Assembly: GCF_003363265.1 (NCBI RefSeq)
Contig: NZ_QRBF01000002.1
Location: forward strand, 566,508 to 630,507
Length of the DNA: 64,000 nucleotides
Direction of reading: 5' to 3'
From: Dyella psychrodurans
Lineage (GTDB): Bacteria > Pseudomonadota > Gammaproteobacteria > Xanthomonadales > Rhodanobacteraceae
Under the pieces are notes generated by a model. It was given only the letters and a program-made list of their open reading frames with translations, had not been told where the DNA came from and made no database searches. This document shows positions 1 to 64,000 of the stretch, piece after piece. Numbering within the stretch: the stretch's first letter is position 1; every line of letters begins with the position of its first letter. A program made the translations under genes and the position numbers.

Positions 1-154
1 CCGCATCCAGCGTGCGCTCGACGCCGACAGCGGCATCGCCGATTTCCATGTGCGTTTGGAGCATCAGGAAAGCCTGCATCCGCACGACGCCGTAGCGTAT
101 GCAAGCAAGGGTGTGCCCGGCGGCTACGGCGCGGAACGCCCCAAAGCCGGCTGA
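1..154 (+). CDS. C-terminal fragment of an unrecognised protein
   Basis: An open frame enters from the left edge (first full codon at base 2) and stops at TGA 152-154, giving about 50 C-terminal residues that end in YGAERPKAG. The tail is polar with no membrane segment or motif I can assign. It ends about 20 bases before the next gene on the same strand, so the two could be cotranscribed. The family cannot be named from this piece. Confidence 0.5.
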
Positions 155-175
155 GCCATGGTCTTGAGGATTCCC

Positions 176-613
176 ATGAACATGCGACGTGCCTTATTGC
201 TGATCGGTGTGCTCGCGCTTGCCGCGTGTGGCTGGATGCCGCACTTCGGCAAGGAAAAAGCACCGCCGCAGCAACAGGTATTGATGAAATCGTTGATCGG
301 CGAGGTCGAGTACAGCCTTGCACAACCGCTGCCGCCTGATGCGCACCTGGAAGTCGTGCTTTCCGATGTCAGCCGGCAGGACGCGCTGCCGCGCGTGATC
401 GCCAAGGATCGTATCTCGCCGGTGGGCGCGTCGCCCGTGACCTTTGTGTTGAGCTACGAGCCTAAGGATCTTGGCGACGGGACGGATTTCGCCGTTTCCG
501 CGCACATCATGCAGGGCGGCCAGCTGCTGGCCTTCAACGACACACGCATCAGTGTGCTGGGTCGTTCCGGCAACGATGGTCCGGTACATATCGTGCTGGC
601 TGCCGCACACTGA
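176..613 (+). CDS. YbaY-family lipoprotein
   Basis: This encodes a 145-residue envelope lipoprotein. The N-terminus MNMRRALLLIGVLALAAC is a lipoprotein signal with a LAAC lipobox. The rest resembles the YbaY / type III secretion YscW-like beta-sandwich family: VEY...LPPDAHLEVVLSDVSR, then an FVLSYEP and ISVLG strand pattern. The family is small and its role is poorly defined. The start at 176 is chosen because GAGGA (166-170) lies 5 bases upstream. An in-frame ATG at 158 would give a longer, less typical n-region. Localisation to the inner leaflet of the outer membrane is an inference from the lipobox. Confidence 0.8.
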   Translation: MNMRRALLLIGVLALAACGWMPHFGKEKAPPQQQVLMKSLIGEVEYSLAQPLPPDAHLEVVLSDVSRQDALPRVIAKDRISPVGASPVTFVLSYEPKDLGDGTDFAVSAHIMQGGQLLAFNDTRISVLGRSGNDGPVHIVLAAAH

Positions 614-657
614 GTGCTGCGCCGGCCTCGTTCGAAGGCCGGCACAAGAAGCGTCGT

Positions 658-1995
658 TTATCGATCGAATGCCAGGCGTTCGCCGCGCACGCTGTCATCG
701 ATGCGCGTGCCGTCCCATACACGCTTTCCGTTGACGAAGGTGGCGGCGATCGAACTGTTGAACGTGTAGCCTTCGAACGGCGACCAGCCGCACTTGGACA
801 GCACTTCCTCGCGTCGCACCGTATGCGGCTTGCGCGGATCCACCAGCACAAGATCCGCCGCATAACCTTCGCGCAGGAAGCCACGCTCGTGCACGTCGAA
901 CAGCATGGCCGGTGCGTGGCAGACCGCTTCGACGACACGCTCCAGCGTCAACTTGCCTTCATGCACGCGCTGCAGCGCGGCCTGCAGCGCGAATTGCACC
1001 AGGGGTAGCCCGGACGGCGCCTTGTCGTACTGCAGCGCTTTTTCTTCCAGCAGATGTGGCGCGTGGTCGGTGGCGAGCACGTCGATGCGGCTTTCGGCCA
1101 CGGCCTTGGTGATGGCTTCGCGATCCGCCGCGGTTTTGATCGCGGGATTGCATTTGATCAGGAAGCCCAGCCGTTCGTAATCGGTGTCGTCGAAATGCAG
1201 GAAATGCACGCAGGTTTCGGCGGTGATCTTCTTGCCCTTGATCGGGCCGGGCTGGAACAACGCCAGTTCGTCGGCGGTGGAGATGTGCAGCACATGCAGA
1301 CGTGTGCCGTGCTTCCGGGCCAGCGAAATGGCGAGCCTGGTCGATTTGATGCAGGCCTCGCGCGACCGAATCAGCGGATGTTCCCACGCTGGAATGTCGT
1401 CGCCGTATTTCTCGCGTGCCTTGGCGTGCAGCGCGTCGATCATCGGCGTGTCTTCGCAGTGCGTGATGATCGGCGTCGGCGCTTCGCGGAAGATACCGTC
1501 CAGGGTTTCGGGGTTGTCCACCAGCATGTTGCCGGTCGAGGCGCCCATGAATACCTTGATGCCCGGAGCCGCCTTGGGATCGAGCTTGCGGATCGCCTCC
1601 AGGTTGTCGTTGCTGGCACCCAGATAGAAGGCATAGTTGACGGCCGAGGTTTCGGCCGCGCGACTGTACTTGGCCTCCAGCGACTCGCGGTCGAGCGCGG
1701 GCGGCCTGGTGTTGGGCATTTCCATGAAACTGGTGATGCCGCCCGCCGCGCAGGCGCGCGATTCGTGCGCGATATCGGCCTTGTGCGTCAGGCCAGGTTC
1801 GCGAAAGTGCACCTGGTCGTCGATCATGCCGGGCAGCAGCCACAATCCCGTGGCATCGATCACTTCTTCGCCCGGACGCGCATTCAGGCCGCCGCCGATG
1901 GTTTCGATGTGGCCGTGCCTGACGCGCACGTCGGCGTAGAAACGACGTCCCTCGTTGACCAGTTCGGCGTTCTTGATCAGCCAGTCAGTGGACAT
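658..1995 (-). CDS. pyrC: Dihydroorotase
   Basis: This is a 445-residue amidohydrolase of the type I dihydroorotase family, which cyclises carbamoyl-aspartate to dihydroorotate in pyrimidine synthesis. The metal-site region reads [11 protein letters not shown], so the first His of the usual HxH pair is Gln; I believe this variant occurs in a recognised subgroup. Later motifs are [32 protein letters not shown] and the C-terminal ATDHAPH. The start at 1995 is preferred over 2007 because GGAG sits 7 bases upstream, inside the end of yidD. The gene overlaps the 3' end of yidD by 11 bases, which suggests translational coupling. Confidence 0.93.
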
Positions 1996-2254
1996 GCGGT
2001 TCTCCATGGTTGCGGCAGCGGGGAAGGTGGAAATGCTCGGGCACGGGATCATTGCCTCCTGCACAGAGGGGCTGACAGCGTAATATGCGCCATCCGGCCA
2101 GGAGGCTTCCACGCCAGGGACCGAAACGGGAGACTGCTACCCGTGCATAATCGGAGCAACTGGGGTAAAAGCGACAACGCTGTCCGAGCAGGGGGCTCAT
2201 GAAGCGCTTGTAGAAGCGAAGTAGTAAAAGGATAAATCGACTCACGGCATTCAC
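1985..2254 (-). CDS. yidD: Membrane protein insertion efficiency factor YidD
   Basis: This 89-residue protein has the YidD signature: an amphipathic N-terminus ([18 protein letters not shown]), then [11 protein letters not shown] and [19 protein letters not shown] with the conserved cysteines. YidD proteins are peripheral inner-membrane proteins that assist YidC-dependent insertion. In most gammaproteobacteria yidD lies in the rnpA-yidC region, whereas here it is placed directly upstream of pyrC and overlaps it. The protein is complete and of normal length. Confidence 0.92.
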
Positions 2255-2374
2255 GTTGCCGAAACTGCTTGTGGCATCCGACCCAGGGCCACAAGTATTC
2301 CAGAAGGAAGGTTGCCGGTGTTAAGGATATTGGGCTATAACACCCGGCCGCCACGGCCAAAATGGTGAAGGTAA

Positions 2375-3409
2375 ATGGCGAAAACCACGCGTAACACGAC
2401 CGCCGCCAAGAAAGCTCACAATGGGAAGGCTGCGGGTAAGGGCCACGACGCCAAGGTCAGCAAGGCCAAGGTCGCCGTTGCCAAGTCCGCGAAGAAATCC
2501 GCGCCCGAGAAGAAGGCTGCGGTGAAGAAAGCGCCCGCCAAGGCTCCGGCCAAGAAGGCGCCTGCCAAGGTTGTCGCCAAGAAAGTCGCCAAGCCGGAAC
2601 CGAAGAAAGCCGCGCCGGTGAAGAAAGTCGTGGCCAAGCCGCAAGCCAGGCACGCCGCCCCCGCCAAACCGGCACCCGCCAAGAAAATCGTTGAAAAGAC
2701 CGTTGTGAAGCCTGCTGCCAAACCCGCTCCCAAACCCGCTCCTGCGCCGGCCAAGTCCCAGCCTGCACCGAAAGTATCCGCACCGGTTGCGCCGCACGCG
2801 CCGGCAACCCCGGCCAGTCGTCCGCCCATTGCCGGCAAGGTAGCCAGCGCCGTCGGACCGACGGCACGTGTAGCAAGCGCCACCCACACCCCCACCAAGA
2901 AACAGAAGACCACGCAGTCCTCAATGAATAGTTCCGCTACAACTCTCGACAATGGCGTGACCCGCGAAGACGGCCGTTACGCGCTGCCTACGACGGTCAA
3001 CATCGACCTGCCCAAGGGATATCGCCCTTCCAATGACGAGGAGTACATGAATCCCCGTCACCTGGCGTACTTCCGCAACAAGCTTCGCGAATGGCGCGAA
3101 CAGCTGGTGGAAGAGTCGCGCCAGACCATGGAGAACCTGCGCGACGAAGTGCGCGACGTGGGCGATGAAGCCGAACGTGCGACGCGCGAGACCGAAAACT
3201 CGCTCGAACTGCGTACTCGCGATCGTTACCGCAAGCTGATCTCCAAGATCGACAAGGCACTGCGCCGCATCGAGGAAGGTCGCTACGGTTATTGCGAGGA
3301 GACCGACGAGGAAATCGGCCTGGAGCGCCTGGACGCTCGTCCGATCGCCACATTGTCGCTCGACGCGCAGGAGCGCCGCGAACACCTGCAGAAGCAGATG
3401 GGCGACTGA
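2375..3409 (+). CDS. dksA: DksA-family RNA polymerase-binding protein with long Lys/Ala/Pro-rich tail
   Basis: This is a 344-residue protein. Residues 1 to about 175 are low-complexity K/A/P repeats (AKKAPAK-type), like bacterial histone-H1-like tails. The C-terminal 150 residues form a DksA core: a coiled coil with tip GDEAERA (first acidic residue kept, the second Asp replaced by Glu), then the globular end. Of the four zinc-ligand cysteines of classical DksA only Cys307 (YCEETDEE) remains. The second pair position reads LSLDAQE, so this is a zinc-independent type like Pseudomonas DksA2. DksA enters the secondary channel of RNA polymerase with ppGpp. A bidirectional terminator follows. Confidence 0.9.
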   Translation: MAKTTRNTTAAKKAHNGKAAGKGHDAKVSKAKVAVAKSAKKSAPEKKAAVKKAPAKAPAKKAPAKVVAKKVAKPEPKKAAPVKKVVAKPQARHAAPAKPAPAKKIVEKTVVKPAAKPAPKPAPAPAKSQPAPKVSAPVAPHAPATPASRPPIAGKVASAVGPTARVASATHTPTKKQKTTQSSMNSSATTLDNGVTREDGRYALPTTVNIDLPKGYRPSNDEEYMNPRHLAYFRNKLREWREQLVEESRQTMENLRDEVRDVGDEAERATRETENSLELRTRDRYRKLISKIDKALRRIEEGRYGYCEETDEEIGLERLDARPIATLSLDAQERREHLQKQMGD

Positions 3410-3444
3410 ACGTCCTCGCGTCCTGATACGCGCTGGTTGAGAGC

Positions 3445-3475
3445 AAAGCCCCGCCGGCGAGCGGGGCTTTGTCGT
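3445..3475. terminator. Bidirectional intrinsic terminator between dksA and sufE
   Basis: A perfect 10-bp stem (3445-3454 with 3461-3470, loop of 6) starts with AAAG and ends with CTTT. It lies between two convergent genes and can serve both strands. Confidence 0.8.
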
Positions 3476-3476
3476 T

Positions 3477-3908
3477 TCAGCTCAGCTTCTCTGCGGCGTA
3501 AGCTTTCAGTTTTACCAGCATCGCGGCCAGGCCGTTCGAGCGTGTCGGCGACAGGTGCTTGGCGAGGCCGATCTCCTGGATGAAGGCCGGTTCGGTCGCC
3601 ACGATCTCCGCCGCGGAGCGACCGGAATACACGCGCAGCACCAGTGCGATCAGGCCCGAGACAATGGCCGAGTCGCTGGTGGCTTCGAAATGCATGCGAG
3701 ACGCATCGCCACTGGGTACCAGCCACACCATGGACTGGCAACCGTGCACGCGGTGCTCTTCGGTTTTCCACTCGTCGCGGAAAGGCGGCAACTGCTTGCC
3801 GAGGTCGATCAGGTATTGATACCGCTCCGTCCAGTCGCCGAAGAAGGCGAACTCCTCGGCGATATCCTGCTGGGCTTGCGCGGCGCTGGCTGGGGCAATC
3901 GTATTCAT
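3477..3908 (-). CDS. sufE: SufE-family cysteine desulfuration protein
   Basis: This 143-residue SufE-like protein accepts sulfur from a cysteine desulfurase on a conserved Cys, seen here in the motif HRVHGCQSMVW. The fold elements IAEEFAFFGDWTERYQYLIDLGK and the LSPTRSNGLAAM tail match the family, and the length is normal. It lies 39 bases downstream of cysS on the same strand, a likely two-gene operon linking cysteine use. The desulfurase partner is not in this window. Confidence 0.92.
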   Translation of the reverse strand: MNTIAPASAAQAQQDIAEEFAFFGDWTERYQYLIDLGKQLPPFRDEWKTEEHRVHGCQSMVWLVPSGDASRMHFEATSDSAIVSGLIALVLRVYSGRSAAEIVATEPAFIQEIGLAKHLSPTRSNGLAAMLVKLKAYAAEKLS

Positions 3909-3947
3909 GGCGCCTATTATCGCGCGGTTTGGCCGAACCTCGGCTAA

Positions 3948-5324
3948 TCAGCGCTTTACGACGCTCCAGCGCGTGCCCTGGGCACCGTCCTCGATGACCA
4001 CGCCCATGTCGCTCAATTCGTTGCGAATGGCGTCGGCGCGCGCGAAATCGCGAGTTGCGCGGGCCGTGCGACGCTCCTCCAGCAATGCCTCGACGCGATC
4101 GGCATCCACGGCGCTGCCGCCGGCATGCTTGAACCAGGCCTCGGGATCGTCCTGCAACAGACCGAGCACGGCGCCGCCACCCAGCAGGGCTGTCTTCGTG
4201 GCGGCGGAGGGCGCCTGGCGCGCGGCATCGGCGAGCAGAGACAGCTCGGCCAATGCCTGCGGCGTATTGAGATCGTCGCAGAGCGCTGCTTCCAGGCGCT
4301 CGGGCACGGGCAGCGGCTGATCGGGGTCGAGCGCGACGTCGCTCAGGTCACGCAGTACCCGATACCAGCCATCCAGGGTGCTGATGGCTTGCGCGATCGC
4401 TGCGTCCGACCAATCCAGCGGCTGGCGATAATGGCCGCGCAGCAGCAGAAGGCGCAGCGCTTCCGGCGGGTGCTTCCTGAGCAAGTCATGCACATGCAGC
4501 ACGTTGCCCAGCGACTTGGACATCTTGCGCCCGTCGAAGGTCAGCATGCCGTTGTGCAGCCACCAGCGCGCGAACACCTTGCCACCGTGCGCGCAGGTGG
4601 ACTGCGCGATTTCGTTCTCGTGATGCGGAAACTGCAAGTCCACGCCGCCGGCATGGATGTCGATGGTTTCCCCAAGATGCGCGGCGGTCATCGCGGAGCA
4701 TTCGATATGCCAGCCGGGCCGACCGCGGCCCCACGGGCTCTCCCAGCCGGGCAACTCCGGCGTGGAAGGTTTCCACAGCACGAAGTCAGTGGGGTTTTTC
4801 TTGTACGGCGCCACTTCGACGCGGGCGCCTGCGATCAGTTCGTCGGTATCACGTCCGGACAACTCGCCGTAGGCCGGGTAGGAACCGACGTCGAACAGCA
4901 CGTGCCCTTCCGCCGCATAGGCGTGCCCGGTGGCGATCAGCGTTTCGATCATCGTGATGATCTGGCCGATGTGCGCGGTGGCATACGGCTCGATGTCGGG
5001 AGGCGCGATGCCGAGCCCCGCCATGTCTTGCTTGTACGCCTCGCTGAAGATGCCGGTAATGTTGCCGATCGGCACGCCTTGTTCCAGCGCGGCGGCATTG
5101 ATCTTGTCGTCCACGTCGGTGATGTTGCGGGCATAGACTACGTGCGGGTAATGCCGGCGCAAGAGCTTGATCAGCACGTCGAAGACCACCGGCCCGCGTG
5201 CGTTGCCGATGTGCACGTAGTTGTAGACCGTCGGCCCGCACAGATACACCGTCACCCGGTTCGGATCGAGCGGGGCAAAGGGCTCGATGCGGCGGCTGAG
5301 GCTGTTGTAGAGCGAGATCGGCAT
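3948..5324 (-). CDS. cysS: Cysteinyl-tRNA synthetase
   Basis: This is a class I aminoacyl-tRNA synthetase of 458 residues that charges tRNA-Cys. It shows [16 protein letters not shown] (HIGH-type motif with the zinc-ligand Cys), [12 protein letters not shown] and KMSKSLGN. The start MPISLYNS at 5324 fits the family N-terminus; a further in-frame ATG at 5375 would add an unconserved Pro/Arg-rich stretch. No clear Shine-Dalgarno is visible. It is the first gene of a pair with sufE. Confidence 0.95.
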
Positions 5325-5537
5325 GGGGCTTGGGTCCGTCGGGTGGTGGCGCGGGCTGGCCGGCCATCTTAACAAGGTCTTGCGGCACCGCCGCAGGCGG
5401 GGCGTCAGGACATTCCGGAGAACATTTTGAGAGATACATTTCGCAACGCTTGTTCTAAGCGTGGATTCAGCGTGAATTTGCTGGAATCACACTATGCGCA
5501 AATGGCGCTTTTCATGCCCCCCATTCGGAGGATGTTT

Positions 5538-6113
5538 GTGAATAAAACGATGCTGTTGGTTCCCCTGCTGGCGCTGGCCGTGGTTTCCACCGGCGTGTTT
5601 GCGCAGGACGGCGGTTATCCGCCGCCACCGCCGCCGCAGGGTGCTGGCGGTCCTCCGCCGGGTGCCGGTGGCGACAACGCTCACTATGCCTGGGCGGATG
5701 TGCTGCGCGTGGATCCGGTGTATGGCGTTTCGCGCACGGCTACGCCCACGCAGCAGTGCTACGACCAGCAAGTCGTGCAGCAGACGCCTAGCAACAAGGG
5801 CATCGGTACGGTGCTCGGCGCCGTTGTCGGCGGCGTGCTCGGCAGCACCATCGGTCACGGCCGCGGCAACACCGCTGCCACGGTGGGTGGCGCGGTCGTG
5901 GGTGGCGCGGTCGGTAACTCGGTGGCCAGCGGCGGCAGCACCACGGTCTCCAACCAGACCGTCTGCCAGCCGGGCACCCAGGTGAGCGAGCAGCGCCAGA
6001 TCATCGGCTACGACGTCGAATACCGCTATCACGGCGATGTCTATATGTCGCGTCTGAGTTACGACCCGGGCGAACGCCTGCGCGTGCGGGTGAGCGTGGC
6101 CCCGGCCGACTGA
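5538..6113 (+). CDS. Glycine-zipper 2TM-domain envelope protein
   Basis: This 191-residue exported protein has a signal peptide ending VFAQ, a Pro/Gly-rich linker (PPPPPPQGAGG) and a glycine-zipper double transmembrane motif (GTVLGAVVGGVLGSTIG, then GGAVVGGAVGNSVA). The C-terminal domain includes YDVEYRYHG. This is the Rickettsia 17-kDa antigen / SlyB-like family, usually in the outer membrane. I choose the GTG at 5538 because GGAGG lies 6 bases upstream; the ATG at 5532 directly abuts the Shine-Dalgarno. The function is not established for this family. An intrinsic terminator follows. Confidence 0.8.
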   Translation: MNKTMLLVPLLALAVVSTGVFAQDGGYPPPPPPQGAGGPPPGAGGDNAHYAWADVLRVDPVYGVSRTATPTQQCYDQQVVQQTPSNKGIGTVLGAVVGGVLGSTIGHGRGNTAATVGGAVVGGAVGNSVASGGSTTVSNQTVCQPGTQVSEQRQIIGYDVEYRYHGDVYMSRLSYDPGERLRVRVSVAPAD

Positions 6114-6141
6114 CGAACAAACGTTTTCCTCGGCCTCTTGA

Positions 6142-6180
6142 AGGCGACCGTCGCTCCGGCACGGTCGCCTTTAATTTTTT
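6142..6180 (+). terminator. Intrinsic terminator after the glycine-zipper gene
   Basis: Stem 6142-6151 pairs with 6161-6170 (10 bp, loop of 9) and is followed by the T-rich run TTAATTTTTT. It separates the gene from the arginine leader region. Confidence 0.85.
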
Positions 6181-6181
6181 G

Positions 6182-6210
6182 TTGCGTGGCAGCGAAAATC
6201 CGGTCATGAT
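6182..6210 (+). promoter_or_regulatory. Candidate promoter of the arginine operon
   Basis: TTGCGT (6182-6187) and CATGAT (6205-6210) lie 17 bases apart. They match the sigma-70 consensus at 3/6 and 4/6. The start site would fall near 6217, just before the leader peptide. This is an inference from spacing only. Confidence 0.35.
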
Positions 6211-6235
6211 TAAAGTTCAACCACCCGGAACACCC

Positions 6236-6340
6236 ATGTCCGCAGCCGTCTATACCGCCACCGTTCTTACCAGCGCCCGCATGGCTGCTGGCATGACGTC
6301 GCGTGCGCGCCGACCGCTGGACCGACATTCGGCCGGGTAG
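6236..6340 (+). CDS. Putative arginine-sensing leader peptide (34 aa)
   Basis: A short frame starts at ATG 6236 with GGAA 5 bases upstream and stops at TAG 6338. It has five arginines in 34 residues, four of them within eight codons near the end (RARRPLDR, codons 6302-6325). The frame ends just before an intrinsic terminator at 6374-6401 that lies upstream of argF'. The position, the clustered codons for the operon's end product and the terminator together suggest a leader peptide of the his/trp/thr attenuation kind, here for arginine. The peptide itself has no other recognisable feature. Confidence 0.6.
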   Translation: MSAAVYTATVLTSARMAAGMTSRARRPLDRHSAG

Positions 6341-6401
6341 GCTGTCGCCACGTTGCATGTGTAATACGACGACAAAACCCGGCCTTTGCGCCGGGTTTTT
6401 T
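6309..6401 (+). promoter_or_regulatory. Putative arginine attenuator (1:2, 2:3 and 3:4 hairpins)
   Basis: The terminator is a 10-bp stem (6374-6383 with 6390-6399, loop CTTTGC) whose 3' arm runs into six Ts (6396-6401). Its 5' arm can instead pair with the end of the leader frame: 6331-6338 (GGCCGGGT) is exactly complementary to 6377-6384. A weaker upstream hairpin (6309-6313 with 6329-6333) could hold that segment. A ribosome stalled on the Arg codons would leave 6331-6338 free to form the antiterminator. A ribosome at the stop codon would cover it and allow termination. The pairings are seen in the sequence; the function is inferred. Confidence 0.6.
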
Positions 6402-6424
6402 GCTTTTTCGGACTGGAGTCAACG

Positions 6425-7432
6425 ATGACGCTTCGCCATTTCCTCACTACCCAGGATTACAGCCGTGCCGAGATCGACGCGCTGCTCGAGCAGGCCGCCG
6501 CGTTCAAGCGTTCGCCGCGCGGTCAGCAGCTCGCCGGCAAATCCGTGGCGCTGTTGTTCTTCAATCCGTCGATGCGCACGCGCACGAGTTTCGAACTTGG
6601 CGCTTTCCATCTCGGCGGCCACGCCATCGTGCTGTCGCCCGGCAAGGATGCATGGCCGATCGAATTCCGGCCGAACGTCGTGATGGATGGCGAAGCGGAA
6701 GAGCACATCGCCGAAGTGGCGCGCGTGCTCAGCCGCTATGTGGATCTGATCGCGGTGCGCGCCTTCCCGAAATTCCAGGATTGGTCGATCGATCGCGAAG
6801 ATTCGGTGATCAAGGCTTTCGCGCAATACGCCACGGTGCCGGTGATCAACATGGAGACGATCACGCATCCCTGCCAGGAACTCGCGCATGCGCTGGCGCT
6901 GAAAGAACGCTTTGGCGATCTCACTGGTCGCAAGTACGTGCTCACCTGGACCTATCACCCCAAGCCGCTGAATACGGCGGTGGCGAATTCGGCGCTGCTG
7001 ATCGCCACGAAAATGGGCATGGACGTCACGCTGCTTTGTCCGACGCCGGACTACGTGCTCGACGAGCGCTACATGGCGTTCGGCGAACAAAACGCCAAGG
7101 AAAACGGTGGTTCGCTCAAGGTCAGTCACAACATCGAAGAGGCTTATCGCGGCGCCGATGTGGTCTACGCCAAGAGCTGGGGCGCGTTGCCGTTCTTTGG
7201 TCGTTGGGAAGGCGAGAAGCCTATCCGCGACGCGCACAAGCATTTCATCGTCGACGAAGCGAAGATGGCGCTGACCAACAACGGCGTCTTCAGTCATTGC
7301 CTGCCGCTGCGCAGAAATATCAAGGCGACCGATGCGGTGATGGATTCGCCCGCCTGCATCGCCATCGACGAAGCCGAAAACCGCCTGCACGTGCAGAAGG
7401 CGGTGATGTCGTCGCTGATCGCGCACCGTTGA
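6425..7432 (+). CDS. argF': N-acetylornithine carbamoyltransferase
   Basis: This 335-residue transcarbamylase converts N-acetylornithine plus carbamoyl phosphate to N-acetylcitrulline, as in Xanthomonas. It carries SMRTRTSF (carbamoyl-phosphate site, residues 49-56), the diagnostic Glu92 in EEHIAEV (known in Xanthomonas to set acetylornithine rather than succinylornithine specificity), HPCQELAHAL and HCLPLRRN. Similarity to the Xanthomonas enzyme is very close over the whole length. The start at 6425 has GGAG 7 bases upstream. It is the first enzyme gene of the arginine operon, 24 bases after the attenuator terminator. Confidence 0.96.
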   Translation: MTLRHFLTTQDYSRAEIDALLEQAAAFKRSPRGQQLAGKSVALLFFNPSMRTRTSFELGAFHLGGHAIVLSPGKDAWPIEFRPNVVMDGEAEEHIAEVARVLSRYVDLIAVRAFPKFQDWSIDREDSVIKAFAQYATVPVINMETITHPCQELAHALALKERFGDLTGRKYVLTWTYHPKPLNTAVANSALLIATKMGMDVTLLCPTPDYVLDERYMAFGEQNAKENGGSLKVSHNIEEAYRGADVVYAKSWGALPFFGRWEGEKPIRDAHKHFIVDEAKMALTNNGVFSHCLPLRRNIKATDAVMDSPACIAIDEAENRLHVQKAVMSSLIAHR

Positions 7433-7447
7433 CGCGCAAGGACACGC

Positions 7448-8080
7448 ATGTATCTGCCCAAGTCCTTTCATGAAACGCGCCTCGACGTTTTGCATGCGCT
7501 GATCCGTGCCTATCCGTTCGGCACGGTGGTGATGCACGGCGATGGCGGACTGGCCGCCAACCATCTGCCTTTCGAACTGGCGAGCGACACGATGCTTCAT
7601 GGTCATGTCGCGCGAGGCAACGAACTGGCGAATGCCGATGGCGCGTCTGTACTGGTGATCTTTCAGGCCGCGGATGGCTATATCAGCCCAAATTGGTATC
7701 CGAGCAAGCATGAAACAGGGCGCGAAGTGCCAACATGGAACTACGCCGTCGTCCACGTGCATGGCCGTTTGCGCGTAACCGACGACAAGGCATGGCTGCG
7801 TCAGCTGCTCGAGAAACTGACGGATCGGCACGAAGCAAATCAGCCAACCCCCTGGCATGTCAGCGATGCGCCGGAAGATCACATCGAGAGCATGTTGCGC
7901 CACATCGTGGGCATCGAAATCTCGATCGACCGCATCGAGGGCAAGTTCAAATTGAGCCAGAACCATCCTGACGCGAATCGTGCGGGTGTTCTGAAGGGCC
8001 TGAGCGAGCGCAACAGCCGGCGCGACAGCGAATTATTGGAACTGATGCAACAAGCCGAGGGGCGCCGTCATGGGGGATAA
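7448..8080 (+). CDS. PaiB-like FMN-binding protein
   Basis: This 210-residue protein of the 'FMN-binding negative transcriptional regulator' (PaiB) family opens with MYLPKSFHETRLDVLHALI. It contains LVIFQAADGYISPNWYPSK and VPTWNYAVVHVHG, the split-barrel flavin-binding features. Family members in Bacillus affect sporulation and protease genes; a role in arginine metabolism is unknown. It lies 15 bases after argF' and overlaps the OsmC gene by 11 bases, so it is part of the operon. Confidence 0.88.
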   Translation: MYLPKSFHETRLDVLHALIRAYPFGTVVMHGDGGLAANHLPFELASDTMLHGHVARGNELANADGASVLVIFQAADGYISPNWYPSKHETGREVPTWNYAVVHVHGRLRVTDDKAWLRQLLEKLTDRHEANQPTPWHVSDAPEDHIESMLRHIVGIEISIDRIEGKFKLSQNHPDANRAGVLKGLSERNSRRDSELLELMQQAEGRRHGG

Positions 8081-8546
8081 CCAGCATCTGTATCCGGTCG
8101 AAGTGGTGTGGACCGGCAATCGCGGCAACGGTACCAAGACTTATCAAGGCTACGGTCGTGAGCACGAGGTTCGCGTTGCCGGCAAGCCGGCGATAGCAGG
8201 CTCGTCGGACCCTGTCTTTCGTGGCGATGGCACGAAGCACAATCCGGAAGAATTGCTGGTGGCAGCGCTCTCCAGCTGCCACATGCTGTGGTATTTGCAT
8301 CTGGCTGCGGAGGCGGGGGTCGTCGTCACAGGATATGTCGATTCCGCCGTAGGAACGCTGGCGGAGCACGGCAAAGACGGGCGCTTTACCGAAGTCGTAT
8401 TGAAACCGCTCGTCACGATCACCGCCGACAGCGATCCCGAGCGCGCCGCAAGCGTGCACGAAGACGCCCATCACGCCTGTTTTATTGCCAACTCCGTCAA
8501 TTTCCCGGTGCGCTGCGAGCCTCGCATTGTCATCGAATCTGTGTAA
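8070..8546 (+). CDS. OsmC-family protein
   Basis: This 158-residue OsmC/Ohr-fold protein has the typical [16 protein letters not shown] segment with its reactive Cys. The second Cys comes late ([14 protein letters not shown]). These proteins reduce organic hydroperoxides with paired cysteines; the substrate here is not known. It overlaps the PaiB-like gene by 11 bases and precedes argG by 40 bases. The two genes look like a module inserted between argF' and argG. Confidence 0.88.
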
Positions 8547-8586
8547 ACCCTTTCCTTTTACCGATAGATCTTCTGGACTTCGCATC

Positions 8587-9780
8587 ATGAGCAAAGACAT
8601 CGTTCTCGCTTTTTCCGGTGGCCTCGACACGAGCTTCTGCATCCCGTACCTGCAGGAGCGCGGCTGGGCCGTACACACGGTGTTCGCCGATACCGGCGGT
8701 GTCGACGATGAAGAGCGCGCCTATATCGAGGCGCGCGCCAAGGAGCTCAAGGCAGCCAGCCATGTCACCGTCGATGGCGGTCCGGCGATCTGGAGCGGTT
8801 TCGTCAAGCCGTTCGTATGGGCTGGCGAAGGCTATCAGGGACAGTATCCGTTGCTGGTTTCCGACCGCTACCTGATCGTCGACGCTGCACTCAAGCGTTG
8901 CGCAGAGCTCGGCACCAAGGCGATTGCGCATGGCTGCACGGGCATGGGCAACGATCAGGTTCGCTTCGATCTTGCCGTCAAGGCGCAGGGCGATTACGAG
9001 ATCGTGGCCCCGATCCGCGAAATCCAGAAAGAGCACACCGAAGTACGCGCTTACGAACAGAAGTACCTGGAAAAGCTTGGCTTCGGCGTGCGCGCGAAGC
9101 AGAAGGCCTACACCATCAACGAAAACCTGTTGGGCGTGACGATGTCCGGCGGCGAAATCGACCGCTGGCAGACCCCAGGCGAAGGTGCCATCGGCTGGTG
9201 CAAACCGCGCGCCGAATGGCCGTCCAAACCGCTACGCCTGAAGATCACCTTCGTGAACGGTGAAGCGGTGGCGCTCGACGGCGAAAAGATCGCCGGTCAC
9301 AAGATGCTCGCCAAGCTCAATGGCCTGCTGGCGCAATACGGTGTGGGCCGCGGTATTTACACGGGCGATACCACCATCGGCTTGAAAGGCCGCATCATTT
9401 TCGAAGCGCCCGGTCTGACTGCACTGCTGGTTGCCCACCGTGCCTTGGAAGAAGCCGTGCTCACCAAGCACCAGAACCGTTTCAAACCCGACGTCGCACG
9501 TAAGTGGGTGGAATTGGTTTACGAAGGTTTCTTCCACGATCCTCTCAAAACCGACCTTGAGGCTTTCCTCGCATCGAGCCAGTCGCAGGTCAACGGCGAT
9601 GTGACGCTGGAAACATCCGGCGGCATCATCAATGCGGTTGCCGTGGAATCGAAGCACATCCTCAATGCCAAGGGCGCCACCTACGCGCAGGCCGCCGACT
9701 GGGGCGTGGCGGAAGCGGAAGGCTTCATCAAGCTCTTCGGCATGAGCAGCACCTTGTGGGCCGAGGTCAACCGAGGATGA
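8587..9780 (+). CDS. argG: Argininosuccinate synthase
   Basis: This 397-residue enzyme joins citrulline and aspartate with ATP to give argininosuccinate. The N-terminal pyrophosphatase loop reads [11 protein letters not shown]. Other family blocks are [22 protein letters not shown] and the C-terminal tail. The start at 8587 gives the normal N-terminus; longer in-frame starts read through the OsmC stop region. The stop overlaps the start of argE' (ATGA). In this pathway citrulline comes from deacetylation of acetylcitrulline by the next gene. Confidence 0.96.
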
Positions 9781-10877
9781 GTGCACTGCTGCAGGCCACC
9801 TTGACGCATCTGAAGGCGCTGGTCGGCTACGACACGCGCAACCCGCCGCGCAACATTGGCACGGGCGACATCTTCGATTACCTGCGCGAACACTTGCCGG
9901 GTTTCACGGTGACGGTTAGCGATCATGGCGCCGGTGCGGTGACGATGTATGCCGTGCGCGGCAAGCCGAAATATCTGTTCAACGTACACCTGGATACCGT
10001 GCCCGATTCGCCGCACTGGAAGAGTGACCCGCATGTGCTGCAGGTCGACGGCGATCGTGCCATCGGCCTCGGGGCGTGCGATATCAAAGGCGCGGCGGCA
10101 GCGCTGGTTGCCGTGGCGAACGCCAGCCAGGGCGATCTGGCACTGTTGTTCTCCACCGACGAGGAAGCCAACGACCCGCGTTGCATTGCGGCTTTCCTGA
10201 GCGAAGGACACAACTACGATGCTGTCATCGTTGCCGAGCCGACGAGGTGCGAGGCGGTGCTTGCGCATCGCGGCATTCATTCCGTGCAGATGAGTTTCGC
10301 AGGGCAGGCGGGTCATGCGTCAGGCGAGCAGCGACCCAGCGACAGCGCGTTGCATCAGGCGATCCGTTGGGGTGCGGCGGCGCTCGATTACGTGGATCGT
10401 CAATCGCATGAGCGTTTTGGCGGGCTCACTGGATTGCGCTTCAACATCGGTCGTGTCGAAGGTGGCATCAAGGCCAACATGATCGCGCCAACCGCGGATG
10501 TGCGCTTCGGATTCCGCCCGTTGCCGAGCATGGATCCGGATCATTTGCTCGACACCTTCCGCAGTCTGGTCGAGCCGAAGCCCGCGACGTATACCGAGCT
10601 GTTTCGCGGCATGTCGCTTCCCGCCGGCGATACCGCGACGGCCGAAGCGCGTCGTCTTGCCGCGCGCGATATCGCCGACGAACTGGGCATCCCTGTTGGA
10701 AACGCGGTGAATTTCTGGACCGAGGCCGCCTTGTTTTCGGCGGGTGGCTACATCTCGTTCGTCTATGGCCCGGGAGACATTGCCCAGGCGCATACCGCCG
10801 ACGAATGGGTCGCGCTCGACCAACTGCAAACCTATGTCGACACCATCTACGAGATCGTGAACCGTGGAATCGCATAA
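9777..10877 (+). CDS. argE': Acetylcitrulline/acetylornithine deacetylase (M20 family)
   Basis: This 366-residue zinc-dependent M20 deacetylase shows [10 protein letters not shown] (metal ligands), [19 protein letters not shown] (catalytic and bridging acids) and VAEPTRCE. In Xanthomonas the equivalent enzyme prefers N-acetylcitrulline, completing the route opened by ArgF'. That assignment is by family and context; an acetylornithine preference cannot be excluded from sequence alone. It overlaps argG by 4 bases and argB by 14, consistent with coupled translation. Confidence 0.9.
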
Positions 10878-12180
10878 GAACACCCGCCAGACCATTGTGC
10901 GTCTGCTCTCCGCGATGGGCAGCGCCAAGGAAATCCAGCAGTACCTCAAGCGCTTCTCGCAGCTGGATGCCAAGCGCTTCGCCGTCGTGAAAGTCGGTGG
11001 TGCGGTGCTGCGCGATGAATTGAACGACCTGACTTCTTCGCTCACCTTCCTGCAGCAAGTGGGTCTTACGCCCATCGTGCTGCACGGCGCAGGCCCGCAG
11101 CTGGATGAAGAGCTGCAGGCCGCGGGGATCACCAAACAGACCGTCAACGGCTTGCGCGTCACGTCACCCAAGGCCTTGGGCATCGTGCGCCGCGTTTTCC
11201 AGCAGCAGAACCTGCGGTTGGTTGAAGCGTTGCAGGCCATGGATACGCGCGCCACGTCCGTTCCATCCGGCGTTTTCATGTCCAGCTTTCTGGACAAGGA
11301 TGTCTACGGGATGGTCGGCAAGGTCGATAGCATCAACCTCGCGCCGATCGAGGCGAGTTTGCGCGCCGGGTCGATTCCCGTGATCGCAAGCCTTGGTGAA
11401 ACCGATGAAGGCCAGTTTCTCAACATCAACGCCGACTTCGCCGCCAACGAACTGGTGCGCGTGCTGCAGCCGTACAAGATCGTGTTCCTCACCGGCACGG
11501 GTGGGCTGCTCGACGACAAAGGGCAGGTGATCGACTCCATCAACCTGAGCACCGAGTTCGAGCATCTGATGGCGCAGCCGTGGATCAACGGCGGCATGCG
11601 CGTGAAGATCGAACAGATTGCGGACTTGCTGCAGAGCCTGCCGCTGACGTCTTCCGTGTCGATCACACGTCCGTCGGAGCTCGCCAAGGAGCTGTTCACG
11701 CACAAGGGTTCGGGCACGCTGGTGCGTCGTGGCGAGAGAGTGTTCCGCTTCGAGAGTTGGGAAGGCGTGGATCGTGCGCGCATGCGTACGCTTATCGAGT
11801 CCAGCTTCGGCCGCAAGGTGGTCGACGATTATTTCGAGCGCACGGAGCCTTATCGCATCTACGTGAGTGAAAACTATCGCGCCGCGATGATCCTCACCAA
11901 CGTGGATGGCCTGGTCTATCTCGACAAATTCGCGGTGCTGGACGATGCACAGGGCGAAGGTCTTGGTCGTGCGGTGTGGCTGGTAATGCGCGAGGAAAAT
12001 CCACGCCTGTTCTGGCGTTCGCGCCACGGCAACCAGATCAATCATTTCTATTACTCGGAATCCGACGGTTGCTACAAGCAGGAACGCTGGAAGGTGTTCT
12101 GGTACGGCCTGGACGATTTCGACACGATCGCTCGTTGCGTCGAACATTGCGCCGTGCGACAACCTACATTGGTGGATTGA
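10864..12180 (+). CDS. argB: Bifunctional N-acetylglutamate kinase/synthase
   Basis: This 438-residue fusion has an amino-acid-kinase domain (about 1-285: [48 protein letters not shown]) followed by a GNAT-fold synthase domain (about 290-438: [40 protein letters not shown]). This is the Xanthomonas NAGS/K type, related to vertebrate NAGS, so one protein does the first two steps of arginine synthesis. The GTG at 10864 is chosen because its N-terminus ([18 protein letters not shown]) matches the family; it lies inside the end of argE'. Confidence 0.94.
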
Positions 12181-12186
12181 GCAGTC

Positions 12187-13140
12187 ATGGGCACATCGAG
12201 AAAACGCATCGGTATTGTCGGCGCACGCGGCCACACGGGCGCCGAGCTGATTCGCCTTGTTGTCGCGCATCCCGATCTGGAACTGGCCTACGTTTCGTCA
12301 CGCGAACTGGACGGCCAGCGTGTGGACGCGCATGTTTCCGAGTACCGGGGCGATCTGCGTTACAGCTCACCGGCGCATGAGGATCTGCCAGGTCTGGATG
12401 CCGATGTCGTCGTGCTTGCCTTGCCCAATGGCAAGGCGTCGGTATGCGTCGAGGCATTCGATGCGGCTGGCAAGGATCCGGTGATCGTCGACCTGTCCGC
12501 CGATTATCGCTTCGACAGCAAGTGGTATTACGGCCTGCCGGAGCTGACACGCGACAAGTGGCGTGGCGAGAAACGGATCAGCAATCCGGGTTGTTACGCC
12601 ACGGCGATCCAACTTTCCATCGCGCCGTTGAAAGATTTGCTCGCCGCGCCACCGGTGTGCTTCGGCGTATCGGGTTATTCGGGTGCAGGCACGACGCCCT
12701 CGGACAAGAACAATCCCGAGAAGCTGCGCGACAACCTGATGCCGTATTCGCTGACAGGTCACACGCACGAAAAGGAGGCCAGCCGACACCTCGGTATCCC
12801 GGTGGAATTCATGCCGCATGTGGCGCCGCACTTTCGCGGTCTGACGGTGACCACCAATCTGTACTTGTCGCGTCCGCTAAAGCGCGAGGATGTGCAGGCG
12901 CGCTTCCAGCATGCTTACGGTGCTGAAAAGCTGGTCCGTGTGCTCGACGAAGCGCCATGGGTCAGCCAGGTCGCCGGCAAGCATCACGCCGAGGTCGGTG
13001 GCTTCGCGATGTCCGACGATGGCAAGCGTGTGGTCGTCGTCGCCACGCTGGACAACCTGCTCAAGGGCGCCGCGACCCAGGCCATGCAGAACATCAATCG
13101 CGCCATCGGCACGAATGAATACACATCGATCCCGCTGTAA
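12187..13140 (+). CDS. argC: N-acetyl-gamma-glutamyl-phosphate reductase
   Basis: This 317-residue NADPH-dependent reductase catalyses the third step of arginine synthesis. It has the Rossmann start [15 protein letters not shown], catalytic Cys136 in SNPGCYATA, and [10 protein letters not shown]. It begins 6 bases after argB. The adjacency argB-argC matches Xanthomonas operons. Length and motifs are normal. Confidence 0.95.
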
Positions 13141-13176
13141 CAAAGCAATTCATCGCTGCGACAAGAGACATAAATC

Positions 13177-14475
13177 ATGAGCGATCTCCTTTGGCAAAAA
13201 GCCGGCGTCGAAACCAACGCCAAAATCATGAAATTCCTGGCTGGCGACGACGTGCTGCTGGATCGCGAGTTTTTCCTGAACGACATTGCAGCCAGCAAGG
13301 CGCATGTGGAGGGATTGGCTAATATCGGTGTGGTGAGCGCGGGGGAGATGCAGGACCTAAAGCGCGAACTCGACGCGCTGGCAGAGGATTTTCGTGCGGG
13401 CAGATTTGTTCTGGACGAGCGTTACGAAGACGGCCACTCGGCCATTGAAGCGCGGCTCACCGACCGACTCGGCGATGCAGGGCGTCGCGTGCACACGGGG
13501 CGCAGCCGCAACGATCAGATTCTTGTCGCCACGCGTCTGTGGCTGAAGGACAAGCTTGCCGTACTCGAAACGCATTGCCGCGCGATAGCGGAAGTGTGTT
13601 TGCAACGCGCTTCGCAGCCGGCCATTCCCCTGCCGGGCTACACGCATCTGCAACGTGCGGTGGTGTCGTCCACGGCTATGTGGTTTGCCGGCTTTGCGGA
13701 GGGCTTCATCGATAACGCTTGGCGCGCACGGCAGACGGCGGCGTGGATCGATGCCAATCCGCTTGGTACGGCGGCTGGGTATGGCGTAAATCTGCCTCTC
13801 GACCGTGCGCATACGACACAGGTGCTGGGTTTTTCGCGCATGCAGATTTCGCCGATCTACGCCCAGCTGTCGCGCGGCAAATTCGAAATGGCGGTGATGG
13901 AGGCGCTGAGCAGCGCGATGCTCGATGCACGCCGCCTCGCCTGGGATCTCTCGCTTTTCACTACCGCGGAATTCAATTTCGTATCGCTGCCTGCCGAGTA
14001 CACCACGGGCAGTTCGATCATGCCGAACAAGCGCAACCCCGACGTGGTGGAACTGCTGCGCGCTTCGTATGCCACGGTAGCGGCTTCGCGTTGCGAAATC
14101 GAGCAGCTTTTGTCGTTGCCGTCCGGCTATCAGCGCGATCTGCAATTTTCCAAGGGATCGTTGTTCCACGGCGTGACACATGGGCTTGCCGCGCTCGAAC
14201 TGATGCCGGATCTGCTCGCCCGCATGCAATGGAACGAGTCCGCCATGCGCGCGGCGATCGAGCCGGCGATGTACGCGACCGATGTCGCGATCGAGCAGGC
14301 CGCTGCGGGCGTGCCGTTCCGCGATGCCTATCGCGCTGCCGCGCAGGCGGCGACTGCGGCGGGGCAGGGGCGCACGCCTGAGGTCAGTCTAGCCGCGCGC
14401 ACCTCGCCTGGGGCCGGCAGCGAATTGTTGCTGGATGTGCTCAAGCAACGCCTCGCAGAACTGTCACGGTCGTAA
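13177..14475 (+). CDS. argH: Argininosuccinate lyase
   Basis: This 432-residue member of the fumarase/aspartase superfamily splits argininosuccinate to arginine and fumarate. It carries [10 protein letters not shown], the TH pair in GYTHLQRA and the signature [12 protein letters not shown] (about residues 278-289). It begins 36 bases after argC. N- and C-termini fit the family, so the gene is intact. Confidence 0.95.
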
Positions 14476-14485
14476 CGGATTGGAC

Positions 14486-14848
14486 ATGGCCACAGTCAGC
14501 ACTGCCAACGCGGAACATTATTGCTGGGGCCAGTCGTGCGACGGTTGGCATCTGCTTGCCACGGATGACCTGAGCGTCATCGAGGAGCGCATGCCACCAG
14601 GCAGTTTCGAGCAGCGTCATCGCCATGCATGTGCGAGGCAGTTCTTCTATGTGCTGGAAGGCGAGGCAGTGCTCGAGCTGGAAGGCATCGCTCATCATCT
14701 GCACCAAGGCGAAGGTCTGCACGTACCGCCGGGTAGTGCCCACCAGATGCGCAACGAAGGTTTGGTGGACGTTCGGTTCGTCGTTGTCTCCGCGCCGAAA
14801 AGCCATGGCGATCGGATTCCAGCACCGCTGGAGGTCTTGCAGTCATGA
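14486..14848 (+). CDS. Small cupin-domain protein
   Basis: This 120-residue single-cupin protein has the two cupin motifs: RHRHACARQFFYVLEGEAVLE (metal-ligand histidines) and HVPPGSAHQMRN. It starts 10 bases after argH and its stop overlaps the proB start (ATGA), so it is embedded in the arginine-proline operon. Substrate and reaction cannot be read from sequence; it may sense or isomerise a small carboxylate. It is not a usual member of arginine or proline operons. Confidence 0.85.
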   Translation: MATVSTANAEHYCWGQSCDGWHLLATDDLSVIEERMPPGSFEQRHRHACARQFFYVLEGEAVLELEGIAHHLHQGEGLHVPPGSAHQMRNEGLVDVRFVVVSAPKSHGDRIPAPLEVLQS

Positions 14849-16017
14849 CGGCCGCAAAGCGCGAATTGCCCGAGCGGGCATTGCCATCGTGGCGCCGCGC
14901 GGTGCTCAAAGTGGGCAGCAACCTGCTCGCCGCGGATGGCGGCGGATTGACGACGCGCTATGCCCACGCGCTGTCGACATTCATGGCCGCCAGCCACGCA
15001 GTAGGGCGAGAAGTCGTATTGGTGTCTTCCGGTGCGGTGGCGGCCGGTCGTGCACTGATGCGAGAGCGCGCCACTATGGGTGGCGATCTGGCGGCGCGGC
15101 AGGCGCTTGCAGCGCTTGGACAAGCGCCAATGATTGCGTTGTGGCAGGGATTGTCGGAACGTCCCGTGGCGCAGGTGCTGCTCACTCACGATGACCTGCG
15201 CAATCGCCGTCGCTACCTCAATGCACGCGCGACGCTGCGCGAGCTGCTGACGCTAGGCGTGCTACCTGTTGTGAATGAGAACGACACGGTTGCCGTCGAT
15301 GAACTGAAGCTCGGCGACAACGACAATCTCGCCGCCATTGTCGCCGCCTTGGTGGATGCGGACCTTCTCCTGATCGCTTCCGATGTGGATGCGCTTTATA
15401 GCGCCGACCCGCGTCGCGACCCGGGCGCCGAGCCGATTGGCCACGTGCCGCAGCTGACGCCCGAGGTGCTGGCGATGGCCGGCGGCAGCGGCACCGGCGT
15501 GGGCACCGGCGGCATGCGTACAAAGCTGGAAGCGGCCTCCAAAGCTGCCGCCGCAGGTATTCCCACGGCGCTGTTTGGCGGTCGCGACGCGGAGACAGTG
15601 AAGGCGCTGGAACAAGGCCGGTTGCGCGGCACGCTCCTCGATGTCGCTGGCAACCGCATGCAAGCGAGAAAATATTGGTTGCGTCATGCGCCCGGCGGGA
15701 GCGGGCATATCCGCGTGGATGCCGGCGCGGCGCGAGCGCTCCTCGGTGGCCGCGCTTCGCTCTTGCCTGGAGGTATCCTAGACGTGGCTGGCGAGTTTCA
15801 TCGAGGCGACCTGGTCGAAATCGTCGATGCGGACGAGCACGCGATCGCACGCGGACTTTGCCAATACGGCGCATCGGAAGTACGCCGTCTGGTCGGTCGA
15901 CACAGCCGCGACATCGCGTCGGTGCTGGGTTACAGCTACGGTGCCGAGATCGTGCACCGCGACGACTTGGCCACGCTCGCCAACCCCGAGACGACACATG
16001 GAGGAATGGAAGCATGA
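14845..16017 (+). CDS. proB: Glutamate 5-kinase
   Basis: This 390-residue enzyme makes the first committed intermediate of proline synthesis. The amino-acid-kinase domain shows [38 protein letters not shown] and [14 protein letters not shown]-terminal PUA domain follows (about 280-375, RKYWLRH...GGILDV...IARGLCQY). Start and stop both overlap neighbours by 4 bases. Cotranscription with the arginine genes is implied by these overlaps. Confidence 0.95.
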
Positions 16018-17300
16018 GCGAGATCCGCACCCTGGCTTTGGCGTGCCGCGACGCCGCGCAAGCCATGTTCGCGCTGGACAGCGAAGCCAAGCGGCGATTG
16101 CTGCGCGATATGGCCAACGCGCTGGAGGCGGAACGCGACGCCATCCTCGCCGCCAATGCCCGCGACGTGCAGCAGGCGACGGCCAAGGGCATCCAGGGAG
16201 CGATGCTGGATCGTCTGCGTCTCGACGAGACACGCGTGGCCGGCGTCGCCAATGCAGTGCGCGACATTGCCGCGCTGCCCGATCCGGTCGGCTTGATCAC
16301 GCGCAGGGAAACACGTCCGAACGGACTCGAAGTGGAACGCATACGTATTCCGCTTGGCGTCATCGCCATGATCTACGAAGCACGCCCCAACGTGACGGCC
16401 GACGCGGCGGCGTTGTGCCTTATGGCGGGGAATGCCGTGATCCTGCGCGGCGGCTCCGAAGCCCTGCATTCGAACGTCGCCATTGCAGGCGTTTTGCGCA
16501 GCGTTCTGGAGAAACACGATATTCCGGTCGCGGCGTTGACGCTGGTGGAAGATCTGAGCCGTGAGACCATGGTGGAGCTTCTGCAATTGAGCGATCTCGT
16601 CGATCTCGCCATTCCGCGCGGCGGCGAAGGCTTGATTCGTTTCGTGGCCGAGCATGCACGTGTGCCGGTGATCAAGCATTACAAAGGCGTGTGCCATCTC
16701 TACGTGGACGCGTCGGCTGATACATCGCACGCGCTGAATTTGCTGGTCGATGGCAAGACATCGCGGCCGGGCGTCTGCAATGCACTGGAGACGCTACTGG
16801 TGCATCGGGATGTCGCCGGATCATTTCTGCCGCAAGCGGCGCAGGTGCTTGAGGAAAGAGGTGTCGAATTGCGTGGATGCGAGCGCTCGCGTGCGCTGGT
16901 GCCGGGCATACGTGCCGCTACCGACGACGACTATGCTGCCGAATTTCTCGATCTTATTCTCGCTGTGCGCGTCGTCGACGATCTCGGCGCGGCGATCGGG
17001 CATATCCAGCGTTTCGGGTCCGACCACACCGAGGTGATCGTTACTCGCGACGATGCTGCGGCAGGGCGCTTCGTGCAGGCGATCCGTTCCGCCGTGGTGA
17101 TGGTCAACGCTTCCTCCCGCTTCTCCGATGGCGGGGAGCTTGGTCTGGGCGCGGAAATCGGCATATCCACCACTCGCCTGCATGCCTACGGCCCGATGGG
17201 GGCTGAAGCGTTGACGGTGGAGCGTTTCGTGGTTAAAGGGCAAGGACAGGTGCGTCATCCCTCAAGCCTGGTAGTACGCGAGACGTTTGAAACACACTAG
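16014..17300 (+). CDS. proA: Gamma-glutamyl phosphate reductase
   Basis: This 428-residue aldehyde-dehydrogenase-fold enzyme reduces glutamyl phosphate to the semialdehyde, the second step of proline synthesis. Motifs are [24 protein letters not shown], the catalytic-Cys segment [13 protein letters not shown] and [20 protein letters not shown]. The start ATG overlaps the proB stop. It is the last gene of the long plus-strand operon. Confidence 0.95.
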
Positions 17301-17363
17301 CTGGTCGTCAGTTCTGCATAAACGACGAGTGGCCATGTTGACACGCTGGGGAAGATAGAGCGG

Positions 17364-18443
17364 ATGCAGTATCGGCACGAGTCAAACAATTTTGATTTTA
17401 TTCGGCTTTTGGCTGCCGCCATGGTTCTGTGTTCGCATCAATATGCGGTCATGGATCAACCTGAGCCCATGCCGTTTGGGTTGTTCAAATTGGGGACCCT
17501 GGGTGTCCTGATCTTTTTTGCGACTAGCGGTTATCTTGTCGTGCAAAGCTGGGAGCGCGATCCGCATGCATGGCGTTTTGCCGTCAGACGTTTCTTGCGA
17601 ATCTGGCCTGGTCTTGCCGTTGTGACAGCGATTGCAACGTTATGTGTGGGGCCAATCTTTAGCCATGACTCGTTTTCCAGTTATTTCCGCTCCGGTACGA
17701 CATGGGCATACTTCTCGCAGCTTTACTTGCGCATAAAGCTTGATTTGCCTGGTGTTTTTCAGGCCAATCCCCTTCATGTAGTGAATGGTTCGCTATGGAC
17801 CATTCCTGTCGAAGTCGAGTGGTATGGGGTCTTGCTGGTTGCCGGAATATGCGGGCTGTTGAATCCGCGTTTGCGCTACATCCTGTTGGTTTTGGTTTTG
17901 CTTTATGCCGGGTACATCTATTTTGTATTTGATGTGCAACATAATCCTCTCAGCCAGTTTCTTTCGCCGAAGTTTGGCTGTGAATACGGTTCGTTCTTCT
18001 GCTATGGGGCGCTACTTCACTGTATGCGACGGGAGTGGCGCGCAAATCTGCCGTTGATGGCCGGTGTGTTGTTGATCCTTGCGGGTCTGTTCGTGGCCAT
18101 GAAGCACGCCTATGCCGCCGTGTACGTATGGCTGCCCTTCTTGGTGGTCTGGTTTGGAGAGTATTCCACCCCGATGGTGAGGAACGCGGGTCGCTTCGGC
18201 GACTTCTCCTACGGCATCTATATTTATGCGTTTCTGGTTCAGCAGATGGTGGTGTCGGTCATGGGCATCCATCACTCCTATCTCACAACCTTGCTGGTTA
18301 CAGTGGTATGCACGCTGTTTTGCGCCGTGTTGTCGTGGCACCTGGTCGAGGGGCCGGCGCTCAGGCTAAAGCGCTATTTCGATAATCGAGTAGCTGCTGC
18401 GGAGCGAGCAGGGCAGTCAGCCAAGCAGAGAGCAACTGCCTGA
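17364..18443 (+). CDS. Acyltransferase-3 family membrane protein
   Basis: This 359-residue OafA/YrhL-like integral membrane O-acyltransferase begins with FDFIRLLAAAMVLCSHQYAV (the conserved His after the first segment). It has about ten hydrophobic segments and NGSLWTIPVEVEWYG, and ends HLVEGPALRLKRYF. Such proteins decorate surface polysaccharides or lipids with acyl groups. Its codon use and composition are visibly AT-richer than both neighbours (for example TTTTTT and TATTTT codon runs), and no polysaccharide genes lie nearby. It therefore looks like a single acquired gene. The substrate is unknown. Confidence 0.85.
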   Translation: MQYRHESNNFDFIRLLAAAMVLCSHQYAVMDQPEPMPFGLFKLGTLGVLIFFATSGYLVVQSWERDPHAWRFAVRRFLRIWPGLAVVTAIATLCVGPIFSHDSFSSYFRSGTTWAYFSQLYLRIKLDLPGVFQANPLHVVNGSLWTIPVEVEWYGVLLVAGICGLLNPRLRYILLVLVLLYAGYIYFVFDVQHNPLSQFLSPKFGCEYGSFFCYGALLHCMRREWRANLPLMAGVLLILAGLFVAMKHAYAAVYVWLPFLVVWFGEYSTPMVRNAGRFGDFSYGIYIYAFLVQQMVVSVMGIHHSYLTTLLVTVVCTLFCAVLSWHLVEGPALRLKRYFDNRVAAAERAGQSAKQRATA

Positions 18444-18445
18444 GG

Positions 18446-19723
18446 TCATTTATTGCGCCACGCCCGGGTCGCGTTGGCAAACGCCAGGCAATCCGCAAAG
18501 CGGTTGTAGAGCGGCGCGGGAGAAATGCGGATCACATCCGGTTCACGCCAGTCGCCGATGATGCCGTGTTCGATGAGGTAATCGAACAGCGCGCGCCCTT
18601 GCGCACGACCGCCCAGCACGCGAATGGAAAGTTGCGAACCGCGTCGTTCGGTCTCTGCCGGCGTGACGATCTCCAGCACATCCGGCAACTGGCTGCGCAC
18701 CAGCCATTCGAGATAACCGGTAAGTTGCAGCGACTTTTCGCGCAGGCGCGCCATGCCCGCACGATGGAAGATTTCCAGCGATATGCGCAAAGGCACCAGG
18801 GCCAGAATCGGCGGATTGGAAAGTTGCCATCCATCCGCACCTGGCGTGGGCACGAATTCCGGTCCCATCTGGAAGCGCGTGTTCTTGTCGTGTCCCCACC
18901 ATCCGGCGAAACGCGGCAGCGCCGAATGTGCGTGACGCGCATGCACGAAAGCGCCGCCCACGGCACCAGGGCCTCCGTTGAGGTATTTGTAACTGCACCA
19001 GATGGCGAAGTCGGCGCCGGTGTCGTGCAATCGCAGCGGCAAGTTGCCCACGGCATGAGCCAGATCGAAACCGACCATGCAGCCATGCTTGTGAGCAAGC
19101 TCGGCGATCGCTTTCAGATCGAAAGCCTGGCCGGTGCGATATTGCACGCCGGGCAGCATCACCAGCGCGATGCGCGAACCGTGTTCGGCCAGCACGCGTT
19201 CAATGGCGGCCATGGAAATCGTGCCATTCGGTTCGTCGCCTTCCAGCTCGATCAGCGACAGCTTGGGACTGAAACCGTGATAGCGAATCTGCGATTCGAC
19301 GGCGTAACGGTCGGTGGGGAAGGAACCCGCCTCGATCAGGATGGCATGGCGATCCGGCGTTGGGCGATAGAAGCTCACCATCATCAGGTGAAGATTTACG
19401 CCCAGCGTGTTCATGGCCACGACTTCTTCAGGCTGCGCGCCCACCACTTCGGCAAGGTGATCGCGCACGAACTCGTGGTAATCCATCCACGGCAGGCGGC
19501 CCTTGAAGTGGCCTTCCACGCCTAGTTCGCCCCAGTAGTCCAGTTCCGCATTCACGGCATCGCGCACCGCGCGCGGTTGCAGACCCAGCGAGTTGCCGCA
19601 GAAATAGTGGCTCTCGCCGTTTTCGTGCGGCGGGATCAGGAATTCGTCGCGAAACGCGCGCAGCGGGTCGGCGGCGTCGCGGGCTTGGGCCCAGGCGGCG
19701 GTGGCTTCGTAGGATGAGGACAT
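18446..19723 (-). CDS. kynU: Kynureninase
   Basis: This 425-residue PLP enzyme cleaves kynurenine or 3-hydroxykynurenine to (hydroxy)anthranilate and alanine. It shows HYFCGNSLGLQPRA, FPTDRYA, VGFDLAHAVGN and the PLP-lysine segment CSYKYLNGGPGAVGG. The length is normal. It is the last gene of a minus-strand group with an ACMSD-type decarboxylase upstream, which fits the kynurenine branch of tryptophan breakdown. It ends 2 bases from the convergent acyltransferase gene. Confidence 0.94.
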   Translation of the reverse strand: MSSSYEATAAWAQARDAADPLRAFRDEFLIPPHENGESHYFCGNSLGLQPRAVRDAVNAELDYWGELGVEGHFKGRLPWMDYHEFVRDHLAEVVGAQPEEVVAMNTLGVNLHLMMVSFYRPTPDRHAILIEAGSFPTDRYAVESQIRYHGFSPKLSLIELEGDEPNGTISMAAIERVLAEHGSRIALVMLPGVQYRTGQAFDLKAIAELAHKHGCMVGFDLAHAVGNLPLRLHDTGADFAIWCSYKYLNGGPGAVGGAFVHARHAHSALPRFAGWWGHDKNTRFQMGPEFVPTPGADGWQLSNPPILALVPLRISLEIFHRAGMARLREKSLQLTGYLEWLVRSQLPDVLEIVTPAETERRGSQLSIRVLGGRAQGRALFDYLIEHGIIGDWREPDVIRISPAPLYNRFADCLAFANATRAWRNK

Positions 19724-19810
19724 CGAGGGTATTCCGGCTTGGTTCGTGCGCTGCCCGCTCAGCCAGGGCAGGGTGACTGCGCGCCCGGAGCAACCCGGGT
19801 GCGCTACCGA

Positions 19811-20332
19811 TCAGATGCTTAGTGTGCTGGCCAGCGAGCTGCAACCTTTATCGAACGCTGCTGCCCATGACGCTCCCGCCTGGCTCGACGTGGGGCGTAC
19901 GCAGCGCAACTGGATGCCGTGGCCGTTGCGGAACCAGTATCGCTCGACATAGCTGTAGGGCGTGCCGCTTTCGCTCGCGGTATAGACGAAGCTGTTCTGG
20001 TCGCCCGCAGCGTTGCTGCCCGGCTGGTAGTTCTTCATGCCCTTCGCCTTCATGACCGCGCTGCTGACGTAGTCGTTGAAGTCCTGCAGGTTGGCGATCT
20101 GCTTCACGGTGACGGTGATGCGCGCCAGCGTATCGGCGGCGCTCGGCGAGGGATCGGGCACCTGGAACACGCGTACTTCAGGATCGCCATCGATCTGCAT
20201 GATGCCGACCCAGGTGGACGGCGTGCTGAAATGCACGGTGCCCGACGCCATGCTCACATCGTCGGCCTGGGCCACCGCAATGCCGGCTACGCCCAGCACG
20301 ATAGTCACCACCATGTAGCGCCAAAAATTCAT
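19811..20332 (-). CDS. Secreted protein of unknown function
   Basis: This 173-residue protein has a Sec signal peptide (MNFWRYMVVTIVLGVAGIAVAQA, cleavage before DDV). The mature part shows a GTVHFSTPSTWVGIMQIDGDPEVRVF beta region and two cysteines (RCVRP, KGCSS) that could form a disulfide. I recognise no enzyme motif. Its ATG overlaps the stop of the ACMSD-like gene by 4 bases, so the two are translated together, although one product is exported and the other cytoplasmic. Confidence 0.75.
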   Translation of the reverse strand: MNFWRYMVVTIVLGVAGIAVAQADDVSMASGTVHFSTPSTWVGIMQIDGDPEVRVFQVPDPSPSAADTLARITVTVKQIANLQDFNDYVSSAVMKAKGMKNYQPGSNAAGDQNSFVYTASESGTPYSYVERYWFRNGHGIQLRCVRPTSSQAGASWAAAFDKGCSSLASTLSI

Positions 20333-21363
20333 GCGTGCTCCTGAGTCGATCTATCGGAAATGAAACGACGGCGCGGCAGTCCCAACCATTCCAGCGCCGT
20401 GCCGTGGAACAGGCGGGCGCGGTCTGGTTCATCCAGTTTCAGCGATTCGATGCCGCTGCCTGGCTCCTGCTCCCCCAGCGGGAAAGGATAGTCGGTACCC
20501 AGCATCACGCGGTCGACGCCCGTCACATCCAGGAGGTAGCGCAGGGCCTGGGGATCGTGCACGCAGGAGTCGAAATACAGGCGCTTGAGGTATTCGCGCG
20601 GGTTGCGCGGATTGTCCGTGGCGACCAGGTCCGGACGCATGCGGAAACCATGCTCGATGCGCCCGATCGTCCACGGGAAGCTTCCTCCGCCGTGCGCCAG
20701 CATCACGCGCAATTTCGGCAGGCGCTCCAGCACGCCGCCGAACGCCAGGCAGCATGCCGCGCGCGATTGCTCGGCCGGCATGCCCACCAGCCACGGCATC
20801 CAGTACTTGGGCATGGTCGCGGCGCCCATCATGTCCCAGGGATGCACCATCACGGCCGCACCGAGATCCGCCGCGGCTTCGAAGAACGGGAACAGTTCGG
20901 GTGCGTCCAGGTTCCACTCGTTGCAGTGCGAACCGATCTGGACGCCGCACAGACCCAGTTCGTCGATGCAGCGTTCCAATTCGCGGATCGCAAGCTCCGG
21001 CGATTGCAGCGGCACCGTGCCGATGCCGGCGTAGTGCTTGGGGAAATCGCGACACACCTCGCCCATGTGATCGTTGAGGTGTCGATGCAGATCCAGCGCC
21101 TGATAACCCGGTGCCCAGTAGGAAAAAAGCACCGGCACGGTGGAGATGACCTGCACGTTCACGCCGAAGCGGGCGTAGTCGTCGATGCGGTGCTGCGGAT
21201 CGAACGACGACTCCCACACCTCGCGGAAAAACTTGCCGTCCTTGTAGATGCGATGCCGTCCGTCGTTATGAATCATGACCGGAAAGGCTTCGTTGCCGTA
21301 CTTGGCGGCAAGGTTGGGCCAGTCGCGGGGCAGAATGTGCGCGTGGGTGTCGATCTTCAGCAT
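20329..21363 (-). CDS. Aminocarboxymuconate-semialdehyde decarboxylase (ACMSD-like amidohydrolase)
   Basis: This 344-residue metal-dependent decarboxylase of the amidohydrolase superfamily has the HxH pair at residues 7-9 (IDTHAHILP), MVHPWDMMG with a metal His, LAHGGGSFPW and the Asp of LGTDYPFPLGE. ACMSD removes the carboxylate from aminocarboxymuconate semialdehyde, diverting 3-hydroxyanthranilate carbon from NAD synthesis to degradation. Two genes downstream on the same strand is kynU, the same pathway. The ATG at 21363 is used; an in-frame GTG lies 6 bases upstream. Related 2,3-dihydroxybenzoate or gamma-resorcylate decarboxylases are the main alternative. Confidence 0.85.
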   Translation of the reverse strand: MLKIDTHAHILPRDWPNLAAKYGNEAFPVMIHNDGRHRIYKDGKFFREVWESSFDPQHRIDDYARFGVNVQVISTVPVLFSYWAPGYQALDLHRHLNDHMGEVCRDFPKHYAGIGTVPLQSPELAIRELERCIDELGLCGVQIGSHCNEWNLDAPELFPFFEAAADLGAAVMVHPWDMMGAATMPKYWMPWLVGMPAEQSRAACCLAFGGVLERLPKLRVMLAHGGGSFPWTIGRIEHGFRMRPDLVATDNPRNPREYLKRLYFDSCVHDPQALRYLLDVTGVDRVMLGTDYPFPLGEQEPGSGIESLKLDEPDRARLFHGTALEWLGLPRRRFISDRSTQEHA

Positions 21364-21442
21364 TTCCACAGTGTATCGCGTATGGGTGCGACCTACCGTG
21401 ACGGGTCGAAGCGGGGCTATCGGGACGCTGAATCAGCGCCAA

Positions 21443-23548
21443 TCAGGGATGAACCCGCCTTTCTCCGTGCGCCGCCGTCGACTCCTCCGGGCCGCGGCTC
21501 ACCACGTGCGTCAGGGTATTGATGTTGTCGACCAGTCGGTCGCTGACGCGCACGATCTGTTCGGCGCGTGTGCGGTCGTCGGCCATGGCCAGCAGGGTGG
21601 CCAGGCTGCGTTGCAGCTGGCGTAGCTCGGGGATCGTCGCGGGTACCTGGTTGCCGCGGAGTGCGATCGCCAGTGTATGCAGCTGGGACGCCGAGCGGTC
21701 GATGAAGTTCGTCACTTCGGCCTGTTCCGGCAGGCCGTCGCCGCTGTGGAGCAGGGCTTCCAGCGTCATGGCGGTGCGCGCGAGGCGATTGCTGTTGAGA
21801 AACAGCGCGCTGGCCAGGTCCAGCAGTGGCAGCGGCGTCGCGGGTTCGGCTTGCATGCGGTCCAGCGATGCCTGCGCATTGGTGCGCGCGGTGCGCACGG
21901 CGGTGCGCGTTTCCCGGTGCGTGTCGCGCCGCTCCGGTCTGGCCAGCGCATGCAGGTAATTCGCGTACGCATCGAGCATGTCGGAGAAAGCAGCGCGTGC
22001 GCGTCCGCGCTCCCAGGTCGGCCACAACACGTAAGCCAGCAGCGCCATGCCGCTACCCAGCGCGGTATTGATGACGCGATCCATCACCGCCGTACCGGAG
22101 TTCACGCCTTCGAACGAAAGAAAGATCACCACCGTGCCGGTCAGCGCGGCGACGGCGATGCCGTAGTGCGCGGTGGCCAGGTAACGGAATGTCATGCACA
22201 GCACCGCCATCAGCGCCAGGTGCGCCCAGGGATCGTGCGGTGTGACGTATAGCAGCGCCGTGGTCAGCACCAATCCGAGAATCGTCCCCACGACGCGCAG
22301 CAGGCCGAAGTTGAAGGTGGCGGCGAAATCGGGACGCAACACGATCGCCGCTGTCATCGGCAGCCAATAGCCGTGCGGCATCTGCCAGATACGCGAGACG
22401 AGCAGGGCGGCGCTGAGGCACACGGCACAACGCAATGCATGGCGAAAAGCGACGGAATGCACGGTGAGCGACGCGCGCAGCGTGGCCAGCGCCGAACCGC
22501 CGCGCAGCGCCCTCGGCAGGCTCATTTCCGCGGCCGCCGCGCGTTGCTCGCCGCGAGAGCCCGCCCAGTTCGCATTGCGCACGGCCGCGGCCAACTGGCC
22601 GGAAAGTGCGTGAATATGCGATGCCGCCGCATCGATGCGCGCACTGTCGTCAAGCAAGGCGCGCTCGCTGGCTTGCAGCGTTTGCAGTGCGCGGGCGGCC
22701 TGATCGGGGGAGTCGCCGCTGTCGAGCGCATCGGCGATCGCGCTCAGCACGCGCTCGGCATCGTTGCGGAACATGGCATGGATGGCCGCAGCGCCGTGCA
22801 TCTCCGCCATCGCAACCAGTTCGAGACGGATGCGTTCGGCCAGTTCCAGCAGGGCGGCGAACGCTTCCATGGCGCGTCCGCGTGCATGGTGGCGGCCAAG
22901 CAGCGTTTGCTGCAGCGTGGTCATCGCCTCGGTGAGCGCGGGCGCATCCTCCTGGTCCTGCGTGTGCTCCTTGGCGAGCGAGGCGAGCCCGCGATACACC
23001 GTCGCCAACGCATGGCGCTCCGGCAGGTATCGGTTCAACGGCCATGCAGCGACGGAAAACAGCGCAAGCAGCAGGCCGCCGGCAAAGATCAAGGCGGCAC
23101 CGGCCCATGCGTGATCGATGGTGGTGGGCGTGGCCGCCGTGATCACCAGCAGGATCATGCTGGTCATGCCTACGCGCGCGATGTCGGCACCGAATACGAC
23201 CAGCAAGCCGCCGAGAAAACCAAACGCCGTCGTTGCCAGCAGGATCGGCACGAGATCGCCGCCGATCAGGAATCCGCATAGCGAGGCAAGCCCGGCAGCC
23301 AACGATGCGAGTACGAGCTGCCACAGTCGCTGGCGATAGGGGCCAGGCTGATCGGAGAACATCGTATCCAGCGCACCTGCGCTGATGGCGAGTCCCGCTT
23401 GCGGATGACCCGTCAGCATGCCGATCGCCAACGGCAGCACGACAGCGGCGGTGTTGCGCACGACCACCCACACCGGCACGTCCGGCCGTTTGGTCGAGGT
23501 CAAACTTTGCAGCACGCTGGCGCGTAGCGAGTAAGCGCGTGTGGACAT
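21443..23548 (-). CDS. FUSC-family (YccS/aromatic acid efflux-like) membrane protein
   Basis: This 701-residue inner-membrane protein has two blocks of about six transmembrane segments (about 25-170 and 375-510), each followed by a cytoplasmic helical domain. The second block contains GYWLPMTAAIVLRPDFAATF and RVVGTILGLVLTT, typical of the fusaric acid resistance / YccS superfamily. Relatives such as AaeB export aromatic carboxylates. It lies upstream of, and in the same direction as, the kynurenine-pathway genes, so export of an aromatic intermediate is possible but unproven. Confidence 0.85.
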   Translation of the reverse strand: MSTRAYSLRASVLQSLTSTKRPDVPVWVVVRNTAAVVLPLAIGMLTGHPQAGLAISAGALDTMFSDQPGPYRQRLWQLVLASLAAGLASLCGFLIGGDLVPILLATTAFGFLGGLLVVFGADIARVGMTSMILLVITAATPTTIDHAWAGAALIFAGGLLLALFSVAAWPLNRYLPERHALATVYRGLASLAKEHTQDQEDAPALTEAMTTLQQTLLGRHHARGRAMEAFAALLELAERIRLELVAMAEMHGAAAIHAMFRNDAERVLSAIADALDSGDSPDQAARALQTLQASERALLDDSARIDAAASHIHALSGQLAAAVRNANWAGSRGEQRAAAAEMSLPRALRGGSALATLRASLTVHSVAFRHALRCAVCLSAALLVSRIWQMPHGYWLPMTAAIVLRPDFAATFNFGLLRVVGTILGLVLTTALLYVTPHDPWAHLALMAVLCMTFRYLATAHYGIAVAALTGTVVIFLSFEGVNSGTAVMDRVINTALGSGMALLAYVLWPTWERGRARAAFSDMLDAYANYLHALARPERRDTHRETRTAVRTARTNAQASLDRMQAEPATPLPLLDLASALFLNSNRLARTAMTLEALLHSGDGLPEQAEVTNFIDRSASQLHTLAIALRGNQVPATIPELRQLQRSLATLLAMADDRTRAEQIVRVSDRLVDNINTLTHVVSRGPEESTAAHGERRVHP

Positions 23549-23620
23549 GGCAGGGGACGATGCCGACGATGCGCCGATTCTGCATCATCGGTGTGGCTGC
23601 TGTCCCTATGCCCGCAAACG

Positions 23621-23648
23621 AAAACGGCGTCGCCGGATGGCGACGCCG
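23621..23648 (-). terminator. Intrinsic terminator after efpL
   Basis: A perfect 10-bp stem (23625-23634 with 23639-23648, loop GGAT) is followed on the minus strand by TTTT (23624-23621). It lies just past the efpL stop. Confidence 0.8.
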
Positions 23649-23672
23649 CTCGTGCAAAGCGACGGAAACGGC

Positions 23673-24236
23673 TTAAGCGCGGCCGGCGAATTCGCCCGTC
23701 AGCGTGTTCACCCACACCTTCTCGTCGTTGGTGATGTATTCAGGCACCTGGATCTCGATGCCGGTGTTGAGCTTGGCCGGCTTGGTGCGCTTGGTGGCGC
23801 TGGCGCCTTTCAATTCCGGCGCCGTGTCGACCACGGTGAGCATCACGCTGGTAGGCACTTGCAGGCCGACGGGTGCATCGTCGATCACTTGCACGTAATA
23901 ACCCTCGACACTTTCGACGATGTAACCCGCGTTGTCGCCGATCAGCACGGCATCCAGGATGTACTGGGTGTAGTCCTCGGCGTCCATGAAGACGTAGGCG
24001 TCGCCATCCATGTACGAAAAGTTGGCGGCGCGGCGAACCAGGTCCATTTCCTTGAGATCGTCGTCGGCGCGCAAGCTGAGATCGAATTTGCGACCGCCGG
24101 GAATCGAATACAGCGTGAAGCGAAAGGTGACGTTGCCGCCACGCGCGGTGGGCGAGCTGCGCTCGATGTCGCGCACCTGGTAGACGGTGCCTTCGTGTTC
24201 GACCACGTTGCCTTTCTTGACGTCGGAAGCTTTCAT
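23673..24236 (-). CDS. efpL: Elongation factor P-like protein EfpL (YeiP)
   Basis: This 187-residue three-domain protein is of the EF-P paralogue type. The tip loop reads [13 protein letters not shown], so the modified lysine of EF-P is replaced by the Arg-type loop of EfpL/YeiP. Later blocks are [20 protein letters not shown] and the C-terminal [16 protein letters not shown]...VPEYI. EF-P relatives relieve ribosome stalling at polyproline and related motifs; EfpL is reported to act on a wider set of motifs. It is a single-gene unit ended by a terminator. Confidence 0.92.
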
Positions 24237-24331
24237 GAATGTGAGCCGGATTAAGTGATGGTTTCGGTTCCGTCATTCCGACGCAGGCCGGAATGACGTC
24301 GAGGCTGATCGAGGGGGGTCGGATAACGGCC

Positions 24332-25099
24332 TTACTTCGGCTGCAGTCGCACCGCGCCATCCAGGCGAATCGTCTCGCCATTGATGTAGCGGTTGCCGAG
24401 GATGAACGCCACGGTCGAGGCGAATTCGTCCGGCTTGCCCAGGCGCGACGGGAAGGGAATGGATGCCGACAGCGATTCCTGCACTTGCGGCGGCATGCCG
24501 TCCACCATCGGCGTCCAGAATATGCCTGGTGCGATCGTCGCCACGCGAATGCCAAAGCGCGACAGTTCGCGGGCCATCGGCAGCGTCATGCCGACCACGC
24601 CGCCTTTCGATGCCGAGTAAGCGGCCTGGCCGACCTGGCCTTCGAACGCGGCCACGCTGGCGGTGTTGATGATCACGCCGCGCTCGCCGTCTTCGCCCGC
24701 GTCGTTGTGTTGCATCAGCGAGGCGCCCGCCTTGGCCACGTTGAAGCTGCCGACCAGGTTCACCATCACGGTCGATGCGAAGGTGCCGAGCGGCATCGGG
24801 CCTTCCTTGCCCAGCATGCGTCCGGCGCCGAGGATGCCGGCGCAGTTGACGACCACGTTCAGGCCGCCGAGTGCATCGCGGGCGGCGGCGACATTGCCGG
24901 ACACGCCGTCTTCGGAGGTGACATCCGTGCGGAAGAAGCGCGCGTTGCCGCCAAGCGCCTTGGCCGCTTCCTGACCCTTCTCTTCGTTGACGTCGAACAG
25001 GGCGACGTGACCGCCGTTCGCCACCAGGTGCTGCGCCACCGCGTAGCCGAGACCGGAAGCACCGCCGGTGATGATTGCCTTGACCTGATTGAGCTGCAT
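24332..25099 (-). CDS. Short-chain dehydrogenase (3-hydroxyacyl-CoA / HSD10-like)
   Basis: This 255-residue classical SDR has the NAD motif TGGASGLGYA, NCAGILG, the active-site YSASK and a terminal INGETIRLDGAVRL. The pattern (VKAIITGGASGLG, NTASVAAFEGQVGQAAYSASKGG, GIFWTPMVDGMP) matches 17-beta-HSD type 10 / 2-methyl-3-hydroxybutyryl-CoA dehydrogenases. A role in branched-chain acyl-CoA breakdown fits the leucine catabolic genes further on. The start at 25099 is fixed by GAGG 7 bases upstream. Confidence 0.88.
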   Translation of the reverse strand: MQLNQVKAIITGGASGLGYAVAQHLVANGGHVALFDVNEEKGQEAAKALGGNARFFRTDVTSEDGVSGNVAAARDALGGLNVVVNCAGILGAGRMLGKEGPMPLGTFASTVMVNLVGSFNVAKAGASLMQHNDAGEDGERGVIINTASVAAFEGQVGQAAYSASKGGVVGMTLPMARELSRFGIRVATIAPGIFWTPMVDGMPPQVQESLSASIPFPSRLGKPDEFASTVAFILGNRYINGETIRLDGAVRLQPK

Positions 25100-25362
25100 G
25101 AGATGCCTCGGTGGAATGTAAAAACCGTAATGGTAGCGCAGAGGCTTTCCGGGCCGCTCCTGGGCCTCCGGTCCCTGAACGCAAAACACTGGTAGCACGG
25201 AATATTCACGAAACATTCGGGAGGCTGACGCAAACTTGCCACTCGCACCACCGCGATGGGTTCGCGGCGGGTGCCATGTAAATCAATGGATTACGGCGTC
25301 GGTCACAAGGAACGTAGACCCCATGCGATTCCCGTGCCCGCCGCCCGGACGAGGAGTGAGTC

Positions 25363-25704
25363 ATGAAGAAACAATTGGGAATGATCGCCCTTTGCGGCGT
25401 GATGCTGGCGTCGTCGCAGATGGCGCTGGCTCAGGGTTACCGGCAGGGCCCGCCGCCGCCGCAATCCCCGCCGTCGCGTTACCACGGCATGTACGACCAA
25501 GGGCGCCATGAGGGCTGGTATCGCAGGGGCGGACATATACCGCCCAGTTATCGCGGCGGTCGTTACGTGGTCAACGACTGGCGTCGCTACCGCCTGAGGC
25601 CGCCGCCGCGCGGCTACCAGTACATCCGCAGCGACAACGGCGATTTTCTGCTGGCAGCGATCACCACCGGCGCGATTCTCAGCATCATCGCCGCCAATCA
25701 CTGA
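25363..25704 (+). CDS. RcnB-family periplasmic protein
   Basis: This 113-residue exported protein has a signal peptide ending ALAQG, a Pro-rich spacer and an RcnB-type domain. The diagnostic run is HIPPSYRGGRYVVNDWRRY, then PPPRGYQYIRSDNGDFLL and a C-terminal hydrophobic stretch (AAITTGAILSIIA). RcnB of E. coli is tied to nickel/cobalt homeostasis, but most members are uncharacterised. It stands alone between oppositely oriented genes. Confidence 0.85.
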   Translation: MKKQLGMIALCGVMLASSQMALAQGYRQGPPPPQSPPSRYHGMYDQGRHEGWYRRGGHIPPSYRGGRYVVNDWRRYRLRPPPRGYQYIRSDNGDFLLAAITTGAILSIIAANH

Positions 25705-25768
25705 CGGTCGAGCTTAGGGAATATTGAAGTGGCCAGGTACGCCCAGGCGCGTACCTGGCCGGACCACT

Positions 25769-26347
25769 TTATGGATCGAATGATCGCTGCAGACATTCGC
25801 GCAGCTCGCGCGATTCGATCAGCGATGAAAAAGCAGCCAGCGGTGCGGGCGGATTCTCCGGAGCTTGCAGCTCCTTCTGCCACACGCCCACGTCCCACCA
25901 CCGACCACTCTTGTAGCCAGCCTTGCGCCAGATGCCTGCCGGCGTAAAGCCCATCGACTCATGCAACGCAACGCTCACTTCGCCGGGCATCGTGATGACG
26001 CCTACGGCCTGGTTGATGCCCTGCAAGGCCATCACATCCAGCAGCACGCCATAAAGGCGGCGGGCAATGCCACGGCGCCGCGCATCGGCATGCACGTAAA
26101 TCGACGTTTCCGCGATCCAGTCGTAAGCGGCGCGTTCGCGAAAGCGCGTGGCGTAGGCATACGCAAGCACCTGGCCGTCTTCTTCCCACACCAGCCACGG
26201 ATAGTGATGCAATCGCGTGAGGATGCGCTGGCGCATCGCTTCCGCGCCGGGAAGTTCGGTCTCGAAGGTAATCGCACTGTCGGTGACGGCTGGCGCATAA
26301 ATGGCGTGGACGGCGGCAGCGTCCTCGGCACGGGCGATACGAATCAT
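25769..26347 (-). CDS. GNAT acetyltransferase, phosphinothricin acetyltransferase type
   Basis: This 192-residue N-acetyltransferase matches the Pat/Bar group: MIRIARAEDAAAVHAIYAPAV, TFETELP, AYDWIAETSIYVHADARRRGIARRLYG (acetyl-CoA loop RRRGIA) and GFTPAGIWRKAGYKSGRWWDVGVWQ. Such enzymes acetylate methionine sulfoximine or phosphinothricin-like amines. The C-terminal 25 residues extend beyond the usual end. The start overlaps the previous gene's stop (ATGA). Confidence 0.88.
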   Translation of the reverse strand: MIRIARAEDAAAVHAIYAPAVTDSAITFETELPGAEAMRQRILTRLHHYPWLVWEEDGQVLAYAYATRFRERAAYDWIAETSIYVHADARRRGIARRLYGVLLDVMALQGINQAVGVITMPGEVSVALHESMGFTPAGIWRKAGYKSGRWWDVGVWQKELQAPENPPAPLAAFSSLIESRELRECLQRSFDP

Positions 26348-26937
26348 TTCATGTATTTCCAGTTGCGTTGCTTGCCTTCGGCGAGCCATTCCAGTGCCGT
26401 ATCCATGCGCTTTTGACGGGTGGTGCCGGTTTTAGCTTCGGTGATCCAGTCAACGTATTCGCGTTGCGCGCTGGGGCTGAAGTCTTCGTAGGTTTTGCGC
26501 GCGGCCGCATGTTTCTTCAAGAGCGCGGCGAAATCGTCCGGCAACTTCGGCGGCGGTTTGTGTGCTGCCACCGGTCGTTGTTTCTTGATGCCGGCATCGT
26601 TGAGTGCCATGGCCTTGCGAATGTAGCCGGTGAGTTCGCGCTTGCCCGGAAGGTCCTTGAGGGTGGTGATCTTGCCGAACTGGCCCATGCCTTGCTCGGC
26701 TTGTGCGCCCACCACGTCCTTGCGCTGCCAGAAACCGAAGCTGCAGTGCTGCTTGAACGCCGCCATCGAACACATCATCGAGCCTTTGTAGTCGAAGTGC
26801 GGAAAGCCCCACTTGATGGTTTCCTCCACCTCGGGACAGGCGGCGTGCACGACGGTGCGGATGTGTTCGAGGATAGGCTGCGCGAAGTCGGCGGATTTCC
26901 TGATGTAGGCATCGACACGCGGATCGTGGCTGGCCAT
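26344..26937 (-). CDS. DUF1801 / YdeI-OmpD-associated family protein
   Basis: This 197-residue protein joins an N-terminal DUF1801 domain (PRVDAYIRKSADFAQPILEH, EETIKWGFPHFDYKG, CSFGFW) to a C-terminal YdeI-type domain (LPDDFAALLKKHAAARKTYEDF, REYVDWITEAKTGTTRQKR). Relatives are cytoplasmic, widespread and functionally unassigned. The start at 26937 has GAGG 7 bases upstream. It is the middle of three tightly packed minus-strand genes. Confidence 0.85.
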   Translation of the reverse strand: MASHDPRVDAYIRKSADFAQPILEHIRTVVHAACPEVEETIKWGFPHFDYKGSMMCSMAAFKQHCSFGFWQRKDVVGAQAEQGMGQFGKITTLKDLPGKRELTGYIRKAMALNDAGIKKQRPVAAHKPPPKLPDDFAALLKKHAAARKTYEDFSPSAQREYVDWITEAKTGTTRQKRMDTALEWLAEGKQRNWKYMK

Positions 26938-26947
26938 CGCACCCTCG

Positions 26948-27433
26948 CTAAAGATCGCGGATAAAGAAACGATCGCAGCTGAAGTGACCGGTGCCACCCA
27001 TCGGTGTATCCAGCGGCGTGAACCCGTGTTTCCGGTACAGCGACTGCGCCGCGTCCATGCCCGTCAGCGTTTCAAGATAGCAGCGTTTGAAGCCGAAGCC
27101 GCGCGCCGCGTCCAGGCACCGCTGAATCATGCTCGCACCGGCGCCGATGCCGCGCGCTTCAGGCAGAAAGTACATCTTGCGCAGCTCGCATACATCGTCG
27201 GTAGCGCCTTCCAGTTGCGCCACGCCGCCGCCGCCGAGCACCACGCCATGGCGTTCCACCACGAAATACGCGCTGCGCGACCGCGCATACGAGGCCTGCA
27301 TATCGTCGACCTCGGTATCGTGAATGGCGAAGCCCGGACCGTCGGCGCCGAATTCGGGCATGACGGTTCGGATGATGTTGGCAACGGCTGAGTTGTCGCG
27401 CGGCTCGATGGGGCGAATGATGAAATCGGACAT
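26948..27433 (-). CDS. GNAT family N-acetyltransferase
   Basis: This 161-residue GNAT-fold protein has the central strand/loop ELRKMYFLPEARGIGAGASMIQ (acetyl-CoA pyrophosphate loop) and ends GFKRCYLETLTGMDAAQSLYRKHGF. The substrate is unknown. The ATG at 27433 is preferred over a GTG 6 bases upstream. Its promoter region would have to lie within or very close to the repeat element that begins 14 bases upstream. Confidence 0.85.
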   Translation of the reverse strand: MSDFIIRPIEPRDNSAVANIIRTVMPEFGADGPGFAIHDTEVDDMQASYARSRSAYFVVERHGVVLGGGGVAQLEGATDDVCELRKMYFLPEARGIGAGASMIQRCLDAARGFGFKRCYLETLTGMDAAQSLYRKHGFTPLDTPMGGTGHFSCDRFFIRDL

Positions 27434-27446
27434 GGACACTGACTCT

Positions 27447-27736
27447 AGGGATGCTCTGGTTCATTCTTCGCAGGCGTCACCAGCCCTGTCTGTTCGCAGG
27501 CCACAGGGCCGTCGGCGAAGGCAGACTGGCTGTCTGTCGAGACGGCGGGCCGAAGGCATGCGGACAGACAGGGCTGGCCCCGCGATTTGAAATTGAATGA
27601 TGGGGTGATGTCCAGAAGGCCCGCAGGCTGCGCCGCGCGGCTTGGCAAGACGGCCAGTCTTCCCGGCGCCACGCACCACAGCCTGCGAGCCTTCTGGACA
27701 TCATGCCGTCTGCGAAGAATGAATCAGAGCATCCCT
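27447..27736. repeat. MITE-like element with terminal inverted repeats and nested palindromes
   Basis: Two 27-bp ends (27447-27473 and 27710-27736) are inverted copies with one mismatch. Inside are a perfect 14-bp inverted pair (27480-27493 with 27564-27577) and a 24-bp pair with one mismatch (27607-27630 with 27679-27702). No frame in it encodes a recognisable protein. The structure suggests a non-autonomous transposable element or a large structured intergenic repeat between mvaB and the GNAT gene. I see no clear direct target duplication at the ends; GACTC on the left and GAGTC on the right extend the symmetry instead. Confidence 0.7.
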
Positions 27737-27787
27737 GAGGGAGTCACCAGCGTAACGACCCCGCGAGCCAGTGCAAGGTGCCGATGG

Positions 27788-28690
27788 TCAGGCCGACGCG
27801 GTGCGTGCTTTGGTCACGCGGCTTGCCGTGGGTTTGTTGAGCTGTGCGGCCAGCCAGGCGCCGGTGGCCACCAGGAGATCCAGGTTCACGCCGGTCTGCA
27901 TGCCCATGCCGTGCAGCATGTAGACCACGTCCTCGCTGGCGACGTTGCCCGTGGCACCCTTCGCGTAGGGGCATCCGCCCGTGCCGGAGACGGCGCTGTC
28001 GACCACGCGCACCCCTTCTTCCAGGCAGGCGAGGATATTGGCCAGCGCCTGGCCGTAGGTGTCGTGGAAGTGCACGGAAATGGCGTGCATGGGGACTTCC
28101 TGCGAGACCGCATGCAGCATCGCGCGCGCCTTGGCCGGCGTGCCGACGCCGATGGTGTCGCCGAGGGAGATTTCGTAGCAACCCATCTCGTGCAGCCGCT
28201 TCGCGACACTGACCACGTCGGCCACCGGTACGTCGCCCTGATACGGACAGCCCAGCACGGTGGACACATAACCGCGCACCTTCACGCCGTCGGCCTTGGC
28301 GCTGTCCAGTACCGGCTGGAAGCGGACCAGCGAATCGGCAATCGTCGCGTTGATGTTCGCGCGATTGAAGGCTTCGGAAGCCGCCGTGAACACCGACACT
28401 TCCTCCGCACCCGCCGCACGTGCGGCGCGATAGCCCTGTTCGTTGGGCACCAGTACCGGATAGCTCACGCCCGGAACCTTGCGGATGTTGCGAAACACTT
28501 CCTCCGCATCGGCCAGCTGAGGCACCCAGCGAGCGCTGACGAAGCTGGTCGCTTCGATGGTTTTGAGTCCGGTCGACGACAGACGATCGATCAACGCGAT
28601 CTTCACATCCGGTGGCAGCAGCGTTTTCTCGTTCTGCAACCCGTCGCGGGCGCCGACTTCGACGATGCGTACGAAATTCGAAGTGTCCAT
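27788..28690 (-). CDS. mvaB: Hydroxymethylglutaryl-CoA lyase
   Basis: This 300-residue TIM-barrel lyase splits HMG-CoA into acetoacetate and acetyl-CoA, the last step of leucine breakdown (LiuE). It shows EVGARDGLQNEK, ATSFVSARWVPQLAD, HFHDTYGQALAN and the signature SGTGGCPYAKGATGNVA with catalytic Cys near residue 240. It is the last gene of the liuC-cupin-mccA-mvaB group, 229 bases downstream of mccA. Confidence 0.95.
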   Translation of the reverse strand: MDTSNFVRIVEVGARDGLQNEKTLLPPDVKIALIDRLSSTGLKTIEATSFVSARWVPQLADAEEVFRNIRKVPGVSYPVLVPNEQGYRAARAAGAEEVSVFTAASEAFNRANINATIADSLVRFQPVLDSAKADGVKVRGYVSTVLGCPYQGDVPVADVVSVAKRLHEMGCYEISLGDTIGVGTPAKARAMLHAVSQEVPMHAISVHFHDTYGQALANILACLEEGVRVVDSAVSGTGGCPYAKGATGNVASEDVVYMLHGMGMQTGVNLDLLVATGAWLAAQLNKPTASRVTKARTASA

Positions 28691-28919
28691 GGGCGTCCGG
28701 TTACGACTGGGAGATTGAGCGGGAGTGCTGCAAGGGCGCGGAATCGGTGCCGGTTCGGATGAACGGACACGTGGATGTCAGGCGCTCGTCGCGAATGCGT
28801 CTCGCGATCGCGCACATGGCCATCGCGATGAATACTGCACAGCACATCCACGTTTGCATTGCCATACATACACGCCCACGCCAGGAAGCCGATGACGAAG
28901 TCTTCTATTTATCGGGTAA

Positions 28920-30917
28920 TTAATTTGTAAAACGCACCAGAACCGCGTCTGCCTCGACAAATTCGCCTTGTGTCGCGCTTACACTTTCAATGGTGCCGGA
29001 GCGCGGCGCCTTCAAGGCAAGCTCCATTTTCATGGCCTCCATGACCAGCACTTCCTGGCCTTCTTCCACCTTATCGCCCGCCTTGGCCTTTACTAAAACG
29101 ATGCGGCCGGGCATGGGTGCAATGATCTGGTTGCCGCCGCTGCCTTCCTTCGATTCCCATGCGAAGGCGGCAGCACGCGCGAGTGCGTAGCGTTGACCGT
29201 TTGTGTCGTGAAGCGATACGCGCTGTGCGTCGGCGTAAACCGGTAGCCGAATGCTTTCACCGTTGAATCTTGCGCTCAGCACGCCGCCGTTCAGTCGTGC
29301 ACCTAGCGCGTCGCAGCGGGCTTCGCCGTGCTGCAACTGGTAGTTGCCGTCGTGGCCGTGCGCTTCGATTTCGTAACGCTGATCGCGCAACGACAGCGCC
29401 ACGATGCGCTTGCCGGCGTGGCCGATGCGCCATGCATCCGCGCGCGACCAGGGCGAATAGGGGTCATGGGTGGACAGGGCGTCGGCGACCACCGCGCGTT
29501 CGTCGTGAAGCAGCGCGGCGATCGTGGCGGCGAACAGCACCTGATCGGGTACCACGGCGTCGCCGGTTAGGAATTCGTCAAGATGACGATCCAGATAGCC
29601 CGTGTCGATCCGGCCTTCGACCACGACCGGGTGACGCGACAGACGTTCGAGAAATGCGATGTTGGATTTCGGCCCGACGATCTCGCACTCGGCGAGCGCT
29701 TCGCGCAGACGCTGCAACGCTTGCGTGCGATCGGCGTCGTAAACGATAAGCTTGGCGATCATCGGATCGTAGAAAATGGTGACGGTGTCGCCTTCGATCA
29801 CGCCGCCGTCCAGGCGCACATGCCGCGACGGCGCCGGCAGCTTGAGCACACGCAGCTTGCCGGAGCCGGGCAGGAAGTTCTGGTCCGGATCTTCGGCATA
29901 CAGGCGCACTTCGATCGCGTGACCGTGCGCCTCGACCTGCTCCTGCCGCAACGGCAGTGCTTCTCCCGCGGCAACGCGAAGCTGCCATTCGACGAGATCG
30001 AGGCCAAGCGTTTCTTCCGTGACCGGATGCTCCACCTGCAAACGTGTGTTCATCTCCATGAAGAAGAACGTGCCGTCCTGTCCGACGATGAATTCCACCG
30101 TGCCCGCGCCGACGTAATTCACCGCTTTGGCGGCGGCGACGGCCGCTTCGCCCATCGCCTTGCGGCGCTCCGGCGTAAGAAAAGGCGAGGGCGTTTCTTC
30201 CAGCACCTTCTGATAGCGGCGTTGCGCGGAGCATTCGCGCTCGTTGAGGTGAATGATGTTGCCGTGCGTGTCACCGAACACCTGGAATTCGATGTGGCGC
30301 GGATGTTCGACGTAGCGTTCCAGGATCACGCGCGTATCGCCGAACGAACTGGCGGCTTCGCGTTGCGCCGACGCCAGTGCGTCAGCGAACTCTTTTTCGC
30401 TGCGAACAATCCGCATGCCTTTGCCGCCGCCGCCTGCCGCCGCCTTGATCATCAGGGGAAAGCTGGTCTTGCCTGCTTGTTCGGCGAGGAACGCCGCATC
30501 CTGGTTGTCGCCGTGATAGCCCGGCACCAGCGGCACCTGATGCTTCTCCATCAGCGCTTTCGCCGCCGCCTTCGAACCCATGGCGTCGATGCTTTCGGGC
30601 CGTGGGCCGATGAAAGCGATGCCCGCTTCGGTGCAGGCGCGCGCAAAGCCGGTGTTTTCCGACAGAAAACCGTAGCCGGGGTGAATCGCCTGCGCGCCGG
30701 ATTTTTTGGCGACGTCCAGGATCGCATCGCCGCGCAGATACGAATCGGCTGGCCGCGGGCCGCCGATCGGCCATGCTTCGTCGGCCAGGCGCACGTGCTG
30801 CGCGTCCTTGTCCGCTTCCGAGTACACCGCGATGGTGTGGATGCCCAAGCGCCGGCAGGTGCGGATGACGCGGCAGGCGATCTCGCCGCGGTTGGCAATC
30901 AATACGCGCTCAAACAT
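28920..30917 (-). CDS. mccA: Methylcrotonyl-CoA carboxylase, biotin-carboxylase/carrier subunit
   Basis: This is a 665-residue acyl-CoA carboxylase alpha subunit. The biotin carboxylase part (1 to about 450) has FERVLIANRGEIACRVIRT, KAAAGGGGKGMR, HIEFQVFGD and EMNTRLQVEHPVTE. It is followed by a linker domain and a C-terminal biotinyl domain with EAMKMEL (biotin Lys near 630). The neighbouring mvaB and liuC, with mccB elsewhere in the window, indicate the methylcrotonyl-CoA (leucine) enzyme rather than propionyl-CoA. The start at 30917 has AAGGA 7 bases upstream. Confidence 0.93.
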   Translation of the reverse strand: MFERVLIANRGEIACRVIRTCRRLGIHTIAVYSEADKDAQHVRLADEAWPIGGPRPADSYLRGDAILDVAKKSGAQAIHPGYGFLSENTGFARACTEAGIAFIGPRPESIDAMGSKAAAKALMEKHQVPLVPGYHGDNQDAAFLAEQAGKTSFPLMIKAAAGGGGKGMRIVRSEKEFADALASAQREAASSFGDTRVILERYVEHPRHIEFQVFGDTHGNIIHLNERECSAQRRYQKVLEETPSPFLTPERRKAMGEAAVAAAKAVNYVGAGTVEFIVGQDGTFFFMEMNTRLQVEHPVTEETLGLDLVEWQLRVAAGEALPLRQEQVEAHGHAIEVRLYAEDPDQNFLPGSGKLRVLKLPAPSRHVRLDGGVIEGDTVTIFYDPMIAKLIVYDADRTQALQRLREALAECEIVGPKSNIAFLERLSRHPVVVEGRIDTGYLDRHLDEFLTGDAVVPDQVLFAATIAALLHDERAVVADALSTHDPYSPWSRADAWRIGHAGKRIVALSLRDQRYEIEAHGHDGNYQLQHGEARCDALGARLNGGVLSARFNGESIRLPVYADAQRVSLHDTNGQRYALARAAAFAWESKEGSGGNQIIAPMPGRIVLVKAKAGDKVEEGQEVLVMEAMKMELALKAPRSGTIESVSATQGEFVEADAVLVRFTN

Positions 30918-31019
30918 GCGAGATCCTTGCGGGGAATACGGGGGCTGCAAACCTGCCAAAACTATCAGATTTGCATGTATTAGCCGATGCGCGGCGCAGC
31001 ATGCGGCACGTATTGGCAG

Positions 31020-31538
31020 TTATTCGCCGTCCCAATAGTCCAGCGAATCCTCGGGGCGGCCGATCACGCGCACTTGCCGGGGAAGCGGCTTGCCGGACGC
31101 ATCGCCGGGTGCGAAGGCGAGGTACTTGCCCGAATCGGGGTATTCGCAAATTTCTGCTTCGGATTGATTGCTCACGGCAAGGTAGCGAAGTTCGACGTCG
31201 CCGGTGTTGATGATCTGGTGCGCTGTCTCGTGGCCGCCGGTCGGACAGGCGATGATGTCGCCCGCGCGGAGCGGATGACGTGCATCGCCGTAACGCAGTT
31301 CGCCCGTACCTTCGAGAATGAAGAACATTTCCTCCTCGACGCGATGGCTGTGAAACGGGCAGTTGCGTTTGCCGGGTGCTACCACAGTGAGGTTGTAGCC
31401 GAGCTTGCGCGCGCCGATCCGGCTGGCGATTTCGCCCCAGCGGATGTCGTACTGCTGCGCGTTCGTGCCTTTGGGGGCGTGATCGGCGGAAGGCGTTTCG
31501 ATGACGACTTCGTCGAGGTTGAGGACGGGCTTGGTCAT
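31020..31538 (-). CDS. Cupin-domain protein in the leucine catabolic operon
   Basis: This 172-residue single-cupin protein has the metal site PFHSHRVEEEMFFILEGTGELRYG and GDIIACPTGGHETAHQIINTG. It lies between liuC and mccA (16 and about 100 bases), on the same strand. Proteins of this type are often annotated only as cupin or mannose-6-phosphate-isomerase-like. No reaction in leucine catabolism needs one, so the role is open. Confidence 0.85.
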   Translation of the reverse strand: MTKPVLNLDEVVIETPSADHAPKGTNAQQYDIRWGEIASRIGARKLGYNLTVVAPGKRNCPFHSHRVEEEMFFILEGTGELRYGDARHPLRAGDIIACPTGGHETAHQIINTGDVELRYLAVSNQSEAEICEYPDSGKYLAFAPGDASGKPLPRQVRVIGRPEDSLDYWDGE

Positions 31539-31553
31539 GGCGACTCCTGACGC

Positions 31554-32348
31554 TCAGGTATGGGCGCTCCACGCGGGCGCGCGTTTGTCGAGAAAGGCGC
31601 CCAGTCCTTCCTGCCCCTCTTCGGATATGCGTAGCCGCGCGATTAGAGCGGCATTGTCGCGGTCCATACGTTCGGCCGCTTCTTCGGTCAATCCGTGCAT
31701 GCCGAACGCCAGCTGTTTCGCTTCGTGCTGCGCCACCGGGCCGGCCTTGGCGAGCAGCTTGAGCACGTTGTGCACGGTGTCGTCGAGATATTCGGCCGGC
31801 ACGGATTGATGCAACAGCCCGATCTGCGCGGCCGTGTCGGCATCGAAGATTTCGCCCGTAAGGAACAGGCGGCGCGCGTTGCGCAAACCGATCGCGGCGA
31901 TCACGTAAGGCGAAATCACCGCAGGCACCAAGCCGAGCTTCACTTCGGTCAAACCGAATTTCGCGGTATCCACGCCGATGGCGATATCGCAGCAGGCCAC
32001 CAGGCCGACGCCGCCGCCGTACGCCGCGCCGTTGACGCGGGCGATGGTGGGCTTGGGCAGGAATTGCAGGGTACGCATCAGTTCGGCCAGCCGCAGGGAG
32101 TCGTCGCGGTTTTCGGCCTCGCTGGCCTTGGCCATGCCGCGCATCCAGTTGAGATCCGCGCCGGCGGAAAAACTCGCGCCCACGCCGGTGACCACCACCG
32201 CGCGCACGGCCGGGTCGCTACCCGCCGATTTCAGCGCTTCGGTGAGATCGGCGATCAGGCGGTCGTCGAAGGCGTTGTGGACTTCCGGGCGGTTCAGGCG
32301 GAGCTCGCGGATGCCGTTGTGGTCGGCGATTTGGACGGCGCTGGTCAT
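31554..32348 (-). CDS. liuC: Methylglutaconyl-CoA hydratase (enoyl-CoA hydratase family)
   Basis: This 264-residue crotonase-fold enzyme has ELRLNRPEVHNAFDDRLI, SFSAGADLNWMRGMA (oxyanion-hole segment) and VNGAAYGGGVGLVACCDIAI. The sequence ADLNWMRGMA and the operon with mccA and mvaB support 3-methylglutaconyl-CoA hydratase rather than a general beta-oxidation hydratase. It is the first gene of its minus-strand operon. The start at 32348 has AGGA about 9 bases upstream. Confidence 0.88.
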   Translation of the reverse strand: MTSAVQIADHNGIRELRLNRPEVHNAFDDRLIADLTEALKSAGSDPAVRAVVVTGVGASFSAGADLNWMRGMAKASEAENRDDSLRLAELMRTLQFLPKPTIARVNGAAYGGGVGLVACCDIAIGVDTAKFGLTEVKLGLVPAVISPYVIAAIGLRNARRLFLTGEIFDADTAAQIGLLHQSVPAEYLDDTVHNVLKLLAKAGPVAQHEAKQLAFGMHGLTEEAAERMDRDNAALIARLRISEEGQEGLGAFLDKRAPAWSAHT

Positions 32349-32439
32349 GGGGAGAATCCTGGAATCAAACGGGGGCATCTTAACCACAGGTTGTTAAGAA
32401 TGACCGTTCCACTGCACTTAATGCGAAAAGTGGTTACAA

Positions 32440-32454
32440 TGCGAACCATTCTTA
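32440..32454 (+). promoter_or_regulatory. Candidate Fur box over the feo promoter
   Basis: TGCGAACCATTCTTA resembles the 7-1-7 Fur repeat (TGATAAT-C-ATTATCA) at 9 of 14 arm positions plus the central base. It abuts a TACAAT -10-like hexamer at 32435-32440, 33 bases before the feoA start. Iron repression of feoAB by Fur is well known; this site is an inference. Confidence 0.45.
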
Positions 32455-32472
32455 TTTAGAAAGCTGCCAACC

Positions 32473-32721
32473 GTGCGCCTGTCCGACCTGCCGAAAGGTG
32501 CTTCTGCTGTGGTTGAACGAGTTGAAGATGCCCATCCCGACGACCCTATTGCGCAGCGTCTGCGCGATCTGGGTTTCGTCGAAGGCGAGCGGGTGCGGCT
32601 GGTGGCGCGCGGACCGATCGGAGCGGATCCCTTGTTGATCCAGATCGGCTCGACGCGTTTCGCGCTTCGGCGCGCGGAAGCGGCGCGGGTCAGTGTGCGG
32701 GCGCAGGAGGAGGTTGCATGA
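32473..32721 (+). CDS. feoA: Ferrous iron transport protein A
   Basis: This 82-residue SH3-like FeoA has MRLSDLPKGASAVVERVE, RLRDLGFVEGERVRLVARGPIGADPLLIQIG and the terminal RRAEAARVSV. It starts with GTG. Its stop overlaps feoB by 4 bases. FeoA is a small cytoplasmic partner needed for FeoB-mediated iron(II) uptake. Confidence 0.93.
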   Translation: MRLSDLPKGASAVVERVEDAHPDDPIAQRLRDLGFVEGERVRLVARGPIGADPLLIQIGSTRFALRRAEAARVSVRAQEEVA

Positions 32722-34559
32722 GCGCCAATACGCTGCGCATTGCCCTGGTCGGCAATCCCAACTGCGGAAAGACCGCGTTGTTCAACCAGCTCACCGGCGG
32801 CCGCCAAAAGGTGGCCAATTACGCAGGTGTGACGGTGGAGCGCAAGGAAGGGCGCTTTACCGCGCCTTCCGGTCGCGTGTTGCAGATACTGGATCTGCCC
32901 GGCACGTACAGCTTCGATGCCGCCAGTCCTGACGAACAGATCACCCGCGATGTGCTGGAAGGCAATTACCCTGGCGAGGCGGCGCCGGATCTTATCGTCT
33001 GCGTGGCCGACGCCACCAACCTGCGGCTGCATCTGCGTTTCGTGCTCGAAGTGAAGCGACTCGGCCGTCCGGTAGTCATGGCGTTGAACATGATGGACAC
33101 CGCGCGTCGTCGCGGCATCCAGATCGATGTTCCCGAATTGCAGCGCCGTCTCGGCTTGCCGGTGGTCGAAACCATTGCGGTGAAGCGCGGTGGTGCGCGT
33201 GCGCTGATCGAACGCGTGGATGGCGAAGTGCCGGAAGCCGCGCCCGCGCAAGCCGACGATGCCGCCAGCCGCGCGGGTCTGCATGCGCAGGTGCGCGAAT
33301 TGCTCGATGCGACCGTTCACATGCCGCGCGCCACGGACGTGCTGGACGATGCGCTCGACCGCTGGGCGCTGCATCCGGTGTTCGGCCTGATGATTCTCGC
33401 CGTGGTGATGTTCCTGGTGTTCCAGGCGGTGTATTCCTTCGGCAAGCCGATGAGCGATCTGATCGGCGACGGCTTCGACTGGCTGGGTGCGCATCTCGCC
33501 GTCTGGTTGCCGGAAGGTCCGCTGCGCGGATTGCTGAAGGACGGTATCTGCACGGGTCTCGGCACGGTGCTTGGCTTCCTGCCGGAAATCCTCGTGCTGT
33601 TCTTCTTCATCCTCACGCTGGAGGAGTCCGGCTATCTGCCGCGCGCGGCGTTCCTGCTGGATCGCTTGATGCTGTCGGTGGGACTGACAGGACGCTCCTT
33701 CATTCCGCTGCTGTCGAGTTTTGCCTGCGCCATTCCCGGCATCATGGGTACGCGCAGCATCCAGGACCCGCGCGATCGTCTCGCTACCATTCTGGTGGCG
33801 CCGCTCATGACGTGCTCGGCGCGATTGCCGGTCTATGCGCTGCTGATCGGCGCGTTCATTCCGATGCACCGCGTGTTCGGCATTTTCAACCTGCAAGGCC
33901 TGGTGTTGTTTGCGCTGTACGTCGCGGGCATCTGCGGCGCCATGCTGGTGGGTTGGGTGATCAAGCACATACGTCGCGACCGCAGCGAACATGCCTTGCT
34001 GATGGAGCTGCCGTCGTACCGCATGCCGCAGCCGCGCGACGTGGCGATTGGCTTGTATGAGCGCGGCGCGATCTTTCTCAAGCGTTTGACCGGCGTGATT
34101 CTCGCGCTGACGGTACTGATGTGGTTCATTTCCACCTTCCCGTCGCCGCCGGCAGGCGCAGCCGGTCCGGCGATCAACTACAGCATTGCCGGCTATCTCG
34201 GCCGCGGGTTGCAGTATGTCTTTGCGCCACTGGGTTTCAATTGGCAGATCAGCCTGTCGTTGATTCCCGCCTTTGCGGCGCGCGAAACCGCCGTCGCCGC
34301 GTTGGCGACCGTGTACGCGGTGGGCGGCGATGCGCAGACCGCCGGACTGGCGCACGCGCTGACCGCGAATTTCTCGCTGGCGTCCGCGCTGTCGCTGCTG
34401 GTGTGGTTTGCGTTTGCGCCGCAGTGCATGTCCACGCTGGCCGTGATTCGCCGCGAAACCAATTCGTGGCGCAATGTGGCCATCTCTTTCAGCTACATGT
34501 TTGTGGTCGCTTATGCGGCGTCGCTGATCACTTATCAGGTGACGAGGCTGTTCCTGTGA
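32718..34559 (+). CDS. feoB: Ferrous iron transporter B
   Basis: This 613-residue protein has an N-terminal G domain (GNPNCGKTALFNQLTG at 12-27, DLPGTYSF, NMMDTARRRG). It is followed by a membrane domain with two Gate motifs, including FIPLLSSFACAIPGIMGTR and SLIPAFAARETAVAALA. The overall size is at the short end for FeoB; the intracellular spacer domain is compact. It lies between feoA and a Cys-rich membrane protein, all overlapping by 4 bases, so one operon. Confidence 0.95.
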   Translation: MSANTLRIALVGNPNCGKTALFNQLTGGRQKVANYAGVTVERKEGRFTAPSGRVLQILDLPGTYSFDAASPDEQITRDVLEGNYPGEAAPDLIVCVADATNLRLHLRFVLEVKRLGRPVVMALNMMDTARRRGIQIDVPELQRRLGLPVVETIAVKRGGARALIERVDGEVPEAAPAQADDAASRAGLHAQVRELLDATVHMPRATDVLDDALDRWALHPVFGLMILAVVMFLVFQAVYSFGKPMSDLIGDGFDWLGAHLAVWLPEGPLRGLLKDGICTGLGTVLGFLPEILVLFFFILTLEESGYLPRAAFLLDRLMLSVGLTGRSFIPLLSSFACAIPGIMGTRSIQDPRDRLATILVAPLMTCSARLPVYALLIGAFIPMHRVFGIFNLQGLVLFALYVAGICGAMLVGWVIKHIRRDRSEHALLMELPSYRMPQPRDVAIGLYERGAIFLKRLTGVILALTVLMWFISTFPSPPAGAAGPAINYSIAGYLGRGLQYVFAPLGFNWQISLSLIPAFAARETAVAALATVYAVGGDAQTAGLAHALTANFSLASALSLLVWFAFAPQCMSTLAVIRRETNSWRNVAISFSYMFVVAYAASLITYQVTRLFL

Positions 34560-34858
34560 GTACGAACCTGCTTGTGCAGTATGTGGTGATCGGTCTGGTG
34601 GTGTTCGCCAGTGCGCTGGTTGCGTTCCGCAAGCTCGCGCCGCAGCTGACCAATCGATGGCTGGCCGCGGCGTCGATTCATTTCAGCCAGCCAGGACATG
34701 CGGCATGGCTGCGCGGCGTCGGGCGTCGCCTGCAACCCAAACAGGCCACCGGCAACTGCAGCGACGGCTGCAGCACGTGTGGTGCCTGCGGTCCCAAGCC
34801 GCCCGCCGCGGCCCATTCCGATGTGCGGCCTCTGGAATTTCGTCCGCGCTCCAAGTAA
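34556..34858 (+). CDS. FeoB-associated Cys-rich membrane protein (FeoC-position)
   Basis: This 100-residue protein starts at GTG 34556 inside the feoB stop (GTGA). One N-terminal membrane helix (LLVQYVVIGLVVFASALVAF) is followed by a basic stretch, a cysteine cluster CSDGCSTCGACG (CX3CX2CX2C) and a Pro-rich tail. The position and cysteine cluster recall the FeoB-associated Cys-rich family and the iron-sulfur FeoC of enterics, though the sequence differs. A role in sensing or handling iron at the membrane is an inference. Confidence 0.75.
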   Translation: MSTNLLVQYVVIGLVVFASALVAFRKLAPQLTNRWLAAASIHFSQPGHAAWLRGVGRRLQPKQATGNCSDGCSTCGACGPKPPAAAHSDVRPLEFRPRSK

Positions 34859-35193
34859 GTCCCCGGCAGGGCTGCGCCCTGTTGCCTGACCGGCCCTAGG
34901 TCCACCTCCAATCCCTTCTCCCCGTAGGTCGTGCCCCCGAGCAGTCGGGATCGCCGCGACTTGCGGATCCTTGCGTTTACGCCGCCTGGGCTTTCTGCCA
35001 AGACCCATTCCATGCCTCCGCGTGGCGGATCACTGCGCCTGAAGAGCCGGCCCTGACGAGGCTGAGGGCTGCCGGCTGTCATTTTCCTATTACGAAAGGA
35101 TATGACAGGACTTGCAAGTTGTGTTTGGTTTCGAATACCGTGCGTTTGTCGTTTCGCAATATTTCGATTTGCGTCAAATTTTATCGGAAGCTT
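34859..35193. other. Intergenic region with a terminator-like hairpin
   Basis: This is a 335-base gap with no gene I can support. An imperfect hairpin (35045-35050 with 35072-35077, plus 35051-35054 with 35065-35068) is followed by ATTTT. It may end the feo transcript. The AT-rich stretch just before 35194 probably holds the promoter of the SIS gene, but no clear hexamers stand out. Confidence 0.4.
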
Positions 35194-36396
35194 ATGCCAG
35201 CCAAGCTCGTCCGGGTCACCCCGACCATCGAATCGTTGAGCTCAGCGTCGCCTGCCGAGCAGGTTCGCCTGGGCTACGCCGACACGTTGCGGGAAATCCT
35301 GCAGCAGCCGGCGAGCTGGCGCGATACGGCGGCAAGGCTCGTCGGGGCTGAGGTCAGCGGACAGTTGCGCAGCCTGGTGGCGCGGCAGCCCGGGCATATC
35401 GTGCTGACCGGCTCGGGCAGTTCCGTGTACGTCGGCGAGTGCCTCGCGCCTGCGCTGCAGGCGGGCCTTGGCGTGCCGAGTCAGGCCATTCCGGCGGGCA
35501 CCTTGCTCACCCACCCGCGCGGCACGTTGCCGCGCGGATCGGGTTTGCTGGTGTCCATCGCACGTTCCGGCGACAGCCCGGAAAGCGCCAGCGTGGTGGA
35601 CCAGGTTCTGCAGGCGGAGCCGTACTACCGGCATCTGGTCATCACCTGCAATCCGCAGGGGCGGCTCGCCACTGGCTACCGCAACGAACCGCGCGTGAGC
35701 GTGCTGCAACTGGACGAGCGCACCAATGACCGCAGTCTGGTCATGACCAGCAGCTTCACCAATCTGCTGCTGGCGGGCACCGGCCTGCTGCATGCGACGA
35801 CGGACGACACCTCCACCGGATTGGCGGATCTGGCCGCGGACATCGCAACACAGATGTTCGAGCGTTATGGCGACGCCCTGCTCGAAGCGGGAAGCACCGA
35901 TGTCGATGCCGTGATGTATCTGGGCAGCGGCGCATCGTTCGGCGCGGCACGCGAGTCGGCGCTGAAGATGCTGGAAATGTCCGGCGGTGCCGTCACCGCC
36001 ATGTGCGAAACCTATCTCGGATTGCGCCACGGCCCGATGTCCTGGTTGAAGCGCCCGTCGCCGGTCGTGGCCTTCCTTTCCTGCGAACCGCACATACGCG
36101 CTTACGAAACGGATCTGTTGCGCGAGCTGGCGCAAAAACAGCTCGGCGGCATGCGCATCGTGGTGGGCGAACGCATACCGGCGGATCTGATCGGCACCAA
36201 CGATCTGGCCATCGATCTTCCCGGTCTGTCGGGGCTGGACGAAGCGCAGCAAGCGATGTTGCAAGTGACAGTGGGGCAGTTGCTGGCGTTGGCGCGCTGT
36301 CTCGCGCTCGGCCAGCTGCCCGATGCGCCCGCGCAGGGCGTGTTGACGCGCGTGGTGGAGACCTTCGCGATCCATGGCGGAGTGCGACACGCATGA
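35194..36396 (+). CDS. SIS-domain protein, AgaS/NagB-II-like sugar-phosphate isomerase-deaminase
   Basis: This 400-residue protein has two SIS domains. The first shows LTGSGSSVYVGECLAP and SIARSGDSPESASVV; the second shows MYLGSGASFGAARESALKM and ETYLGLRHGPMSWL. TNDRSLVMTSSFTNLLL is typical of AgaS. AgaS-type proteins deaminate or isomerise aminosugar phosphates, and relatives act as glucosamine-6-P deaminases in chitin/GlcNAc catabolism. The start at 35194 has GGAAG just upstream. A TonB-dependent receptor follows, so a sugar uptake unit is possible. Confidence 0.82.
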   Translation: MPAKLVRVTPTIESLSSASPAEQVRLGYADTLREILQQPASWRDTAARLVGAEVSGQLRSLVARQPGHIVLTGSGSSVYVGECLAPALQAGLGVPSQAIPAGTLLTHPRGTLPRGSGLLVSIARSGDSPESASVVDQVLQAEPYYRHLVITCNPQGRLATGYRNEPRVSVLQLDERTNDRSLVMTSSFTNLLLAGTGLLHATTDDTSTGLADLAADIATQMFERYGDALLEAGSTDVDAVMYLGSGASFGAARESALKMLEMSGGAVTAMCETYLGLRHGPMSWLKRPSPVVAFLSCEPHIRAYETDLLRELAQKQLGGMRIVVGERIPADLIGTNDLAIDLPGLSGLDEAQQAMLQVTVGQLLALARCLALGQLPDAPAQGVLTRVVETFAIHGGVRHA

Positions 36397-36698
36397 CGAC
36401 GCGATGCGCGGCGATGGCAACGATGTACGCATGGCGGTGCGTTCGACGCATCGCCACAGGAATACCCACGGCCTAGCTTCCGACGCAATCCATGCATGCA
36501 GAACGATGCGTGGAGACAACGATTGGACAGGTGGCAGGAAGTGGCAGGGGAGCGGCGAGGGATTCGCGTGAAAGACGCTCGTGACGTTGGCGACAACGTC
36601 GCGGAAGTGTTCTGCATGCCACGGAGCGGGAGAACGGCAAGGCACTTTTTGCAGGGTGGTTGAAAGTCTTCATTCGAAATCGGGAGGGTATGGCCTAC
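36397..36698. other. Upstream region of the Oar-like receptor gene
   Basis: This is a 302-base gap without a supportable gene. It contains the 7-4-7 palindrome at 36583-36600 and, at its end, the strong Shine-Dalgarno GGGAGGG (36682-36688). I see no convincing -35/-10 pair. Confidence 0.4.
36583..36600. promoter_or_regulatory. Palindromic candidate operator
   Basis: GACGTTG (36583-36589) and CAACGTC (36594-36600) form a perfect inverted repeat around GCGA. It lies about 100 bases before the receptor start. LacI- or GntR-type regulators of sugar-receptor genes bind such sites, but no regulator gene is adjacent. Confidence 0.3.
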
Positions 36699-39600
36699 AT
36701 GAAAAGAACATATTCGTTGAAACAGAAATGCCTGGGAGTCGCGATCGGTTCCTTGTTGATGTCGGCGGGCGTGCATGGCCAGTCGACGACCAGCAACATC
36801 TATGGCCAGGTGCCTCCTGAGAAGGGGGCGAGCGTTGTCATTCGCAGTGATACGGGGCTGAGGCGCGAGATTCAGGTCGACGGCAACGGTCGTTACAACG
36901 CCGCGCAATTGCCAGTCGGAAACTACACCGTCACGCTGATGAACAACGGCACTGCCGTGCAGACGCATGAGCATGTCGTGTTGAACGTGGGCGTTGGCGT
37001 GAACGTGTCGTTTACCGAGCAACCGGTAAAGGCTAAGGAATTGTCAGGCGTGTCGGTATCCGCCAACACCACGCCGCCGATCGATGTCAGTTCGGTGGAC
37101 TCGCGCACGGTGATTACAGCGCAGCAGTTGGCCGCACTCCCGCTGGGACGGTCGGCCGAGGCGGCCGCGTTGCTTGCCCCGGGTGCCGTACTCGATGGCG
37201 GCGGCTTTTCAAGTACAACCGGTGCAGCGTTGCCCAGCTTCGGCGGCTCGTCGGTCGAAACGAACGCGTATTACATCAATGGATTCAACACGACCGATCC
37301 GTGGCTTGGACAAGGCGGCATCACGCTGCCCTACGGTTCGATTTCGCAGGAAGAAGTCTACACAGGTGGCTATAGCGCCCAGTACGGCCGTTCCGATGGC
37401 GGTGTGCTCAACCTGATCGGCAAGAGCGGAACCAACGAATGGCACTTTGGCGGGCAATTGGAGTACACACCGTCCGGACTCGTTGGTACGCAGGCCAATA
37501 CTTACTACGCGAACGGTTTGCCTCCTTCGCCGGTGGCAGGAAACCTGTTCGATCCCAACAGCAAGAACAGCCAGTGGACTTCTGTCTACGACGCTTATGT
37601 TGGCGGCCCGATCATCAAGGACAAGCTGTTCTTCTTCCTTTCCGCTGAAATGAGCAATGTGGGTGGTCATGCGGTCGGTCCGGTGGCCTCCAGCGAAGGC
37701 AGTCCGATCAACGCAGGCGGTATCGCGTCAGCACCGGGTACTGCCGAGAATTACAAGCAGCACCTGCCGAAGTGGTATGCCAAGGTCAATTGGAACATCA
37801 CGGACAAGAACCTGCTCGAATTGACGGCCGCCTCCAGCAAGCAAGAGACGTCCGGCACGGTCTACGACTACGATTACAAAAACCTGCAGGAAACCACGTT
37901 GGCGGGATATGCCAACAACACCAAGAGCGGCGGCAATTTCTGGTCGGCCAAGTTCACCAGCTACGTCACTGACGACCTGACCTTCACGGCCTTGTACGGC
38001 CAGATGAAGACTTTCAATTACAGCACCCCGGTCGGCTACAACCCCGACGAGACATACATTTCGGGTGCCACTTTCCAAAATCCCGCGCTCAATAACGGGG
38101 TGCCGAACAACGGCAGTCAGATCGTCAGCTCGATAACCAACCCGTACTACACCACCAGCAACCTGCGGCTCAGCCTGAGTTATGTGCTCGGCGACCACAC
38201 GATTACGGCCGGTATCGATAACTTGCGAACCCGTGCCCTGGATCAGCTGACGGAAGTTTCCGGTCCCGGTTATTACTGGAACTACGGCGATACGCCAAAT
38301 CCAACGCAGGCGCTGGTGCCGGCCTTGGGCGTGGGGCCGATTGCCAACTATCCGAATGGGGCGTCGGGTTACTACGTAAGCCAGAACATCTCCACCCAAG
38401 GCGGCAATCTGACCGCGGTGCAGCATGCCGAGTACATCGAAGACCAGTGGCAGGTCACTGATCGCTGGCTGTTGTCGTTGGGCTTGCGGGACGATGGTTT
38501 CACCAACTACAACGCATCGAGCCAGCCATACATGCGGCAGACCAAGCCGCAGTGGTCGCCGCGCGTAGGCTTCAGTTGGGACGTCAATGGCGATGGCAGC
38601 TTCAAGGTGTACGGCAATGCCGGTCGCTATTATCTCGGCGGATTGCTGGTCACCGGCCTGGAGGCCAATCCGGTACTGATAACGCAGCAGTACTACACCT
38701 ACAGTGGCATTGCTGCGAATGGCACACCGACGGGGCTGACTCAGGTATCCGCCCCTGTGTCAGCGAACAACTTCTATGGTCAGACGCCTTCGCCGAATAC
38801 GGTCACGGCGCAAAACCTGAAGTCCGAGGATCAGGACGAATTCATCCTGGGCTTTACCAAGACGCTTGGCTCATCCTGGATCTATGGTGCCAAAGCCATG
38901 CAGCGCAGCCTGCGGCATGATGTCGAGCAATACTGCGACAATCAGGTCATTATCAACAAAGCGGCCTCGATGGGCATTGACGACGTCAGCAATGCCACCT
39001 GCTACTACTTCAATCCGGGCCAGGCCAATACCTTTGCCGTGCAGGATCCCAGCGGCGCCTACCACAACGTGACGCTGACCAATTCAGAGTTGGGTCTGCC
39101 AGGCTTGTCGCTCAAGTACTACAGTCTCGAAACATTCCTGGAACATCCGTTCGACGGGCACTGGTACGGCAAGATCGACTACTTGTTCTCGCGCAGCTAT
39201 GGCAATACCGAGAGCTTGGGCGAAACAGACATCCAGGCGCTTGCAGCCAACTTGGACACGTACTGGAATTTCCCGCAACTGATGGAATATGCCCGCGGTC
39301 CGCTTGGCCAGGATCACACTCACCAGATCAAGGCCTACGGCTACTATCAGCTGACGCCCGAGTGGCAGGTTTCGGCAAACCTCACGCTGGTCTCGGGTGG
39401 TCCCAAGAACTGTCTGGGTCTGTACGGCCCGAACCAGACGGATCCAGACGGCTACGGCTCGCTCTACAACTGGTGTAATGGCCAGCCGGCACCGCCGGGT
39501 GCAGCGGGCCGTCTGCCGTGGATGAAGCAGGTCGACATCGGCATCCGCTATCGCCCGGCGTTCGCAGAGCACAAACTGGGCTTCAGCCTGGACGTGGTCA

Positions 39601-39746
39601 ATCTCTTCAACGGACAGACGCCGCTCAACGAATATTCGGAATACAACACCGGTACCGTTCCGGCTGCGCCGAATCCGCTGTATGCAACGCCGATGTTGCT
39701 TCAGCAGCCGCGCTATGTTCGTTTCGGCATGACGTACGACTACTGA
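36699..39746 (+). CDS. Oar-like TonB-dependent outer membrane receptor
   Basis: This 1015-residue protein has a signal peptide ending VHGQ and a carboxypeptidase-regulatory-like domain (about 30-110: SNIYGQVPPEKGASVVIRSD...GRYNAAQLPVGNYTVTL). A plug follows (SSVDSRTVITAQQLAALPLGRS, INGFNTTDPW, QEEVYTGGYSAQYGRSDGGVLN), then a long beta barrel ending RYVRFGMTYDY. This is the Oar group of TonB receptors, which import large substrates or act in protein release. The ATG at 36699 lies 10 bases after GGGAGGG; an ATG at 36690 is only 1 base from it. The substrate is unknown; the SIS gene upstream hints at aminosugars. Confidence 0.88.
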   Translation: MKRTYSLKQKCLGVAIGSLLMSAGVHGQSTTSNIYGQVPPEKGASVVIRSDTGLRREIQVDGNGRYNAAQLPVGNYTVTLMNNGTAVQTHEHVVLNVGVGVNVSFTEQPVKAKELSGVSVSANTTPPIDVSSVDSRTVITAQQLAALPLGRSAEAAALLAPGAVLDGGGFSSTTGAALPSFGGSSVETNAYYINGFNTTDPWLGQGGITLPYGSISQEEVYTGGYSAQYGRSDGGVLNLIGKSGTNEWHFGGQLEYTPSGLVGTQANTYYANGLPPSPVAGNLFDPNSKNSQWTSVYDAYVGGPIIKDKLFFFLSAEMSNVGGHAVGPVASSEGSPINAGGIASAPGTAENYKQHLPKWYAKVNWNITDKNLLELTAASSKQETSGTVYDYDYKNLQETTLAGYANNTKSGGNFWSAKFTSYVTDDLTFTALYGQMKTFNYSTPVGYNPDETYISGATFQNPALNNGVPNNGSQIVSSITNPYYTTSNLRLSLSYVLGDHTITAGIDNLRTRALDQLTEVSGPGYYWNYGDTPNPTQALVPALGVGPIANYPNGASGYYVSQNISTQGGNLTAVQHAEYIEDQWQVTDRWLLSLGLRDDGFTNYNASSQPYMRQTKPQWSPRVGFSWDVNGDGSFKVYGNAGRYYLGGLLVTGLEANPVLITQQYYTYSGIAANGTPTGLTQVSAPVSANNFYGQTPSPNTVTAQNLKSEDQDEFILGFTKTLGSSWIYGAKAMQRSLRHDVEQYCDNQVIINKAASMGIDDVSNATCYYFNPGQANTFAVQDPSGAYHNVTLTNSELGLPGLSLKYYSLETFLEHPFDGHWYGKIDYLFSRSYGNTESLGETDIQALAANLDTYWNFPQLMEYARGPLGQDHTHQIKAYGYYQLTPEWQVSANLTLVSGGPKNCLGLYGPNQTDPDGYGSLYNWCNGQPAPPGAAGRLPWMKQVDIGIRYRPAFAEHKLGFSLDVVNLFNGQTPLNEYSEYNTGTVPAAPNPLYATPMLLQQPRYVRFGMTYDY

Positions 39747-39771
39747 TTCGTCGTTGCTTCATGTGGCTAAA

Positions 39772-39808
39772 AACAAGGCGCATGGGTGTTGCACCCATGC
39801 GCCTTGTT
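39772..39808. terminator. Strong hairpin after the receptor gene
   Basis: A perfect 17-bp stem (39772-39788 with 39792-39808) with a TTG loop lies between convergent genes. The tail is only moderately T-rich, but the position fits a bidirectional terminator. Confidence 0.75.
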
Positions 39809-39859
39809 CATATCCAACGAAGGCTTATTGTTCAAACCATCGCTCGCGCGTCCGACGCA

Positions 39860-41467
39860 TTACATGCGGAATACGCCGTAGCGTTGCGGTTCGATCGGCG
39901 CATTAAGCGACGCGGAAATGGCCAGGCCAAGCACGCGTCGTGTATCGGCCGGATCGATGATGCCGTCGTCCCACAAGCGCGCACTTGCGTAGTAGGGATG
40001 GCCTTGCCGTTCGTACTGTTCGCGAATGGGCGCCTTGAATGCTTCTTCTTCGTCAGCAGCCCAGCTTTTGCCGGAGGCTTCGATGCCGTCGCGTTTCACG
40101 GTGGCCAACACGCTGGCCGCTTGTTCGCCACCCATCACGCTGATGCGCGCGTTAGGCCACATCCACAGGAAGCGTGCGCCGTAGGCGCGGCCACACATGG
40201 CGTAGTTGCCGGCACCGAAACTGCCGCCGATGACGACGGTGAATTTCGGTACATGCGAACACGCTACCGCGGTGACCATCTTGGCGCCGTCTTTGGCGAT
40301 GCCCGCGTTCTCGTACTTCTTGCCGACCATGAAGCCGGTGATGTTTTGCAAGAACACCAGCGGCACGTTGCGCTGGTTGCACAGCTCGATGAAGTGCGCG
40401 CCCTTGAGCGCGGATTCGGAGAACAAGATGCCGTTGTTGGCAATGATGCCCACCGGATAACCGTGGATGTGCGCGAAGCCGCAGACCAGCGTCTTGCCGT
40501 AGCGCGCCTTGAATTCGTGGAGCTCGGAGTCGTCGACGATGCGCGCGATCACTTCGCGGATGTCGAACGGCCGGCGCGTATCCTGCGGAATCACGCCATA
40601 CAGTTCTTCCGCGGCATAACGCGGTTCGACGGAGGCGCGCAGCGCCAGCGGCATGTCTTTCTTGCGATTGAGGCTTGCCACGATATCGCGCGCAATCGAC
40701 AGCGCGTGCGCGTCGTTTTCGGCGAAGTGATCGGCCACGCCGGAGATGGACGTGTGCACATCCGCACCGCCCAGCGCTTCGGCATCCACCACTTCGCCCG
40801 TGGCGGCTTTCACCAGCGGCGGACCGCCGAGGAAGATCGTGCCCTGTTCGCGCACGATGATGGTCTCATCGCTCATCGCCGGTACGTAGGCGCCGCCGGC
40901 CGTGCACGAACCCATCACCACGGCGATCTGCGGAATCCCTAAGCCCGACATGCGCGCCTGGTTGTAGAAAATGCGTCCGAAATGTTCCTTGTCCGGAAAA
41001 ACCTCGTCCTGCATCGGCAGGAACGCGCCGCCGGAGTCGACGAGGTAGATGCATGGCAGGCGATTTTCCAGAGCGACTTCCTGCGCACGCAGATGCTTCT
41101 TGACCGTCATCGGGAAATACGTGCCGCCCTTGACGGTCGCATCGTTGGCAACCACCACCACTTCCTGGCCGCACACGCGACCAATGCCGGCGATGATGCC
41201 CGCGGCCGGCGCGGCATCGTCGTACATGCCATACGCGGCGAGCGGCGAAAGCTCGAGGAAGGGCGAGCCCGGATCGAGCAGGGCTCGGATGCGCTCGCGC
41301 GGCAGCAATTTGCCGCGTGAGGTGTGTTTTTCGCGCGCCTTGGCGCCACCGCCTTCGGCGCTGCGCGTCATCTCTCGATGCAGATCGTCGACAAGGGAAC
41401 GCAGCTGGGTGCTGCTGGCCTGGAATTCCGGGGACCGGGGATCGATCTGCGAGGTGAGGATGCTCAT
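39860..41467 (-). CDS. mccB: Methylcrotonyl-CoA carboxylase, carboxyltransferase subunit
   Basis: This 535-residue carboxyltransferase transfers CO2 from biotin of MccA to 3-methylcrotonyl-CoA. It shows [84 protein letters not shown] and [21 protein letters not shown], all typical of MccB. The start at 41467 fits the family. It stands about 9 kb from mccA and appears to have its own transcript. Confidence 0.95.
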
Positions 41468-41551
41468 GGCTTCGTACGGCGACCGTCTGGCAAACCGTGG
41501 ATGATAACGGTGTACGCGGATCATCGCTAAAAACGGGCTTTCGACAGGCAT

Positions 41552-41582
41552 AAAAAAACCGGCCGCACAAGGCGGCCGGTTT
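41552..41582 (-). terminator. Intrinsic terminator after the Ala-rich lipoprotein gene
   Basis: An 11-bp perfect stem (41556-41566 with 41572-41582, loop of 5) is followed on the minus strand by a run of Ts (41558-41552). It lies 23 bases past the lipoprotein stop. Confidence 0.88.
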
Positions 41583-41604
41583 CATGGAAGCCTGTAGCGA
41601 AGGA

Positions 41605-41943
41605 TTAGTTACCCTTCTTGGCGTCCTTGGCAGCGTCGCTGGCGGCGGCCTTCATCGCATTTGCAGCAGCGGGAGCGGTCGAAGCCGGAGCGGCGGCCGG
41701 AGCAGCAGCGGTCGAAGCCGGAGCAGCAGCCGGAGCGGCAGCGGTCGAAGCCGGAGCGGCAGCCGGGGTTGCAGCGGTGGAAGCAGCAGCGGCCTTCTGA
41801 GCCTGGTCAGCAGCCTGCGAAGCTGCCTGCTGGGCCTGGTCAGCCGACTTCTGCGCGTCCTGCGCGGAATCCTGCGCGCCGTTGCTGCAAGCCGCCAGCA
41901 GCGCGACGAGCGCAGAGGCGAGAAGGGTACGCGTGAACTTCAT
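41605..41943 (-). CDS. Ala/Pro-rich repeat lipoprotein
   Basis: This is a 112-residue protein. The N-terminus MKFTRTLLASALVALLAAC is a lipoprotein signal with a LAAC lipobox. The mature part is a predicted helix rich in Ala, Gln and Asp (AQDAQKSADQAQQAASQAADQAQ), then three 11-residue repeats (AAAPAAAPAST type) and a Lys-containing end. This resembles small Lpp-like or coiled outer-membrane lipoproteins, but I do not recognise a family. AAGGAG lies 8 bases before the ATG and a strong terminator follows, so it is probably well expressed. Confidence 0.78.
   Translation of the reverse strand: MKFTRTLLASALVALLAACSNGAQDSAQDAQKSADQAQQAASQAADQAQKAAAASTAATPAAAPASTAAAPAAAPASTAAAPAAAPASTAPAAANAMKAAASDAAKDAKKGN
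41678..41776. repeat. 33-bp tandem repeat in the lipoprotein gene
   Basis: GTCGAAGCCGGAGC recurs with a 33-base period at 41678, 41711 and 41744, encoding three 11-residue AAP/AST units. The period is a multiple of three, so copy-number changes would keep the frame. Confidence 0.75.
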
Positions 41944-42094
41944 GATGGATCTCCTTAGCCGTGGAATGCCAATTGGCGGATTATTAATAGCGCTTTCGTG
42001 TTAACAACGCTACATGTTTCAACGAACAACTTCATGCCGCATTAAAGCGCCGGCCAGGGTCGGATAACCCTGGCCGGTTGCTACCGGTAAAGCC

Positions 42095-43279
42095 TTAGTC
42101 CAGACGTTCTACTGCAATCGCCGTGGCTTCGCCGCCACCGATGCACAAGGATGCCACACCGCGACGCAGGCCGCGGGTTTTCAATGCGTTGAGAAGCGTA
42201 ACGACCAGACGCGCACCGCTGGCGCCGATCGGATGGCCAAGCGCGCAGGCACCGCCGTTGACGTTGAGCTTGTCATGCGCAATGCCCAGCTCGCGCATGG
42301 GCGCCATGGCGACCACGGCAAAGGCTTCGTTGACTTCGAACAGGTCGACATCGGCGACCTTCCAGCCAGCCTTTTCAAGCACTTTGCTGATGGCCGACAC
42401 CGGCGCGGTCGTAAACCATTCCGGCTCTTGCGAGTGCGTGGCATGGGCGACGATGCGGCCCAGCGGTTTTACCCCACGGGCCTTTGCGTCGTCCGCCGAC
42501 AGCAGCACGACCGCGGCGGCACCGTCGGAAATGCTCGACGAGCTGGCAGCGGTAATCGTGCCGTTTTCCTTGCGGAACGCGGGCTTGAGCGACGGAACCT
42601 TGCCGATGTCGGAGCGGCCCGGCTGCTCGTCGGTATCGACTTGCACGTCGCCCTTGCGGCCGGACACCGTGACCGGAACGATCTCGTCCTTGAACGCGCC
42701 CGACGTCTGGGCTGCCAGGGAACGCTTGACCGATTCGATGGCGAAAGCGTCCTGTTCTTCGCGGCTGAAGTGGTACTTGTCGGCGCACAGCTCGCCGAAC
42801 ACGCCCATCGCCTTGCCGTCGTAGGGGTTGGTCAGGCCGTCCCATGCCATGTGGTCGACCAGCTGGCCGTCGCCATAACGAATGCCCGTGCGCGCGTTGA
42901 CCATGTGCGGCGCATTGGTCATCGATTCCATGCCGCCGGCAACGACCACGGCCGCCGAGCCGGCCTTGATCAAATCATGACCAAACATGATGGCCTTCAT
43001 GCCCGAGCCGCACACCTTGTTGATCGTGGTGCAGCCGGTCGCCGGGGGGAGTCCGGCATGCAGGGCGGCCTGGCGCGCGGGGGCCTGGCCAAGGTTGGCG
43101 GGCAGCACGCAGCCCATGATCACCTCGTTGACATCGCCGGCTGCCACGCCCGCTTGTTCAAGTGCCGCGCGAATGGCGGTGGCGCCGAGCTTGGGGGAGG
43201 GCACGCCGGTGAACTGGCCGAGGAAAGAGCCGATGGCAGTGCGCTTGGCACCTGCGATGACAACGCTAACGTCCGACAT
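42095..43279 (-). CDS. Acetyl-CoA C-acetyltransferase (thiolase)
   Basis: This 394-residue thiolase has the nucleophilic Cys segment TINKVCGSGMKAIM. The C-terminal catalytic blocks are NVNGGACALGHPIGASGAR and CIGGGEATA, with NEAFAVVAMAP between. It is the biosynthetic/acetoacetyl-CoA type (AtoB/PhaA). Acetoacetate from MvaB can be activated and cleaved by such an enzyme, which fits the leucine pathway genes around it. The start at 43279 has GGAG about 8 bases upstream. Confidence 0.92.
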   Translation of the reverse strand: MSDVSVVIAGAKRTAIGSFLGQFTGVPSPKLGATAIRAALEQAGVAAGDVNEVIMGCVLPANLGQAPARQAALHAGLPPATGCTTINKVCGSGMKAIMFGHDLIKAGSAAVVVAGGMESMTNAPHMVNARTGIRYGDGQLVDHMAWDGLTNPYDGKAMGVFGELCADKYHFSREEQDAFAIESVKRSLAAQTSGAFKDEIVPVTVSGRKGDVQVDTDEQPGRSDIGKVPSLKPAFRKENGTITAASSSSISDGAAAVVLLSADDAKARGVKPLGRIVAHATHSQEPEWFTTAPVSAISKVLEKAGWKVADVDLFEVNEAFAVVAMAPMRELGIAHDKLNVNGGACALGHPIGASGARLVVTLLNALKTRGLRRGVASLCIGGGEATAIAVERLD

Positions 43280-43510
43280 AAGGGTCTCCGAAGGAGCTTT
43301 GAGGCGCTTGGCGCCAGGGGAAATAACTTGCGAATTATCGCAGGCCTCGATGCAAAGCAGCAAACGTAAAATTTTGTGAGAAATCACCGCACTCCAGCGC
43401 ACTCCGGTTGTGACAAACTGGGCCGGAAGGGCACCGTCGAATGCCGCCATACGCCTGGTTTCATTCGGCGAGTGCCGGGGACAAACATAGCGGGCTGGGG
43501 TGAGCTTCTT

Positions 43511-46387
43511 ATGTCAGCGGGAATGCAGGCGTGGCGACGCCGAGATATCGCCTTACTCATCGGGTTGGCTTTAGGGCTGAGTGCATGCGGTGGCGGAGGG
43601 GGCAACAGCAACGTCAAGTCGGGCTCGCCTTCATCAACGCCGACACCATCGCCGTCGCCGTCGTCCAGCGCGCCGGTTCCGACGCCGCCCATCAATGCGC
43701 AGTTGGCGTTGACCAATACGTACGCTGCGCATAATCAGGGTTACACCGGTGCGGGCGTCACGATCGGCGTGGTCGACAGCGGCATCATGCCGAATAACCC
43801 TGCCGTCGCCGGGCGTGTGTTGCAGGAATTCATCGACGTCGATCCGTCGACCAACAACACCAGCATTCCCGATGTCGTCGGGCACGGCACATGGGTGTCC
43901 GAGATCGCCGCGGGTACGTCCTTCTCGCAGTTTGCCGGTGGCATCGCGCCGGGTGCCAACTTGGTATCCGCCCGCATCATCGCCGACAACGCGCCGGACG
44001 ATAACGGTTCGAGCCCTCCGACGCCGGTAACCGGTTCCGATGCCGTGCCGCTGGGGCAGGTCAATCAGCAATTGATCAGCGCCGGCGTGAGGGTCATGAA
44101 CAATTCGTGGGGCGGTATCTCGTGGAGTTCCACCGATACCGCAACGACGGCGGCGTTCGATCAGGCTTATGCGCCTTTCGTCGAAACCAACGGCGGGATG
44201 GTGGTCTTTGCGGCGGGCAACGATTCGGCCGCCAATCCAAGCACCATTGCTTCGCTGCCCACGGTTGCAAGCGATGCGAACTTGCAGAAAGGCTGGCTGG
44301 TTGCCGTGGCATTGAACAGCAACAATCCCACGCAGCTCGACAGTTATTCGAACAAGTGCGGCATCGCGATGAATTACTGCCTTGCGGCACCGGGCGACGT
44401 CATCGTGCTGGACAAGGACACACTCGCGAGCACCACCAATCCCACGTACTACATCGTGGAAGGCACGTCGTTCGCAGCGCCGCAGGTATCGGGCGCCGCG
44501 GCGCTGGTCTGGCAGGCGTATCCCTATTTCTCCAATTACCTGGTGCAGCAGACCTTGCTGGGTACGGCGACGCCGCTGGGCGGGTCGCAACCCAATCCGA
44601 CGTTTGGTTACGGGGTGCTCAATGTCGGCGCTGCCGTGAATGGTCCCGAGCAGTTCAACTGGGGCAATGTCGAGGTGGGTTTCAGCGGCTCGTCGAGTTG
44701 GAACAATACGATTTCCGGTGCGGGCGGCCTGATTCTGGATGGCCCGGGCACGCTCACCTTGAGTCAACCATCCAGCTATACCGGTGGTACCGCGGTCAAT
44801 GGCGGTACCTTGAATGCGGTATCGCTTAACTCGAGCGCCAACATTGCTTCCGGTGCAACGTTGGCGATCACCGGAAGTTCCACGGGATCTTCGAAGCCCT
44901 TGATCAACGGCTCGGTGACAAATAATCAGGGTGCTTTGGTGGTTGGCAGTACCAACCTCACCATGACAGGCCAATACTCACAATCGGGCGGCAGGCTGGC
45001 AGTGCCCTTGGGTTCCGCTTTGGCGGTCACAGGCGCAGCCACGCTGTCCAACAGCGCCGGGCTGTATGTGTACGGTGCCGACAGCGGCTACCAGACCAAC
45101 TCGCACACCGAAGTGCTCACCGCGACTGGCGGACTGACGGGAACGTTCTCGAGCCTCACTTCGCCGTCGAGCGTGGTATTGCAGGCATCGCTCGGTTACG
45201 GCGCGAACGACGCCTATCTCAACGTCGTCTCTGTCAATCTCACGCAGATCCAGGGCTTATCTTACTCGGCCGCCACCTATGCCGCCGCCGCGCGCGTGCA
45301 AAGCGCTTTCAACACCATCAACAGCACGATGCAAAGCGGTGCTACGGCGCAGGCGCTGCCCAGCAGCTTTGTCAGCGGCGCGGGAAGCATTCAGCAGACG
45401 CCGAATGTCGCCGCCATGCAGCAGTCGTTGAACAGTCTTTCCGGCCAGATGTATGCGGCCAGCGCCGCGATGACGTTCGAAGCGATCGATGCCGATACGC
45501 AGGCGCTCTCCGATCGTTTTGATGCCTTGCTCGATCATCCGCAGCTGATGGCTTCCGGCAAGTTCCAAAGCTGGACCCAGAATCTCGGATACCAGGGAAG
45601 CTTTTCGCGCAGCGGTTACGACAGCCTCGGCTTCCAGCTCAACGGCAGCATGATCGGCGGCGATCGCAGCCTTGGTAACGGCGGCATCGTCGGTTACGCG
45701 ATCAGCCAGAGTCGTGGATTGGGCAATCTCGCGCAGACGGCGGACCAGGGCTTCAGTCGTGCACTGGAAGGCATGGTCTACGGCGGTGTCGTGCAGGGTA
45801 ACTGGTATGCGATGGGCCGCTTCGGTGTGGGCAGCGATTGGCAGGACACCCGTCGCGAATTGATACTCGGTAGCCAGACCGCGGGCGTTTCGAGTTTCAG
45901 CAACGGCAGTTACGACGTGGTGTACGGCGAAAGCGGTTTTCGCTTCAACGTAGGCAACTGGAAGCTCACGCCGTATAGCAGCCTTGAATATGCCTCCATC
46001 GAACGCAACGGCTTCAATGAGCTGGGCGGTGATGGATTTGGCCTGATGTCCGGCACGCAATCCATTCAACGCTGGCAGGCCGGTCTGGGTGTGCGCGGTT
46101 CGCGCGAGTGGCTCATGGCGAACGGCGGCAAGTTGAGCTTGCAGGCCAGGCTGCTTTGGCAGGACGCGCTCGCCATGCACGGTGTGGTGCCCAATGCCAG
46201 CTTCACGGCCTTGCAGCAATTTACACCCGTCGACGGTATCGGCTTGTCGCGCTACGGCAGCGTCGCCGGTCTTTCGCTGAATTGGGAATTCTCGAAGCGT
46301 TCCAACCTGTCCTTCGGGCTCAACGAATACGATGCGCAGCGCGAACACGCGACGATGGGGACGTTCGATTACAGCCTGCGTTTCTAA
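43511..46387 (+). CDS. Lipidated subtilisin-type (S8) autotransporter
   Basis: This 958-residue protein has a signal peptide with a lipobox-like LSAC, so Cys26 would be lipidated. A Gly/Ser/Pro-rich linker (to about 60) leads to an S8 protease domain with triad Asp89 (GVVDSGI), His125 (VGHGTWV) and Ser320 (EGTSFAAP). A beta-helix-like passenger follows with an autotransporter repeat (GPGTLTLSQPSSYTGGTAVNGGTL). The C-terminal barrel (about 700-958) ends DYSLRF. This matches the NalP/SphB1 group of lipidated serine-protease autotransporters, which process other surface proteins. A longer upstream start is possible, but no Shine-Dalgarno supports it. Confidence 0.88.
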   Translation: MSAGMQAWRRRDIALLIGLALGLSACGGGGGNSNVKSGSPSSTPTPSPSPSSSAPVPTPPINAQLALTNTYAAHNQGYTGAGVTIGVVDSGIMPNNPAVAGRVLQEFIDVDPSTNNTSIPDVVGHGTWVSEIAAGTSFSQFAGGIAPGANLVSARIIADNAPDDNGSSPPTPVTGSDAVPLGQVNQQLISAGVRVMNNSWGGISWSSTDTATTAAFDQAYAPFVETNGGMVVFAAGNDSAANPSTIASLPTVASDANLQKGWLVAVALNSNNPTQLDSYSNKCGIAMNYCLAAPGDVIVLDKDTLASTTNPTYYIVEGTSFAAPQVSGAAALVWQAYPYFSNYLVQQTLLGTATPLGGSQPNPTFGYGVLNVGAAVNGPEQFNWGNVEVGFSGSSSWNNTISGAGGLILDGPGTLTLSQPSSYTGGTAVNGGTLNAVSLNSSANIASGATLAITGSSTGSSKPLINGSVTNNQGALVVGSTNLTMTGQYSQSGGRLAVPLGSALAVTGAATLSNSAGLYVYGADSGYQTNSHTEVLTATGGLTGTFSSLTSPSSVVLQASLGYGANDAYLNVVSVNLTQIQGLSYSAATYAAAARVQSAFNTINSTMQSGATAQALPSSFVSGAGSIQQTPNVAAMQQSLNSLSGQMYAASAAMTFEAIDADTQALSDRFDALLDHPQLMASGKFQSWTQNLGYQGSFSRSGYDSLGFQLNGSMIGGDRSLGNGGIVGYAISQSRGLGNLAQTADQGFSRALEGMVYGGVVQGNWYAMGRFGVGSDWQDTRRELILGSQTAGVSSFSNGSYDVVYGESGFRFNVGNWKLTPYSSLEYASIERNGFNELGGDGFGLMSGTQSIQRWQAGLGVRGSREWLMANGGKLSLQARLLWQDALAMHGVVPNASFTALQQFTPVDGIGLSRYGSVAGLSLNWEFSKRSNLSFGLNEYDAQREHATMGTFDYSLRF

Positions 46388-46407
46388 TCTTGTTGCGTCG
46401 CCAAAAG

Positions 46408-46436
46408 AAAAGGCCCGCGATTGGCGGGCCTTTTTT
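46408..46436. terminator. Bidirectional intrinsic terminator
   Basis: An 11-bp stem (46408-46418 with 46424-46434) is flanked by A and T runs (TTTTTT at 46431-46436). It lies between the convergent autotransporter gene and liuA. Confidence 0.88.
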
Positions 46437-46458
46437 CGTCAACGCACGAAGCTTCGCG

Positions 46459-47616
46459 TCAATACTTGCCGTGGAACAGCTCGCGACCGATCAGCATGCG
46501 GCGAATTTCGTTAGTGCCGGCGCCAATCTCGTAAAGCTTGGCATCGCGCAACAGGCGTCCTGCCGGGAATTCGTTGATGTAGCCGTTGCCGCCCAGCGTC
46601 TGGATCGCCTCCAGCGCCACCTTCACGGCGTTCTCCGACGCGTTGAGCAGGCATGCGGCCGGATCGATGCGCGACTTCACGCCGGCGTCGAACCCGCGCG
46701 CGACCATGTACGCAAAGCCGCGCGAACCTTGCAGCGCGGTATACATGTCCGCGATCTTCGCCTGCATCACGCCGAACGTGCCGATGGGCGCATTGAACTG
46801 CTTGCGTTCGCGCACATAGGGCAGGGCGAGATCCAGCGCCGCCTGCATCAGGCCGATCGGGCCGCCGGAAAGCACCAGGCGTTCCGTGTCCAGGCCGCTC
46901 ATCAGCACGCGCACGCCTTCGTTCACTTCGCCGACGATGTTCTCGGCAGGAATTTCGCAATTGTCGAACACCAGTTCGCAGGTGTTGGAGCCGCGCATGC
47001 CGAGCTTGTCGAGTTTCTGCGCGGTGCTGAAACCCTTCATGCCTTTTTCGACGATGAAGGCGGTCATGCAGCGGCTGCCCGCCACGCGCGGTGCGGTGCG
47101 CATGTAGACCAGCAGCACATCGGCGTCGGGGCCGTTGGTGATCCACATCTTCGAACCGTTGGCGACCCACACGTCGCCGTGTTGCTCGGCCTTGCACTGC
47201 ATCGAACCGACCACGTCCGAACCCGCGCCCGGTTCGCTCATCGCCAAGGCACCGACGTATTCGCCGGAGCACAACTTGGGAATGTACTTGCGACGTTGCG
47301 CTTCGTTGCCGTTATGGAAAATGTTCTGCACGCAAAGGTTGGAGTGTGCGCCGTAGGAAAGGCCTACCGAACCCGACGCGCGCGAGATTTCCTCCATCGC
47401 CACCATGTGCGCGAGAAAACCCATGCCGGTGCCGCCGTACTCCTCGGGAATGGTCATGCCGAGCAGTCCCAGGTCGCCCATCTTGCGCCACAGATCGTGC
47501 GGAAACTGGTTCTCGCGATCGATGTGATCGGCGCGTGGCGCGATCTCCTTTTCCGCGAAGGCGTGCACGCTTTCGCGCAGCAGGTCGATCTCTTCACCGA
47601 GGGGGAACGGGCGCAT
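46459..47616 (-). CDS. liuA: Isovaleryl-CoA dehydrogenase
   Basis: This 385-residue FAD acyl-CoA dehydrogenase shows [47 protein letters not shown] and [19 protein letters not shown] (the glutamate placed as in isovaleryl-CoA dehydrogenase). The C-terminal FAD region reads [35 protein letters not shown]. It performs the first dedicated step of leucine breakdown. The later steps are encoded by mccA/mccB, liuC and mvaB elsewhere in the window. Confidence 0.95.
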
Positions 47617-47672
47617 TGCAAACTCCGGGGATGAGGAATGACAGCCGGTAGATTGTAGCGCAGACGCCGATT

Positions 47673-47701
47673 CGCCCCCTGACGCAGCGCATCAGGGGGC
47701 G
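47673..47701. terminator. Stem-loop past the excinuclease-like gene
   Basis: A perfect 10-bp stem (47673-47682 with 47692-47701, loop of 9) stands between liuA and the next minus-strand gene. No T-run follows it on either strand, so termination is uncertain. Confidence 0.45.
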
Positions 47702-47745
47702 TATTCGCTGGCGATTCAGCTTTGCGCCGATACCTGGCGCCCGGG

Positions 47746-48183
47746 TTACTGCACTTTGGCTAGCTTGGCCTTCAAAACCACGCCGGACATCAGGAAGCCG
47801 ACGTGGCATTCGTAGTTCTGGGGGTCGCTATATTCGTTGCCGAAGTTGCTCACGATATCGACCACCGCATTCGCCCCGGCTTTCTTGGCCTCGTCCTGCA
47901 GACTGATCAACACCGACTGCAGCGCCCAGTCGCAGGTTTTCTGATCGGCTTTCCAGAAAGCGTTGGTCCGGCGCGTGATCTCGATATCGTCGTTGACGAT
48001 GGTGACTTGTCCGTTCGGTTGATTGCCGGCGAGATAGAACTTGACGGTGCCATCCAGCTTGCCGCTTTGCGTGGCGGCTGTTACGCCGTTGGCAAAGGGA
48101 TAATGCACGATCTTGTCCGCGGCCAGCACAAGGCCGGGAACCGCGAACAGGAATGCAGAGAGAGCCAGGGTCTTCGCTTTCAT
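47746..48183 (-). CDS. Secreted protein of the so-called 'excinuclease ATPase subunit' family
   Basis: This 145-residue exported protein has a signal peptide (MKAKTLALSAFLFAVPGLVLA, then ADK). The mature domain holds ADQKTCDWALQSVLISLQDEAKKAGANAVVDIVSNF and YECHVGFLMSGVVLKAKLAK, with two cysteines. Homologues in Xanthomonadales are often labelled excinuclease ATPase subunit, which the sequence does not support: no Walker or zinc motifs and a secretion signal. The alpha/beta pattern recalls YbjQ-like heavy-metal-binding folds. It lies last, downstream of the aryl-polyene-type cluster on the same strand. Confidence 0.75.
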   Translation of the reverse strand: MKAKTLALSAFLFAVPGLVLAADKIVHYPFANGVTAATQSGKLDGTVKFYLAGNQPNGQVTIVNDDIEITRRTNAFWKADQKTCDWALQSVLISLQDEAKKAGANAVVDIVSNFGNEYSDPQNYECHVGFLMSGVVLKAKLAKVQ

Positions 48184-48238
48184 GCAGATCGGTCTCCTCG
48201 GTGAGCGTGGACGGACAACTGACTTGCGTGTGTCGCGC

Positions 48239-48967
48239 TCAGCACAGGCCGCCATTCACGGCCAAAACCTGGCGCGTAATGTAGGCGGCTTCCGGGCTGA
48301 GCAAAAACTGCACGGCAGCCGCAACATCGTCGGCGGTGCCGACGCGTTGCATGGGTATCGCCTTGATGATTTCCTCCAGCGGCACGTCTTCGCTGGTCAT
48401 GTCGGTATCGATCAAACCGGGCGCGACACAATTGACGGTGATCTTGCGCTTGGCCAGTTCGACGGCAAGAGCCTTCGCCGCGCCGATCACGCCGGCCTTG
48501 GACGCGCTGTAGTTCACCTGGCCGCGATTGCCGATCAGGCCCGATACCGACGTGATACAGACAATGCGTCCCGCACTGCGGCGGCGGATCATCGGCATGA
48601 TCAAGGGATGCAGCACGTTGTAGAAACCGTCGAGATTGGTGCGCAGTACCTGATCCCAATCCTCGTCGGTGAGCGCAGGAAAGGCGCCATCGCGTGTAAG
48701 GCCGGCGTTGCAAACGACACCGTAATAAGCGCCATGCGCGGCCACATCCGCTTCCAGCGCGGCGAGGCAGGCGGCGCGATCGGAAATATCGAATTGCAGA
48801 ATGCGCGCCGCACGCCCGAGTGCTTGAATCGAGGCACGTACTTGTTCGGCTTCGTCGCGCCGGCTGCGGCAATGCAGGACGAGGTCGTAGCCCGCGTGTG
48901 CCAGACGCAAGGCGATGGCGCGGCCGATGCCGCGGCTGGAACCGGTCACCAGGATCGTTTCAGACAT
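48239..48967 (-). CDS. 3-ketoacyl-ACP reductase of the aryl-polyene cluster (ApeQ-like)
   Basis: This 242-residue FabG-type SDR has the NADP motif VTGSSRGIGRAIA, CNAGLTRDGAFP, active-site Ser in SVSGLIGNRGQ and YSASKAG, and ends YITRQVLAVNGGLC. It would reduce each beta-keto intermediate during polyene extension. The start at 48967 overlaps the upstream dehydratase stop. The cluster position, beside dehydratase and ketosynthase genes, supports the pigment role over bulk fatty acid synthesis. Confidence 0.9.
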   Translation of the reverse strand: MSETILVTGSSRGIGRAIALRLAHAGYDLVLHCRSRRDEAEQVRASIQALGRAARILQFDISDRAACLAALEADVAAHGAYYGVVCNAGLTRDGAFPALTDEDWDQVLRTNLDGFYNVLHPLIMPMIRRRSAGRIVCITSVSGLIGNRGQVNYSASKAGVIGAAKALAVELAKRKITVNCVAPGLIDTDMTSEDVPLEEIIKAIPMQRVGTADDVAAAVQFLLSPEAAYITRQVLAVNGGLC

Positions 48968-49427
48968 GCTTCGGCTCTCCGGCAAGCTGTTCGAAAAAAG
49001 CATCCGCATCACGCGGCCGATAGACGGTCAGGCGTGCTTCGGCATGAATATCGGGGGCATCGATGCGGCAAGTAAACACACCCATGCCGTGTTCGTCATG
49101 AAACGTACGAACCGCCTCCACGCGCAGGCGGCAGCCTGAAGGAAACGCGTCGACGTTGCAGGCGTAGTGTCGTGTGCCGAGCAGAAAACCCAGTTGCACC
49201 GGTTGCTGATCGGCGCGTGCACGGCAGCCCGCCCACGCGGCGATGCTCTGGGCCATCAGTTCCACGCCAACCCATGCCGGCATGCTGCCGTCGGCATCGA
49301 CGAACAAGGCACCTGGCTGCACCGTTCGCGTGCAGACGATGCGTTCGGCTTCCACCTCCTCGATGCCGTCGAGCAGAACCATCTCGCCGGCATGCGGCAC
49401 CACCTCGGCGATGGGCCACGGTTTCAT
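48960..49427 (-). CDS. ApeP-like hotdog dehydratase subunit
   Basis: This 155-residue hotdog-fold protein begins MKPWPIAEVVPHAGEMVLLD. Its central helix MPAWVGVELMAQSIAAWAG carries the catalytic Glu position (Glu56) of FabZ-type dehydratases. The loop that normally bears the catalytic His reads FVDADGS, so His is missing. In described aryl-polyene systems ApeP pairs with ApeI as a heterodimer; here the ApeI-like protein has the His and lacks the Glu. The gene overlaps its neighbours by 8 and 4 bases. Confidence 0.85.
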   Translation of the reverse strand: MKPWPIAEVVPHAGEMVLLDGIEEVEAERIVCTRTVQPGALFVDADGSMPAWVGVELMAQSIAAWAGCRARADQQPVQLGFLLGTRHYACNVDAFPSGCRLRVEAVRTFHDEHGMGVFTCRIDAPDIHAEARLTVYRPRDADAFFEQLAGEPKHV

Positions 49428-50614
49428 GCAGGATCTCCAAGGATCAGGCTGCTGTTGTTGCCGCCGAAGGCAAACGAGTTGCTCATCAGGCAACGTCTGC
49501 CGCCGGCCGGGAGATGACCGCCGATCTGCACGAAGGCGAGCGAGGGCAGTGCGGTATCGGCCTCGCCATCCCATACATGCGGAGGAAGCCGGCGCTCGGC
49601 GCGGTCGTCGACAAGGCTCAACCAGCAGAAGGCTGCTTCCAACGCGCCGGCCGCCGCAAGCGTGTGGCCCGTCAGCGATTTGGTGGAAGAGCAGGGCACA
49701 TCGGTGTCGAATATCGACGTGACGGCCAGGCTTTCCATGCTGTCGTTGTGTTCGGTCGCCGTGCCGTGCAGGTTGATGTAGTCGATCTGCGAGGCATCGA
49801 GGCCGGCGTTGCGCAGCGCATCCTGCATGGCTTTTTGTGCGCCGGTTCCTTGCGGATCGGGCGAGGACATGTGGTACGCATCGGAACTCGCGCCGCCACC
49901 CAATAACTGCACCGGCCCTGCGTCGCGTGTCATCAAAAACAGCGCGGCCGCTTCGCCGATATTGATGCCGCGGCGATGCCTGGAAAACGGATCGCAAGGC
50001 TGCATGTCGACCGCTTCGAGCGCGTAGAAGCCGTTGATGGCCAGACGGCACAGCGTGTCCACGCCGCCGCACAGCACGGCGTCGCAGAGGCCAAGCTTCA
50101 GCAGGCGTTGTGCGCTGAGCAACGCACGCGCGCCCGAGGTGCATGCGGTGGAAATGCTGTAGCACGGGCCGCCCAGCGCCAGCCACTCGGCGAGAAACGC
50201 GGCGGGTGCGCCCAATTCCTGGTGCGAATAACGATAGTCCGCAGGCCAGGCGCCATCGCGACGATAAGTGCCGATGCCTGTGGTCGCTTCTTCGATGCCC
50301 GTGGTGCTGGTGCCAAGCACGGCGCCTATGCGTGCATGGCCGAAACGTTCGATCGCGGCGCGAATGTCCGATTCGATTTCCTGCGCGGCGGCAAGCAGCA
50401 ATCGATTGTTGCGGTTGTCGCGCGAACCGGCCAGCGTCGCGGGAATGGGCGGCAACGCGACGTCCACACCACCCAATGGCGGCGCATGACGAGGTATCCA
50501 GCCTTGCTGCGCGCGAATACCGTCGCGGTTGCCGGCGAACAACGCTTCCGCCACGGCGGCCTTGCCCGCGCCAAGGCTGCACACCACGCCCAGGGAGTTC
50601 AAATAGGCGTTCAT
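49424..50614 (-). CDS. Beta-ketoacyl-ACP synthase (ApeO-like)
   Basis: This 396-residue ketosynthase has a complete Cys-His-His triad: Cys158 in SISTACTSGAR, NLHGTATEHND and KSLTGHTLAAAGA. In aryl-polyene systems ApeO forms a heterodimer with the chain-length factor ApeC, whose likely counterpart lies at 54941-55684. It overlaps the ApeP-like and methyltransferase genes by 4 bases each. The C-terminal SFAFGGNNSSLILG is typical of the family. Confidence 0.9.
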   Translation of the reverse strand: MNAYLNSLGVVCSLGAGKAAVAEALFAGNRDGIRAQQGWIPRHAPPLGGVDVALPPIPATLAGSRDNRNNRLLLAAAQEIESDIRAAIERFGHARIGAVLGTSTTGIEEATTGIGTYRRDGAWPADYRYSHQELGAPAAFLAEWLALGGPCYSISTACTSGARALLSAQRLLKLGLCDAVLCGGVDTLCRLAINGFYALEAVDMQPCDPFSRHRRGINIGEAAALFLMTRDAGPVQLLGGGASSDAYHMSSPDPQGTGAQKAMQDALRNAGLDASQIDYINLHGTATEHNDSMESLAVTSIFDTDVPCSSTKSLTGHTLAAAGALEAAFCWLSLVDDRAERRLPPHVWDGEADTALPSLAFVQIGGHLPAGGRRCLMSNSFAFGGNNSSLILGDPA

Positions 50615-51330
50615 GCGATCCGCGGCTTGCGCACGGCGGCGTTTACCAGCGTTTCATCGCGCTGTCCGGGCGGTGGCGGCGCACGCAAGCCCCAGCGTTC
50701 CATCAGGCCGAAGTCTTTCGAGCGGCTCCACCACAAATAAGGGAAGGAGACATTTTTCGCGTCGAATACGAAGCCCTGCTTGCGCAGCATCTGGAGGTAT
50801 TCCTCCGCGCTTTTCTGCACTTCCATCGGATGCCGGAAGAACCAGCGGATTACCCACGTGTCGATATACGCCTTGGTGGACTCGGCAAACAACAGCAGGC
50901 CTCCCGGTTTCAGCACACGCCAGAACTCCGTCAGTGCGCGCTCCTGTTCCACCAGATGATGAAAGGTCTGGTGGCAGAACACGATGTCGAGGCTGGCATC
51001 GGGCAAGGGAATGTTTGCGCAGTCGGCGGTCAACAACTCCACCGGCATGCCTTCGCGATCGGCCTCCGCCTCGGAGAGGGTAACGCTATGCGGATCGGCA
51101 TCCAGCCCCAGCAGACGCGTCGGCTGGAACGCATCGCGCAGCAGCCGGAACGACTTGCCTTGCCCGCAACCTACATCGAGCAGGCTGCCCCCTTGCGGCA
51201 GCGGTTCGCCGATCAGCCGCTTGAGGTCGTTGATCGCCACGCGCAACACATGGTGCTGCCAGGTGTGGGTGGCCAGGAAGCGGAAACCGATACGGGTTTC
51301 TTCGACGTAAGTGGGGCTGGCGTAGGTCAT
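50611..51330 (-). CDS. SAM-dependent methyltransferase of the pigment cluster
   Basis: This 239-residue class I methyltransferase has motif I LLDVGCGQGKSFRLL, an acidic LLGLDADPHSVTLSEAEA, DIVFCHQTFHHLVEQERAL and VLKPGGLLLFAEST. In aryl polyenes the aromatic head group is often methylated, so it may act on the ring. It overlaps flanking genes by 4 bases. The methylated position is not deducible. Confidence 0.88.
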   Translation of the reverse strand: MTYASPTYVEETRIGFRFLATHTWQHHVLRVAINDLKRLIGEPLPQGGSLLDVGCGQGKSFRLLRDAFQPTRLLGLDADPHSVTLSEAEADREGMPVELLTADCANIPLPDASLDIVFCHQTFHHLVEQERALTEFWRVLKPGGLLLFAESTKAYIDTWVIRWFFRHPMEVQKSAEEYLQMLRKQGFVFDAKNVSFPYLWWSRSKDFGLMERWGLRAPPPPGQRDETLVNAAVRKPRIA

Positions 51331-51785
51331 GGCGCGGCGGAAGAAGAGTGGGGTGGAACATCGCGGAGTCTGCGTTCGACCGCATCGGTGAACACGTCGG
51401 GAGATACCAGCTGCATGTCACCGTTGGCGAGTTTCACAGCCACCTGCACCGTGCTGGCGCGGGTGATGCGCTGGCCGGATTCGGCGTCCTGGATCAAGTA
51501 GTGGATAAGCAACCGGTTCTGCCATTCGATCAGATCCGCACGCACCGTCAGGCGTTGACCGAAACGCGCGGCCTGCACATAGCGCAGCTGCAAATCGATG
51601 ACCGGCCATGCATAGCCGGAGGCTTTCATCTGCGTGTAGTTATGGCCGATATCGTCGAGCAAGGCGCAGCGCGCCACTTCCAGATACTTCACGTAGTGAC
51701 CGTGCCATACGACGTCCATCGAGTCGACATCGAAAAACGGTACGACGATATCCACGGTCGTATGAAGAACGCCGCTAGTTCGCAT
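51327..51785 (-). CDS. Acyl-CoA/ACP thioesterase (4-hydroxybenzoyl-CoA thioesterase type, ApeK-like)
   Basis: This 152-residue hotdog thioesterase has the motif VPFFDVDSMDVVWHGHYVKYLEVAR, where the Asp in DVDSMDVVWHG matches the catalytic Asp of the 4HBT family. Such a protein in the ape cluster may unload or proofread ACP-bound chains. It overlaps the LpxL-like gene by 11 bases and the methyltransferase by 4. Confidence 0.88.
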   Translation of the reverse strand: MRTSGVLHTTVDIVVPFFDVDSMDVVWHGHYVKYLEVARCALLDDIGHNYTQMKASGYAWPVIDLQLRYVQAARFGQRLTVRADLIEWQNRLLIHYLIQDAESGQRITRASTVQVAVKLANGDMQLVSPDVFTDAVERRLRDVPPHSSSAAP

Positions 51786-52746
51786 CGCGGACCTCCTCCA
51801 ATGGGGCGGGTTGCCAGTAAGCGTAGAAATTGAACCACTGCTGCGGTGCGATCAGGCACTGCCGTGCGAGATGATCGGCATAGCGTTGCACCCAGGCATG
51901 GATCGTGGCATCGCGCTGGCCTCGTTCCCAGTGTGCCGCGTCGAGAAAGTGATCGAGATAAATGCGATAGCGGCCTTCCACCTTCAGGCAGCACAACAGG
52001 TTCACCGGGCAGCGCAACAGACCTGCCAGCAGCCACGGGCCTTGCGGGAACGCGGCGGGGTGACCGAGAAAATCCACGGTGACGCGCCGGCCATCGTGCA
52101 GCGGCACGCGATCGCCGGCGATCGCCAGCCACTCGCCGCGTTCAAGGCGTTGCGACAAATCCATCATCATCGCCGTATCCAGCTCGCTGACCTGGATCAA
52201 GCGCATGCTGCGGTCGCCCGCTTCGCCCAGCAGACGGTTGAACTGCGCTACATGGCGATTGTGTACCAGCACATTGAGCGGCACTTGTTCGCCCAGTTCC
52301 GCCATTGCGCGACAGACATCCGGGTTGCCCAGGTGCGTGACGACCAGAATTTCACCGCGTCCGCCCTGTTGGCTGCGCAGCAGACGCGGGCGCACGCCCG
52401 AAGGATCGATCAACTGCACCTGTTCGAAGCGCAACCGGCCGCGCCACACATCCAGACGATCCAGCAGATTGTCGGCAAACGCGATGAATTGGCCAAAGAC
52501 CCTGCCAAGCGTCGGCCGCAATGCATCGCGGCCGCTCCAATCGGCCAGATACGTCTGGTATTGCCGGATATTGCGCCGCGCGCTGCGCGCCGACACAAAG
52601 AAATACAGCACGATCAGGTAGAGCACCGGCGCCAGCAGCCGGCGTCCGAAGATGCGCACGCAGAAGGCGGTAAGCCGCATCAGGAAAAGACTGCCGCGCT
52701 CCTTGTGCGTGGACCAGTGGCGTTCATGCATCACGTGCTCGTTCAT
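51775..52746 (-). CDS. LpxL-like lysophospholipid/lipid acyltransferase
   Basis: This 323-residue protein has one N-terminal hydrophobic segment (LLAPVLYLIVLYFFV) and the HX4D acyltransferase motif in VVTHLGNPDVCRAM. Later blocks are GEWLAIAGDRVPLHDGRRVTVDFLG and FPQGPWLLAGLLRCPVNLL, as in LpxL/HtrB enzymes. In aryl-polyene clusters such an acyltransferase helps attach the polyene to its lipid anchor. The start at 52746 overlaps the preceding stop (ATGA). Confidence 0.88.
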   Translation of the reverse strand: MNEHVMHERHWSTHKERGSLFLMRLTAFCVRIFGRRLLAPVLYLIVLYFFVSARSARRNIRQYQTYLADWSGRDALRPTLGRVFGQFIAFADNLLDRLDVWRGRLRFEQVQLIDPSGVRPRLLRSQQGGRGEILVVTHLGNPDVCRAMAELGEQVPLNVLVHNRHVAQFNRLLGEAGDRSMRLIQVSELDTAMMMDLSQRLERGEWLAIAGDRVPLHDGRRVTVDFLGHPAAFPQGPWLLAGLLRCPVNLLCCLKVEGRYRIYLDHFLDAAHWERGQRDATIHAWVQRYADHLARQCLIAPQQWFNFYAYWQPAPLEEVRDAN

Positions 52747-53369
52747 GGCGCGGCGCTCCATGCCAACCGACCTGAGGAATATGCCTTCTCACCGTAGCGA
52801 TAGGCGAAATGCAATGTGTGACGTGCCGGATCGTGGTGGAGGTTCAGATCCACCCGGTCGCCGGGACGCAATAATTGCTGGAACTTCAGCGCTTCCATGA
52901 CATCGCATCGAAGCGGTGTACCGAGGCGCGTGGAAGCGAGCGATAACGCCCATGCCACCTGTACGGCACCGGGCAACACCGGGGCTTGCGGGAAATGGCC
53001 GGGGAAATAAACCAGATCGAGCGGGATGCGAAGCGACAGCGTCCACTCGCCGTCGTGTTCGTGCTCTTCATCCGGCAACACATCGCGCGGAAGCGGCGCC
53101 TGCAGCAACGCATCGATCTGCTGTGCCGAGGTCAGGATGGGCATCGTATCGAACAGGCGATAGATCAACCTCGCATCTGCGTAACCTGATGTGTCGACAT
53201 GCTCCTGCAAGGCATCGACAACACGCTGCCGGCCTTGACGGCAAAGCGCGTCGATCCCTTCGGGCGTGAACGCAAGCAACGCGCCCGGCGTACCGGTGGC
53301 ATACCCGCACTGTGCATCGTCCACCCACGGATGGTTGCGAAGCCAGGTAGCGATGTGCGCCAGGTCCAT
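52743..53369 (-). CDS. ApeI-like hotdog dehydratase with N-terminal acyl-ligase-like remnant
   Basis: This is a 208-residue protein. Residues 100-208 are a FabZ-like hotdog domain with catalytic His125 in YFPGHFPQAPVLPG; the usual helix Glu is Ala139 (GAVQVAWALS). Residues 1-90 are not part of a hotdog fold. They read like the C-terminal subdomain of an ANL acyl ligase (LRNHPWVDDAQCGYATG, VVDALQEHV, RLIYRLFDTMPILTSAQQIDALL) but lack the catalytic PxxxxGK. In other ape clusters a full ligase, ApeH, precedes ApeI. The remnant idea is an inference from pattern. Confidence 0.82.
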   Translation of the reverse strand: MDLAHIATWLRNHPWVDDAQCGYATGTPGALLAFTPEGIDALCRQGRQRVVDALQEHVDTSGYADARLIYRLFDTMPILTSAQQIDALLQAPLPRDVLPDEEHEHDGEWTLSLRIPLDLVYFPGHFPQAPVLPGAVQVAWALSLASTRLGTPLRCDVMEALKFQQLLRPGDRVDLNLHHDPARHTLHFAYRYGEKAYSSGRLAWSAAP

Positions 53370-53371
53370 GT

Positions 53372-53917
53372 TCACGCCGCAGCCCTCAACCGCCGGCGAA
53401 GCAACCACTCGCCGACGAACAGCGTGCCCATGATGAAGTAGACGATCAGGCCGTTGTAAAGCGTCCACCATGCCAGTGGTGCCCACAATGTCAGCACGGC
53501 GGATACCACGCCGTTGAACACAAAGAACCACACCCAGACCCAGGTGACCTTGCGCGTATAGGGAATCGCGGCATCGGGCAGGTCCGGTTCGCGCACGCGT
53601 GCGATGCGTTCCACCAGCGGCGGCCCGTAGATCAGGCTCAGGCCGAACGCGCACAGCAACAGCGCGCTGATCAGCGTGGGATACCAGCGTTCCAGCATAT
53701 CGTTGCCACTGAACGCGAGCAGTGCGCAATAGGCGAGCGCGGCGCCCAGCATCAGCTTGCCGCCGGGCTGCTTCATCAGGCTGGGCGCGCGAATCAGCCA
53801 TATCGCGCCCAGCACCAGCGCGAACATCGGCGGCGGCACGCGATTCATGCCGAAATACACCACGAAGGGGTAGAGCACCCCCGCCAGTGGCAGAAGGATG
53901 GCCGTTATTTTGCTCAT
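53372..53917 (-). CDS. COG4648-type membrane protein (ApeG-like)
   Basis: This 181-residue integral membrane protein has about five or six hydrophobic helices (ITAILLPLAGVLYPFVVYFG, FALVLGAIWLIRAP, LISALLLCAFGLSLIYGPP, VWVWFFVFNGVVSAVLTLW, YNGLIVYFIMGTLFVGEWLL). It matches the conserved membrane protein found in aryl-polyene clusters next to the ACP. The function is unknown. It ends two bases before the ApeI-like start and overlaps the ACP gene by 4 bases. Confidence 0.85.
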   Translation of the reverse strand: MSKITAILLPLAGVLYPFVVYFGMNRVPPPMFALVLGAIWLIRAPSLMKQPGGKLMLGAALAYCALLAFSGNDMLERWYPTLISALLLCAFGLSLIYGPPLVERIARVREPDLPDAAIPYTRKVTWVWVWFFVFNGVVSAVLTLWAPLAWWTLYNGLIVYFIMGTLFVGEWLLRRRLRAAA

Positions 53918-54174
53918 GCGTTCCGCTGGGCCTGCACGAAGGCGGCGAGGTTGGCGACCGTGGTGAAGTGCTGGCGCGCATCCTTGGAATCGGAGGCGAT
54001 GCGAATGTCGTAGCGCTTCTGCAGCGCCAGCGCCAGTTCCAGCGCATCCACCGAATCCAGCCCGAGCCCTTCGCCGAAAAGCGGCAACGTCGGCGGAATG
54101 TCCTCGACCGTCACGTCTTCCAGGTTGAGGGTGTCGATGATCAGTTGGGCGATTTCCTGCTGCAAGGCGTTCAC
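53914..54174 (-). CDS. Acyl carrier protein of the pigment cluster (second ACP)
   Basis: This 86-residue ACP has the phosphopantetheine Ser in GLGLDSVDALELALALQK. The start is GTG 54174, inside the upstream stop (GTGA), with GGAG about 12 bases away. It is one of two ACPs in the cluster; aryl-polyene systems normally use two (ApeE/ApeF). Confidence 0.9.
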   Translation of the reverse strand: MNALQQEIAQLIIDTLNLEDVTVEDIPPTLPLFGEGLGLDSVDALELALALQKRYDIRIASDSKDARQHFTTVANLAAFVQAQRNA

Positions 54175-54965
54175 GATGACCCAAGCTCCTTGAGGAAGAG
54201 ACGATGCAGATGCTCGTTGAGCCGACGCGAGGCGATCGGCAACGGCGCATCGGCGTTGAAGGATTCCGGTGCGATGTCCTGTCCCACGCGCAGCGTCACG
54301 CGCACGCGGCGTTCCGGAATGCGGTACCAAGGCTCGGCCTTGGTCAGCGTGGTGGGTTCTACGGTAATGAACACCGGCGTGATCACGCCGGCGCCGCGCA
54401 GCGCAATGGCCGCCGCGCCGCGATGAAACACGGGCGGTTGGCCCGGCTTGGTGCGCGTGCCTTCGGGAAAGACGATCAGTGTCTGGTTGTCGCGCAGCGC
54501 ATCGGCCGCCTTTTCCAGCATGTCGGGACTGCCGTTGTTGCTGATGTACTGCGCGCGGCATACCGGGCCGCGCGTGCACGGATTGCGCCACAGGCTTTCC
54601 TTGACGATGCAATTGGCGTTGCGGATATGCGCAATCAGAAACACCACGTCGATCAACGACGGATGGTTGGCGATGATCATCTGGCCGGGACGGCCAAGAC
54701 GCTCCGCACCGTCGAATTCATACTCCAGCACGCCGCTGCGATACATGAACTGCACGTGCAGATAGAACGCCTGGCTGATCGCGACGCGTGCGCGACGGCG
54801 GCGCGTTTCCGCGTCGCCCGGCAACAGGCCGAGCACGGGCAGCACGATCAGCCGCAGTATCAGGCCGCCCAATCCGAACACCACGAAACTCGCGCCCGTG
54901 GCGAACAAGCGCCAGGCGCAGTTGCTCGCGCCGGAGCGCGCTACGGGATTCGCTGCCAGATCCAT
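54171..54965 (-). CDS. 1-acyl-glycerol-3-phosphate acyltransferase-like protein (ApeD-like)
   Basis: This 264-residue PlsC-type acyltransferase has the block IIANHPSLIDVVFL (NHxxxxD) and the second motif VFPEGTRTKPG. An N-terminal membrane segment precedes them (FVVFGLGGLILRLIVLPVLGLL). The start at 54965 has GGAA about 9 bases upstream; another ATG lies at 54980. Both overlap the upstream gene. It probably contributes to building the lipid part to which the polyene is attached. Confidence 0.88.
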   Translation of the reverse strand: MDLAANPVARSGASNCAWRLFATGASFVVFGLGGLILRLIVLPVLGLLPGDAETRRRRARVAISQAFYLHVQFMYRSGVLEYEFDGAERLGRPGQMIIANHPSLIDVVFLIAHIRNANCIVKESLWRNPCTRGPVCRAQYISNNGSPDMLEKAADALRDNQTLIVFPEGTRTKPGQPPVFHRGAAAIALRGAGVITPVFITVEPTTLTKAEPWYRIPERRVRVTLRVGQDIAPESFNADAPLPIASRRLNEHLHRLFLKELGSS

Positions 54966-55684
54966 CGACGTGTCTTCCATGTATGTACCAGGGTGTCGCC
55001 TTGGGTGTGCTGTGCGCGGATCCAGTCGAGTGCGTGCGGCCATGTGGCGGTAGCGGAATCGCCACGACCCGATTCCAGGCGCAGCTGCCAGCGCACGCCG
55101 GCCTGCGCATCGTTGCCCGTATCGATTCCCCCCACCCTCAGTGCCAGAGCATACGAAAACGGCACGTCGTCGATCCACTCGTCGTAGGCGGCGGGCGGAC
55201 GCTCTTCCGCCATCACGACAAGCACGGACCGCGCACCGTCCGCGAGCAGCGTCGCCGCTTCCACCATGGCGTGCTCGAACGTATCGGCTTCGCCGGCAAT
55301 CGACGTCGACTCGCCGCGCTGGCCGCGCAGGATCGACCATTGGCCCGCGATCGCGTTGTGTACGGACAAGCCGAACTGCGTGGGCGAAAGGGGCTGCTCG
55401 TCCGCCACGTCGCTGAGCAGCGCGAAGGTGCGGGGTGTTTCGCCGTGGCGCGATGCGAACACCAGTGGCAGCTGTTCGTCGTCGCCGCAAAGCGGCCAGG
55501 CCACGTGCATGGTCATACGGGCAAGCCGACTGAGCCGGCGGCGTTGCATTGCAGGCAGGAAATCGCAGGATGGTTGCGCATCGCCGTCCTCTACGCTCAC
55601 GGGTTCGCGTGCCCATGCTTGCCAGGCTTCATCGCTATCGAGGCCCGGGGCCCACGCGCGCCACTGCTCGATGCGAAATTCCAT
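54941..55684 (-). CDS. Ketosynthase chain-length factor (ApeC-like)
   Basis: This 247-residue protein of the 'beta-ketoacyl synthase, N-terminal, chain length factor' type has PLSPTQFGLSVHNAIAGQWSILRG, AGEADTFEHAMVEAATLL and SVLVVMAEERPP. It has no ketosynthase Cys motif, as expected for a chain-length factor, and is about half the length of a full ketosynthase. It should partner the ApeO-like ketosynthase. The two genes are more than 4 kb apart in the cluster. Confidence 0.85.
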   Translation of the reverse strand: MEFRIEQWRAWAPGLDSDEAWQAWAREPVSVEDGDAQPSCDFLPAMQRRRLSRLARMTMHVAWPLCGDDEQLPLVFASRHGETPRTFALLSDVADEQPLSPTQFGLSVHNAIAGQWSILRGQRGESTSIAGEADTFEHAMVEAATLLADGARSVLVVMAEERPPAAYDEWIDDVPFSYALALRVGGIDTGNDAQAGVRWQLRLESGRGDSATATWPHALDWIRAQHTQGDTLVHTWKTRRWIWQRIP

Positions 55685-55708
55685 CACGCGACACCCCGCG
55701 CACCGTGC

Positions 55709-55803
55709 TCCTCCCCCTGCAAGCAGGGGGAGGCTGGGAGGGGGTAAAGCTCTTCCGCAAGCGTGCGTGACCCCACCCCAACCCTCCCCTGCAAGCAGGG
55801 GAG
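55709..55803. repeat. Pair of REP-like palindromes (BIME-like)
   Basis: Two near-identical palindromes lie between the chain-length factor and ketosynthase genes: 55710-55720 with 55723-55733 and 55784-55792 with 55795-55803, both with AA loops (core CCCCTGCAAGCAGGGG). The G-rich and C-rich flanks between them are also complementary, so the whole block can fold into a longer hairpin. A third related copy is at 60058-60080. Confidence 0.75.
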
Positions 55804-55838
55804 CGGGCCGGATGCAGCATGGGGTTGGTATTTGCGCA

Positions 55839-57062
55839 TCAATCGCACGCCTTGAAGATCAGCGACGTGTTGATGCCGCCGAACGCGAAGTTGTTGTTCA
55901 TCACATGGCCGGCACGGAGGGTCCGGCCGGGCCCGATGATGTAATCCAGTTCCGCGCACGCCGGATCGGGATCAGTGAGATTGACGGTAGGCGCGAACCA
56001 GCCGTCGCGCATCATCTGCACCGCCCACCACGCTTCCAATGCGCCGCATGCGCCCAGCGTATGGCCGACGTAGCTTTTCATGGAGCTGATCGGCACACGC
56101 GAGCCGAGCACGTTCGCGGTGGCGTGGCTTTCGGCGATATCGCCACGATCGGTCGCCGTGCCGTGCGCGCTTACGTAGTCGATGACGCCTGGCGAAATCC
56201 GCGCGTCCTGCAACGCGAGCTGCATCGCCGTCGCCATGGTTTCGCTCGTCGGTTGCGTGATGTGATTGCCATCGGAATTGCAACCGAAGCCGACGATTTC
56301 CGCATAGATGCGCGCACCGCGTGCGCGGGCATGCTCGTATTCCTCCAGCACCAGCGTCGCGGCGCCTTCGCCGACAACCAGGCCGTCACGGCTGCGATCG
56401 AAGGGGCGAGGCGTGAGATGGGCTTCGTCGTTGCGCGTGCTCGTCGCAAACAACGTATCAAACACCGCCACGCCGGGACCGGAGAGTTCTTCCGCACCAC
56501 CGCACAGCATCAGTTTCTGCTTGCCTTGCTGGATCGTCTCGTAGCCGAAACCAATGGCCTGGCTGCCGGATGTGCACGCGCTGGACGTGGGCAGGATGCG
56601 GCCCTTCAACCCAAAGAACACGCCCACGTTCACGGCGGTCGTATGCGCCATCATCTGCACATAGCTGGTGGCGGTGACGCCTTGCATCGAGCCTGTTTCC
56701 AGCATGCGCCCCATCACGCGCACCGGCTCGATGCTGCCGCCGGAAGAACCGTAAGCCACGCCCATGCGACCGTCCGCGATACTGCCATCGCCATGCAAGC
56801 CAGCATCGCGCAGCGCGCGTTCGCTTGCCGCGACCGCAAGTTGCGCCACCCGCCCCATCGAACGCAGATGCTTGCGCGGCCAGTCGGGGAGTTTGAAGTC
56901 GTCGACCGGACAACCCAGACGGCTGTTGAGCGAGTCGAAGAAATCCCATTCCGGCATGCGGCGCACGGCATTTCGTCCGTCGCGCAGGCGCGGTTCGATC
57001 TGCGACCAGTCGTGTCCGAGGGGCGTGATGCCACCCATGCCGGTGATGACGACGCGCTTCAT
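55839..57062 (-). CDS. Beta-ketoacyl-ACP synthase (ApeR/FabF-like)
   Basis: This 407-residue ketosynthase has a full triad: Cys163 in TSSACTSGSQA, SAHGTATDRGD and KSYVGHTLGACGA. The start MKRVVITGMGGITPLG and the end NNNFAFGGINTSLIF are typical of the FabF class. As the second complete ketosynthase of the cluster it may act in chain initiation or early elongation. It lies downstream of the MMPL exporter by 31 bases. Confidence 0.92.
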   Translation of the reverse strand: MKRVVITGMGGITPLGHDWSQIEPRLRDGRNAVRRMPEWDFFDSLNSRLGCPVDDFKLPDWPRKHLRSMGRVAQLAVAASERALRDAGLHGDGSIADGRMGVAYGSSGGSIEPVRVMGRMLETGSMQGVTATSYVQMMAHTTAVNVGVFFGLKGRILPTSSACTSGSQAIGFGYETIQQGKQKLMLCGGAEELSGPGVAVFDTLFATSTRNDEAHLTPRPFDRSRDGLVVGEGAATLVLEEYEHARARGARIYAEIVGFGCNSDGNHITQPTSETMATAMQLALQDARISPGVIDYVSAHGTATDRGDIAESHATANVLGSRVPISSMKSYVGHTLGACGALEAWWAVQMMRDGWFAPTVNLTDPDPACAELDYIIGPGRTLRAGHVMNNNFAFGGINTSLIFKACD

Positions 57063-57093
57063 CGGCGAATGCTCCGTGCGAAGTGAAAAGTGA

Positions 57094-59445
57094 TCATGAG
57101 GAAAGCATCCGGCGCGGCACGCTGGTCGGCACCAGCAAGGCGGTAAAGCCGATACCAAGCAACAGCGTAAGGCCGAAATCGCGCAGCGCCGGCATGGAAC
57201 TCAGCGCAAGCAGACCGAACGACAGCAACGCCGTGATGGCGGACAACAGCACACTGGCATACATCGCGCCGGGGCGATGCGAAACATGCGGCTCGCCTTC
57301 GCGCAGAAATACCGCGTAATTGGCGCCCACACCCAGCACCAGCATCAAGGCCATCCAGTGAAACAGCGTCAACGGCTGATGCAGATAGCCGAGCATCGAC
57401 AGCGTAAAGCCGATGCCCAAGACTGGCGGTGCCAGCACGCGCGGTACGTCGCCCAGGCCGTAGCGCCAACCGAATACCGGCGCGATCAGCAGGATCGCGG
57501 CGAGCAGCCACACGCTGGCATAGCGGCGATACCGCCCGAAGAGGTCGGAAATGCTTGCGGGTTTGTCGACCAAGGTAACGCCCGGCAGTCCGGCTGCGGC
57601 TTTTTGCAGCCATGCGCTTCCCGCGTCGCCTTGCGGCAGCACCAGCGAAGCGGCGCCGTTGCCCATCCACAGATAACGGAATGGCGTTGCAATCGGAGTC
57701 TTCAGCCACGCCTGCAATTCAAGCGGCGTGCCGGGCCATGCCTGCACCCATCGTTCGATATCGTCGGCGCGGAAGCCGGCACTGCTCAACCACTGATGCA
57801 TGCGATCGGGCTCTGCAAACCATGGCGTCAGCGCGTCCTGGTTCGCGTGCTGACGCTGCAGTGAGGGCACCATGCCGGCGAGGCCAAGCCATCCTTGCAG
57901 CCGACCTGCATCGACCATGTCCTGCAAGCGTTGCTCCAGCGCTTCTTCGCGTTGCAATACCTGCTCTTCATCGGCGCCTTGCACGAGATAAAACTGGGTG
58001 CCGTTGCCGAGGCCGGTGATGTCGCGAATCTGCGCTTCCTGCGCGGCAAGCGCCGCGGGCGGCGCAACCAGCAAATGCACATCGTCGTCGTGATGCAGCT
58101 GATACCAGCCCGGTATCGCCAGGCATAGCAAGAACAGGGCAAGTGCCGCGCCACGCCAACCCGATGCGACGCGGGAGACGGTGTTTTGCAGCACCAGGGC
58201 GCAACGCACCGACGTTGCGGAAATCGGCTTCGCCGGACGTTGCAGCAGCGCCGGCAATAGCCAGAACACGCTCAGGCATGCCACGGTCATGCCGGTCATG
58301 GCGAAACAGGCCATCTGACGCAACGCCGAGAACGGCACCAGGCCCAGCAACAAATAACCCAGCAGCGACGTGCCCAATGCCAGAAGCAGGGCGGGGCGCA
58401 CCTGACGCAGACCCGTGCGCGCTTCCCACGCATGGCCTGCGTTGGCGCGCGCGCTGAGATATTGAATGGAGTAATCCACCGCTTCGCCCAGCAACGCCGC
58501 GCCGAAGACCAGCGTAAGCAGATAGATCTGCCCAAACACCAGCACGCTTACCGTGGTGGCGGCGACGATGCCAACGCCCGTGGATAGAAAGGCAAGCAGC
58601 AGCGGACCCGGCGAGCGGAATATGCCCAGCAACAGCAAGCCGATGCCGAGCGTGGAGATCCAGCCCACCCTGTGCACGTCGCGTTCGGCGCCGGCGCGTG
58701 CGGCCGTGGCGTAGAACAAGGCACCGGTGCGCAGCATGCGCGTGCCGGGTTGATCGTGTTGGATGGCTTTTTCGGCTTGATCGATGGCGCTTAGCGCGCG
58801 CTGCTGGATGGCGTCGTCGTAGGATGAACCGTTGAGCGTTGCTGTCACCAGGACATAGCTGGTGCCGTCGCGATGCGCAGTCAGCAGGTTGTCTTCGGGT
58901 ACCAGCGGCGAGCGGCTCCACGGCTGTTGATCGAGCCAGTGCTGAAGCCAGCCGAACGGATCGTCCTGCAGGCGCGTTCCCACGCCGGTGACGAAGGGTT
59001 CGTTCATGTGCTGCGCAAGCGCTTGCGCAGGGTTGTAGCCCGGTTGTTCAATGGCGTTGCGGTCCGCATCGGTCAGCAGCACGAAACGATGCGAGAGATA
59101 AGGCGCAGCCAGTTGCTGAAGATCGAACGGCGGCAGCTCGGCCGTGACGGATGCAAACACCGGGTCGTTGCCCAGCGCATGTCCAAGCTCGCGCGCGGCG
59201 TTCTCGGCGCGGTCGTCGTCCGTGTTGGCCACCAGCAGGATCACGCGATCGCCATTGGCGTGCGCCAGTCGCTGCGCGGCGACTTCGGCCAGCGGATTGC
59301 GCTCGGTCGCCGGCAACATGGCCAGTAAATCGGTCTGGATCGGCGAACGGCCGCGACCGAACAGCAGCCATGCGCCGAACAGCGCGATCAGCAGCGTCGC
59401 CGCCGCGAACCCACCTGCGCGCAACCACAGGCCTCGCGAGTTCAT
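57094..59445 (-). CDS. MMPL/RND-type exporter (ApeM-like)
   Basis: This 783-residue inner-membrane protein has two RND halves. Each has one N-terminal helix, a periplasmic loop (about 40-255 and 430-620) and a five-helix block. The conserved GEAVDYSIQYLSARANAG and GVGANYAVFLREG sit in equivalent positions. It resembles the MMPL exporters found in aryl-polyene and xanthomonadin clusters, thought to move the lipid to the outer membrane with a LolA-like carrier. The start at 59445 overlaps the LolA-like stop. Confidence 0.9.
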   Translation of the reverse strand: MNSRGLWLRAGGFAAATLLIALFGAWLLFGRGRSPIQTDLLAMLPATERNPLAEVAAQRLAHANGDRVILLVANTDDDRAENAARELGHALGNDPVFASVTAELPPFDLQQLAAPYLSHRFVLLTDADRNAIEQPGYNPAQALAQHMNEPFVTGVGTRLQDDPFGWLQHWLDQQPWSRSPLVPEDNLLTAHRDGTSYVLVTATLNGSSYDDAIQQRALSAIDQAEKAIQHDQPGTRMLRTGALFYATAARAGAERDVHRVGWISTLGIGLLLLGIFRSPGPLLLAFLSTGVGIVAATTVSVLVFGQIYLLTLVFGAALLGEAVDYSIQYLSARANAGHAWEARTGLRQVRPALLLALGTSLLGYLLLGLVPFSALRQMACFAMTGMTVACLSVFWLLPALLQRPAKPISATSVRCALVLQNTVSRVASGWRGAALALFLLCLAIPGWYQLHHDDDVHLLVAPPAALAAQEAQIRDITGLGNGTQFYLVQGADEEQVLQREEALEQRLQDMVDAGRLQGWLGLAGMVPSLQRQHANQDALTPWFAEPDRMHQWLSSAGFRADDIERWVQAWPGTPLELQAWLKTPIATPFRYLWMGNGAASLVLPQGDAGSAWLQKAAAGLPGVTLVDKPASISDLFGRYRRYASVWLLAAILLIAPVFGWRYGLGDVPRVLAPPVLGIGFTLSMLGYLHQPLTLFHWMALMLVLGVGANYAVFLREGEPHVSHRPGAMYASVLLSAITALLSFGLLALSSMPALRDFGLTLLLGIGFTALLVPTSVPRRMLSS

Positions 59446-60053
59446 GGCAGGCCGAGCGCCTGTTTTTCCGGCACGCTCAGTGCGCCGGCGTCGCGCGTAC
59501 CGGTCATGCGGATATCGGTCTGCGTGCCGTCCTGCATGTCGATGCGAATGCCCTGCAGGAAAGCGCCGCCATCCAGCTGGATATCGCGCAACACCTGTGC
59601 GACGCGCGACTGCTTCGGCGTGAAGTGCAGCGTCCATTGTGTGGCGCTGCCTTCGGCCGTCACGTTGAACTGGCGCAGCACCGCATCGAGCTGTCCCGCG
59701 AGCATCGACTGCAGCATCTGCGAAATCTGGCTGACGCCGCGTTCGCTGCGCACCGTTTGTGCGTGGCCGTTCGCATCGATGCGCAGCGTCTGGTTGCCGG
59801 TCAACGCCAGCGTTTCCTGATAGGGCTGTTGCACTTGCCAAAGCATGCCCTTGCCGGTCACGAACAGGAGTTGCCCGCTGCTGTTTTGAGGTTGCGTCAA
59901 CGCGGGGTTCTGGCGTTGCTGTGTGAACGCAGCGCGCACGGCAGTGTGTTGGCTCAACTGATGCAGCGCGTCGTGCAAGAGATCCGTCGATGCGTCTTGC
60001 GCATGCGCATTCGTGCCGATGCAAAAAAGCAGCAACGCAGCCATCCGCCGCAA
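59442..60053 (-). CDS. LolA-like outer membrane lipid carrier (ApeL-like)
   Basis: This roughly 203-residue periplasmic protein has a signal ending TNAHA and a LolA-type domain (VRAAFTQQRQNPALTQPQNS, GQLLFVTGKGMLWQVQQPY, TLRIDANGHAQ, IRIDMQDGTQTDIRM). Two starts are possible: ATG 60044 gives a signal without positive charge, whereas TTG 60053 adds Leu-Arg-Arg. GGGAG lies 4 bases before the TTG and comes from a REP-like palindrome, so TTG is preferred. It pairs functionally with the MMPL exporter. Confidence 0.83.
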   Translation of the reverse strand: MRRMAALLLFCIGTNAHAQDASTDLLHDALHQLSQHTAVRAAFTQQRQNPALTQPQNSSGQLLFVTGKGMLWQVQQPYQETLALTGNQTLRIDANGHAQTVRSERGVSQISQMLQSMLAGQLDAVLRQFNVTAEGSATQWTLHFTPKQSRVAQVLRDIQLDGGAFLQGIRIDMQDGTQTDIRMTGTRDAGALSVPEKQALGLP

Positions 60054-60057
60054 CGCA

Positions 60058-60080
60058 CTCCCTGCCTTGTAAGCAGGGAG
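60058..60080. repeat. REP-like palindrome at the LolA-like start
   Basis: CTCCCTGC (60058-60065) and GCAGGGAG (60073-60080) form an 8-bp stem with a 7-base loop, related to the repeats at 55709-55803. On the minus strand one arm supplies the GGGAG before the LolA-like start. Confidence 0.65.
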
Positions 60081-60097
60081 AGAAGAGGTGTCACCAC

Positions 60098-60880
60098 TTA
60101 TGCCGCCCACGCGGACCTCCTGCGCTTGCGCCACAGCAAAATCGGCGCGCGCGGCAGCATGCCCAGCAACAGCCGGGTGTGCATCGCGGAAATGCGCAGG
60201 TTGTCGTGCAGCATGTGGAAATGGGAAAGACCGTTTTCCGGATAGATCACACGGGTTGGCAGGTTGCGTACCTCGACGCCGCGCCATACGAGGCGCACCG
60301 CCACTTCCGTATCGAAATCCATGCGCGCGGGCAGGGGCTTGCGATCGATTTCGGCGCAGGTCGCTTCCAGCGGGTAAAGACGATAACCGCACATCGAATC
60401 ACGCAGCGTGAACGACAGCGTCTCCATCCACACGCACACGTGCGTCACATAGCGGCCGTACAGACGTGCACGCGGCACGCTCTGGTCGTAGATCGGCTGG
60501 CCGCAGATCAGCGCGCTCGGATGAGCGCGGCCTTCGGCAAGGAAACGCGGCACGTCGCCGGCGTTGTGCTGGCCGTCAGCATCGATCTGCAGCGCATGGG
60601 TGTAGCCCGTATCGCGTGCGGCGATGAGTCCGGCGGTCAGGGCACGGCCTTTGCCGCCGTTGCGCGGCAGGCGGATCAGTTGAATCGTCGGTTCGTCGGC
60701 GGCCAGCGTTTTGAGCACCGCGCGCGTGGCCTCGTCGCTGCCATCGTCCACGATCACCACCGGCAATCCGTGCGCGCGCAAAGCGTGCACCGTCCGCGCG
60801 ATGGTGTCCTTGTGGTTGTAGATCGGGATCAACGCGCAGGGCTGAAAAGCGTCCCCGGCGGATGCTGGCGTGTGCGGCAT
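60098..60880 (-). CDS. Family 2 glycosyltransferase of the pigment cluster (ApeJ-like)
   Basis: This 260-residue GT2 enzyme has ALIPIYNHKDTIARTV, VVIVDDGSDEATR, RNGGKGRALTAGL and the metal site LQIDADGQHNAGD (DxD). MCGYRLYPLEATC is typical of cluster-linked GT2 proteins. It probably links a sugar to the lipid core of the polyene. In some clusters I recall this domain fused to an acyltransferase; here they are separate genes. Confidence 0.88.
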   Translation of the reverse strand: MPHTPASAGDAFQPCALIPIYNHKDTIARTVHALRAHGLPVVIVDDGSDEATRAVLKTLAADEPTIQLIRLPRNGGKGRALTAGLIAARDTGYTHALQIDADGQHNAGDVPRFLAEGRAHPSALICGQPIYDQSVPRARLYGRYVTHVCVWMETLSFTLRDSMCGYRLYPLEATCAEIDRKPLPARMDFDTEVAVRLVWRGVEVRNLPTRVIYPENGLSHFHMLHDNLRISAMHTRLLLGMLPRAPILLWRKRRRSAWAA

Positions 60881-60902
60881 GACGATCAGCCTGCCGTGCA
60901 GC

Positions 60903-61172
60903 TCAACGGTTCAGCAGCGCGCGCACGGTGGCGACCACGTCGCCCACGGTCCGCACGTTCTTGAAGTCCTCGGGCTTGATGCGCATGCCGGTCATGTCCT
61001 GCACCTGGATCGCCAGGTCGACGGCGTCGATGCTGTCCAGTTCGAGATCCGTGAACAGATGGGTATCCGGCGAGACCCGCGAAGGATCGATGTCGAAGGT
61101 TTTGTGCAGCACATCCTTCAGCTTGAGCAGGATGTCCTCATCACTGATCCCGGTTTCCATGATTGCGCTCAT
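60903..61172 (-). CDS. Acyl carrier protein of the pigment cluster (first ACP)
   Basis: This 89-residue ACP has the phosphopantetheine Ser in DLELDSIDAVDLAIQVQ. It is the first gene of the minus-strand cluster, so the cluster promoter should lie just upstream. An alternative ATG is at 61160. It and the ACP at 53914-54174 differ enough to serve distinct steps. Confidence 0.9.
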   Translation of the reverse strand: MSAIMETGISDEDILLKLKDVLHKTFDIDPSRVSPDTHLFTDLELDSIDAVDLAIQVQDMTGMRIKPEDFKNVRTVGDVVATVRALLNR

Positions 61173-61568
61173 ACACCCCAGCCTGCTCTCGCGCTACTGC
61201 TTCCCCACCCGCCCACTGTCATCGGCCGCGACCTGGCCGCACTTGAAAGAAGTACGGCCAAGCAGCCGGCCGCCGATCGAAGCGTGGGCCGTGCAGAGAT
61301 TCCATTTGTTTACCAACCCGTGGTCCGGGTTCCCCTGAAGCTTTGCCAATAGAGGCAAGGCCTTACAGCACATTTTCTTGAGGGCGGAGTCTACCAGAAC
61401 TGTCATGCATCCGGGTTTCCGGGTGCTGGCCCGGCACCCATGGCGCCGACCTCGCGGCCGGCGCTTTTTTGATACTTGCGGGGCGATTTCTTACTGACAA
61501 CGCCTGCCGCCCGCTTGCGGATTGGGCCCGGCCGTGCAAGTTTCATTGGGCCAATAAAGGGGGCGAAC
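61173..61568. other. Divergent intergenic region with hairpins
   Basis: This 396-base gap lies between the first ACP gene and the TPR gene and must hold both promoters. On the plus strand a hairpin (61421-61426 with 61434-61439) is followed by a second one (61443-61448 with 61459-61464, inner CC/GG pair) and T6 at 61465-61470. The second has the form of an intrinsic terminator about 100 bases before the TPR gene. I found no convincing gene here. Confidence 0.45.
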
Positions 61569-63176
61569 ATGACGTTGCGCGTGCTTTGGCTGTCGCTGGC
61601 AGGAGCTGCTTTGATCGGTGCCGCGTGGTTTGCGTCCCACCGGTTCTCAAGGATCGAGCCGACGGCACCTGCCGTTTCCCGTGCAGTGTTCCGGCGCCCT
61701 CCACCTTATAAGCCGCCGACGCCGCCGTTTTCCGACGCGCAGCTTCAGCAATTCCTGAACGACGCGCGCAAAGCCGAAGCCATCTCCGACCCTTTGCAGC
61801 GTTGCCTTGCGTATCCCAATCCACCGGGGCTCGACTGGTCCAGTGCGGCGACGAGCGCGTATTGCCGTTACCAGTTGGACCCGGCGGTTAAACAGGAAGA
61901 AGCTTTTCAGCTTATCCGTACCGGACATGCCGACGAATTGGATCGCCGTTTCGCCGAGATCATGCACGAGCCGCACACTCGGCCGGATGAGCAAGATGTG
62001 CTGGACCGCACTTTCAACATCGATTTCGCGAAGGGATCGGATACGGTCCGCGGGCTGATGGATGCGTGGAAGCGTCAATCGCCCAACAGCCCCTTTGCGC
62101 TCGCGGCAAGCGGCATGGCCTACGTCGCCATGGCGCAGCAGGCACGCGGCAGCGAGTACGCGGCCAACACGGCGCAGTCGTCTTTCGATTCGATGGAACG
62201 CCTGGTGCAGCGGGCGCGCGCCGACCTGGATGCCGCGGTGAAACTCGATCCGCAAGTCACCCCGGCTTATGGCGCGATGATTTACGCAGCGGCGCTGACC
62301 AGCGACGGCAACTATGCACTGAGCGCTGCCAGGCGGGGCTTGGCGGTCGAGCCGGCCAGCTACATGATCTACACGCGCCTGGTGTGGATGGCGCAACCCA
62401 AATGGGACGGCAATGTTCCCCTGATGCGGCGCTTCATCGCAGGCGCACAGCGGCACGCGAAGGACAATCCGCTCTTGTTGCTGCTTCTCTCCGAAAATAC
62501 GGGGGGCGAGCAGTCTGTCGAGGACACGCCGTGCATGCCTGAGAGTCAGTACGACCTTTACAAGAATCTCTTTGCCGAGCCGGGCAGGACCGGGATGCTT
62601 GTGAGCGCAGGCTGGTCGGCGAGGCACTGCAACAGGACGGACCTGTCGGTCGTATTCCGTTCCGAATTGCTTCGGTTTGATCCATCCAAGATCGATCGTC
62701 GCCAGGAACGCGTATTCGATCTGGTGAGCCTTGGACAACCAGAGTGGGCGCTGTCGGAAGGCAATGCGCTGGTTGCCTTGGCGCCGCAGGACGAGAGCAG
62801 CTATGAAGCGCGCGGCGTTGCCTACGAAACGATGGGCCAGGCCGATCACGCCATCGAAGACTACGAGCAAGCCTTGCGCGTCAATCCCGACGACACCTGG
62901 AATCTGATCGAGTTGGGCAACCTGTACGTCAGTGCCAAACACGACTGGGACAAGGGCTGGGCGATTGCCGAACACCTGCTTCAGACCCACCCCGAAGAAC
63001 AGCGAGGCTGGTTGTTGCGTGCGCGTATTCAAAGGGAGCAGCCGCGCGCCGGATTGGATCAAACGGTGTCCGATTTCATCGCCAGGTTCGGCAATGGCCC
63101 GGACCAGCAGATATGGATCATGCAGATGAAACCGCAGCCGCAGCTGACGCACGCGGCTGCGAACGGGCACGGATGA
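61569..63176 (+). CDS. Membrane-anchored TPR protein
   Basis: This 535-residue protein has an uncleaved or signal-like N-terminal helix (VLWLSLAGAALIGAAWFA), a Pro-rich linker (RRPPPYKPPTPPFSD) and a helical body. It contains TPR-like repeats, clearest near residues 415-450 (ESSYEARGVAYETMGQADHAIEDYEQALRVNP). Cysteines occur in pairs (QRCLAY, SAYCRY; TPCMPE, ARHCNR), which suits a periplasmic location. A DUF4034-like middle region is possible. The start at 61569 has GGGGG 7 bases upstream. The function is unknown. Confidence 0.78.
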   Translation: MTLRVLWLSLAGAALIGAAWFASHRFSRIEPTAPAVSRAVFRRPPPYKPPTPPFSDAQLQQFLNDARKAEAISDPLQRCLAYPNPPGLDWSSAATSAYCRYQLDPAVKQEEAFQLIRTGHADELDRRFAEIMHEPHTRPDEQDVLDRTFNIDFAKGSDTVRGLMDAWKRQSPNSPFALAASGMAYVAMAQQARGSEYAANTAQSSFDSMERLVQRARADLDAAVKLDPQVTPAYGAMIYAAALTSDGNYALSAARRGLAVEPASYMIYTRLVWMAQPKWDGNVPLMRRFIAGAQRHAKDNPLLLLLLSENTGGEQSVEDTPCMPESQYDLYKNLFAEPGRTGMLVSAGWSARHCNRTDLSVVFRSELLRFDPSKIDRRQERVFDLVSLGQPEWALSEGNALVALAPQDESSYEARGVAYETMGQADHAIEDYEQALRVNPDDTWNLIELGNLYVSAKHDWDKGWAIAEHLLQTHPEEQRGWLLRARIQREQPRAGLDQTVSDFIARFGNGPDQQIWIMQMKPQPQLTHAAANGHG

Positions 63177-63187
63177 TCGTCCAACAA

Positions 63188-63216
63188 AAAAAGCCGCCGG
63201 AAACCGGCGGCTTTTT
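63188..63216. terminator. Bidirectional intrinsic terminator
   Basis: A 13-bp stem (63188-63200 with 63204-63216, loop AAA) has A and T runs on either side. It lies between the convergent TPR and dehydrogenase genes. Confidence 0.9.
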
Positions 63217-63236
63217 CGTTACAACGTTTACGCCCA

Positions 63237-64000
63237 TTACTGACCGCGCATGCGGCCGGCAAAGCGCGTCGAGCCATTGCCCATGTGCGGCAGCTTGATC
63301 TTGCCGATGGAGTCGATGCGCTCTTCGGCCAGACGATCCGCGGCCCTGTAGGTCGGCACGCTCTGGGTCTTGCTGATTTCGAAGATGCGGCCCAGGTTGT
63401 AGTAGATCGTGCGCATCATGCGCATCGCGCGTTCGCGGTTGTAGCCGTCGATTTCCAGCGAGACGTTCATCACGCCGCCGGCGTTCACGGCGTAGTCCGG
63501 CGCATACAGCACGCCACGGCGCTGCAGTTCGTCGCCGATCGAGTCGGTGGCCAGCTGGTTGTTGGCCGCGCCGCAGATGATCTTCGCCTTGATGCGGTCG
63601 ATGGTCTGCTCGTTGACGGTGCCGCCCAGTGCGCAGGGCGAGTACACGTCGGCGTCGACGTCGTAGATCTCGTCCAGGCCCACGGCTTCGCAGCCCAGCT
63701 CGTCCACGCAACGCTGCACGGCATCCTTGTTGATGTCGGTCACGAACACCTTGGCGCCCTGTTCGCGCAGCAGCTTGATGAATTCGCTGCCCACGTGGCC
63801 CGCGCCCTGCACGGCGTAGCTGTACTTGCCCACGTCTTCGTTGCCGTGGCGGAAGTTCAGCGCGGCCATCAGGCCTTGCAGCGTGCCGTAAGCGGTGAAC
63901 GGCGAGGGATCGCCCGAACCGCCATGCACCTGGTGCACGCCGGTCACGTATTCGGTTTCGCGGAACACGTATTCCATGTCATTGACGTCGATGCCCACGT
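63237..64000 (-). CDS. Leucine/valine/phenylalanine-type dehydrogenase (C-terminal part)
   Basis: The gene runs off the right edge, so about 254 C-terminal residues are present. They form the NAD-binding half of a Glu/Leu/Phe/Val dehydrogenase: TAYGTLQGLMAAL, the Rossmann loop VQGAGHVGSEFIKLL, VTDINKDAVQRC, the PCALGGTVN segment, AANNQL and APDYAVNAGGVMNV. This is closest to leucine dehydrogenases, which convert branched amino acids to keto acids, often near genes for branched-chain fatty acid precursors. The catalytic N-terminal half is outside the window. Confidence 0.9.
   Translation of the reverse strand, partial: VGIDVNDMEYVFRETEYVTGVHQVHGGSGDPSPFTAYGTLQGLMAALNFRHGNEDVGKYSYAVQGAGHVGSEFIKLLREQGAKVFVTDINKDAVQRCVDELGCEAVGLDEIYDVDADVYSPCALGGTVNEQTIDRIKAKIICGAANNQLATDSIGDELQRRGVLYAPDYAVNAGGVMNVSLEIDGYNRERAMRMMRTIYYNLGRIFEISKTQSVPTYRAADRLAEERIDSIGKIKLPHMGNGSTRFAGRMRGQ

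What the first reader, a model, noticed from the sequence alone, without database searches (positions are those of the whole stretch)
6236..6424. Putative arginine-responsive ribosome-mediated attenuator before the arginine operon
A 34-codon frame with four Arg codons in its last third (6302-6325) ends at 6340. It is followed by a textbook intrinsic terminator (6374-6401) only 24 bases before argF'. Bases 6331-6338, just before and into the leader stop codon, are exactly complementary to 6377-6384 in the terminator 5' arm. A stalled ribosome on the Arg codons would free them, and a ribosome at the stop would mask them. This is the classical trp/his logic, but for arginine, where gammaproteobacteria usually use ArgR. 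I do not know of a described arginine leader peptide of this form. The coding frame and pairings are seen; the regulation is inferred.
Basis: partly seen in the sequence, partly recalled or inferred. Interest (0 to 1): 0.8.

Follow-up and report, generated by a model that had tools for sequence, protein, structure and literature searches.

The report
Arginine leader-peptide attenuator before argF'
The arginine-making genes of this bacterium sit behind a tiny translated reading frame and a transcription stop signal that together look like an arginine-controlled switch; relatives share it, and in many of them the tiny peptide is strikingly frozen.

Summary
A 34-codon leader (6236-6340), an antiterminator segment (6331-6338) and an intrinsic terminator (6374-6399) precede eight adjacent genes, six for arginine. 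The leader core A-x-x-A-[AST]-G-M-T-S-R-A-R-R precedes argF' in 80 of 80 named relatives fetched by argF' alone. On an argF' tree of 181 distinct sequences nine core codons show no amino-acid change but, mostly, many third-position changes: it is translated. Antiterminator and terminator arms change together. The antiterminator usually starts 17-18 nt after the R26 codon while the stop moves from +6 to +30. In other families of the order argF' follows plain Arg-run leaders (25 of 34 readable regions, 3.9 expected). ArgR: 0 of 59 family genomes. The Rfam 'sRNA' Xoo5 (RF02242) is this leader. Best reading: ribosome-mediated attenuation sensing arginyl-tRNA; my ten paper searches found no account of it. 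Regulation is inferred; nothing was measured.

The parts
6182..6210 (+). promoter-like TTGCGT-17-CATGAT, 25 nt before the leader ATG
   Evidence: 68 of 145 distinct f1 sequences have a site of score 7 or more ending exactly 25 nt before the start codon; the stricter scan found no promoter; inferred, no start mapped here
6236..6340 (+). leader ORF, 34 codons plus TAG
6275..6313 (+). peptide core A-x-x-A-[AST]-G-M-T-S-R-A-R-R (codons 14-26)
   Evidence: no amino-acid change at A14, A17, M20, T21, S22, R23, A24, R25, R26 in 181 distinct sequences
6302..6313 (+). sensor codons R23 CGT, (A24 GCG), R25 CGC, R26 CGA
   Evidence: R26 is CGA in 178 of 181; CGA is 14 of 331 Arg codons in 12 window genes
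6331..6338 (+). antiterminator segment, pairs with 6377-6384; overlaps the last two codons and the first base of the stop
6374..6405 (+). intrinsic terminator hairpin (6374-6399) and T-run
6425..7432 (+). argF', N-acetylornithine carbamoyltransferase, first gene behind the switch
   Evidence: NF003384, 605.1 bits, cut-off 288
7448..14475 (+). adjacent same-strand genes: FMN_bind_2 gene, OsmC-like gene, argG, acetylornithine deacetylase, acetylglutamate kinase, argC, argH; taken as one operon from adjacency

Best explanation
A ribosome-mediated transcription attenuator that makes the arginine operon respond to charged tRNA-Arg. SHOWN by sequence comparison: the leader frame is translated (selection on amino acids); antiterminator and terminator share one arm and so exclude each other; the antiterminator begins about 17 nt past the R26 codon whatever the stop position. 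INFERRED: when arginyl-tRNA is scarce the ribosome stalls at R23-R26, above all at the rare CGA codon; its leading edge then ends just short of 6331, so 6331-6338 pairs with 6377-6384, the terminator cannot form and argF' to argH are transcribed. When arginyl-tRNA is plentiful the ribosome runs on and covers 6331-6338, the terminator forms and transcription stops near 6405. Also inferred, and least certain: the invariant AxxA.GMTS stretch before RARR makes the nascent chain stall-prone and sharpens the response.
For: Peptide-level selection: parsimony changes at codon positions 1/2/3 are 0/0/44 at A17, 0/0/51 at T21, 0/0/29 at R23, 0/0/36 at R25. RNA: 1237 of 1267 antiterminator pairs and 1266 of 1267 terminator pairs are standard in 181 sequences, 0 of 1000 re-dealings as good; coordinated C-G-C to T-A-T changes on two branches and one reversal. 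Geometry: antiterminator start +13 to +21 in 178 of 179 while stops range +6 to +30; among 26 with a shifted stop, SD 2.0 nt from RARR against 7.0 nt from the stop. Codons: R26 CGA in 178 of 181; R23/R25 CGC or CGT in 361 of 362, no CGG, whereas the less conserved R15 uses CGG 12 times. Order: 25 of 34 readable argF' upstream regions carry an ORF with at least 4 Arg in 7 codons, 3.9 expected; Arg codons there CGC 43, CGA 31, CGT 18, CGG 2, AGG 1 in 18 leaders. ArgR absent from the family sample. A short RNA from the homologous leader was seen by Northern and 5' RACE in X. oryzae (passages of PMC3039613).
Against: No expression data with and without arginine. No anti-antiterminator hairpin beyond chance (mean z -0.19 and +0.21), so the state without a ribosome is unclear. 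At equilibrium the terminator state is the more stable (-29.4 against about -24.5 kcal/mol), so antitermination must be kinetic. The X. oryzae RNA is given as 124 nt, ~130 and ~100 nt on Northern, shorter than the roughly 155-165 nt I expect for the terminated leader. L252 and L259 use a shifted pairing, L263 and L264 a weaker one; L162 did not fit the usual place. L081-L170 and L229-L264 were found through the leader itself, and the row pattern demands MTSR.RR, so that part of the invariance is partly selected; the 80 named loci are free of this. The re-dealing control ignores relatedness. Codon usage is from 12 window genes only.
Confidence: 0.85

Rival explanations
1. Arrest peptide: the conserved nascent chain, not tRNA charging, is the sensor. 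Free arginine, N-acetylornithine or another metabolite acts with the peptide in the exit tunnel, as ornithine does on SpeFL, tryptophan on TnaC or arginine on the fungal arginine attenuator peptide (all three recalled).
For: Non-Arg residues A14, A17, M20, T21, S22, A24 are as invariant as the Arg residues; after P27 residues change freely, and the common A-G-stop ending follows the RNA pairing.
Against: Codon-level bias (CGA at R26, no CGG at R23/R25) and the plain Arg-run leaders of other families point to tRNA. Arginine-induced arrest at RARR would switch the operon on with arginine, the wrong sign; a precursor would fit better.
Confidence: 0.22
2. Xoo5 is a trans-acting small RNA that merely lies before argF'.
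For: Filed in Rfam as 'Gene; sRNA' and described as an sRNA in PMC3039613 (passages).
Against: Codon structure through the RNA, argF' found in the locus of 181 of 181 distinct sequences, shared terminator arm and coordinated changes. A second role in trans is not excluded.
Confidence: 0.05
3. The leader peptide acts in trans as a small protein, as reported for peTrpL (start of the abstract of PMC7298713, seen).
For: Invariant core.
Against: The tail varies (stop +6 to +30), the core ends at the expected stall position, and in the window's genome the profile's listed matches away from argF' are at noise level (E 0.037 and weaker).
Confidence: 0.05
4. A metabolite riboswitch, or simply the terminator of the upstream gene; the frame is accidental.
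For: A strong hairpin lies between two genes and the region is DNA-conserved.
Against: No Rfam family reaches its gathering score in the window; variation at third positions only in most core codons; the antiterminator tracks the Arg codons.
Confidence: 0.02

Closest known systems
Ribosome-mediated attenuators of amino-acid operons (trp, his, leu, thr, phe, ilv; recalled)
   Same: Leader ORF with codons for the product amino acid, shared-arm antiterminator and intrinsic terminator, biosynthetic operon downstream.
   Different: Arginine, for which my searches found no reported biosynthetic-operon case; no supported 1:2 hairpin; in families f1-f4 three sensor codons inside an invariant peptide.
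Salmonella orf34 / SpeFL before speF (PMC6386406: abstract and one section read)
   Same: Short ORF with consecutive Arg codons in a conserved peptide; ribosome pausing there at low arginine changes the RNA fold.
   Different: Controls putrescine synthesis through Rho, access to the ribosome-binding site and RNase G; different peptide (DUF2618); Pfam finds no family in the window's peptide.
Rfam RF02242, sRNA-Xoo5
   Same: Homologous RNA: matches 6234-6359 of the window (E 4e-4); 62 of 63 matches in the family sample overlap the leader; 8 of 12 chosen f2 genomes over the cut-off.
   Different: Filed as a small RNA gene; the model ends before the terminator and names no ORF or operon; the window scores 28.7 bits, cut-off 50.
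Fungal arginine attenuator peptide; TnaC (recalled)
   Same: Conserved nascent peptide tied to amino-acid supply.
   Different: Those arrest at the stop codon in response to the free amino acid; here the stop lies 3 to 27 nt beyond the R26 codon (end of stop +6 to +30).

Membership tests
ribosome-mediated transcription attenuator | translated leader ORF before a biosynthetic operon | tested here: met
   (translation inferred from selection)
ribosome-mediated transcription attenuator | codons for the end product at the stall site | tested here: met
ribosome-mediated transcription attenuator | mutually exclusive antiterminator and intrinsic terminator with compensatory changes | tested here: met
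ribosome-mediated transcription attenuator | distance from stall codons to antiterminator fits a ribosome footprint | tested here: met
   +13 to +21 in 178 of 179; footprint size recalled
ribosome-mediated transcription attenuator | optional, not defining: anti-antiterminator (1:2) hairpin | tested here: not met
   in trp and his, but as I recall not required of every attenuator
ribosome-mediated transcription attenuator | readthrough rises on starvation for the amino acid | not testable with these tools
   needs experiment
ribosome arrest peptide | amino-acid-level conservation ending at the arrest site | tested here: met
   core invariant to R26, P27 nearly so, then variable; that this is the arrest site is inferred
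ribosome arrest peptide | arrest without tRNA limitation (toeprint) | not testable with these tools
   needs experiment
ArgR regulon | ArgR present in the genome | tested here: not met
   0 of 59 family genomes including the window's; the control rang in 9 of 14 known genomes
Rfam RF02242 Xoo5 | score over the gathering cut-off | tested here: not met
   window 28.7 of 50 bits; 2 of 147 f1 genomes and 8 of 12 chosen f2 genomes reach it
SpeFL / DUF2618 | Pfam match of the leader peptide | tested here: not met
   0 families at E 0.1; a 34-aa query is short for such a scan

The most novel reading that the evidence does not exclude
In what I take to be Rhodanobacteraceae, Xanthomonadaceae and two sister families, a classical Arg-codon-run attenuator has evolved into an arginine-specific arrest peptide: the chain AxxA.GMTSRARR arrests the ribosome at RARR through tunnel contacts together with slow CGA decoding, so that three codons sense arginine supply sharply. 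It would be a bacterial arrest peptide for arginine biosynthesis whose unspecialised form is still present in other families of the order.
Probability: 0.4. Interest if true: 0.9.

Novelty: new variant of a known kind. Interest (0 to 1): 0.78.

Why it matters
It would explain how bacteria that lack ArgR control arginine synthesis, correct the annotation of an Rfam 'small RNA', and give a natural series on one operon from plain Arg-codon-run leaders to a frozen, possibly arresting peptide. That makes the question of how arrest peptides arise directly testable.

Tried and rejected
Anti-antiterminator hairpin between the RARR codons and the antiterminator: no better than shuffles. Whole-leader folding: not unusual. 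Antiterminator anchored to the stop codon: it follows RARR more closely. Internal start at M20: unlikely, since A17 upstream of it shows 44 third-position changes and no amino-acid change. Leader elsewhere in the class: weak hits in G490 and G488 have no argF' beside them; the G490 stretch resembles the core but lies among genes that look like a carrier protein and a large synthase by eye, so I take it as chance. L265-L268 dropped: no argF' in the locus. Four f1 genomes without the leader (G100, G107, G132, G138) gave no full-length argF' match; G100 has an 87% fragment at a contig edge. In G195 and G213 argF' lies at a contig edge. Six of 40 fetched upstream regions (L303, L304, L307, L309, L317, L318) held too little argF' to be placed and were left out. 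Papers: ten searches gave no description of this leader; the library lacks most subscription journals.

Full report
Check of the finding. In this one sequence they could still be chance: 15 of 2000 spacer shuffles reach the antiterminator score, terminator-like sites turn up 0.9 times per shuffled region, and the leader folds no better than shuffles. Comparison settles it.

Relatives. argF' (NCBIfam N-acetylornithine carbamoyltransferase) alone was used to fetch 80 loci with named records, mostly Dyella, Rhodanobacter, Frateuria and Luteibacter (the best 80 of 561). 80 of 80 carry the core A-x-x-A-[AST]-G-M-T-S-R-A-R-R upstream, in 34 distinct DNA versions, and R26 is CGA in 80 of 80. A DNA search of 147 genomes of the family matched 142. 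Of the other five, G056 carries the leader before argF'; four gave no full-length argF' match, one of them (G100) with a fragment at a contig edge. A peptide profile over 200 genomes of the order matches 35 of 35 genomes of family f2 at E 5e-7 or better, 3 of 3 of f3, and 7 of 10 of f4 at E 1e-4 or better. G149 of f4 has a divergent copy directly before argF' (E 0.03); in G195 and G213 argF' lies at a contig edge. Family labels are the tool's. I take f1 as Rhodanobacteraceae and f2 as Xanthomonadaceae (inference from the named loci and the Rfam matches). In 274 genomes of the class only three members of the order and two weak hits without argF' matched.

Translation and peptide selection. 207 loci (window, L001-L170, L229-L264) were given to the core pattern; all 207 matched, 181 distinct. 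All 181 have argF' in the locus. On the argF' tree parsimony counts no amino-acid change at A14, A17, M20, T21, S22, R23, A24, R25 and R26, with 8, 44, 0, 51, 2, 29, 19, 36 and 2 changes at their third positions; G19 has one amino-acid change; residues 2-11 and 28-32 change 26 to 79 times. So the frame is read and the peptide matters. The pattern demands MTSR.RR, so part of this is selected; the 80 loci found by argF' alone agree. Two loci outside the count, L271 and L281, keep A14, A17 and MTSRARR. An ATG or GTG stands at the same codon in 155 of 171 loci, with a variable N-terminus.

Codons. R26 is CGA in 178 of 181; two of the other three have CGA as the next codon. CGA is 14 of 331 Arg codons in 12 genes of the window. 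R23 and R25 are CGC or CGT in 361 of 362 and never CGG, while the less conserved R15 uses CGG 12 times. CGU, CGC and CGA are read by one inosine-bearing tRNA-Arg (recalled). S22 (TCG 178 of 181) and P27 (CCG 170 of 181) are also nearly fixed in codon; I have no explanation for that.

RNA switch. In all 181 sequences two terminator arms and a best 7-nt antiterminator were found; 1237 of 1267 antiterminator pairs and 1266 of 1267 terminator pairs are standard, against re-dealt means of 1211 and 1225, 0 of 1000 as good (this control ignores relatedness). On the tree the C-G-C triplet across the three segments changes together to T-A-T on two branches (27 sequences; and 3, of which only L234 keeps the usual antiterminator) and back once (L253). 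L254, L263 and L264 have a G-U pair there; L252 and L259 use a shifted pairing. The antiterminator starts +13 to +21 nt after the R26 codon in 178 of 179 sequences with a parsed terminator, most often +17 (106) or +18 (39); L162 is the exception, and L105 and L167 had no terminator by that filter. The end of the stop codon ranges from +6 to +30. In 26 sequences the stop is not at +27 (for example L120, L137, L232, L234, L237, L257, L258, L262), yet the RNA segment stays near its place. So the common ending A-G-stop looks like an RNA signal, not a peptide signal. A ribosome with R26 in its A or P site would end just short of 6331, and one at the stop would cover it (footprint recalled).

Unspecialised form. 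In families f4 (G149 only) to f11 I fetched 40 argF' upstream regions; 34 were readable. 25 of 34 have an ORF with at least four Arg in seven codons, 3.9 expected from local shuffles: for example ...SPIRRRRRRDPALAG......AALRRRRRSSQRRAG...AVVVRRRRPVKR.... Apart from near-identical ones, these peptides share, by eye, little beyond the Arg run. The nine below the mark are L281 (the frozen type), L294, L308 and L314 (three Arg each), L282, L298 and L310 (no such leader seen), and L292 and L311 (AGG/AGA frames that I do not trust). In 18 leaders with four or more Arg and a scored antiterminator the Arg codons are CGC 43, CGA 31, CGT 18, CGG 2 and AGG 1, and the antiterminator starts 6 to 38 nt after the last Arg, 14 of 18 between 10 and 18. 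ArgR (PF01316) occurs in 8 of 151 genomes of the order, all in f12, whose best argF' matches are far weaker (E 1e-60 to 2e-74, one genome with none). My reading: ArgR in f12, Arg-run attenuators in f5 and f7 to f11, a frozen peptide in f1 to f4; the order of events is inferred.

Link to an earlier report. RF02242, Xoo5, matches the window at 6234-6359 (28.7 bits, cut-off 50). In the family sample 62 of 147 genomes match at E 1e-3 or better, 2 over the cut-off, and 62 of the 63 matches overlap the leader hit. In 12 chosen f2 genomes the best match of 8 is over the cut-off; six of those loci, scanned again, all reach it. In the two alignments shown, the consensus holds the leader AUG at positions 3-5. 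In PMC3039613 (passages read) sRNA-Xoo5 lies between PXO_00354 and PXO_00353, the latter N-acetylornithine carbamoyltransferase; its 5' end was mapped by RACE, and Northern bands of ~130 and ~100 nt were seen in rich medium, the longer one only in early growth. The 124-nt form would end about 3-5 nt before the terminator hairpin, which itself ends at 155-159 nt, so the sizes do not fit a complete terminated leader; trimming or an incomplete clone are possible.

Mechanism and limits. I commit to arginyl-tRNA-sensing attenuation (0.85), and give a true arrest peptide 0.4. No 1:2 hairpin is supported, the terminator state is the more stable one at equilibrium, and no regulation was measured. Ten paper searches found no account of it. 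PMC2965389 (passages) surveys attenuators and has no 'arginine' or 'argF' in its main text. PMC8632094, PMC5343134, PMC4619228 and PMC4997734, read in passages only, do not describe it there; PMC4997734 says that P. aeruginosa carA has a leader peptide and may be controlled by attenuation in response to pyrimidines.

Noticed in passing
window 6234-6359; L239-L242, L245, L250: Rfam RF02242 (Xoo5, 'Gene; sRNA') is the argF' leader and contains the leader start codon; its type and 3' boundary look wrong.
   Followed up: yes
L229-L264; L281-L320 upstream of the leader start; window 6182-6210: A promoter-like site ends only 6-10 nt before the leader start in 29 of 35 f2-f4 sequences and 16 of 28 others, so that leader mRNA would be nearly leaderless; in the window the gap is 25 nt (no shuffle control).
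   Followed up: partly
window 7448-8546: An FMN-binding (PF04299) gene and an OsmC-like gene sit between argF' and argG in the arginine gene row.
   Followed up: no
L288, L289, L291, L300-L302, L306, L319, L320: Plain Arg-run leaders often have Pro directly after Arg (RRP), as in the frozen peptide.
   Followed up: no
L282, L298, L310: argF' without any visible arginine leader in a few genomes of families f6 and f10.
   Followed up: no
window 6296-6298 and 6314-6316 (codons S22 TCG, P27 CCG): Codons TCG and CCG are nearly fixed (178 and 170 of 181) although their neighbours vary at third positions; unexplained.
   Followed up: no
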